A stretch of DNA of 34,835 nucleotides from Pseudomonadota bacterium (GTDB taxonomy: Bacteria > Pseudomonadota > Gammaproteobacteria > Acidiferrobacterales > UBA6901), in contig JAJYEE010000025.1 in assembly GCA_021790335.1 (NCBI GenBank), positions 1 to 34,835 on the forward strand, read 5' to 3'. Position 1 is the first letter of the stretch; each line of letters starts with the position of its first letter. A program made the position numbers and the translations under genes. Shown piece after piece: positions 1 to 34,835 of this stretch. Below the pieces are notes generated by a model. It was given only the letters and a program-made list of their open reading frames with translations. It was not told the origin of the DNA and searched no databases.

Positions 1-166
1 TCGACGCTTGCCCACCGGATTTCCCGGATCATTCCGGCAACCCGGACAAGCCATCGCCGGGATGATGCGCAAACCATCGCTTCGCATCCGCGGCGTCTTC
101 GCCTGCTTGCGGATGACAGAAAACTCATGTGCGCCAGCTGGGTGACTGGAGAACAAATTTACCTTG
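1..166 (+). mobile_element. 3' end of an ISAs1-family element, copy A (cut by window start)
   Basis: The plus strand encodes the last ~47 residues of an ISAs1-type transposase (ending ..LRMTENSCAPAG, stop at 143-145), followed by ~20 bases that probably reach the element's right end. The stretch is identical, base for base, to 1507-1672, and the identity stops abruptly after ACCTTG at 166/1672. The start of this copy lies outside the window, so its full length is unknown. The family call rests on copy B, which shows more of the C-terminal half. Confidence 0.7.
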
Positions 167-185
167 GGTGGAGTCCGTAGATTTC

Positions 186-213
186 TTGACAGCCGCTGCT
201 CCTGTTATATCTT
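186..213 (+). promoter_or_regulatory. Candidate sigma-70 promoter for the small lipoprotein gene
   Basis: A perfect -35 hexamer TTGACA (186-191) is followed 16 bp later by a weak -10 TATCTT (208-213); TATATC at 206-211 is an alternative. It lies just downstream of the IS end, 175-200 bp before the lipoprotein start codon, which implies an untranslated leader of about 165 nt. Prediction by eye only. Confidence 0.45.
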
Positions 214-219
214 TATTTT

Positions 220-387
220 TAATGGGGCCGCCGCGCACAATGCCCAAGTTTCAGTCCCAGCCAAGGTAAAACCTTGGTCCTTTTGAAAGGACGGTAGGGA
301 CTCTGCGAGTCTTTCGGGCCGGTGTGGGTTGAACAAAAACAATTACTGATTCACAGGTTAACTACGAACCGGGAAAGAGAAACAATC
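220..387 (+). ncRNA. Structured 5' leader with three consecutive hairpins
   Basis: Between the candidate promoter and the lipoprotein start there are three adjacent perfect stems: 261-267/271-277 (CCAAGGT/ACCTTGG), 277-282/287-292 (GTCCTT/AAGGAC) and 299-303/307-311 (GACTC/GAGTC). The segment has no convincing ORF. No run of T follows the stems, so they do not look like a simple terminator. The arrangement suggests an RNA regulatory leader, but it matches no riboswitch class I can name: the conserved core of the GEMM c-di-GMP riboswitch is absent. Confidence 0.4.
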
Positions 388-618
388 ATGAAAAGCTCTG
401 CACATTGTAATAATAAATTAGGGCTGGCCGGGTTAGTAATGATGTCTCTCATAGGGTGTGCCAGTACCGGCAATGTGCTCCCCGGCACTCCAATTGGGGT
501 GGATTCACAGGGTCGCGAGATCTACAGGTATTGTACTAATGGCGGGCAGTGTATCAGGTCCTATTATCCGCAAATGAATTCTTTCGCATTTTATTACGCC
601 ATACAACAACGACGCTAG
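388..618 (+). CDS. Small predicted lipoprotein, unknown function
   Basis: The product is 76 residues. Its N-terminus has a short polar region, a hydrophobic stretch and the lipobox LIGC with the lipidated Cys near residue 23, so it should be exported and anchored by signal peptidase II processing. The mature part is ~54 residues and includes two Cys flanking GGQ (CTNGGQC), which could form a disulfide in the periplasm. The ATG at 388 is chosen because the lipoprotein signal begins there and a purine-rich GGGAAAGAGA lies at 371-380; an in-frame upstream start at 322 would put extra polar residues before the signal. The gene sits between two IS remnants and has a low-GC start unlike its surroundings, consistent with acquired DNA. 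I do not recognise a family. Confidence 0.65.
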   Translation: MKSSAHCNNKLGLAGLVMMSLIGCASTGNVLPGTPIGVDSQGREIYRYCTNGGQCIRSYYPQMNSFAFYYAIQQRR

Positions 619-1085
619 AGAAGTATTTTGCCAACGTTTTGGTTCAGGCGACAACTAGTGTCCCGGAAATAACGTTGCAGACTGGCTGCCTTCTTTTTCC
701 CTCTCGGCAGCGTGGATCCGGGCTTGATCTGCGCGCGCTCGATCTTCCCGATGATCTGTCCGACGCTGGCCGTCCAGATGAACAGCTTGGGGTTTTCGTT
801 TCAAGCCTGCATGAATTCCCTGATTGCCTGTTTTAAATCCGGCGCGCTCACGAAGCTGCCGCGCCGTATTGTCTTATCGGTCAATTCTCGAAACCAACGC
901 TCCACCCCGTTCAGCCAGATCGAACTGGTCGGAACGAAGTGGCAAACAAATCTGGGATGCTTCTTCAGCCACGCTCGCGCATGCGGCTCTTTGTGCGTGC
1001 CGTAGTTGTCCATCACCAGGTGCAATTTCAGCTCCGAGGGAAACTCGCCGTCCAATCGGCGCAGGTTGCAAAAAACTTGCCCCAC
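615..1085 (-). pseudogene. Decayed IS630-family transposase (C-terminal part, in-frame nonsense codon)
   Basis: The minus strand encodes the DDE C-terminal half of an IS630-type transposase: LVMDNYGTHK with the second catalytic Asp, FVPTSSIWLNGVERWF with the region of the final acidic residue, then IRRGSFVS. An in-frame TGA at 801-803 stands where a Trp is expected (QA-stop-NENPKLFIWTAS); reading continues in the same frame to a stop at 615-617 and ends in a lysine-rich tail (PRGKKK). The N-terminal DNA-binding part is missing: homology stops near 1075. The element is therefore dead. The remnant ends within ~40 bp of the lipoprotein stop codon. Confidence 0.8.
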
Positions 1086-1224
1086 CTGCCCCCGTTACTA
1101 TGTTCCCGTCCCCCACAATAGGGGCTTCGGCCAGCCCAGTTGATGGCGATCCAAACCCGCGTAAATATGGCGGCGAGATCGGTCAAGACGATATCTTGGT
1201 ACGCAAATTCCTAAATACACTAAC

Positions 1225-1672
1225 GTATGCAGCACGGCACTCGATAGGATATATCGACTTTCCGTATGTCGGTCAGGTATTTCTGACCGAACGGGAAACC
1301 CCCATCAAGAAGATGGGCGAACTCCGGCGCGAGATCGCGCCTGGCTTGGCGGGTCGTAACCGGCAGGACACTTCGCCGCAACGGCTGCTGGCGACCAATC
1401 GCGATCACTGGCTGATCGAAAGTGTTCATCACATCATCGACTGGAATCACGACGAAGATCGATCGCGCATTCGCACCGGCTTCGGTCCCGAAAATATCAC
1501 CCGCCTTCGACGCTTGCCCACCGGATTTCCCGGATCATTCCGGCAACCCGGACAAGCCATCGCCGGGATGATGCGCAAACCATCGCTTCGCATCCGCGGC
1601 GTCTTCGCCTGCTTGCGGATGACAGAAAACTCATGTGCGCCAGCTGGGTGACTGGAGAACAAATTTACCTTG
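1225..1672 (+). mobile_element. ISAs1-family transposase remnant, copy B (5'-truncated)
   Basis: From about 1225 the plus strand reads as the C-terminal part of an ISAs1-type transposase: DFPYVGQVFLTERE, then LLATNRDHW.IES, then IIDWNHDEDRSRIRTG and GPENITRLRRL, ending ..LRMTENSCAPAG with the stop at 1649-1651. The N-terminal domain and first catalytic residues are absent, so it cannot transpose by itself. The reading frame is open from 1225 to the stop, suggesting truncation rather than point decay. The last 166 bp (1507-1672) duplicate copy A. The probable right end of the element is near 1672. Confidence 0.75.
1507..1672 (+). repeat. Direct repeat, second copy of 1-166 (at least 166 bp, identical)
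   Basis: Positions 1-166 and 1507-1672 match with an offset of 1506 bp and no visible difference. The first copy runs off the window, so 166 bp is a minimum. The right borders coincide exactly, as expected of two copies of one IS end, or of a duplication with a breakpoint there. The intervening ~1.34 kb contains the lipoprotein gene and the IS630 remnant. Confidence 0.95.
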
Positions 1673-1744
1673 TGCTGCCTGCAGAGCCCGATGGGCAACG
1701 AAATTCAGCGGCCGACCTGGATTCCCGGGCGATATGCCGCAATC

Positions 1745-2170
1745 CTATTCGCAGGCACCCCTGTCCCAGTGGAAGAACTGGGCATGTACCTGCCGGTAGG
1801 CCCATACGCCGAACAGAATCCCGAGCAGAGTGAACGCCGCCGCCAGCTGGCCTTCGCCCAGCTGCACGATCGCGATCGCCGGGCAGGAACCGGTCAGGGC
1901 CCAGCCCACGCCGAACAGGATGCTGCCGGGGATCGTGCCGGGATGGAAGGGTTTGGAGGGAATGCTGTGTCCGTGGGCAAACACCAGGAATCCGATCATG
2001 GTGAGGACGACGGCGCCGGCGAAGGTATAGAGCAGGCGCAGATCGGAAAAGACGAACATGTGGTGCACCTGGCTGTAGCTGGCAAAACCGATACGGCTCA
2101 GGGAAAACCCTAGGGCCAGCCCAAAAAGTCCGTAGACGAGATGCTGTACGACGGCCGATTGCTTTTTCAT
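1745..2170 (-). CDS. YeeE/YedE-type membrane protein, short partner (DUF6691-like)
   Basis: The product is 141 residues and almost entirely hydrophobic, with about four membrane helices. The motif [12 protein letters not shown] at ~88-98, with Cys96 inside a membrane segment, is typical of the half-size partner of YeeE/YedE (DUF395) sulfur-compound transporters. In full-length members such as TsuA, membrane Cys residues relay thiosulfate. The ATG at 2168-2170 overlaps the TGA of the upstream gene in an ATGA, so the two are translationally coupled. The pair plausibly forms a two-subunit transporter of thiosulfate or another sulfur species in the inner membrane. The substrate is inferred from the family, not from this sequence. 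Confidence 0.85.
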
Positions 2171-2793
2171 CTTGCCAGTACCTGTGCGAGGAAGGAGACT
2201 CCGACCGCGGTCGCGAAGAATATCGCAGTAGCCAGCATGCTTGCTGGCACCAGGCGCGAGCAGCCGCTCAATCCATGTCCCGAAGTGCATCCGCCCGCCA
2301 TCTGGGTACCGAAGCCGACCAGTCCGCCGCCGAACATCAGCAGCAGCCAGGAATGCCATCCCGACCCGAACAGCTGCGTATATACCGGTCCGAGATCAAA
2401 GCGAAGCGCGAAGGTGCCGTTCAGCGTCGCTGCGATGAATCCGCCCACAAGCATCGCGGCAAAAAAAGTCAGATGAACGGACCAGTGCGCGCGTGCGGGC
2501 GGCGAGATCGTTTTGGACGGAGACTTGGCGCCTGCACCAGGTCCCGACAGGGACTGGAGTGTGGCCTGTTCGCCGAATTCGGCCAGAGTGGCAGCCAGCA
2601 GGGCGTCACCCATGGCTGTTGCGTTGACGCGCAAAGGGGCTTCGGCCCGCGCAACAGCCCGCGCCTCACGCCAGCCGACGATATTTGCCCAGCTGCCGGA
2701 AACGCCCAGCGGGCGTCGCAACAGCAGCCAGAAGCCGATAGCAATGGCTGCGAGCGCCAAAGATCCGAGCCACCACGGCCAGTAGTTCATCAT
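2167..2793 (-). CDS. YeeE/YedE (DUF395) family membrane transporter subunit
   Basis: The product is 208 residues. There is one N-terminal membrane helix (~8-25), a polar linker of ~80 residues unlike the core family, then three to four helices with the DUF395 signature [18 protein letters not shown] (~160-177; conserved Cys169). Known members import thiosulfate or other reduced sulfur through membrane Cys residues. The start ATG at 2791-2793 overlaps the TGA of the ankyrin gene (2790-2792), and its own TGA overlaps the start of the short partner. All three genes should be made from one message. The N-terminal helix plus cytosolic or periplasmic linker is an unusual extension; its role is unknown. 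Confidence 0.85.
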
Positions 2794-3695
2794 GTCGCGG
2801 TTCTCGCCAGTTCCGGCATTGCGATTGATTCGAGCCGCATGCAGCGGATCGGACCCGATACCGCGCTGAATGTCTCGATACGACGGACTATGCCCAGGAT
2901 CGTGTCCTCGTCGCCAACAGGCCCGGTGATCACGATGACCGTGGCAAAGCCCTGGTCGTCGGCCGCTGCCTTGTGGACCATCGCCTCGATGGCGACGTAG
3001 CAGTCGCCGCAGGCATGCGCGATTTCCGGGGCGAGCTCGTGGGCATTGCGCGTCGGGATGCACATGCAATAGCCTTGTCCGTGATCGGCAGCGTGCGGGC
3101 GTTCGCCCGCGAGCGGTACTACCTGCGCCGGCGGCGGGCGCACCGGTTGTTCTTGCGCTTCCCGGTGTTCCGTTACGGGCGCCGTGACGGTGTTTGGCAG
3201 GGGAATGCCGCTCGGCTGCCCGCCGCCGGCAGCGATGATCTTGGCGGCCTGCGAGAACCCTGCCTGGACCGCCAAGTCATGGGCGTTCATCCCATGCAGG
3301 TTGGTCGCGGAGACGTCAGCGCCCTTGGAAAGCAGCAGGCGAATAATGGGAATATTGCCGCGGGTTGCCGCCACCATGAGCGGAGTCATGCCCTCGGGAT
3401 TGCGCACGCTGATATTGACACCGGTGCGCAGCAGGGACTCCACCATGTGCACGCGATCCTTCAGGATCGCATTGAAAAGGGCCGCCGCACCGTAGGCGGT
3501 CGAAGTGCGCGGTGTTTCAATGCGCTTGCCGTTGGGCAGCAGATTCAGAGGAACTGTTTGTCCTTCGAGGGAACGCTGATAGCGCGCGCATTGGGTGAAT
3601 TCGCCTTCACAGTAGTGAACCTGCCAGACTTTCAGTGCAGGGTTCAGTGCGAACTGCGGGAAAAGCTCACAGTTTTTCGTGTGACTGCATGCCAT
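2790..3695 (-). CDS. Ankyrin-repeat protein with N-terminal Cys domain and Cys-rich C-terminus
   Basis: The product is 301 residues with no signal peptide, hence probably cytosolic. Residues ~9-55 form a small domain with spaced Cys (C9, C29, C36; [13 protein letters not shown]) of a kind I have seen at the ends of bacterial signalling proteins, function unknown. Residues ~65-158 are about three ankyrin repeats ([28 protein letters not shown]). A proline-rich linker (~165-205) follows, then a ~95-residue C-terminal region with CMC (210-212) and CGDC (229-232) that I do not recognise. The start at 3693-3695 has a good ribosome site (AGAGAGGG, ~8 nt before). The gene heads the operon with the two YeeE/YedE genes and overlaps the next by ATGA. 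A sensing or sulfur-handling role is inference from context and the Cys pairs. Confidence 0.8.
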
Positions 3696-4107
3696 GAGAC
3701 CGACCCTCTCTGGGTAGTAACAGCATTTTTCGGATGGTTCGTTCGTATGTCCCTATGGACTAAAATCCAAGCATAAAACGTGCCATTCCGCAGAGATGAA
3801 TCTCAACAACAATGCCGGTGCAGGAGACGGTGAGGTCGCGCTGGATCAATGCGATCTCGTTGGCGATGCAGGGCCCGGAAGGAACGGAACATGGGGTGAT
3901 TCCGGACTCGGTTTTTGCCCCGTGCTTTGGCACTTTTATGGAAATAATTATAAATAATAATATAGACGCTGTCCGCGGGATAGCCAGCGCACGGTGTTCC
4001 GAATGGGCCCAACCACGGCAGTTTTGCCGCGATCTACGTGCCGCCCGAGTCCGGAGCAGGTTTCTGTCCCTGCAATCCGGACTGGGCGGATATTGCGAGG
4101 GGTGCAG
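3696..4107. other. Gene-free region with an AT-rich promoter island
   Basis: No convincing gene. A frame on the plus strand ending at 4128-4130 reads protein-like (..FAAIYVPPESGAGFCPC..) but lacks an ATG and overlaps the end of the minus-strand gene at 4108. The notable feature is a ~30-bp AT-only tract near 3941-3964 in otherwise GC-rich DNA. Confidence 0.5.
3927..3954 (+). promoter_or_regulatory. AT-rich promoter island with hits on both strands
   Basis: On the plus strand TTGGCA (3927-3932) and TATAAA (3949-3954) are 16 bp apart, a near-consensus sigma-70 promoter with no obvious gene downstream. On the minus strand TATAAT lies at 3947-3952 with CGGACA about 18 bp upstream; this could drive the ankyrin-YeeE operon with a ~240-nt leader. 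Which strand is used cannot be decided by eye. Confidence 0.4.
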
Positions 4108-4356
4108 TCAGTCCGAAGCCGGACCCCTAAATGCTGCGAGGGTCTCGGTCAGAAGTCCTTCGAGCAAGGCATCGGGGTTGGCCCGAAAGAACGTATCGGC
4201 ATCGCCGTTCGGCGCATCCGCGGCGCCGGTGTTGGCCCCGGCGTTCTCATGCCAGCTTGCTTGCGGTGTGGCAGGTTGCGGAACCGGTCCGAAAATCACG
4301 GGGAATGCGGGGTTCAATGCGTCGGCAGAAGTGATCTGTTCCTTTTTCCATGTCAT
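4108..4356 (-). CDS. Small hypothetical protein
   Basis: The product is 82 residues, without signal peptide or membrane segment. The N-terminus begins MTWKKEQITSADALNPAFP; the middle is rich in Ala, Asn, Gly and Asp and looks disordered; the last ~25 residues (FFRANPDALLEGLLTETL) are likely helical. The start at 4354-4356 is favoured over an upstream in-frame ATG by a strong ribosome site, AAAGGAGT, nine bases before it. It is on the same strand as algC, ~290 bp downstream of algC's end. I do not recognise a family; the good ribosome site is the main reason to call it a gene. Confidence 0.55.
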   Translation of the reverse strand: MTWKKEQITSADALNPAFPVIFGPVPQPATPQASWHENAGANTGAADAPNGDADTFFRANPDALLEGLLTETLAAFRGPASD

Positions 4357-4544
4357 GCGAAGGACTCCTTTACGGTATTGGAGGAGGGTCGACACGCAGG
4401 TGTGCTACAGAATATCACCGATGCGGTTGATTAACCGTAGGTCAACGGCATGAATTTGCAAGACTGCGCAGGCGCCCAAAAGGCAAATTTCCGAAAGAGA
4501 AACGACCGATGGCGGGCCGCGCAGGATGGCCGGTCGTGCCGCTG

Positions 4545-4566
4545 GACGACACTTGGTGGTGTCGTC
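4545..4566. other. Perfect 8-bp hairpin downstream of algC
   Basis: GACGACAC (4545-4552) and GTGTCGTC (4559-4566) form a perfect stem with a 6-nt loop, ~80 bp after the algC stop on the minus strand. A second, looser pair, ACGACCG (4502-4508) and CGGTCGT (4531-4537), is close by. No T run follows, so it may be a factor-dependent end or an mRNA-stabilising stem rather than a classic terminator. Confidence 0.3.
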
Positions 4567-4644
4567 GGTAGAGGTGTGTTTACGGTGCATCTCTCCGGCT
4601 TCGCGGCGCGCTGAGGAATCGCGAGCCGGTGGCGGGGCGAAGGC

Positions 4645-6054
4645 TCAGAACGGCAGTGACAGCCCGGGTCGTACCTGGTTAATCAATGCCCGGAAGTCGT
4701 CCTGGATGCGGTTTAGCGCGGCAGCGCTGTCGGCCTCGAACCGCAACACCAGTACCGGAGTTGTGTTGGAGGCACGCACAAGACCGAAGCCGTCACGATA
4801 GTCCACGCGCAGCCCGTCGAGCGTGGTCATGCGCGCTCCCGGGAACTGCGCGCGCTCGATCAGCTCCCTCACCACGGCGTAGTGCTCGCCCTCGCCCAGC
4901 TTGATGTGCAGCTCCGGAGTATTGAAAGTGTTCGGCAGAGATCCGAAGATTTCCGCCGGTGGTCGCGGATCGCGTGACAGCAGCTCCAGCAGCCGCGCAG
5001 CCGCGTACAGTCCATCGTCGAAACCGTACCAGCGCTCCTTGAAAAAGATATGGCCGCTCATTTCACCGGCCAGCAGTGCGCCAGTTTCCCGGAGTTTGGC
5101 CTTGATGAAGGAATGTCCGGTCTTCCACAACAGAGGCCGTCCGCCGGCCTCGCTTATGGCTGCCTCGAGGGTACGCGAGGATTTGACGTCGTAGATGATC
5201 TCGGCGCCCGGATTACGCGACAGCACATCGCGCGCGAACAGGATCATCTGCCGGTCTGGCCAGATGATCGAACCGTCCGGTGATACCACGCCAAGGCGGT
5301 CTCCGTCGCCGTCAAAGGCGAGGCCCACGTCGACGGCGCCGCTGGTCACCGCGCTGATCAGGTCTGCCAGGTTCTGTGGTTGGCTTGGATCAGGATGATG
5401 GTTCGGAAAGCGGCCATCGACATCGCAGTAAAGTTCGCGCACCTCGCATCCCAGTCGACGGGCAAGCTCCGGAGCAAGTTCGCCAGCGACGCCGTTGCCG
5501 CAGTCGATGATGATGCGCAGTCTGCGTTCGAGCCTGATATCGGAGGTGATGCGCTGCAGATAGGCTTCGCGTACATCCGACTGTCTGAGCGTGCCGTGGC
5601 CAGACGAGAGATCGCCTTCCACCAGCCGGCGGCGGAGATCCTGTATCGCCGCCCCCGAGAGTGTTTCGCCACCGAGCACGATCTTGAGGCCGTTATACTC
5701 GGGCGGGTTGTGACTGCCAGTCACCATTACGCCCGAGTGTGTTCCAAGGTGATGCGTGGCGAAATACAGCACCGGCGTCGGAACTCTGCCGACGTCCACG
5801 ACGTCGCAGCCGGTCGCGACGAGGCCGCGTGCCAGGGCCTGCGCCAGGTCCGGACCTGAAAGTCGGCCATCGCGCGCCACGGCGACTCGCTGGGTGCCGC
5901 GCGTCAGGGCCTCGCTTCCAATCGCCCGGCCGATCTGTTCGGTGATCGCGGGCGTAAGGGTTTTTCCGACTATGCCGCGGATATCATAGGCCTTGAAGAT
6001 TTCTGCCGGGAACTGATCGGGCAGCGTCGGTGCGGGCTGGCGGGATTTGGACAT
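4645..6054 (-). CDS. algC: Phosphomannomutase/phosphoglucomutase (AlgC type)
   Basis: The 469-residue product interconverts mannose-6-P/mannose-1-P and glucose-6-P/glucose-1-P in the cytosol, feeding exopolysaccharide, LPS core and O-antigen synthesis. All four family landmarks are present: the phosphoserine loop VMVTGSHNPPEYNG (Ser114), the Mg2+ loop FDGDGDRLG (Asp248, 250, 252), the sugar-recognition loop GEMSGH (Glu331), and the C-terminal phosphate-binding RASNTTP. The N-terminal FKAYDIRGIVG is also typical. Length matches AlgC of Pseudomonas (463). In many gammaproteobacteria algC follows coaBC and dut directly; here an outer-membrane gene on the other strand is inserted before it, so it needs its own promoter. 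Confidence 0.96.
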   Translation of the reverse strand: MSKSRQPAPTLPDQFPAEIFKAYDIRGIVGKTLTPAITEQIGRAIGSEALTRGTQRVAVARDGRLSGPDLAQALARGLVATGCDVVDVGRVPTPVLYFATHHLGTHSGVMVTGSHNPPEYNGLKIVLGGETLSGAAIQDLRRRLVEGDLSSGHGTLRQSDVREAYLQRITSDIRLERRLRIIIDCGNGVAGELAPELARRLGCEVRELYCDVDGRFPNHHPDPSQPQNLADLISAVTSGAVDVGLAFDGDGDRLGVVSPDGSIIWPDRQMILFARDVLSRNPGAEIIYDVKSSRTLEAAISEAGGRPLLWKTGHSFIKAKLRETGALLAGEMSGHIFFKERWYGFDDGLYAAARLLELLSRDPRPPAEIFGSLPNTFNTPELHIKLGEGEHYAVVRELIERAQFPGARMTTLDGLRVDYRDGFGLVRASNTTPVLVLRFEADSAAALNRIQDDFRALINQVRPGLSLPF

Positions 6055-6435
6055 GGCTTTCTGTGCTCGGATACGTTAGGTGACAAAGCCCTTGATTCAG
6101 TGTGCGAAGTGTAAAGCATGGTCCCGGTCGCGGGCCACTACTCTGCTGGCCGGTGCGCCGGATTTCGCACCGTGCCTGCGCCGCAACTTTTCCGCCGCCG
6201 GCCGCAAGGAAACGATGCCTTTCATTACCAGGAGTGAAGCGTGCGCAGCGTCGGGGTGCGCGCAATCGTGCGACGGTGCGGCCCGAATCGGGGCTATGCA
6301 TCGCAATGGGCGTTCCGGTATATCGTCTTGCTGTCGGTCGCGGGCCTGTGCTACGTTTCCGATGGCGCTGTTGGACCGGTTTTGGCCCGGAACATGACCG
6401 GGCATTCAGTATGAACATCAGTAAGGAGCAGGGTG
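6055..6435. other. Divergent intergenic region between algC and the barrel gene
   Basis: About 380 bp between two divergently read genes. Open frames here on both strands have no recognisable domain or ribosome site, and I see no strong promoter. It must carry the control regions for both algC (minus) and the outer-membrane gene (plus). Confidence 0.5.
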
Positions 6436-7101
6436 ATGAAATCACAACGGATGCTTTGCACGATTCTTGCGATGGTTTCGGCTGCGGCAATGTCGGTTCC
6501 GGCGCATGCCGCCGGCTGGTATGTCGGTGCCGGTATCGGTGGCGGACATGCTGTGGATGCCGACAGCAACGTCTTCAGCACTATTTCGGTGCTGTCGAAC
6601 GGCGGGGTTCCGATCGCGAGCAGTTACGATTCCAGCCGGTCCGTCTTTCAGCTTTTCGGCGGATTCCGTTTTAATCCCTATTTTGCCGCCGAAGCGGGGT
6701 ATATCGATTTCGGTCGCTACACGCTCAACGGCTTGGCTGCCGCGGGCGGGGGGTATGTCGCAGTGAGCGCGACCGACCATGTCGATGCGCTTTATGCTGC
6801 CGCCGTGGGGTCACTCCCGATAAACCAGACGATCTCGGTTTTCGGCAAGCTCGGGCTGGCAAGTTCCCAGGACAGGGAGTCTTGTTTTGTCAGCGGAGCC
6901 TTCTGCCCGTCAGAGAGTGATTCGGGGATTGAGCCCATGGTCGGATTGGGCATCGAGTTTCCTGTCACGCCTGCACGGTGGCAAGCCCATTGGGCGATGC
7001 GGGTCGAGTACGACTCGTACTCGAGCATCGGGAACAGCAGCAATGAATACACCGCCGGGACCTTCGACACACTCACCGCCAACGGCGTTTACCAGTTCTG
7101 A
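6436..7101 (+). CDS. Outer-membrane beta-barrel protein (OmpA/OprF-like 8-strand type)
   Basis: The 221-residue product has a clear signal peptide (MKSQRM.., hydrophobic core, cleavage after AHA near residue 26) and a mature part beginning GWYVGAGIGGG, typical of small porin-like barrels. Alternating hydrophobic/polar strands recur (FQLFGGFRFNPYFAAEAGYIDFG; ISVFGKLGLA; MRVEYDSYSS), and the chain ends NGVYQF with the terminal Phe used for outer-membrane insertion. The ATG at 6436 follows AAGGAG (6423-6428) by 7 nt; a GTG at 6433 would be too close. A mid-chain Cys pair (CFVSGAFC) could form a loop disulfide. It breaks the usual dut-algC adjacency. Confidence 0.85.
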   Translation: MKSQRMLCTILAMVSAAAMSVPAHAAGWYVGAGIGGGHAVDADSNVFSTISVLSNGGVPIASSYDSSRSVFQLFGGFRFNPYFAAEAGYIDFGRYTLNGLAAAGGGYVAVSATDHVDALYAAAVGSLPINQTISVFGKLGLASSQDRESCFVSGAFCPSESDSGIEPMVGLGIEFPVTPARWQAHWAMRVEYDSYSSIGNSSNEYTAGTFDTLTANGVYQF

Positions 7102-7207
7102 TTTCCGACCGGACGGTCGGGCCGGTGTATCACACGGCTTTCGTGCAATCCGCAGGGAGTGCCGACGATCGGCGGACATCCGCGCCTGAGCGGCCGCCGG
7201 TTCGACC

Positions 7208-7663
7208 CTATTTGCGGCCTGAATGCCCGAAGCCGCCACCACCGCGCCGGCTTTCCTCGAATTCCTCCACGACCTGAAATTCAGCCTGTACTACCGGAAC
7301 GAACACCATTTGCGCGATCCGGTCGCCGGGTTCGATCACGAAATGCTCGTGGCCACGGTTCCAGCAGGAAACGAGTATCTGGCCCTGGTAATCGGAGTCG
7401 ATGAGACCGACCAGATTGCCAAGCACGATCCCGTGCTTGTGTCCGAGTCCGGAACGCGGCAGGAGCACGGCGGCCAGGTGTTGCACGCCGATGTGGATGG
7501 CGATCCCGGTCGGTATCAAGTGGGCTTCGCCCGGCTCGATGCGCAGGTGCTCGTCTATGCAGGCGCACAGGTCGATGCCCGCGGAGCCGTCGGTGGCGTA
7601 ACGCGGCATCGGGAATTTACTGCCGATGCGCGAGTCGAGGATTTTCAGCTGGATTTTTTGCAT
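7208..7663 (-). CDS. dut: Deoxyuridine 5'-triphosphate nucleotidohydrolase
   Basis: The 151-residue product hydrolyses dUTP to dUMP and pyrophosphate, keeping uracil out of DNA and supplying dTMP synthesis. All five trimeric dUTPase motifs can be read: [29 protein letters not shown] (catalytic Asp), [11 protein letters not shown] and the C-terminal [10 protein letters not shown] arm. It ends GRK. The start at 7661-7663 lies 47 bp inside the end of coaBC, so the genes overlap and are probably cotranscribed. The coaBC-dut order is standard in gammaproteobacteria. Confidence 0.97.
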
Positions 7664-8852
7664 GGTATCGGATGGCGATATGATGAATCAGTTCGCGCGC
7701 GGCCCTTTCCTTGGAAAGAAGTGGCAGCTCGACCGTTCCGTCGGCAGCGACGAGTATCAGGCGGTTATCGTCGCACTCGAACCCGCTGCCCGGCTGGCCG
7801 ACAAGGTTTGCGGCGATCAGATCGGCGTGCTTCGCCCGCAGCTTCGCGACCGCATTGTGTTCGAGGTCGTCGGTCTCGGCCGCGAAGCCGACGACGAATG
7901 GCGCCGGTGCGCGTGCCGCAACGCTGGCAAGTATGTCGGGGTTGCGCACCAGATTGAGTTGCAGTGTGTCGGCAGTTTTCTTGATCTTCCCGGCCGCCGC
8001 CTGCGCAGGCCGGTAATCGGCGACGGCGGCGGCGCCGATGAAGATATTGGCAGCCGCAATGCGTGCCTGCACCGCATCGAACATTTCCTGGGCGGTCATC
8101 AGGCGGATGCATTCCACGCGCTCGGGCGGTGCGAGTGAGGTTGGACCGGAGACCAGCGTGACGTGCGCGCCTGCCTCCATGGCCGCTTTGGCCACTGCAT
8201 AGCCCATCTTGCCGGAGCTGCGGTTGGTGATCACGCGAACCGGGTCGATCGGTTCCCAGGTAGGACCGGCGGTCACGAGCACGTCGAGACCATCGAGCTC
8301 TCCGGTTTCGAACATGGCGGCAGTCAGAGTGACGAGTTCATGCGGGTCGATCATGCGTCCGGCCCCGGACTCGCCGCAGGCCTGGGCGCCGCTTCCCGGA
8401 CCGAAGATTCTGATCCCGTTTCTCTGCAGCGTGACGAGGTTAGCCTGTGTTGCCGGGTTCTCCCACATCTGCCGGTTCATCGCTGGCGCCACAGCCAGCG
8501 CCGCGCCGCTTGCAAGACACAGCGTGCTGAGCAGATCATCGGCGAGACCCTGGGCGAGCTTCGCGATGAAATTGGCGCTAGCCGGAGCTACGAGTACGGC
8601 ATCCGCCCAGCGCGCAAGCTCGATATGGTCCATTCCGGATTCGGCCTGTGCATCCAGCCCATGCCGGTGCGCGGGATGGCCGCTCACTGCCTGCATGGTA
8701 AGGGGCGTGATGAACTCGGCTGCTGCCCGGGTCATTACGACGCGCACCTCGGCGCCCGCGTCGCGCAGACGCCGTACGACCTCCGCGCTCTTGTAGGCTG
8801 CGATGCCGCCAGTAACTCCCAGCAGAATGCGCTTATTTGTCAGGGAAACCAT
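7617..8852 (-). CDS. coaBC: Bifunctional phosphopantothenoylcysteine decarboxylase / phosphopantothenate-cysteine ligase
   Basis: The 411-residue product carries out two successive steps of coenzyme A synthesis. The N-terminal CoaC flavoprotein half shows VTGGIAAYK, the catalytic His in [10 protein letters not shown] (His76), the PAMNRQMW substrate motif (~123-130) and the reductive Cys in [10 protein letters not shown] (Cys159). The C-terminal CoaB half starts near 188 ([16 protein letters not shown]) and has [10 protein letters not shown] for nucleotide binding. The ATG at 8850-8852 is chosen by alignment of [15 protein letters not shown] to family N-termini; no strong ribosome site precedes it. 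It diverges from radC across ~145 bp. Confidence 0.96.
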
Positions 8853-8853
8853 A

Positions 8854-8864
8854 TGGTATAAAGT
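8854..8864 (+). promoter_or_regulatory. Extended -10 promoter for radC
   Basis: TGGTATAAAGT contains an extended -10 (TGn-TATAAA, 8857-8862). A weak -35-like TTATTT lies 18 bp upstream at 8833-8838. The element overlaps the coaBC start codon region on the opposite strand, so transcription of radC and coaBC may interfere. The same 11 bases recur before rpmB. Confidence 0.45.
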
Positions 8865-8997
8865 GTACTTGGGGCGGCCCGGCAAATACATAGCGGATCC
8901 TCCGAGGCCGGTTTCTCCGGTCCTCTCCGCGGGATGCGGGGGGTGGATTGCCCGCGGAACGGCTTGGTCGGGACGCGACCGCACAGGGAGGTGGGAT

Positions 8998-9672
8998 ATG
9001 ACGATCAGCGAATGGCCGGCCAGCGAGCGACCGCGCGAAAAACTGCTCAAGGACGGGCCGAAGATTCTGTCGGATGCCGAACTGCTCGCAATCTTCCTGC
9101 GCACAGGCATTCCCGGAAAGACCGCAGTGGACCTGGCGCGCGAGCTGCTGACGCGGTTTGGCGGACTGAGGGAATTGCTCGCGGCCCAGCGCGGGGAATT
9201 CTGCGCTGCGCCCGGGCTGGGTGACGCGAAGTACGCGCAGCTGCAGGCGGCACTCGAAATGGGGCGGCGCCACCTCGAGCAGGAGCTGCGCCGTGGCGCT
9301 GCCCTGACATCGCCGCAGGACACCCAGGACTACCTGCGCGCGTGTCTGCGCGACCGGCCATACGAGGTGTTCGGCTGTCTGTACCTGGATAATCGTCACC
9401 GGGTGCTGGCATTCGAGGAGTTATTCAAGGGCACCCTGAACGGGACCGCGGTCTATCCGCGCGAAGTGGTGCGGCGGGCGCTTGCCCGCAATGCGGCCGC
9501 GGTAATCCTTGTCCATAACCATCCCTCGGGCGTGGCCGACCCCAGCCGTGCGGACGAAGTGCTTACCCAACGGCTTAAGGAGGCGCTTTCGCTGGTGGAT
9601 ATCCGGGTTCTGGATCATCTGGTAATCGGCGACCGCGAGGTCGTGTCATTTTGCGACAGAGGGCTGTTGTAA
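8998..9672 (+). CDS. radC: RadC family JAB domain protein
   Basis: The 224-residue product has an N-terminal helix-hairpin-helix region ([15 protein letters not shown], ~23-37) and a C-terminal JAB/JAMM metalloprotease-like domain. The metal ligands are in [14 protein letters not shown] (His173, His175, Asp186; the HxH-x7-Sxx-D pattern). The family was named for a DNA-repair phenotype since attributed to another gene; the biochemical role remains unclear. The ATG at 8998 has GGGAGGTGGG just upstream, which rules out the longer upstream frame. The coaBC/radC divergence followed by rpmB-rpmG is a conserved order. Confidence 0.95.
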
Positions 9673-9889
9673 TGCAGGCGGCAAAATGCCTCTTTTGCGG
9701 CGGAGCGGCATTCGGACGGGTGGCCTGAAGGGGATCGTCCCGCCCCGTCGGCCGACCGGCTTCCCGGAAACCCGGGCATGGCGCTGACCCATGGCGCATC
9801 CCCGGTCATGGATTCTGCGCCATCTGGTCCAGGCGGGCGTTGCGGTCGCGACGTCCAGGGGACAGGGGCTATCCGCGCCGGCAGGAATC

Positions 9890-9900
9890 TGGTATAAAGT
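9890..9900 (+). promoter_or_regulatory. Extended -10 promoter for rpmB-rpmG
   Basis: TGGTATAAAGT (TATAAA at 9893-9898) lies ~45 bp before the rpmB start. No good -35 is visible, which suits an extended -10. It is followed by a GC-rich start region and then CGGAGA (9931-9936) as ribosome site. Confidence 0.55.
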
Positions 9901-9944
9901 CGGGCTTTTCCCGCCAGAGCGGGATGTGTACGGAGAATCGAGTT

Positions 9945-10181
9945 ATGCCGAAAGTCTGCCAGGTCACCGGGAAGCGCCCGATGAGGGGCAACAACGTTTC
10001 CCATGCCAACAACAAGACCAAGCGCCGTTTTCTGCCGAATCTGCACTACCGCCGCCTATGGGTGGAGAGCGAGAAGCGCTGGGTGGGTCTGCGGCTGTCA
10101 ACAAAGGGGCTGCGCACCCTGGATAAGAACGGGATCGACAGCGTGTTGGCCGACATCCGCGCGCGCGGCGTCAAGGTCTAG
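9945..10181 (+). CDS. rpmB: 50S ribosomal protein L28
   Basis: The 78-residue product is basic and matches L28 throughout: [20 protein letters not shown] at the start, [13 protein letters not shown], and [17 protein letters not shown] near the end. It binds 23S rRNA in the large subunit. Only one Cys (Cys5) is present, so it is the zinc-free form. The next gene, rpmG, starts 11 nt after its stop. A typical length for the family. Confidence 0.98.
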
Positions 10182-10192
10182 GAGATACAGTC

Positions 10193-10360
10193 ATGGCCAA
10201 AGCGGTACGTGAAAAGATCAAGCTGGTGTCGAGTGCCGGTACCGGCCACTACTATACGACCACCAAGAACAAACGTACGACCCCGGATAAGATGGAACTG
10301 AAGAAGTACGACCCGGTGGTGCGCAAGCACGTCGCCTACAAGGAAGCCAAGATCAAGTAA
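10193..10360 (+). CDS. rpmG: 50S ribosomal protein L33
   Basis: The 55-residue product reads [20 protein letters not shown] then [20 protein letters not shown] and ends EAKIK, a full-length L33 of the zinc-free (Cys-lacking) type. The ATG at 10193 follows GGAGATACAG (10181-10190). It is cotranscribed with rpmB and followed within 25 bp by a strong terminator. L28 and L33 lie next to each other on the ribosome near the E site. Confidence 0.98.
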
Positions 10361-10384
10361 CGGGCCTCGTGGCGTGACGTCTGA

Positions 10385-10423
10385 CAGAAAGCCCGGCCTA
10401 GCGCCGGGCTTTCTGTTGTTAGA
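10385..10423 (+). terminator. Intrinsic terminator of rpmB-rpmG
   Basis: A perfect 13-bp stem, 10385-10397 with 10403-10415 (core AAGCCCGGC/GCCGGGCTT), closes a 5-nt loop and is followed by a short T-rich tail. The stem is symmetrical enough to act on minus-strand transcripts as well, and the aldolase gene's stop lies only ~40 bp away. Confidence 0.9.
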
Positions 10424-10453
10424 GGGGCGCGCAGCGCGCTGTCGCCGGGCCGT

Positions 10454-11014
10454 TCAGGATGGGCGGGCGGACATGCGTGCGATGAAAGCCGTCTTCGCCG
10501 ACATTTCCAGGGAGCATGTCCATTTGTAGGCGAGGTTGAGACTCGCCGCGCAGGCGTATACGCCGTGGCCGCGAACCACCGTGATCGGATGTCGTGCGAG
10601 CGTTGCGGAAACTCGCTGCGGGGCGTCCGCAACGTACCTGTCGTAGGGTATCTGGATTACGGGCACGTGCGGAAAGTACATCTGTCCCTCGAAATCCGCC
10701 GGTTCGAAGTCGCTGCCGTCCATAGTCAGCGCCACGGTGTGCGGTCCATGACTGTGGAGAACCGCTGCCGCTTCGGAGTTGGTGCGGTAGACAGCCAGAT
10801 GCAGCGGTGTATCCAGCGAGGCGCCGTCTCCAATCCGACCATCCAGATGGCATTCGACCAGATGTTCGGGGGTGAGGGTGTCGGCACAGGCCCCGGTGGG
10901 AGTAATCCAGACGCGTTCCCCGATGCGCACCGACGCGTTGCCACTGTGAGAGTCGTTGATGCCGTACTGACGCAGCCAGCGGTAATATTGAACGAGTTCC
11001 TGTTTCAATTGCAT
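10454..11014 (-). CDS. Class II aldolase/adducin family protein
   Basis: The 186-residue product has the fold landmarks SGNASVR (~24-30), ITPTG (~37-41) and a Zn site from LHSHGPH (His87, His89) and RGHGVY (His150). Members cleave or isomerise sugar phosphates such as fuculose-1-P or, as MtnB, dehydrate methylthioribulose-1-P. At the place where aldolases carry the catalytic Glu four residues before the conserved His72 there is an Asp (Asp68 in SLDTPLH), so the exact activity is open. The ATG at 11012-11014 gives a normal length; the ribosome site is weak. It diverges from the HNH gene. No other methionine-salvage gene is nearby. Confidence 0.85.
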   Translation of the reverse strand: MQLKQELVQYYRWLRQYGINDSHSGNASVRIGERVWITPTGACADTLTPEHLVECHLDGRIGDGASLDTPLHLAVYRTNSEAAAVLHSHGPHTVALTMDGSDFEPADFEGQMYFPHVPVIQIPYDRYVADAPQRVSATLARHPITVVRGHGVYACAASLNLAYKWTCSLEMSAKTAFIARMSARPS

Positions 11015-11299
11015 GTCTTTGCCCCAGTGGCGCACCCATCCGGCCCGGTCCGAACCAGGCGCCGGGCATGTGCGGATTTCGTGGTGTCCAGTCCGGCAGC
11101 GGTCCCTCACCCGTGCGACCGGCGATGTGGCGCGGTGGGCGCCAGAGAACCGGCGCGTGCAAGTATACCCGGAAAATGGACAACAACGCTCCGTTGTCGT
11201 ATAAGAGGCGTTGCGCAACAACGCCGGGAGTATGTACACGCAAGTTGTTTTTTGCGATAAATAGCGAGCAAACACCGAGGCATACGGGAAGGGTCGTTT

Positions 11300-11896
11300 G
11301 TGTACCCACTGAGTCAGCAAGTCTTGCGTACCGACGTGGCGGGCATGCCGCTCGAATGGATAGACTTTCAGGACGCGGTCCGCGTTTACCACCTGGGGCA
11401 GGTGGCCTATAGCTGCGGCGTGCCGCTTTACCGGGTTCGCGGCGGATATAATGCCATCAGTGGCCTGCGCAGTGTCATTGAGGTCAATTCGATCATCGCG
11501 ACCGTCGGGGACCACGCCTACATCAAGGCGCGCGAGCATTATGTTCCTCCGCTCAGCAATCCGGCACTGTTTGCCCGCGACGCCCATCTGTGCATGTACT
11601 GCGGAGCGCAGTTCCATGCGCATGACCTTTCGCGCGATCACATCACGCCGCTCAGCAAGGGCGGAACGGATACCTGGATGAACGTGGTGACGGCATGCAA
11701 GCGCTGCAACAACCACAAAGCCGGCGCAACGCCCGAAGAGGCCGGAATGACGTTGCTCGCCGTGCCATTTACTCCGACCCACGCAGAATACGTGTACCTG
11801 CAGGGCAGGCGCGTGCTGGTCGACCAGATGGAATTTCTGCTGGCGCACTTTCCGCGCAGTAGCCCGCTGCATAAGCGCCTGTCGCGCAAGGTCTAG
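11300..11896 (+). CDS. HNH endonuclease family protein
   Basis: The 198-residue product has an N-terminal region (~1-85) without known motifs and an HNH domain with a zinc knuckle: CMYC (98-101), DH at 113-114 within LSRDHITPLSKGG, Asn128 and CKRCNNHK (133-140). It is therefore a metal-dependent nuclease of the type with two CxxC pairs. Start GTG at 11300 is preferred because GGGAAGGG lies at 11287-11294; the next ATG would cut 15 residues. Stand-alone proteins of this type are widespread in gammaproteobacteria, and their targets are unknown. The upstream 285 bp contain inverted repeats such as GGCGTTG..CAACGCC. Confidence 0.88.
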   Translation: MYPLSQQVLRTDVAGMPLEWIDFQDAVRVYHLGQVAYSCGVPLYRVRGGYNAISGLRSVIEVNSIIATVGDHAYIKAREHYVPPLSNPALFARDAHLCMYCGAQFHAHDLSRDHITPLSKGGTDTWMNVVTACKRCNNHKAGATPEEAGMTLLAVPFTPTHAEYVYLQGRRVLVDQMEFLLAHFPRSSPLHKRLSRKV

Positions 11897-12025
11897 CCCG
11901 CCGCGCGGGCTCCGCCGGACCTGCCGGAGCGGCGAGTGCGCCACACACCGCAGGTCCATCAACCACGGCCGCTCGGCATGAGACCCGCCGGGCAACCCGG
12001 AATTTACCCGTTTTCTTCAAAGTTC

Positions 12026-12034
12026 TGTTACAAT
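12026..12034 (+). promoter_or_regulatory. Extended -10 promoter for rhlE
   Basis: TGTTACAAT is a TGn extended -10 with TACAAT at 12029-12034. No good -35 is seen at the usual distance. It would give a leader of about 140 nt before the rhlE start, similar in kind to the long leaders of cold-responsive helicase genes, though no cold-shock motif was identified. Confidence 0.4.
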
Positions 12035-12177
12035 GGGCGTATCGGTGGATTCCGGTCTGCACCGATCCCTTCGCGGTCATCCATCCTGGCTTACCTCGAA
12101 CAATTTCAACGAAATATCGGTAGCGCCTAGATCGGCTCAAGTTTTTTGGGTAGGCCCACCAGGAGCAACCAATCATC

Positions 12178-13611
12178 ATGTCATTTTCAAATCTCGGCCT
12201 GTCGGCCGAATTATTCCGTGCCGTTTCCGAAAAGGGCTATACCGACGCCACCCCCATTCAGATGCAGGCAATCCCTGTGATACTCGAGGGACGCGACATA
12301 CTTGCCGGTGCCCAGACCGGCACCGGCAAGACAGCCGCCTTCACCTTGCCGCTGCTGCAACGCCTCAGTGCCCGGCCGCAGGGCGCGCGCCGCGCGATCC
12401 GCGCGCTTATTCTGGCCCCGACGCGCGAACTTGCCGCGCAGGTGGAGGAGAGCGTGCGGACCTACGGCAGGCACCTCACTCTCAAGTCCACCGCCATCTT
12501 TGGCGGTGTCGGTATCCGTCCCCAGATCGACATGCTGCGCCGCGGCGTGGATGTTCTGGTCGCGACACCGGGACGGCTGCTCGACCACGTCGGCCAGAGG
12601 ACCGTGGATCTGTCCAAGGTCGAGATCCTGGTGCTGGATGAAGCCGATCGCATGCTCGACATGGGGTTCATCCGCGACATCCGCAGGATCCTCGCGCTGC
12701 TGCCGGCAAAGCGCCAGAATCTTCTGTTCTCCGCCACCTTCGCCACTGAGATCAAGCAGCTTGCCGACGGCATCTTGAATGCGCCGACGCTGATCGAAGT
12801 GGCGCGTGAAAGCATCGCCGCGGAACTTGTTTCGCAGATAAGCCATCCGGTGGATCGCGTGCGCAAGCGTGAGTTGCTGTCACACCTCATTCAGTCGCAA
12901 AACTGGAAGCAGGTTCTGGTGTTCACGCGGACCAAGCACGGCGCCAATCGCCTGGCTGATCAGCTCGAGCAGGACGGCATCAGCGCTTCTGCGATCCATG
13001 GCAATAAGAGCCAGGGCGCGCGCACCAAAGCCCTGGCAGATTTCAAGAAAGGCGGAGTGCAGGTGCTGGTGGCAACCGACATCGCCGCGCGCGGGCTCGA
13101 CATCGATCAGCTGCCGCATGTGGTGAACTTCGAATTGCCGAACGTGCCGGAGGACTACGTTCATCGTATCGGGCGTACCGGTCGCGCCGGCAAGGAAGGC
13201 CAGGCGGTTTCACTGGTGTGCGTGGATGAACGCGGGTTTCTGCGCGATATCGAGCGCCTGCTCAAACGCGAGATCCCGAAGGTAGCGATTCCCGGTTTCG
13301 AGCAGGATCCGTCGATCAAGCCCGAGCCGATCAGCCGTGGGCGCGGTCAGCGCGGCGGCGAGCAACGGCCGCAGGCTCATTCGAAGGCCCGGTATGGCAG
13401 CCAGCGCCCGCATTCACAGTCGCCAGCCCGGACTGCAGCAGAGCACCATGCCAAAGGCCATGCGCCGCGTGCCGAGGTGAACGGCAACCGGCTCGCCACA
13501 GGAGGCGCTGGTCGCCATGGTTCAGTGTCCGGTTCGCCCGGCAAGACGCACCAGCTGCCGCGACGTCCCCGTTCGACGTCAAGCAAAAGGCCCGGGTTCC
13601 GCTCCGGGTGA
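12178..13611 (+). CDS. rhlE: DEAD-box ATP-dependent RNA helicase, RhlE type
   Basis: The 477-residue product has the complete helicase core: Q motif (TPIQMQAIP, ~25-33), GAQTGTGKT (44-52), PTRELA (81-86), TPGR (130-133), DEAD (154-157), SAT (185-187), then [10 protein letters not shown] and [10 protein letters not shown] in the second RecA domain. After ~375 comes a basic, low-complexity tail rich in Arg, Gly, His and Gln, typical of RhlE and used for RNA binding. It unwinds RNA in ribosome assembly or decay. AGGAG (12161-12165) precedes the ATG. The gene is monocistronic by spacing. Confidence 0.95.
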
Positions 13612-14035
13612 TTGGAGCCTGATCGCCCCGGACAGAAACACGCTGCCGGCCATTGTCCGATGGTGAAAGCAATTGTGGGCATCGGCGCGCTTGAACTTTG
13701 ACCGTTGAATCCGACTGGTTACGTTCGGTTCGCCACGAGTCTGCATGTACATGATTGTTTCCCGGAATTCATCCGCAGGCGCAACCCGGTCCGCGTTTTC
13801 CCCGGACAGGCAGGCCTCTGCCCATCCGGCCGCTAGACAGAACGGCGCTTTCTGCGTAGCGGCGACCGCAGCGTGCGCGGATCGGGTCTGGTGGCGCGGA
13901 ATCAGGCCAGCAAACAGATGCGCCCGCGCCGGGATCGGCGCGACGCGGGATTTGAATAAGAGTCTTCGAGTGAAGACCTGCCGCCTGTGCGGCATGACGG
14001 TCCATTAAGAGTCGGATTTCTACCGGAACACTGCC
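13612..14035. other. Intergenic region upstream of the ABC-F gene
   Basis: About 420 bp with no supported gene; short frames lack ribosome sites and family motifs. The last ~75 bp contain two hairpins listed separately. No clear rhlE terminator was found. Confidence 0.5.
13962..13993 (+). promoter_or_regulatory. Two tandem hairpins in the ABC-F leader
   Basis: GTCTTC/GAAGAC (13962-13967 with 13972-13977) and GCCGC/GCGGC (13980-13984 with 13989-13993) are perfect stems with 4-nt loops, 43-75 bp before the TTG start. ABC-F genes are often controlled by translation-sensing leaders; these stems could be such a device, but no leader peptide is evident. Confidence 0.3.
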
Positions 14036-15670
14036 TTGATCACCACCGCCAATATCACGATGCAGTTCGGGGCCAGACCCCTGTTCGAGAATATCTCGGT
14101 CAAATTCCTCAACGGCAACCGCTACGGCCTGATCGGTGCCAACGGCTGCGGCAAGTCAACGCTGATGAAGATCCTCGCCGGTGAGCTGGAACCGACCTCG
14201 GGGAGTGTTGCGGTCGATGCCAAGGAGCGTATCGGCAGGCTGCGCCAAGACCAGTTCGCTTTCGAGACTTGCACCGTACTCGACACGGTGATCATGGGCC
14301 ACGCCGAACTGTGGAGTGTGAAGCAGGAGCGCGACCGCCTGTACGGCCTTTCCGAGATAAACGAAAGCGATGGCATGAAAATAGCCGATGTCGAGCACGA
14401 GTTCGCTGTGCTCGACGGCTACACCGCCGAGGCGCGCGCGGGTGAACTGCTGCTCGGTGTCGGCATTCCGCTGGAACAGCATACCGGACCGATGAGCGCC
14501 GTCGCGCCGGGCTGGAAATTGCGCGTATTGCTGGCCCAGGCCCTGTTCGCAGATCCCGACATACTGCTGCTGGACGAACCCACTAACCATCTCGACATCA
14601 ACACCATCGGCTGGCTGGAGGACGTGCTCAATGCCCGTGCCAGCACCATGATCATCATTTCCCACGATCGGCGATTTCTGAACGGTGTCTGCACGCATAT
14701 GGCCGATCTGGATTACGGAGAGCTGCGCATTTATCCGGGGAACTATGATGAATACATGACCGCAGCAACCCAGGCGCGCAATCAGCTGTTATCGGAGAAC
14801 TCCAAGAAGAAGGCCCAGATAACCGAGCTCCAGACCTTCGTCAGCCGCTTCTCCGCCAATGCCTCCAAGGCCAAGCAGGCCACTTCGCGCGCGCGGCAGA
14901 TCGAGAAGATCGAGCTGACCGAAGTGAAGCCATCGAGCCGGCAGAATCCGTTTCTGCGTTTCGATCAATCCAAGCGGCTGTATCGGCTAGCGCTGGAGGT
15001 GACGAAGCTGGGCCAAGGCTATGGCGCGGTGCCGCTGTTCAAGGGACTCAGTCTGTCGGTCGAGGCCGGAGATCGTATCGCCGTGATCGGCCCGAACGGC
15101 ATTGGCAAGACCACACTGCTGCGTACCCTGATCGGAGAACTCGCTCCCGCGAGTGGTGTGATTCGCTGGTCGGAGAATGCCAACATCGGTTACTACGCGC
15201 AGGATCACGCCGGTGACTTTGCGGTGGAAATGCCGCTTCTCGACTGGATGAGCCAATGGAAAAATCCCGACGACGACGAGCAGGCGATTCGCGCTGTTTT
15301 AGGGCGGCTTCTGTTTTCGCAGGATGAAGTCAGAAAGTCTACGAAGGCGCTGTCCGGCGGAGAGCAAGGGCGGATGCTGTTTGGCAGGCTGATGCTGCAG
15401 CAGCCGAATGTTTTGGTCATGGATGAGCCGACCAATCATCTGGACATGGAATCCATCGAGTCGCTCAACACCGCGCTGGAGCAATATGCCGGCACGTTGA
15501 TATTCGTCAGTCATGACCGTGAATTCGTTTCGTCCCTCGCTACGCGCATCATCGAGATGACCCCGCAGGGCATTGTGAACTTCGGCGGCAGCTATGACGA
15601 CTATCTGCGCAGCCAGCAGGAGCAGGCGGCTCGGGCATCGGGCCGGTTGCGCAAGGCGCGCGTAGACTGA
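14036..15670 (+). CDS. ybiT: ABC-F family ATPase, YbiT type
   Basis: The 544-residue product has two ABC domains and no membrane segments. Domain 1 has Walker [10 protein letters not shown], the diverged signature [12 protein letters not shown], and [11 protein letters not shown]. Domain 2 has [20 protein letters not shown] and [11 protein letters not shown]. The linker contains [20 protein letters not shown] as in E. coli YbiT (530 residues), which it resembles along the whole length. ABC-F proteins bind the ribosomal E site and relieve stalled translation. The start is TTG: the family N-terminus ([11 protein letters not shown]) begins there and no ATG or GTG is available nearby upstream. 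Confidence 0.95.
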
Positions 15671-15830
15671 TCCGGTCTGCGGCGCTTGTACGGCCAAGTT
15701 CCGCGCAAGCGCGGGCGGTAGCCCTTGCCGCTGCGCCTGTCCCGATCATGGTGGATGCCCGTTCCCGGACGACGGCAACCAGCCCTGGGGGATTGCGGCG
15801 GCTAGTTGCCGGCGAGAGTATCCGGTGGGG

Positions 15831-17570
15831 TCATTGGTTGTTGCGCTGCGGTTCCGGGCAGTGTATCGCGTAGCCCTGCGCATAATCGATCCCGATCGCA
15901 GTCAAGCAGTCGCGAATTTGTGTGTTTTCGACATGCTCGGCGATCGTTTGCACACCCATTTCACGTGCAACATAGGCAATGGATTCGATGATGCGATAGT
16001 CCAGAGAGGACTGCGCCACTTCCCGCACGAGGTTTCCGTCAATTTTTATGAAGTCGATTGGCAAAGCCTTCAGGTAGGAAAACGATGAGATACCGCTTCC
16101 GAAATCATCAAGCGCAAAGCGAAAGCCGAGTTTCCTGAATTCGGTCATGAACCGGCTGGCGCGCTCCAGATCATTGACAGCCACGCTTTCGGTGATTTCG
16201 AAGCAGACTGCGTGCGGTGGCACATCGTGCTCGCGAATCTGGTGCTGCAGAAATTCGTAGAACGAGTCATCGTTGAGGCTGGCGCCGGACAGGTTTATGG
16301 CAGTGAATTCGTTCACCCCATCGCGTCGTTCCGACAGTCTCCATTGTGGGCCCTTGGCGGCGAATACCTGACGGATAACCCAGCGATCTATGGCTGTCAT
16401 CATGTTGTACTTGATGGCGGCTGTCATGAATTTTGTCGGTGTCACGATTTGACCGGTCGCGTCGACCATGCGCAGCAAAATCTCGCGGTGGGTAATGTTC
16501 TCGGCCATTTGCACGGTAGGAACGATCTTCTGGAAGTACAGACGGAAGCGATCCTGGTCGAACGCCCGGGTGATGGCCGAAACCCAATCCATTTCAGATC
16601 GTATCCGCGTAAAATGCCCGCCGTCGGCATAGCTGATTACCTGGTTGCGTCCGCTTTCCTTTGCCGCGTAGCAGGCGGCGTCTGCCTGCATGAGTACCGA
16701 CAGACTGTCATTTGCGGTCTTGCCGATTTCCGTCACGCCGATACTGGCCGCCAGTTCAAACGCGCGATCCTGCCAGACGAACCGTGCGGTGGAAAACGCC
16801 AGTTGCATATTGCGGGTTATTTCCATGGCTTCCGGCAGACCGCAATCGTTCAGCAAAACGGCAAACTCGTCGCCTCCGAGCCGGTAGACGGTATCGTTGT
16901 GACGCACGCTGCTTTTGAGCAGCATCGTTGCCCTCTGCAACAGTTCGTCGCCCGCGGAATGTCCGCAGGTGTCATTGATCAATTTGAACTGATCTAGGTC
17001 CAGACATATCAGTACATGTTTGCGGCCGTCCACGACGGCGGATTGCACCATCTGATCGAGTTGTCTCATAAAGCTGCGGCGATTCAGAAGACCGGTAAGG
17101 TCATCGCGCAAGGCCTGCTGTTCGAGGCGCAGCTGAACGAGCTTCTGCTCGCTGATATCCCGGACCACGGCGATAACCATATCGCCACTTCCCACGGCAA
17201 CCCGGTTCATGCTGATTTCGACCCAGCGTGGCCGGCCGTTGGGCGGATGAATGGGGCATTCGAAGCGCGCTCCCTTTCCGGCGAGGGCCTGCTGAAAGTG
17301 AACGTCGAAAATTTTCTGGGAGGATTCCGGCCCGAGAAAATCTGTAATGGGCACACGCTGGTTGTGTGCAGTCAATCTGGCCTCGCTTTCGCCGAGCCAC
17401 TCAGCCATAGTGCGGTTGGCAACGAGGAATTTGCGCTCATCGCACAGGACAAAGATGCCATCGTTGGCGCTGTCCAGATAGGCGCGCATGAGTCCGAGAT
17501 AGAACTCCGCATCCTGGGCCGCCTTGATGTGGACGCCCGCGTTGGCTTGCGTGCCGGCAGGTTCGGTCAT
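15831..17570 (-). CDS. PAS-GGDEF-EAL cyclic-di-GMP signalling protein
   Basis: The 579-residue product has a PAS domain (~22-145, DGIFVLCDERKFLVANR), a GGDEF domain (~155-310) with an intact RLGGDEF (232-236) and the inhibitory I-site RxxD (Arg223, Asp226) five residues before it, then an EAL domain (~325-575). EAL catalytic positions look retained despite a diverged signature (EIL at 363-365): NLSG, FEITES, LDDFGSG, DFIKIDG and AEHVEN. It may both make and degrade c-di-GMP. There is no membrane helix, so the PAS domain probably senses a cytosolic ligand. The ATG at 17568-17570 is assumed; a TTG 12 codons upstream is possible, and neither has a good ribosome site. Confidence 0.92.
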   Translation of the reverse strand: MTEPAGTQANAGVHIKAAQDAEFYLGLMRAYLDSANDGIFVLCDERKFLVANRTMAEWLGESEARLTAHNQRVPITDFLGPESSQKIFDVHFQQALAGKGARFECPIHPPNGRPRWVEISMNRVAVGSGDMVIAVVRDISEQKLVQLRLEQQALRDDLTGLLNRRSFMRQLDQMVQSAVVDGRKHVLICLDLDQFKLINDTCGHSAGDELLQRATMLLKSSVRHNDTVYRLGGDEFAVLLNDCGLPEAMEITRNMQLAFSTARFVWQDRAFELAASIGVTEIGKTANDSLSVLMQADAACYAAKESGRNQVISYADGGHFTRIRSEMDWVSAITRAFDQDRFRLYFQKIVPTVQMAENITHREILLRMVDATGQIVTPTKFMTAAIKYNMMTAIDRWVIRQVFAAKGPQWRLSERRDGVNEFTAINLSGASLNDDSFYEFLQHQIREHDVPPHAVCFEITESVAVNDLERASRFMTEFRKLGFRFALDDFGSGISSFSYLKALPIDFIKIDGNLVREVAQSSLDYRIIESIAYVAREMGVQTIAEHVENTQIRDCLTAIGIDYAQGYAIHCPEPQRNNQ

Positions 17571-18532
17571 GCGGGTGAACGGTGCAAATGGTTCGCCGCA
17601 TGCCAAGCGGCTGAAACGGTGGGTGAGACAGAACCGGTCACACGATGGGCGTGCACGCTGTCAGAACCCCGTCCTCGCCGGGCCACCGGGCAGGGCGCGG
17701 GAAGCCAGTGCGATCGGTTCGATTGGTTGACGCATTCCGGCGCCCGCGGTTTCGCGGTGCCGGCCGCAGCGCCGGGTTTCACGTTCGGGCCTTCGTGAGG
17801 GCGCTTGGTCCTTTGAGAAATCCCTGGAGTCACTGCATTGCCATTTTCTTTGTGTCTGAATTTTAACGATGCAAGGAATATGCCGGAATATGGGCCGATC
17901 AGCCCGGGCCACGAAGTCTTCGTGGGGCAAGGAGTTTGGATCCTGGACGGGCAGGATCTGGCTGGAATCTCCCGGCCTGAAGGGCCCGGTGACGGCACCG
18001 CCTTGCTGCAGCCCGATCGTGCGGGAGGGGGCGTTCGGGAAATTGGCGCCGATAGGAGCGTCGGCGGGGGGGGCGGGTTTCCGCAACGCAACGCGAGCCT
18101 GCCCTGGCTGTTGGACGGGAAACGAGGGGAAGGGGTGGTCCGTCGTGCCCGGGTGCATCGTGCAGGTGTCAGATCCGGTGAGCGACCAAATCAGATGCCC
18201 GATCACCGGCCGCACGACCCGCGTGCAACAGATCGGCCCGACTCAAATCCTTGATACAGCTAAAACCGTGGGTGACATCAGGCACACACTGTAACCGAAA
18301 CCCGATCAGGCCGGTCCTCAATCATGGGCGCGCGGCAGCCATTGCGGCCACATTGCCGGGGTTGTCGTGACGCATGCTCGAACTGCCATGGTACCGCTTT
18401 ACAGGACCGCAAGCCCGTGGGTGCCGCCGGTGACGGCGGCCAACCTGCCGGCAGATCGTGCCGCGGCCGCCAGCTTAATTCGATATTACCCGATACGCCT
18501 CGGGCGACGAATGAGCCGTCGTGGCGGACAGC
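17571..18532. other. Long gene-free stretch (about 960 bp)
   Basis: Open frames on both strands reach 140-180 codons but are low-complexity, Pro/Arg/Gly-rich and without motifs, as expected of GC-rich noncoding DNA. Features seen are an AT-rich patch near 17838-17890, a perfect 17-bp palindrome at 17909-17925 and an eight-G run near 18065-18072. It should hold the promoter of the PAS-GGDEF-EAL gene, but no clear one was found. Confidence 0.5.
17909..17925. repeat. Perfect 17-bp palindrome
   Basis: CCACGAAG-T-CTTCGTGG has 8-bp perfect arms around one base. It sits ~340 bp upstream of the PAS-GGDEF-EAL start in the gene-free stretch. The size and symmetry suit a dimeric repressor site or a short RNA stem. 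No second copy was noticed in the window. Confidence 0.5.
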
Positions 18533-19726
18533 CTACGCGGTGGCCCGCGAAAGCGTGCAACTGCGAAGCTTCCGCGCAAATGCACGTAGCGACTGGATCC
18601 GCGTCTCCTCCGCCTCGCGACACCAGTCCTGCAGCGCGTGCAGCAGATACTCCTGGGTTGCTGCCGAGCGATGCCAGATGTCCTGCAGTTTCTGCTTCAT
18701 CGTATACACGGTGCGCAAGGACTGGTAGCGCGCGAGCGCGCGCTGCAGCCGCTCATTGCTTCTCGGGTCAAGCAGACGCGCTTCCCGAACCATCAGGCGG
18801 CGCGCCCGCTTCAGCAGGGTCCATGACTCGCGGTCCGCGGGGTCGGCCCTCCTGAGTTCTTCGCGGTGCACAGCACGCATGACCTCGCGTGCAAACTGTG
18901 CCATCACGTTGAAGCGGTTGGCGATAACCGCCTTGACCGTATCCAGGTCGACGTTATCCTTGTTGGTATCGAATTCCAGCGCTGGGGGGATCTTGCGGAC
19001 ATGCGCGAGACCTATTGCCTGCATCAGGCGGATGTACATCCAGCCGATATCGAACTCCCACCACTTCGATGACAGCTTGGCCGAACTCGCGAAGGTGTGG
19101 TGGTTGTTATGCAGTTCCTCCCCGCCGATGAGGATGCCCCAGGGAACGATGTTCCTGCTGGCGTCGCGCACCTCGAAATTGCGGTAGCCCCAGAAATGTC
19201 CGATGCCGTTGATGACGCCGGCTGCCCAGAATGGTATCCAGGCTACCTGGACCAGCCAGATGAGCAAGCCTGCAGCGACGCCGAACAGCAGCATGTTGAT
19301 GGCGAGCATGACGAAGGGTCCGAGATCGTGGCATTTCGAGTAGATCTGCCGCTCCAGCCAGTCGTCGGGCGTTCCGTGACCGTACCGCTTTATAGTCTCC
19401 GCATTCCGCGCTTCCCGGTGGTACAGTACGACACCCAGCCAAAGAACCTTGTGAATGCCATGTTGCTGCGGGCTGTGCGGGTCATCGGCAGTCTCCACTT
19501 TCGCGTGGTGTTTGCGGTGGATTGCGGTCCACTCCTTCGTCACCATGCTGGTCGTCAGCCACAGCCAGAAGCGGAAAAAGTGACTCGCAATGGGGTGCAA
19601 ATCAAGGGCGCGATGCGCCTGATGGCGGTGGAGAAAGATGGTGACACTCGCAATGGTGATATGTGTCAGGACCAGGGCGACAATGGCGTAGCCCCACCAG
19701 GGTAACACGATCAATCCTTGGAACAT
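18533..19726 (-). CDS. Membrane fatty acid desaturase (DesA-type, delta-9)
   Basis: The 397-residue product carries the three histidine boxes that bind the di-iron centre: HRHQAH near residue 33, HRKHH near 70 and HNNHH near 205. Around them are four to six membrane segments (FRFWLWLTTSM, WIPFWAAGVINGIGH). It is close to the Pseudomonas phospholipid desaturase DesA and would insert a double bond in membrane acyl chains to tune fluidity, using O2. A ~150-residue cytosolic C-terminal tail, Arg-rich and helical, exceeds the catalytic core; DesA has a similar extension. The ATG at 19724-19726 follows GGAG by ~10 nt. Confidence 0.93.
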   Translation of the reverse strand: MFQGLIVLPWWGYAIVALVLTHITIASVTIFLHRHQAHRALDLHPIASHFFRFWLWLTTSMVTKEWTAIHRKHHAKVETADDPHSPQQHGIHKVLWLGVVLYHREARNAETIKRYGHGTPDDWLERQIYSKCHDLGPFVMLAINMLLFGVAAGLLIWLVQVAWIPFWAAGVINGIGHFWGYRNFEVRDASRNIVPWGILIGGEELHNNHHTFASSAKLSSKWWEFDIGWMYIRLMQAIGLAHVRKIPPALEFDTNKDNVDLDTVKAVIANRFNVMAQFAREVMRAVHREELRRADPADRESWTLLKRARRLMVREARLLDPRSNERLQRALARYQSLRTVYTMKQKLQDIWHRSAATQEYLLHALQDWCREAEETRIQSLRAFARKLRSCTLSRATA

Positions 19727-19790
19727 GGCACGATACTCCGGGGCGAAATGGGGATTACTGCTATGCAGGGATGCGGACGCATCCGGATTC

Positions 19791-19810
19791 TTTTGCAGCA
19801 TAGCGCAAAA
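19791..19810. promoter_or_regulatory. Inverted repeat TTTTGC-N8-GCAAAA in the desaturase leader
   Basis: TTTTGC (19791-19796) and GCAAAA (19805-19810) are perfect arms. The site lies ~45 bp downstream of the predicted start of transcription and 65 bp before the desaturase ATG, where a bound repressor could block elongation. Desaturase genes are commonly controlled by TetR-type repressors such as DesT; whether this is such an operator is inference. Confidence 0.35.
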
Positions 19811-19861
19811 GCCGGGACGGCCGGCATGGCTAATGCTGCAGTTAAATCGGTTAGATGCGAT

Positions 19862-19890
19862 GATTATACCGATTAATGCTGTTCCCGTCG
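19862..19890 (-). promoter_or_regulatory. Sigma-70 promoter for the desaturase gene
   Basis: Read on the minus strand, TCGACG (19885-19890) and a perfect TATAAT (19862-19867) are separated by 17 bp. Transcription would begin near 19855, leaving a leader of ~130 nt that contains the TTTTGC/GCAAAA repeat. Confidence 0.6.
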
Positions 19891-20343
19891 ATGGGAATCC
19901 ACTGGCATCCCCTGCGACGCTGTTCTTCGTCCTGACCACGGCCGCAGTGAAGTGATCGCTGTGGCCTGCGAATTTCCGGATGGTCCGATGACAGGCGGCA
20001 TGAGCCCAGGTGTGAACAGGCGGATGCCGGTATTGCCAGTCTGGTTGGGCGGCAGGATATGTCCGGTACTTGAACTGATCGATTGTCCGTCCGCAGCTGA
20101 AGCCCACGAGATAGACCTCGCTTGCATCTGCTGCACATGCGGACGGTCGAGAAGGATCCGGCCAGCCTCGCTCAGGGCCCGAAAAGCATCTTCGATGCGG
20201 CCCGTAAAGATCGCCCTGCGTGGTGTTTCGACACCCAGGCCGCTGTCTGTCTAGGCGTCGTACGGTTCGGTGATCCGGGCGGCGACGGGTCGTGGGCTGT
20301 AGCGGTTTCACCACGATTTAACGGGCCCGACATAATCCGGAAA

Positions 20344-20388
20344 CCTAGGAATCCTAGGCTTCTTGCGCCAGGCTCCCCGCCGGGGAGC
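20344..20388 (+). promoter_or_regulatory. Two hairpins before the phosphoesterase ribosome site
   Basis: CCTAGG-AAT-CCTAGG (20344-20358) is both a direct and an inverted repeat. GCTCCCC/GGGGAGC (20372-20378 with 20382-20388) is a 7-bp stem ending 10 nt before AAGGAG. They could affect mRNA stability or access to the ribosome site; neither has a T run. Confidence 0.3.
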
Positions 20389-20410
20389 GATCCGCACAAG
20401 GAGCATCGCG

Positions 20411-22309
20411 ATGGACATCCAAACCAGAAAGTGGGCCCAGATAGCCGCGGTCAGCGCGGCAATCGCGGGCCTGTTGAACATGCAGCTGCTGTACGCCGGT
20501 GACTACGATCGCAACGACAACGCCACAACCACCCCGATCAAGCACGTGATCCTGATCATCGGCGAGAACCGCAGCTTCGATCACGTCTTCGGTACCTTCA
20601 AGCCCAACCCTGGCCAGACCGTATGGAATCTCCTCTCCGAGGGCATCGTCAACGCCGATGGCACGCCCGGACCGAATTTCGCCCGCGCCAGGCAATGGCA
20701 GGCGAGTGATACCGGCAGCTATTCCATTCACCCGCCGAAGAGCGCCCCCTACGGCGTGCTGCCGCGAATCAGCCTCGACGGCACACCGGCGCAGGCGCCC
20801 TTCGCCTCGGCCAGTGCGGCCGAGGCCGTGGAGCCCGCGCTGCCGTCCGACGCCTATGGCCTGCTGACCATCGGCGGCAGCGGGCTGGCGTCCGGGACGC
20901 TGGTCGACCCCAGGTTTCCGGCCGGTCTCGCGAACGGCCCCTATGACATTACCCGCTATCTGTCCTACAACGACTATACGGCAAGCCCGGTGCACCGCTT
21001 CTTCCAGATGTGGCAGCAGACCGACTGCGATATTTCCCGCGCGAGCGCGCGCAACCCGAGCGGCTGCCAGAACGACCTTTTCCCCTGGGTCGAGGCGACA
21101 GTCGGCGCCGGCAGCAACGGCCGCCCGCAACCGGCTGGCTACGGCGAGGACGGGCACCACGAAGGCGCCATCGCCATGGGCTTTTACAATATGCAGGCCG
21201 GGGATGTGCGCTACTTCGATAAGCTCGCCCACAAATACGCCCTGAGCGACAACTACCATCAGGCGGTGATGGGCGGCACCGGTGCGAACCACATTGCCAT
21301 CGGCTACGGCACCGCAATTTATTACGCTGGTGCGAACGGCCAGCCCGCCGTGCCCCCGGCCAACCAGATCGAGAATCCGGCGGCACAGCCGGGTACCAAC
21401 AACTTCTACGTGCAGGACGGCTACGGCGGGGGATCGTATGTCGATTGTTCCGACGATACCCAGCCCGGCGTCAGTTCGATCAACGGCTACCTGCACACGC
21501 TGCCGTATCCCGTGTTCCGCAACGGCGACTGCCGGCGCGGCGCTTATTATCTCGTCAACAACTACGCTCCAGGATATCTCGGCACCGGCGCCCCGGCGCC
21601 GCTCGGGGCGACGCAGTTCACGGTGCCCCCGAGCCGCCAGCCGAACCTCGGCCTGCTGCTCTCGCGGCATCACATCCCCTGGGGTTACTACGGTGAGGGC
21701 TGGAACGGCGGCACGGAGGGCGGGGAGAACGGCAGCTACTGCAACATCTGCGACCCGTTTCTCTACTCGACGCAGATCATGACCAACCCGAAGCTGCGGG
21801 CGAACCTGCACGGCATCCGCGACCTTTATGCCGCAATCCGGGGCGGCACGCTGCCGGCGGTATCGATCGTCAAGCCCGATGGCTACCTCGATGGCCATCC
21901 GGCTTCTTCGAAGTTCGAGCTGTTCGAGGCCTTCAGCCGCAAGATCATCGATATGGTCAAGGCCAATCCTGCGCTGTGGAAAGATACGGCCATCATGATC
22001 ACCGTCGATGAGGGTGGCGGGTACTACGACTCCGGCTACATCCAGCCGATCGACTTCTTCGGTGACGGCACGCGCATTCCGCTGCTCGTCGTGTCGCGCT
22101 ATTCACGCGGTGTTGGCGTGGTCCACACCTATGCCGATCACGTCTCGTTCGACAAGTTCGTGGAGGCCAACTGGGAGTTGCCGACGATCTCGGCACGCAG
22201 CCGCGACAACCTGCCGGACCCCGTCACCACCCGGGGCAACCCCTATGTGCCGATCAACAGCCCGGCGATCGGCGATCTTATGACCATGTTCCATTTCGAT
22301 CGCAACTGA
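20411..22309 (+). CDS. Secreted phosphoesterase (phospholipase C / acid phosphatase family)
   Basis: The 632-residue product starts with a signal-like segment (WAQIAAVSAAIAGLLNMQLLYA, likely cut near residue 29), so it is exported. The family signature follows at once: IKHVILIIGENRSFDHVFG (~43-61), in which Glu52, Asn53 and Asp57 help to build the metal site. Later motifs TVDEGGGYYDSG and YADHVSFDKFVEANW supply further ligands. Members (PF04185) hydrolyse phosphomonoesters or phospholipids. Four Cys in the middle and CNICD may form periplasmic disulfides. The ATG at 20411 follows AAGGAG (20399-20404). A long antisense frame across this gene is a GC artefact. Confidence 0.92.
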   Translation: MDIQTRKWAQIAAVSAAIAGLLNMQLLYAGDYDRNDNATTTPIKHVILIIGENRSFDHVFGTFKPNPGQTVWNLLSEGIVNADGTPGPNFARARQWQASDTGSYSIHPPKSAPYGVLPRISLDGTPAQAPFASASAAEAVEPALPSDAYGLLTIGGSGLASGTLVDPRFPAGLANGPYDITRYLSYNDYTASPVHRFFQMWQQTDCDISRASARNPSGCQNDLFPWVEATVGAGSNGRPQPAGYGEDGHHEGAIAMGFYNMQAGDVRYFDKLAHKYALSDNYHQAVMGGTGANHIAIGYGTAIYYAGANGQPAVPPANQIENPAAQPGTNNFYVQDGYGGGSYVDCSDDTQPGVSSINGYLHTLPYPVFRNGDCRRGAYYLVNNYAPGYLGTGAPAPLGATQFTVPPSRQPNLGLLLSRHHIPWGYYGEGWNGGTEGGENGSYCNICDPFLYSTQIMTNPKLRANLHGIRDLYAAIRGGTLPAVSIVKPDGYLDGHPASSKFELFEAFSRKIIDMVKANPALWKDTAIMITVDEGGGYYDSGYIQPIDFFGDGTRIPLLVVSRYSRGVGVVHTYADHVSFDKFVEANWELPTISARSRDNLPDPVTTRGNPYVPINSPAIGDLMTMFHFDRN

Positions 22310-22334
22310 CCCGTTCGGAGCGGGTCCAGCCATT

Positions 22335-22369
22335 CGCGGCGGCATGGCCACATGCCGCCGCGACTTTTT
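22335..22369 (+). terminator. Intrinsic terminator of the phosphoesterase gene
   Basis: A perfect 12-bp stem, 22335-22346 with 22351-22362 (GCGGCGGCATG/CATGCCGCCGC core), has a 4-nt loop and is followed by AC and five T. It lies 25 bp after the stop codon, so the gene is a single transcription unit. Confidence 0.92.
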
Positions 22370-22519
22370 GCGGAGGGCCGCAGTAGTGGCTGCGAAATCT
22401 CGAGGCCCCCTGCCGCCTCGAGGATCCGCGCCCATCGAACAGCTGTGTCACGGGCGCAGAACGGCGCCGGCGAAGCCAAATCGGTTCGATGAAAGCGCCC
22501 ACCCGGCACCGCTTCGCCG

Positions 22520-22549
22520 TTGGAGGCGTCGCGACATCGGCGCTATGAT
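22520..22549 (+). promoter_or_regulatory. Candidate promoter for the Nudix gene
   Basis: TTGGAG (22520-22525) and TATGAT (22544-22549) are 18 bp apart, with transcription expected near 22556 and the Nudix ATG at 22587. It follows the phosphoesterase terminator, as expected for a separate unit. Confidence 0.5.
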
Positions 22550-22586
22550 AAACGGATTGTCCTGCTGGACGCATGGGAGGCGAGGG

Positions 22587-23024
22587 ATGGGTCCGCCGCT
22601 GACACCGCTTCTGACGACCGATGTGGTCATCGAGCTTGTGGACCGCGATGCGCGCCCTGTGGTGCTCATTGAGCGAAAGAATCCGCCATTCGGCTGGGCC
22701 TTGCCTGGCGGGTTCGTCGACCGCGGCGAGGGCGTGGAGTCAGCCGCGGTCCGTGAAGCGCTGGAGGAAACCGGTCTGACCGTCCGCCTTACGCGGCTGC
22801 TGGGGTGTTATTCGGACCCGGCGCGTGATCCCCGCGGCCATACCGTCTCGATCGTGTACGTCGGCGAAGCGCGCGGTGAACCGGTGGCGCAGGACGATGC
22901 CGCCGCCTTTGGCCTGTTTGTTCCGCCCAATTTCCCCCCGGTTCTGGCATTCGATCATGCCCGGATCCTGAGCGACTACCTGGCGTATCGTCTGCGCGGC
23001 GCGATTCCGCTGCCGCATCCGTGA
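22587..23024 (+). CDS. Nudix hydrolase
   Basis: The 145-residue product has a full Nudix box, G-x5-E-x7-REALEETG: GGFVDRGEGVESAAVREALEETGL (about residues 41-64; Glu residues bind Mg2+). The N-terminal PLTTDVVIEL and the FGWALPGG lead-in resemble small ADP-ribose or nucleotide pyrophosphatases, and DARDPRGHTVSIVY-like text (PARDPRGH) is typical of the ADPRase branch. The substrate cannot be fixed from the sequence. GGGAGG at 22575-22580 supports the ATG at 22587; an upstream in-frame ATG at 22545 falls in the predicted -10. Confidence 0.9.
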   Translation: MGPPLTPLLTTDVVIELVDRDARPVVLIERKNPPFGWALPGGFVDRGEGVESAAVREALEETGLTVRLTRLLGCYSDPARDPRGHTVSIVYVGEARGEPVAQDDAAAFGLFVPPNFPPVLAFDHARILSDYLAYRLRGAIPLPHP

Positions 23025-23153
23025 ACCCCGGGCTGTGACGCGAACGGGATAGATTCTGCTCCACGCTGGTCATCCGGATCCGCCGGATTGGTTGCGGCGC
23101 AGGAAGTGGTGCGGCCGCCAGGCTGGTTTGCCCGGGTCGCCCAGGCGGCGGCG

Positions 23154-23178
23154 AAAAAAAAGCCCGCACATGCGGGCT
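23154..23178 (-). terminator. Intrinsic terminator for the sigma/anti-sigma operon
   Basis: Read on the minus strand, AGCCCGC and GCGGGCT (23161-23178) form a 7-bp stem with a 4-nt loop, followed directly by eight T. It lies 260 bp beyond the anti-sigma stop, so the message has a long 3' end or a further small gene. Confidence 0.9.
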
Positions 23179-23208
23179 GGAAGAGAGGAGAAGTTGCACG
23201 GATCAGGG

Positions 23209-23346
23209 CTAGGCGTGGTGGAGCCTGGCGATCCGTGCCACCCTGTTCGGAACGATGTTGGATTCCGAGACGCCGTTCGGTTCGCCGGAAGCGATGTTGC
23301 ATGCGCCGATCCGGCCGGCATACTCCGTCTTGAGCCATTTCTGCAT
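23209..23346 (-). CDS. Possible 45-residue small protein
   Basis: The frame starts MQKWLKTEYAGRIGACN and ends RLHHA, with its stop only ~30 bp before the terminator. A GAGGG lies ~12 nt before the ATG, a weak ribosome site. There is no signal peptide, membrane segment or recognised motif. Its support is position alone: it would fill the otherwise long 3' end of the sigma/anti-sigma message. It may equally be noncoding. Confidence 0.25.
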   Translation of the reverse strand: MQKWLKTEYAGRIGACNIASGEPNGVSESNIVPNRVARIARLHHA

Positions 23347-23438
23347 CGGACATCGGCCCTCACACACTTGCCGGCCGAATGCCCGCTCCCTCCGGCGGCG
23401 GTTTTCCTGGTGCAGACAGGCTGTCCCGCGCCGGCAGA

Positions 23439-24221
23439 TCAAACCTGAATGTAAATCCATCCCCTCTGTTGCAGGCGGATTATTTGCGCCACGCCCGAAT
23501 CGATCACGGTGGTGCCGGGCAGCAGTTTGGTCGAGATGCCCTCGCCGCCGAAGCGGTCCAGCGTATTCAAGCAGGCCGCGAACTGAAGATTTTTGTACTT
23601 CTTCAGCATCGACCTGATGCGCGCGGGGTAGGGCGAGCGGCCGGCAAGAAGCAGGTTAAGCCCATCACCGTTGGTGATGACCTCCACACGCGCCTTCTGA
23701 TGCTTGCGCTGGTAAAGATTGAGCAGATTCTGGGTTTCATCCAGCACTTCTTTCATGTGTGCCGGATTGCCGCTGTTCAGGTGAAAGAGGACCTTGATTA
23801 CCTGACCGCCGGGCGTCGCCGCGCTCGCTATCTGCTTCGCGGAGGCAGGATTTCCCTCCATTCCCGCCGGTGCCGTCAGTGCCACGGCGGTGCTGCCCGC
23901 AGTCAGGCCGAAGCTGCCGCTATCCTGCTGCAAGCTGCCCGCCAGCGCCAGAATGCCCAGGATTGCCCCCGCGCTGGCGCCCAACTTGTGCCGTAGCGGG
24001 GTAGGGCGATTGGTCTTGGGTGGCGCACCGGTCGGAGCCTCCGGAGGGTTTTTGTACGCCATTTGCACGAGATCCCGTACCTTGCGCAGTTCGCACACCC
24101 GGCGGTTTATCGCCTCGTCTTTGCCGGTCACGCTGTACATGCGGCTCTTTTCATCGAGCGCCAGCTGATCGTCGACGAACGCGTTCAGGTATTCATCGGA
24201 AAACGTTCCTTCATCCCTCAT
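23439..24221 (-). CDS. Membrane anti-sigma factor fused to a DsrE-like domain
   Basis: The 260-residue product has three parts. Residues 1-60 (FSDEYLNAFVDDQL..) resemble the sigma-binding N-terminus of RsiW/RseA-type anti-sigma factors but lack the HxxxCxxC zinc motif. Residues ~78-98 (HKLGASAGAILGILALAGSL) are one membrane helix. Residues ~140-260 are a DsrE/DsrF-like domain: VIKVLFHLNSGNPAHMKEVL, VITNGDGLNLLL, FAACLNTL (Cys217 at the family's usual Cys position), LLPGTTVIDSGVAQIIRLQ and the terminal GWIYIQV. DsrE folds act in sulfur relay. With the usual topology the domain would be periplasmic. The ATG at 24219-24221, after AAGGAG, overlaps the sigma gene's TGA (ATGA). Confidence 0.85.
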   Translation of the reverse strand: MRDEGTFSDEYLNAFVDDQLALDEKSRMYSVTGKDEAINRRVCELRKVRDLVQMAYKNPPEAPTGAPPKTNRPTPLRHKLGASAGAILGILALAGSLQQDSGSFGLTAGSTAVALTAPAGMEGNPASAKQIASAATPGGQVIKVLFHLNSGNPAHMKEVLDETQNLLNLYQRKHQKARVEVITNGDGLNLLLAGRSPYPARIRSMLKKYKNLQFAACLNTLDRFGGEGISTKLLPGTTVIDSGVAQIIRLQQRGWIYIQV

Positions 24222-24790
24222 TTTATTCTCCTTATGTTGGCTTCCTGCCGGACTGCGGCCGTCTTGGACGCTTCCTGGTTTCCGAACTCGGTAGCGAGCA
24301 GGCGCAGCATGGCGTTGCGCGCGCGGCATAGGCGGCTCATGACGGTTCCGATGGGAATGTCCAATACTTTGGCGACTTCGACGTAGGAGAAGCCTTCGAG
24401 ATCAACGAGCGTGATAACCTGACGCTGTCCTTCCGGAAGCCGCGCGATGGTCGCGCGCACCTTGCGGACGATTTCCAGCTGGTTGTTCTCGGTTTCGGGG
24501 GTGGAGTCGTGCGGCAACTCCATTTCGTCGATATCGTCCATCTCCCGATGGCGCCGGAAGTGATCCCGGTAGCAGTTGGTCAGGATGCTGAAAAGCCAGG
24601 CGTCACGCGCTTTCGGATCGCGTAGCTGCGCAGATTTTTGCATTGCCTTGGTCAGGGTCTCTTGCACCAGATCATCCGCCAGCGCGCGATTGTGACACCA
24701 CGCATAAGCCATGCGGTAGAGACGGGCTCGGCTCTGTTCCAGCGCGTCTTCAACACCCTTGGTCTGGCCGAATAATTTGAGAAAGTCCAT
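24218..24790 (-). CDS. ECF (RpoE-like) RNA polymerase sigma factor
   Basis: The 190-residue product has region 2 (LYRMAYAWCHNRALADDLVQ.TLTKA, ~25-50; RDAWLFSILTNCYRDHFRR, ~62-80) and region 4 (LPEGQRQVITLVDLEGFSYVEVAKVLDIPIGTVMSRLCRAR, ~118-160), with no region 3, as expected of an ECF sigma factor. It directs RNA polymerase to a small regulon and should be held by the membrane anti-sigma encoded next. The start at 24788-24790 follows a weak ribosome site. A GGAATA/CGTC element upstream suggests it transcribes its own operon. Confidence 0.93.
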   Translation of the reverse strand: MDFLKLFGQTKGVEDALEQSRARLYRMAYAWCHNRALADDLVQETLTKAMQKSAQLRDPKARDAWLFSILTNCYRDHFRRHREMDDIDEMELPHDSTPETENNQLEIVRKVRATIARLPEGQRQVITLVDLEGFSYVEVAKVLDIPIGTVMSRLCRARNAMLRLLATEFGNQEASKTAAVRQEANIRRIK

Positions 24791-24820
24791 TCGTTTTGCT
24801 CGAGGTTGTTAACCGTAAAG

Positions 24821-24846
24821 GACGACACTAGCCATTATTTTATTCC
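24821..24846 (-). promoter_or_regulatory. Candidate ECF-type autoregulatory promoter
   Basis: On the minus strand GGAATA (24841-24846) is followed after 16 bp by CGTC (24821-24824). This GGAAT-N16-CGTC layout is the general form of many ECF sigma promoters, and it lies 31-56 bp upstream of the sigma gene start. The pairing with this sigma factor is inferred from position. Confidence 0.5.
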
Positions 24847-24886
24847 AATTCTGGACGATGCCGGAAGCGCAAGCACACATTCCAAA

Positions 24887-25618
24887 TCATATGCCTGTAG
24901 CGTAACGGATCCGCATGGAAGCAGTCTGCCCATCGTCGTGTGCAACGATTTTGATGGGAATGTTGTGCCGGTCCCGTGCAAGCCAGGCGGTGAACTCCTT
25001 GCCGTGCCCGTGGCGCGTCTGCTCTGCCCAGTAGACCACCGTGGTGCGCAGTCTTCCCAGGGCGCTGTCGAGGGTCTCGGTCCGCAGGTACTTATATTTG
25101 TAGATGATAATCTGGCTGCCGGTAGTGATGTGCAGTTCCCGGAACGCCGACGTCGATGGCGGATGCAGCATGAGTTCAAAGATGACGGTGTTTTCATCCT
25201 GCGTACCGGTCGGCAGTGCCTCGCTGCGGTGATCGGCGTAGACGATCCGCGCCTTGTCCCAGTCGAACTTGGCCTCTTTGCGACGGGCATCCGCGGACCC
25301 GACCCGGTACTTGAGGTATTCGAGCGGATACACCTGGTCGTGGACGACCCGGAAGCGGCCTTGCTCGAACCATTGAAGATGTGTGAACAGCCGCGCGGCG
25401 CCGGTCGGGAAAGAGTGCAATGTATAATGGTAAGTGTTGTCCGCGCGCCGATCCAGTGTGCGCGTGCTGATGCCGATTGGAATGGGACCGTAGTACACCC
25501 GGTAGCTGAGTACCATATGGTCGGGGAATGGAGCGGTGCGCGGGACCTGCGCCGTCGCGTTGACGGCAACGACCGTAAAGGCCGCGAGAAGGATGCGGGC
25601 CAGCGCCGAGGTGTTCAA
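24887..25618 (-). CDS. DUF3108 family periplasmic protein
   Basis: The 243-residue product begins with a signal peptide (SALARILLAAFTVVAVNATA, cut near residue 23). The mature part matches DUF3108: YRVYYGPIPIGISTRTLD, then YHYTLHSFPTGAARL, and WDKARIVYAD..EALPTGTQD. Function is unknown; the fold is predicted as a beta-rich envelope protein. The start is TTG at 25616-25618: it overlaps the purN TGA as TTGA, has AAGGAA about 8 nt before, and places the signal peptide at the N-terminus. The DUF3108-purN-purM neighbourhood is widespread in beta- and gammaproteobacteria, although no biochemical link to purines is known. Confidence 0.85.
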   Translation of the reverse strand: MNTSALARILLAAFTVVAVNATAQVPRTAPFPDHMVLSYRVYYGPIPIGISTRTLDRRADNTYHYTLHSFPTGAARLFTHLQWFEQGRFRVVHDQVYPLEYLKYRVGSADARRKEAKFDWDKARIVYADHRSEALPTGTQDENTVIFELMLHPPSTSAFRELHITTGSQIIIYKYKYLRTETLDSALGRLRTTVVYWAEQTRHGHGKEFTAWLARDRHNIPIKIVAHDDGQTASMRIRYATGI

Positions 25619-26310
25619 GGGGCGGTTCCTTCCGGCGGCCGTCCGGCGGCCGGGTTCTGGGATTCCGTATTCCCGGGAACCTGATTTTCGCACGGCCGGC
25701 CATCCAGCAGGGCGAGGCCACCGGCCATCGACAGGCGGCCCTGCGCGTACCAGCGTATCGCCTCGGGCAGGATCCGGTGTTCTTCCTCGAGCACGCGTGC
25801 GGCCAGTGTCTGCGGCGAGTCGTCGGGGCGCACCGCCACCGGAGCCTGGACGATCACCGGTCCGCCGTCGACATCGGCCGTCACGAAGTGGACGCTTGCC
25901 CCGTGGTAGCGTACCCCGGCTTTCAGCGCGCGCTCGTGCGTATTGAGCCCCCTGAACTGCGGCAGCAAGGACGGATGAATATTGATCAGGCGACCCGAAT
26001 AGTGGCGGACAAAGTCGGGTCCGAGGATGAGCATGAAGCCCGCCAGCACCACGAGTTCGGGGCCGTAGGAATCAATCTGCTGCATGAGCGCCTGTTCGAA
26101 CTCGGCGCGCGTGGAGAAAGTTCCGGGGTCCACGATGACTCCCGTCAGACCGGCGCGACCGGCACGCTCCAGGCCCTCGGTACCGGGACGGCTGCTGATG
26201 ACGGCGCGGATGTCCACCGGCAGGTCACCGCGCCTGCAATGATCGATGATGGCCTGGAGATTTGAGCCGCGTCCCGATATCAGAACTACGACAGGGAGAT
26301 TCACGGTCAT
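25615..26310 (-). CDS. purN: Phosphoribosylglycinamide formyltransferase
   Basis: The 231-residue product transfers a formyl group from 10-formyl-tetrahydrofolate to GAR in purine synthesis. It shows [11 protein letters not shown] (~12-22), the catalytic Asn110 and His112 in [13 protein letters not shown], and Asp148 in TADVDGGPV. The folate site [10 protein letters not shown] is present. Compared with E. coli PurN (212) it has ~20 extra C-terminal residues, Pro/Gly-rich, that run into the next gene. The ATG at 26308-26310 overlaps the purM TGA (ATGA). Same operon as purM and DUF3108. Confidence 0.97.
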
Positions 26311-27353
26311 TCCGCGATGACGAGTTCGCTTTCGCCGCCGTGGGCTTCGACATGACCGATGACGAAGGCCTTTTCGCCCCCATCATCGAGAATGCGCACA
26401 GCCTCGCGGGCGTCGGCTGCGGAAACGACCGCTACCATTCCCACGCCGCAGTTGAATGCGCGGTACATTTCCTCGTTCGCGACGTTGCCCCCCTCCTGCA
26501 GCCAGTCGAAGATGGCCGGCCGCCTCCAGGCGCGGCTGTCGATCACCGCGCGGGTACCCGCCGGCAGCACCCGCGGGACGTTTCCTGGCAAGCCGCCGCC
26601 GGTGATGTGCGCAAGAGCATGAACCGGCAGGCTGCCAATCAGTCGCAGCAGCGGTTTGACGTAGATGCGCGTCGGGGCGAGCAACGCATCGGCAAGACTG
26701 CCGTCCGCGAACAGATCGCTCAGGTGGCTATTGCGTTCCTGCATGATCCTGCGGATCAGGGAATAGCCATTGGAATGGGGGCCGCTCGAAGCGATGCCGA
26801 TGAGGGTGTCGCCTGGCTTGATCGAGGTGCCGTCGATGATCCGGGATTTCTCCACCACGCCCACGCAAAAGCCGGCGAGATCATAATCGCCGTCGGCGTA
26901 CATTCCCGGCATTTCAGCGGTTTCTCCGCCCACCAGCGCGGCGCCGGCCTGTCTGCAGCCCTCGCCGATGCCCGCGATTACATCCCGCGCCACCGCCAGG
27001 TCGAGCTTGCCGGTCGCAAAGTAGTCGAGGAAGAACAACGGCTCGGCCCCCTGCACGACGATATCGTTGGCGCACATCGCCACGAGGTCGATACCAATGG
27101 TGTCGTGCCGGCCACACTCGATTGCAAGTTTGAGCTTGGTGCCGACGCCGTCCGTGCCGGAAACGAGCACCGGCTCGCGATACTGGCCTGGCGGAATCTG
27201 GAACAGGGCGCCGAACCCGCCCAGTCCCGCCAGCACACCGGCGCGCCGGGTGCTGTTTGCAACCGGTTTGATGGCCTCGACCAGGGCGTCGCCCGCTTCG
27301 ATGTCGACCCCCGCGTCGCGGTAGGTCAGAGATGTGTTTTGCGGCTTGTTCAC
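26307..27353 (-). CDS. purM: Phosphoribosylformylglycinamidine cyclo-ligase
   Basis: The 348-residue product closes the imidazole ring of FGAM to AIR with ATP. It aligns from end to end with E. coli PurM (345): [75 protein letters not shown] and [10 protein letters not shown]. The GTG at 27351-27353 is chosen because GGAGG lies 5 nt before it and it starts where the family does; the upstream ATG would add ~24 unrelated residues. First gene of the purM-purN-DUF3108 unit, divergent from the phosphatidyltransferase. Confidence 0.97.
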
Positions 27354-27550
27354 GGAAGCCTCCAGGGCACGGACGGCAATGGTAGGCTGCCGGGGGCACG
27401 GCTGCAAACCTTGACTTCCCTGCATGGCTTCGCATAGCGTGGGTGGCGGGCGCGCAGGCGTGGACTATGCGCATGTGGCCGGTGCTTGCCGGACAGTGCG
27501 CCGGCACATGCGGTTCCCGACGGGTACCTGAAGCTGGTTTCCAAATCTAT

Positions 27551-28156
27551 ATGAATCTGTCGCAGTTGCCCAATGCCATCACCCTGTCGCGGATAGCGCT
27601 GGTGCCGGTACTGATCCTGGCGATCAAGAGCCGTCATTTCGGGACCGCACTGGTGATCTTCCTCTTCGCAGGGGTTTCCGATGCGCTCGACGGATTTCTG
27701 GCGAAGCGCTTCAACCTGACCAGCCGGCTCGGTGCGATCCTGGACCCTGCGGCGGATAAGATCCTGCTGGTCAGCGCGTATGTCATGCTCACCGTGCTCG
27801 AGTACATTCCGTTCTGGCTCATGCTCGGTGTGGCGTTTCGCGATCTGCTGATCGTCGGCGGCTATCTTGTCTATACCTCGCTGTATGGGCCGGTAACCAT
27901 GCGACCCAGCCATCTCAGCAAGCTCAACACGCTAATGCAGATCTCCCTGATCTGCGTCATCCTCGCGCAACAGGCCATGCATCTGGCACTTGCCGGGATC
28001 GATCACTTTCTCGACTATGCCGTGCTTGCCACAACGGTCGCGAGTGGTTTGCACTACTTGTGGACCTGGGGGGTCATGAAGGATATTGCCGCGGCCAAGA
28101 CCCCATCGGCGCCGGCGCGCGCGGCGGACGAGCGGCCGGAGCGCGATCCGCGATGA
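27551..28156 (+). CDS. CDP-alcohol phosphatidyltransferase family membrane protein
   Basis: The 201-residue product has five to six membrane helices and the CDP-alcohol motif SDALDGFLAKRF..RLGAILDPAADK (about 43-69), in which the four Asp bind metals and CDP. Members join a CDP-lipid to an alcohol; PgsA (glycerol-3-phosphate) is closest by general form, but this branch is commonly distinct from the housekeeping PgsA. A Lys (AKR) replaces the first Arg of the usual AR pair. The ATG at 27551 is chosen by family N-termini (LSQLPNAITLSRIAL); the ribosome site is weak. Its TGA overlaps the next start (ATGA). Confidence 0.9.
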   Translation: MNLSQLPNAITLSRIALVPVLILAIKSRHFGTALVIFLFAGVSDALDGFLAKRFNLTSRLGAILDPAADKILLVSAYVMLTVLEYIPFWLMLGVAFRDLLIVGGYLVYTSLYGPVTMRPSHLSKLNTLMQISLICVILAQQAMHLALAGIDHFLDYAVLATTVASGLHYLWTWGVMKDIAAAKTPSAPARAADERPERDPR

Positions 28157-29223
28157 TCGGGACGCAGCGCTCCTGGGTCTGGTGGCTATTGGGCGCAACG
28201 GCCGTGGGAATGCTGCTGCGCCTGCTCGGTCCGGTACTGACGCCATTCCTGTTATCTGCCCTCCTGGCCTATGTTGCCAGCCCGCTGGTGGCACGGCTCG
28301 AGCGCAGGCATGTGCCGCGCGTCCTCGGAGTGATCCTGGTGTTTGCGCTGTTCATCCTGGTTCTGGTCGGTCTGATCGGAGGACTTATTCCGGTGCTTCA
28401 GGACCAGCTGACCGTCTTCGCTGCCAAACTGCCCGGCTATCTGGTCGTGATCCAGAACCGGTGGCTACCGTGGATCAGCCGGGTCACGGGTGGCCCGGCG
28501 CACATGGACATGAATGCCCTGAGGAATGAGCTCGTCCGGCACTGGCGTGATTTGGGCAGCGTAGCGGGGCAGTTTCTGGGCTATGCGAGCCGTTCCGGCG
28601 CGCGCCTTGCCAGCTGGATTCTGGACCTTGTGCTGGTTCCGGTCGTGACGTTCTATCTGTTGCGTGACTGGGACCGTATTCTTGCGCGGGTACCGGCGCT
28701 TCTTCCCCGGGCCAGCCGCGATACGATAACAGCGATCGCGCGCGAGACCGACAGGGTTCTCGCGGCCCTGCTGCGTGGCCAGCTGTCTGTCATGCTGGTG
28801 CTGGCGCTGGTGTATTCGCTCGGGCTGTGGCTGGTCGGCGTCGAGCTGGCGCTGCCGATCGGGCTGCTGGCAGGTATCGCGAGCTTTGTTCCCTATCTCG
28901 GGTTCATCACGGGTCTCGTGACCGCCGGGGTGGCGGCGTGGTTGCAGTTCCAGGACGTTTCCGTGCTGCTCTGGGTCGGCGTGGTATTCGCCATCGGACA
29001 GACGCTGGAGAGCACGGTGCTGACCCCCCATCTGGTCGGTGGACGCATCGGCCTGCATCCGGTCGCGGTGATTTTTGCCATCATGGCGGGCGGGCAGCTT
29101 TTCGGCTTCATGGGCGTGCTTCTGGCGCTGCCCGGGGCTGCCATCCTGGCGGTGGCGGGGCGCCATTTTCAGGCGCATTCCGGCGTGTCTGGTCCGGCTT
29201 CCGGACCGGCGGGGCAGCAGTGA
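28153..29223 (+). CDS. AI-2E family transporter (PerM-like permease)
   Basis: The 356-residue product has seven to eight membrane helices in the family's pattern: two near the N-terminus, an extended region (~80-150) and a block of five or six at the C-terminus. Family motifs are FLLSALLAYVASPLV, LVPVVTFYLLRDWD, VPYLGFITG and the late GVLLALPGAA. Members export varied small molecules or act as Na+/H+ antiporters; the name AI-2E does not prove autoinducer export. It overlaps the phosphatidyltransferase by ATGA and hda by GTGA. AI-2E next to hda is a recurring gammaproteobacterial order. Confidence 0.93.
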   Translation: MIGTQRSWVWWLLGATAVGMLLRLLGPVLTPFLLSALLAYVASPLVARLERRHVPRVLGVILVFALFILVLVGLIGGLIPVLQDQLTVFAAKLPGYLVVIQNRWLPWISRVTGGPAHMDMNALRNELVRHWRDLGSVAGQFLGYASRSGARLASWILDLVLVPVVTFYLLRDWDRILARVPALLPRASRDTITAIARETDRVLAALLRGQLSVMLVLALVYSLGLWLVGVELALPIGLLAGIASFVPYLGFITGLVTAGVAAWLQFQDVSVLLWVGVVFAIGQTLESTVLTPHLVGGRIGLHPVAVIFAIMAGGQLFGFMGVLLALPGAAILAVAGRHFQAHSGVSGPASGPAGQQ

Positions 29224-29969
29224 GCGGCACGTCGCGCAGCGGCCGGCAGCTTGCCCTCGATGTGCGGCTGCGTGACGGATCGTCGTTCGGCAATTTCTAC
29301 GATCTCCGAAATCGCGAAGCGCTGACCCGCATCAAAGCGGCGGCCCAGCGGGTGGCTGCGACGGCGGCACACGGCGGCCCGGCGGAATTCGATCAGATCT
29401 TTCTGTGGGGGGAATCCGGCTGTGGCAAGACCCACCTGCTGGAGGCGGCCGCGCGCCTGGTGCAGGAGCAGGGCCTCGCACCGGCATATGTCCCGCTGCA
29501 AATGAGTGCGACATTTCCGCCGCATGTCCTCGAGGACCTAAACTCCTCGGCGCTCGTCTGCCTCGACGATATCCAGGCGGTCGCCGGCAACCGCCAATGG
29601 GAGACCGCATTGCTGCACCTGCATGAGCGCACACGTGCTTCCGCAGGCCTGCTGCTCGTGACTGCGACCGTCAGTCCGGCGCATCTTGGAGCGGTTCTGC
29701 CGGATCTTGCAACGCGTCTGTGTGCGGGTTTGGTGTACCAGATGCACGCCCTGACCGATGATGACAAGCTCGCGGCGCTGCGTCTGCGGGCGGCTAACCG
29801 CGGCCTGGATATGGGTGAGGAGGTGGCACGCTATGTTCTTTCGCGTTATCCGCGTGATCCGCAGGCATTGTTCCAGCTGCTCGATCGCATCGACCAGGCG
29901 TCGTTGGCGGCCCAGCGGCGCCTGACGATTCCGTTCCTGCGCGTTCTGCAGGAGGAGCATTGCGCATAG
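29220..29969 (+). CDS. hda: Hda, DnaA-related regulator of replication initiation
   Basis: The 249-residue product is an AAA+ protein like DnaA domain III: Walker A GESGCGKTHLL (~64-74), Walker B LVCLDDIQ, then LATRLCAGLVYQM as sensor/arginine region. It lacks the DnaA DNA-binding domain. The N-terminal RQLALDVRL (Gln10) fits the sliding-clamp binding motif through which Hda, on DNA-loaded DnaN, triggers ATP hydrolysis by DnaA after initiation. The GTG start at 29220-29222 overlaps the AI-2E TGA (GTGA), so its translation is coupled to the permease. Confidence 0.94.
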   Translation: MSGTSRSGRQLALDVRLRDGSSFGNFYDLRNREALTRIKAAAQRVAATAAHGGPAEFDQIFLWGESGCGKTHLLEAAARLVQEQGLAPAYVPLQMSATFPPHVLEDLNSSALVCLDDIQAVAGNRQWETALLHLHERTRASAGLLLVTATVSPAHLGAVLPDLATRLCAGLVYQMHALTDDDKLAALRLRAANRGLDMGEEVARYVLSRYPRDPQALFQLLDRIDQASLAAQRRLTIPFLRVLQEEHCA

Positions 29970-29991
29970 CAGCGCACAAGCCGCTGTGGCG

Positions 29992-31958
<1,967 letters not shown>

Positions 31959-31998
31959 GCCGCGTCTGCGAAGATGCTTCTCTGCAGTTTGGCAAGCG

Positions 31999-32027
31999 AA
32001 AAAGGACCCTGCGGGGTCCTTTTTTTT
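31999..32027 (+). terminator. Intrinsic terminator of the LysM gene
   Basis: GGACCC (32004-32009) pairs with GGGTCC (32014-32019) around TGCG, extended by five A/T pairs, and runs into eight T (32020-32027). It is 40 bp after the stop codon. Confidence 0.93.
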
Positions 32028-32219
32028 GGTGTGCCCGGCAGCACGCACCTAATTTTAGAGGTGAAAGGGCTCTGTTTGCCCCGGCAACGAGAAGAATTAG
32101 CCCAACGGCAAGCGTGTCGCGGGCGACTGCGAATCCGGAGGTAGCCGAAGCCAGAGCGTTGTCCTGACGAACAGGAAGCGGATAGGAGGCGGCACGACCG
32201 GGCCAGGCGGTATCCAGAA

Positions 32220-33833
32220 TCAGTCCAGAAACACAAACTCGAATTGGTCGAACGAGCCGGTTTGGTTCAGGAGCCGGGTGGCACGTATTTGATAGGTGCG
32301 GAAGCCATCGTCGAGAATCAGGATGCGTTGCGGCTTGAACGATCCGCACGGTGTGATCAGGGTTTGCGGCTGTCGCAGGGGCTTGATCTCCGGCAGTCGC
32401 AGCGCCATCGCGAAATTGTTTCCCGGCGGACTATTCACTGCGACTGGTTTTGCGGCGGGCGCGAGTCGCTGAGCCCCGATCTCGATCTGGTCTGATTTGG
32501 AACTGCGCGCCCAGCGCACGACGGCAATTTCCCACTCTGTTTTCAGGTCGACGATCCGGACTGCGATGAGGTCTCCAACCTGGATGTGCCGACCGGCTGC
32601 ACCGCTCGATTCGAGCGAAAATCCGCCCGCACTTTCATCCAACAGAATCCACGGCACGCCCGAAACCGTCTTTCGATCTGCAGGTGCGCCCGGCACTGCG
32701 TTCTGGCTGCCGATTTCCCGGTGCGCCGGCTGCGGTCCCACCTCGGTTGTACTCGGCGTGAATGCCGTGCCGCCATTGACGCAAAGTCTTATGTTGCCGA
32801 TTCCGTGCACGACCTCGGCTTTCACACCGTCCTTGGGCGTTCGCGAGAAATGCCGCTTGGGATTCACGCCCCACGAAGTGATGAGGCGTATGAGCATCTC
32901 CTGCCCGCGGTTGGCATAGAAATCCTTTCCGAGGGCGTCGGGTGTTGGCTGCTCACCGTTCCGCAGCGCGCTGAGCTGCTCGTGCATGGTCAGCACAAGC
33001 CCGACCGTATCGAGCAGCCGGTACTGTGAATCCGCAGTGAACCGCAGGTTTTCGGTGTCGACAATGCCGGCGCGATCGCTCTCGAGACTCACCAGGAACT
33101 GGCACTCGGCCTTGGGCGCGGCCATCACCGGAGTGATCTGGGCGAGCGGCGCATAGGCGTCGAGGTACTGGTCTATTTTCTGCAATAGCTGGGCCGGAAG
33201 ATGATAGGGGTCGCTGAAGCCGAGCAGCAGCGCCTGTTTGTACGCATGTCCGATGCTGCTGTGTGCGATGGCAGCGTTGAGTCCATCGTCCACTGGCACT
33301 GCTATGATTCCCTTCGTCTCGGCATAGCGGTAGAGCCCATGCATCTCACGCCACGTTCCTTCCGGGACGGGTGCATAAAGCTCATAGGAGCGGACGATAC
33401 CCAGCGTGAGATAACGGATTGCGCGCTGCATCGCCAGCGCAAGTTCCGGTGTCGCTTCCGGGCCCCGCTCGCCGCTTTCGCTGAAGCCGAGAACGATACG
33501 CTTATAGCCATACGCCATCTCGACCTGGAACTGGTGCACGCGCTCGGCCACCAGCCTGCTGTCTTGCGGCAGCGGTAAGGGCAGACCAAGATAGCGCCTC
33601 TGCTGTTCGGCGCAGACGATATGTACAGGCCGGCGGTAAAGCTCGAGAAGCCGGAGCCGGGTCTTGTCGTCCAGCGGCTGGCGGTTCAACCGGGTCAGCG
33701 CGCCGATCAGCTGGTGGCTGGATTCGGCCGTGTTCAGCACGGGCAGGTCGGCGAGCCAGCGTTCGGTTTCGGCAGGGTCGAAGTTGACCACAACCGAACC
33801 GGACAGCTGCGGAAGGGCAAATTGTAGGGTCAT
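32220..33833 (-). CDS. Large protein with a PilZ-like segment
   Basis: The 537-residue product has no signal peptide or membrane helix. Residues ~1-370 are mainly helical without motifs I can name (ALLLGFSDPYHLP near 205-217 is a recognisable conserved stretch in similar large proteins). Residues ~385-450 include VPWILLDESAGGFSLES and VGDLIAVRI, which fit the beta-barrel core of PilZ-like domains; the canonical RxxxR c-di-GMP motif is not clear. The last ~60 residues (RILILDDGFRTYQIRATRLL..FEFVFLD) form a conserved end. A cytosolic c-di-GMP-related role is plausible with the PAS-GGDEF-EAL gene in the same window, but is inference. Confidence 0.7.
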   Translation of the reverse strand: MTLQFALPQLSGSVVVNFDPAETERWLADLPVLNTAESSHQLIGALTRLNRQPLDDKTRLRLLELYRRPVHIVCAEQQRRYLGLPLPLPQDSRLVAERVHQFQVEMAYGYKRIVLGFSESGERGPEATPELALAMQRAIRYLTLGIVRSYELYAPVPEGTWREMHGLYRYAETKGIIAVPVDDGLNAAIAHSSIGHAYKQALLLGFSDPYHLPAQLLQKIDQYLDAYAPLAQITPVMAAPKAECQFLVSLESDRAGIVDTENLRFTADSQYRLLDTVGLVLTMHEQLSALRNGEQPTPDALGKDFYANRGQEMLIRLITSWGVNPKRHFSRTPKDGVKAEVVHGIGNIRLCVNGGTAFTPSTTEVGPQPAHREIGSQNAVPGAPADRKTVSGVPWILLDESAGGFSLESSGAAGRHIQVGDLIAVRIVDLKTEWEIAVVRWARSSKSDQIEIGAQRLAPAAKPVAVNSPPGNNFAMALRLPEIKPLRQPQTLITPCGSFKPQRILILDDGFRTYQIRATRLLNQTGSFDQFEFVFLD

Positions 33834-33893
33834 CGCATGCCTAGGGTTTTGTCGGGAGTACTCGGACCTGAAGGCGTATGAATCTGCTTATGG

Positions 33894-33924
33894 TTTATAA
33901 TTCTTTCGACTCGTTTTTTTCCAA
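33894..33924 (-). promoter_or_regulatory. Candidate promoter of the PilZ-like gene
   Basis: On the minus strand TTGGAA (33919-33924) and TATAAA (33894-33899) are 19 bp apart, or 18 bp if TTATAA is taken as -10. The leader would be ~55 nt. The surrounding AT-rich patch supports a promoter. Confidence 0.4.
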
Positions 33925-34010
33925 GTCTTCTTTAAATCTAGCACCTTTCCGGGGTGATATCACTTTTCCGCCCTTCCCGGAGCAGGCCGGCCCATAGCGC
34001 GGGGACATCA

Positions 34011-34121
34011 ATGAATTCTAAATGGTCCTGGCTGCTGGCAACCACCGCGGTCTATGGTGCATTGTCGGCAGACCGCTTTATGCTGTTCCCGTTACGTCCG
34101 ACCGCGGCCGGTACCCTGTGA
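34011..34121 (+). CDS. Possible 36-residue small hydrophobic peptide
   Basis: The frame begins MNSKWSWLLATTAVYGALSA and ends TAAGTL, with one short hydrophobic segment that could insert in the membrane. GGGGAC at 34001-34006 could serve as ribosome site. No family is recognised and the frame is short enough to be chance. Confidence 0.22.
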   Translation: MNSKWSWLLATTAVYGALSADRFMLFPLRPTAAGTL

Positions 34122-34428
34122 GAGGCGGCGGGGTGGGTGCCCTGTTTCCAAACAGGCTTCTCACGGGTTTGATCGCGTGCCGGGCGCGGATGCTGAACCC
34201 GGTATTGTGGCGGCCGCTTACGATAGCCGTGCTGCCGCAAACATGACGATGACAGAAGCGCTGGGGCTCACCTTGGCGGTCCTGATCGGGAGCTGGCGCC
34301 CCCGGGCCCTGCCGTGTGCACAGGGCTGAGTGTCGGCCGGCGTCGGCGCAGGTTCCGGCTGACCGGTCGGTATTCGTAACGCACACGCACAGCGTGCGCC
34401 TGCTGCTGCCCGGTGCGCGTGCCGACCT

Positions 34429-34835
34429 CTACCTGGTTGCACGATTCTTGATGAGGTCATCGACGACCGCCGGGTCGGCGAGTGTTGTGGTATCCCCCAG
34501 GGAATCTGTTTCGTTGGCTGCAATCTTGCGCAAAATGCGGCGCATGATCTTGCCGGAGCGCGTTTTGGGCAGCCCCGGCGCCCATTGAATGAAATCGGGC
34601 GTTGCGATGGCGCCGATCTCGCTTCGGACCAGCATGACCAGTTCCTGGCGCAATTTGTCGCTCGGTTCAATGCCGGCCATCGGGGTCACGTAAGCGTAGA
34701 TCCCCTGACCCTTGATGTCGTGGGGAAACCCGACCACCGCCGCTTCGGCCACGGCTTCATGCAGTACCAGCGCGCTTTCCACCTCGGCTGTTCCCAGCCG
34801 ATGTCCGGCGACGTTGATCACGTCATCGACGCGTC
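34429..34835 (-). CDS. acs: Acetyl-CoA synthetase, C-terminal part (runs off the window)
   Basis: The last ~135 residues of an AMP-forming acetate-CoA ligase. [20 protein letters not shown] is the hinge and start of the mobile C-terminal domain, and [17 protein letters not shown] holds the Lys that is essential for adenylation and is the usual acetylation target. The enzyme makes acetyl-CoA from acetate via acetyl-AMP. The N-terminal ~500 residues lie beyond 34835. The stop is at 34429-34431; no clear terminator follows. Confidence 0.95.

Follow-up and report, generated by a model that had tools for sequence, protein, structure and literature searches.

The closest described relatives of the locus reported here are the ECF26 sigma factors RpoE1, RpoE4 and RpoE6, together with EcfR, from Sinorhizobium meliloti, and SigE from Starkeya novella (PMC3511301, PMC6180224, PMC6527743). 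In these pairs the sigma factor gene is followed by that of an anti-sigma factor with an N-terminal anti-sigma domain, a membrane segment and a periplasmic C-terminal domain, the promoters carry GGAATA at -35 and CGTC or GT at -10, and the known sulfur targets are sulfite-oxidising enzymes. The S. meliloti and St. novella relatives respond to sulfite, the sensing step being stated as unknown and sulfite sensing by the anti-sigma factors being left open (PMC6527743). That an ECF factor can act on sox is known from Arcobacter, where the activity of A. butzleri ECF sigma-2 lifts sox transcription and sulfur oxidation (PMC3445524), as we infer for the present locus; the Arcobacter ECFs differ, however, in having broad regulons with opposite effects, and the main text of that paper does not contain the words promoter, consensus or DsrE. 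In Hyphomicrobium denitrificans the repressor SoxR gets its signal via the YeeE-like protein SoxT1B (PMC11582611), and SoxR/sHdrR repressors with YeeE-like SoxT are also treated elsewhere (PMC10451225, PMC12423496). Sulfur-responsive control of sulfur oxidation and the involvement of a YeeE-like protein are shared with the locus studied here, whereas the regulator in SoxR/SoxT1B is a transcriptional repressor and the sensor proposed below is presumed to be extracytosolic and to form part of an anti-sigma factor. The sensing of external sulfur by the regulators of sulfur oxidisers has been called poorly understood (PMC11582611).

The window, i.e. the whole stretch of 34,835 nucleotides that was analysed, carries on its minus strand the gene of an ECF26-like ECF sigma factor of 190 aa (24218..24790), followed directly by that of a 260-aa protein inferred to be a membrane anti-sigma factor with a C-terminal DsrE domain (23439..24221, minus strand). 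We propose, with a probability of roughly 0.7 and in the absence of any experiment, that this pair is a switch for sulfur oxidation in which a periplasmic DsrE-type sensor controls an ECF26-like sigma factor that turns on Sox. The architecture of the pair, its predicted fold, the invariance of one cysteine and the conservation and placement of a promoter element are observed. The switch probably tells the cell of reduced sulfur outside.

The product of the sigma gene matches Sigma70_r2 (46.1 bits, E 4.2e-12) and Sigma70_r4_2 (61.6 bits, E 5.5e-17) of Pfam and scores 80.2 bits with TIGR02937 (cut-off 42.9), and thus, having regions 2 and 4 only and a family score above the cut-off, it qualifies as an ECF (group IV sigma-70) factor. 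It is 38% identical over residues 2-185 to the product of a sigma gene of S. meliloti 1021 pSymA and 41% identical to a Caballeronia sigma factor; these are best matches among plasmid-borne sequences only, and neither group models nor a tree were used. The pSymA gene is unannotated in the record itself and is one that we take to be rpoE6, RpoE6 being an ECF26 factor encoded on pSymA (PMC6180224). The original prediction that the two genes are coupled through an ATGA was correct, coordinates included, the overlap being four bases. The same -4 overlap was found in 22 of the 23 loci of the order in which it was measured, that of the window among them (+2 in the remaining locus), while in all 30 order loci read the sigma gene lies directly upstream of the anti-sigma gene and is itself preceded by a purN or DUF3108 gene. 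A NUDIX gene is present downstream of the pair, inside the fetched flank, in 22/30.

The anti-sigma protein had been described as an anti-sigma-like N-terminus without a zinc motif, a single membrane helix and a DsrE-like C-terminal domain, and the missing motif, the single predicted helix and the DsrE-like domain were borne out, the anti-sigma role of the N-terminus being inferred. In an AlphaFold2 model, for which 30 proteins of the order were aligned, residues 1-57 (24051..24221, minus strand) form a three-helix anti-sigma-like domain (helices 9-16, 22-34 and 36-57). Residues 1-60, as read from the sequence, hold no HxxxCxxC, and with this motif missing and only one invariant cysteine in the aligned region a zinc-binding anti-sigma factor (ZAS) was rejected. 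Neither Pfam nor NCBIfam returned an anti-sigma domain match for the 260-aa protein. The class I (ASD) anti-sigma factors RseA, RskA, ChrR and RsiW carry sensor domains other than DsrE. Their N-terminal helical sigma-binding region (PMC7406223) may have a counterpart here, which is inferred, and the model matches RskA (4nqw) only weakly (Z 5.1, rmsd 10.2). The cysteine of the N-terminal domain, Cys43 (codon 24093-24095, minus strand), which the original prediction did not mention, is invariant in the 30 order proteins and is retained in 38/48 distinct full-length fusions class-wide; its absence from 10/48 relatives led us to reject it, as a general rule, as an obligatory partner of the DsrE cysteine described below.

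The sole hydrophobic stretch of the protein, residues 80-98 (23928..23984, minus strand), has a mean hydropathy of 1.59 and is preceded by positive charge, in agreement with one predicted membrane helix with its N-terminus inside. A mean hydropathy of at least 1.6 was calculated for the helix in 27/30 order proteins, and the charge before it is more positive than that after it in 26/30. This pattern fits a cytosolic N-terminus and a DsrE domain outside, a topology that is inferred from sequence.

Concerning the C-terminal domain (residues 141-260; 23442..23801, minus strand), which is presumed to be periplasmic, the Pfam DsrE model itself remains below threshold (18.8 bits, cut-off 22.7, E 0.0019). 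The domain is nevertheless modelled with a pLDDT of ~95, set against <50 for the poorly ordered linker of residues 79-138, and its best match in the PDB is MTH1491 (Foldseek E 5.5e-9; VIA Z 18.6, rmsd 1.5 over 110), with further similarity to E. coli YchN (Z 14.2), chain A of TusBCD (Z 12.7) and chain A of DsrEFH (Z 12.6). The ten best chains are all DsrE-like, with Z from 18.6 to 12.0, and the next, which is not, has Z 7.2. A profile search likewise retrieved MTH1491 (E 6.7e-17), the cysteine of which aligns with Cys217, as does that of ST0148. The DsrE fold claimed for residues 140-260 is therefore decisively supported by structure prediction as well as by fold and profile matches, and fold and conserved cysteine together place the domain in the DsrE/F-like superfamily. 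The fold is common to MTH1491, ST0148, YchN, DsrEFH and TusBCD, the aligned cysteine to the first two, but unlike the fusion none of these solved chains carries a membrane anti-sigma part. The domain also sets the protein apart from the ECF26 anti-sigma factors, the C-terminal domain of which is described as somewhat RsiW-like, a description that the present domain does not meet.

Cys217 (codon 23571..23573, minus strand) lies within FAACLNTL, exactly where it had been placed, and is the only cysteine past the membrane helix. Exactly one cysteine follows the helix in 30/30 order anti-sigma proteins, so that the DsrE domain contains no disulfide partner for it. This cysteine is conserved without exception, in 30/30 order proteins and in 48/48 distinct full-length fusions, which were taken from class-wide and re-fetched loci and some of which belong to the order. 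It may act as a sulfane-sulfur carrier or persulfidation site, as inferred from the modelled fold alone.

In 18/30 order loci a third gene after that of the anti-sigma factor encodes a DsrE protein, in most cases with a signal peptide as judged by eye. From the window genome the adjacent gene seems, on sequence evidence, to have been lost: tblastn with the secreted DsrE protein of a relative identified a probable relic (23221..23271, minus strand; 17 residues, 71% identity, E 2e-4). Among the secreted DsrE partners, 17/18 have one cysteine in their last 110 residues and one has none. It could be argued that the DsrE domain of the anti-sigma factor undergoes no sulfur reaction and is a docking site through which the secreted DsrE protein controls the switch in a mixed oligomer. 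DsrEFH is a mixed hexamer. So is TusBCD, according to the title of its PDB entry. Many loci have a secreted DsrE gene either behind the pair or facing it, and both partners contain a single cysteine. Docking alone, however, would not need a cysteine that is invariant in all 48 fusions, and the window genome has kept the switch apparently without the adjacent partner, although two further standalone DsrE genes are present in this genome; we consider this explanation doubtful. A receptor role for the domain is preferred, and it would suggest for the many secreted one-cysteine DsrE proteins a role as sulfur signal or carrier.

The second line of evidence is the promoter. An ECF-type element, GGAATAAA-N14-CGTC, here GGAATAAAATAATGGCTAGTGTCGTC (24821..24846, minus strand), is located 30 bp ahead of the ATG of the sigma gene and is the only occurrence of GGAATA-N15..17-CGTC in the window. 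In the whole genome GGAATA-N16-CGTC occurs 14 times, compared to three for the reversed pattern, and a count of the strict form GGAATAAA-N13/14-CGTC over 57 order genomes gave 129 hits versus 22. All 30 order loci have the element before the sigma gene, 28 with N16 and two with N15. Among loci from across the class, GGAAT...CGTC is the top-ranking site upstream of the sigma gene in 27/33 (23/29 when four order loci are subtracted). Autoregulation through GGAATA-N16-CGTC, as originally suggested, is strongly supported by this footprinting over 30/30 orthologous loci. The ECF26 consensus (-35 GGAATA, -10 GT/CGTC, as given in PMC6180224 and PMC6527743) is met by conservation, while its use by the sigma factor is inferred.

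A genome scan with the element, which had been recommended to define a regulon, yielded a candidate set that includes sulfur-oxidation genes; it is a prediction from promoters, and its reading by the sigma factor is likewise inferred. In the window genome the element is found 110 bp before soxB (TIGR04486, 853 bits, cut-off 550), 82 bp before a gene for a YeeE/YedE-type transporter (PF04143, 238 bits; TsuA models below cut-off), 141 or 156 bp before a secreted DsrE gene and 226 bp before a porin gene, the last with N16. The secreted DsrE site, the spacer of which is one base longer (N17), is kept in 5/5 genomes of the genus and the porin site in 4/5. Two of these genomes, G002 and G004, have the element 51-60 bp upstream of a DsrE gene whose product bears a Tat-like signal; msrQ comes next, in G002 after an intervening msrP, and in G001 the element stands 52 bp before the counterpart of this DsrE gene. 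In a further family of the order, represented by G005, G007 and G018, a DsrE gene that again codes for a Tat-like signal has a strict site 29-30 bp upstream, and its products, where tested (G005 and G007), exceed the PF02635 cut-off. The element was also found with a YeiH-like putative sulfate export protein in two genomes, the one tested being below the model cut-off.

Counts across genomes exceed expectation by far. The strict element was found on the same strand within 400 bp upstream of 5/50 soxB genes (~0.009 expected; rows with an N-terminal part, G027, which lacks a start, being exchanged for the partial row of G020) and of 12/40 long PF04143 genes (~0.007 expected; the 40 best rows of a longer list), with one more on the opposite strand. 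GGAAT-N16/17-CGTC occurs within 200 bp of soxB in 35/49 order windows in sense and 0/49 in antisense orientation (G015 and G027 left out, G010 added with 27 upstream bases only), compared to 7/436 of the remaining ORFs with 200 or more residues in these loci, some of which, e.g. that of a transporter, may be real targets. Five short ORFs in sox loci with the element 95-255 bp upstream all proved to encode SoxX above cut-off. Of the secreted DsrE genes that lie close to the pair on the other strand in class-wide loci, 9/12 have the element as their best site. A position-weight scan of the sox loci, trained on 30 autoregulatory sites, was also performed, but since one shuffled control scored 20.4 (the others among the ten highest shown reached at most 14.5) our conclusions rest on the counted windows. 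The proposed link to reduced sulfur thus gained independent support from the element before soxB, soxX, YeeE/YedE-type transporter and secreted DsrE genes.

The element and the fusion moreover occur together. In the order, 35/44 soxB windows of fusion-bearing genomes have the element as opposed to 0/5 from four genomes without the fusion (p 0.001); of the nine lacking it, five are main copies of soxB, three are second copies and the last is a window of merely 27 bases. When the three second copies and the short window are left out, the contrast is 35/40 against 0/5 (p 2e-4). Outside the order, in a hand-chosen sample of 20 of 48 fusion-bearing and 20 of 70 other SoxB genomes, the element lies within 320 bp of soxB in 7/20 fusion genomes and 0/20 others (p 0.008), one of the latter carrying a relaxed GGAAT...CATC site. 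It was thus absent from the 25 soxB genes (five in the order, 20 outside) of genomes in which no fusion was detected. SoxB itself is present in 52/66 fusion genomes and in 70/303 without the fusion (p 3e-17, odds ratio 12, uncorrected for phylogeny). As SoxB is missing in 14/66 fusion genomes and 13/20 outside-order soxB genes of fusion genomes lack the element, sox is either not a universal target or not one reached via the nearest promoter.

These SoxB-less genomes, together with the porins among the candidate targets, could be cited in favour of an ECF pair for envelope stress in general, in which the DsrE domain would be no more than a structural relic and the sox promoters would match its site fortuitously or belong to another sigma factor. 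We regard this as very improbable given element frequencies far above chance with controls at zero or near zero, the invariance of the cysteine and the association with SoxB. It should be added that another ECF26-type sigma factor could read the same promoters, the other ECFs of the window genome being unsurveyed.

In the mechanism that we favour, a sulfur-responsive switch, the cytosolic N-terminal helices of the anti-sigma factor would keep the sigma factor at the inner membrane, and the periplasmic DsrE domain would receive a sulfur signal on Cys217. This signal would most likely be sulfane sulfur in the form of a persulfide or thiosulfonate that originates from thiosulfate, polysulfide or a loaded carrier; it would arrive either without an intermediary or through exchange with the regulon's secreted one-cysteine DsrE proteins. 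The anti-sigma factor would thereby be altered or destabilised and the sigma factor released, through conformation or proteolysis, and free sigma factor with RNA polymerase would use promoters of the GGAATAAA-N14-CGTC type to transcribe its own operon along with secreted DsrE, soxB, soxX and YeeE/YedE-type (SoxT/TsuA-like) importer genes and, in some genomes, those of porins and MsrPQ. Binding of sigma to anti-sigma factor, reading of the promoters, topology, ligand and release step are all inferred. The sox candidates distinguish this regulon from the sulfite-oxidising enzymes of the ECF26 pairs. The more specific proposition that the DsrE domain is a periplasmic receptor reading sulfane sulfur, directly or via secreted carriers, and acts as a master Sox switch in many lineages of the class, is one for which we see even odds.

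The identity of the signal is the point at which the two lines of comparison diverge, as the DsrE fold favours sulfane sulfur and the ECF26 precedent favours sulfite. The switch might respond, as do RpoE4 and SigE, to sulfite or to oxidative damage by sulfur oxyanions, with sulfite attacking Cys217 or its persulfide and a detoxification response ensuing. S. meliloti and St. novella share the consensus (-35 GGAAT, -10 CGTC) and have sulfite as inducer (PMC6527743), and such a response would be in keeping with the YeiH-like protein and with the MsrPQ genes, which belong to an element-bearing operon that begins with a DsrE gene. The candidate targets, on the other hand, are soxB, soxX and YeeE/YedE-type transporters, sulfite dehydrogenase genes having been outside the search; furthermore, the sensor has the fold of a sulfane-sulfur carrier, whereas the anti-sigma ORF beside the presumed rpoE6 of pSymA contains, by eye, no DsrE-like sequence and ends differently. 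Sulfite is accordingly viewed as possible but unlikely, and sulfane sulfur remains our preferred signal.

No DsrE-fused anti-sigma factor was found in the literature searched, which did not cover most subscription journals and in which GGAATAAA was likewise not found together with ECF, nor in passages of PMC10512742, PMC2147049, PMC2864759 and PMC7451513. The earlier statement that no system with this fusion had been described stands as far as the literature was searched, but ECF26 factors with the same consensus and a sulfite signal are known (PMC6527743, PMC3511301, PMC6180224). The sensor domain and the regulon look new, and what the system offers for testing is a defined receptor domain with a single candidate cysteine, together with a promoter and a regulon. 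If our reading is true, such a switch would be another route to what cytosolic repressors like SoxR achieve, without sulfur having to be imported.

The switch is common among sulfur-oxidising bacteria. The fusion is present in all five genomes of the genus and in 48/57 order genomes at E<=1e-12, of which 30 loci were read in detail, and an even class-wide draw of 369 genomes included 90 with a profile match at E<=1e-15, 66 of which have a full-length match in our own reading of the table. Its absence is defined by these thresholds (in the class draw at most seven candidates were scored per genome), and some genomes are incomplete. The concern that the fusion might be confined to one genome as a chance or assembly accident was thereby dispelled, many families being represented. 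A search of a plasmid collection gave matches to the DsrE domain only, with no record covering 80% of the query, and a short-peptide search of genome contigs returned four close relatives and none further. Several loci from the class-wide set have, facing the pair, a gene for a secreted DsrE protein and, after it, one for a Porin_O_P-like porin.

Downstream of the anti-sigma gene, positions 23221-23271 of the window (reverse strand) probably represent the relic of a gene for a secreted DsrE protein. At the corresponding position in the nearest relative (locus L010, about 2400-2753), the DsrE copy is degenerate or strongly diverged (33% over 122 residues), while other relatives carry an open secreted DsrE gene there. 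Near the NUDIX gene, the window encodes a phosphoesterase-family protein at 20363-22309 on the forward strand (PF04185, E 6e-45).

In loci L075, L078, L080, L081, L084 and L093, a gene for a secreted DsrE protein is located divergently from the sigma/anti-sigma pair, and the next gene after it encodes an outer-membrane porin that is Porin_O_P-like, an arrangement which suggests a path by which sulfur compounds could cross the outer membrane. Two sigma/anti-sigma-DsrE pairs lie in tandem in a single genome (L075, 6569-9523), and full-length paralogues number three in some genomes of the class (G136, G187).

The sigma-type promoter was also observed 60 bp upstream of an operon (L172, 1752-4062) in which a DsrE gene with a Tat-like signal precedes msrP and msrQ, the genes of periplasmic methionine sulfoxide repair. 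In two genomes, the strict form of the promoter is positioned about 146-149 bp upstream of a gene encoding a membrane protein with kinship to YeiH-type proteins, which are putative sulfate exporters (L233, 2075-3854; L236, 1840-3601); the L233 protein scores 164 bits against PF03601 and 80 bits against TIGR00698, below that model's cut-off of 232.6. A further strict site is found 82 bp upstream of a gene for a secreted thioredoxin-like protein (L235, 2757-3368; PF13098, E 5e-12).
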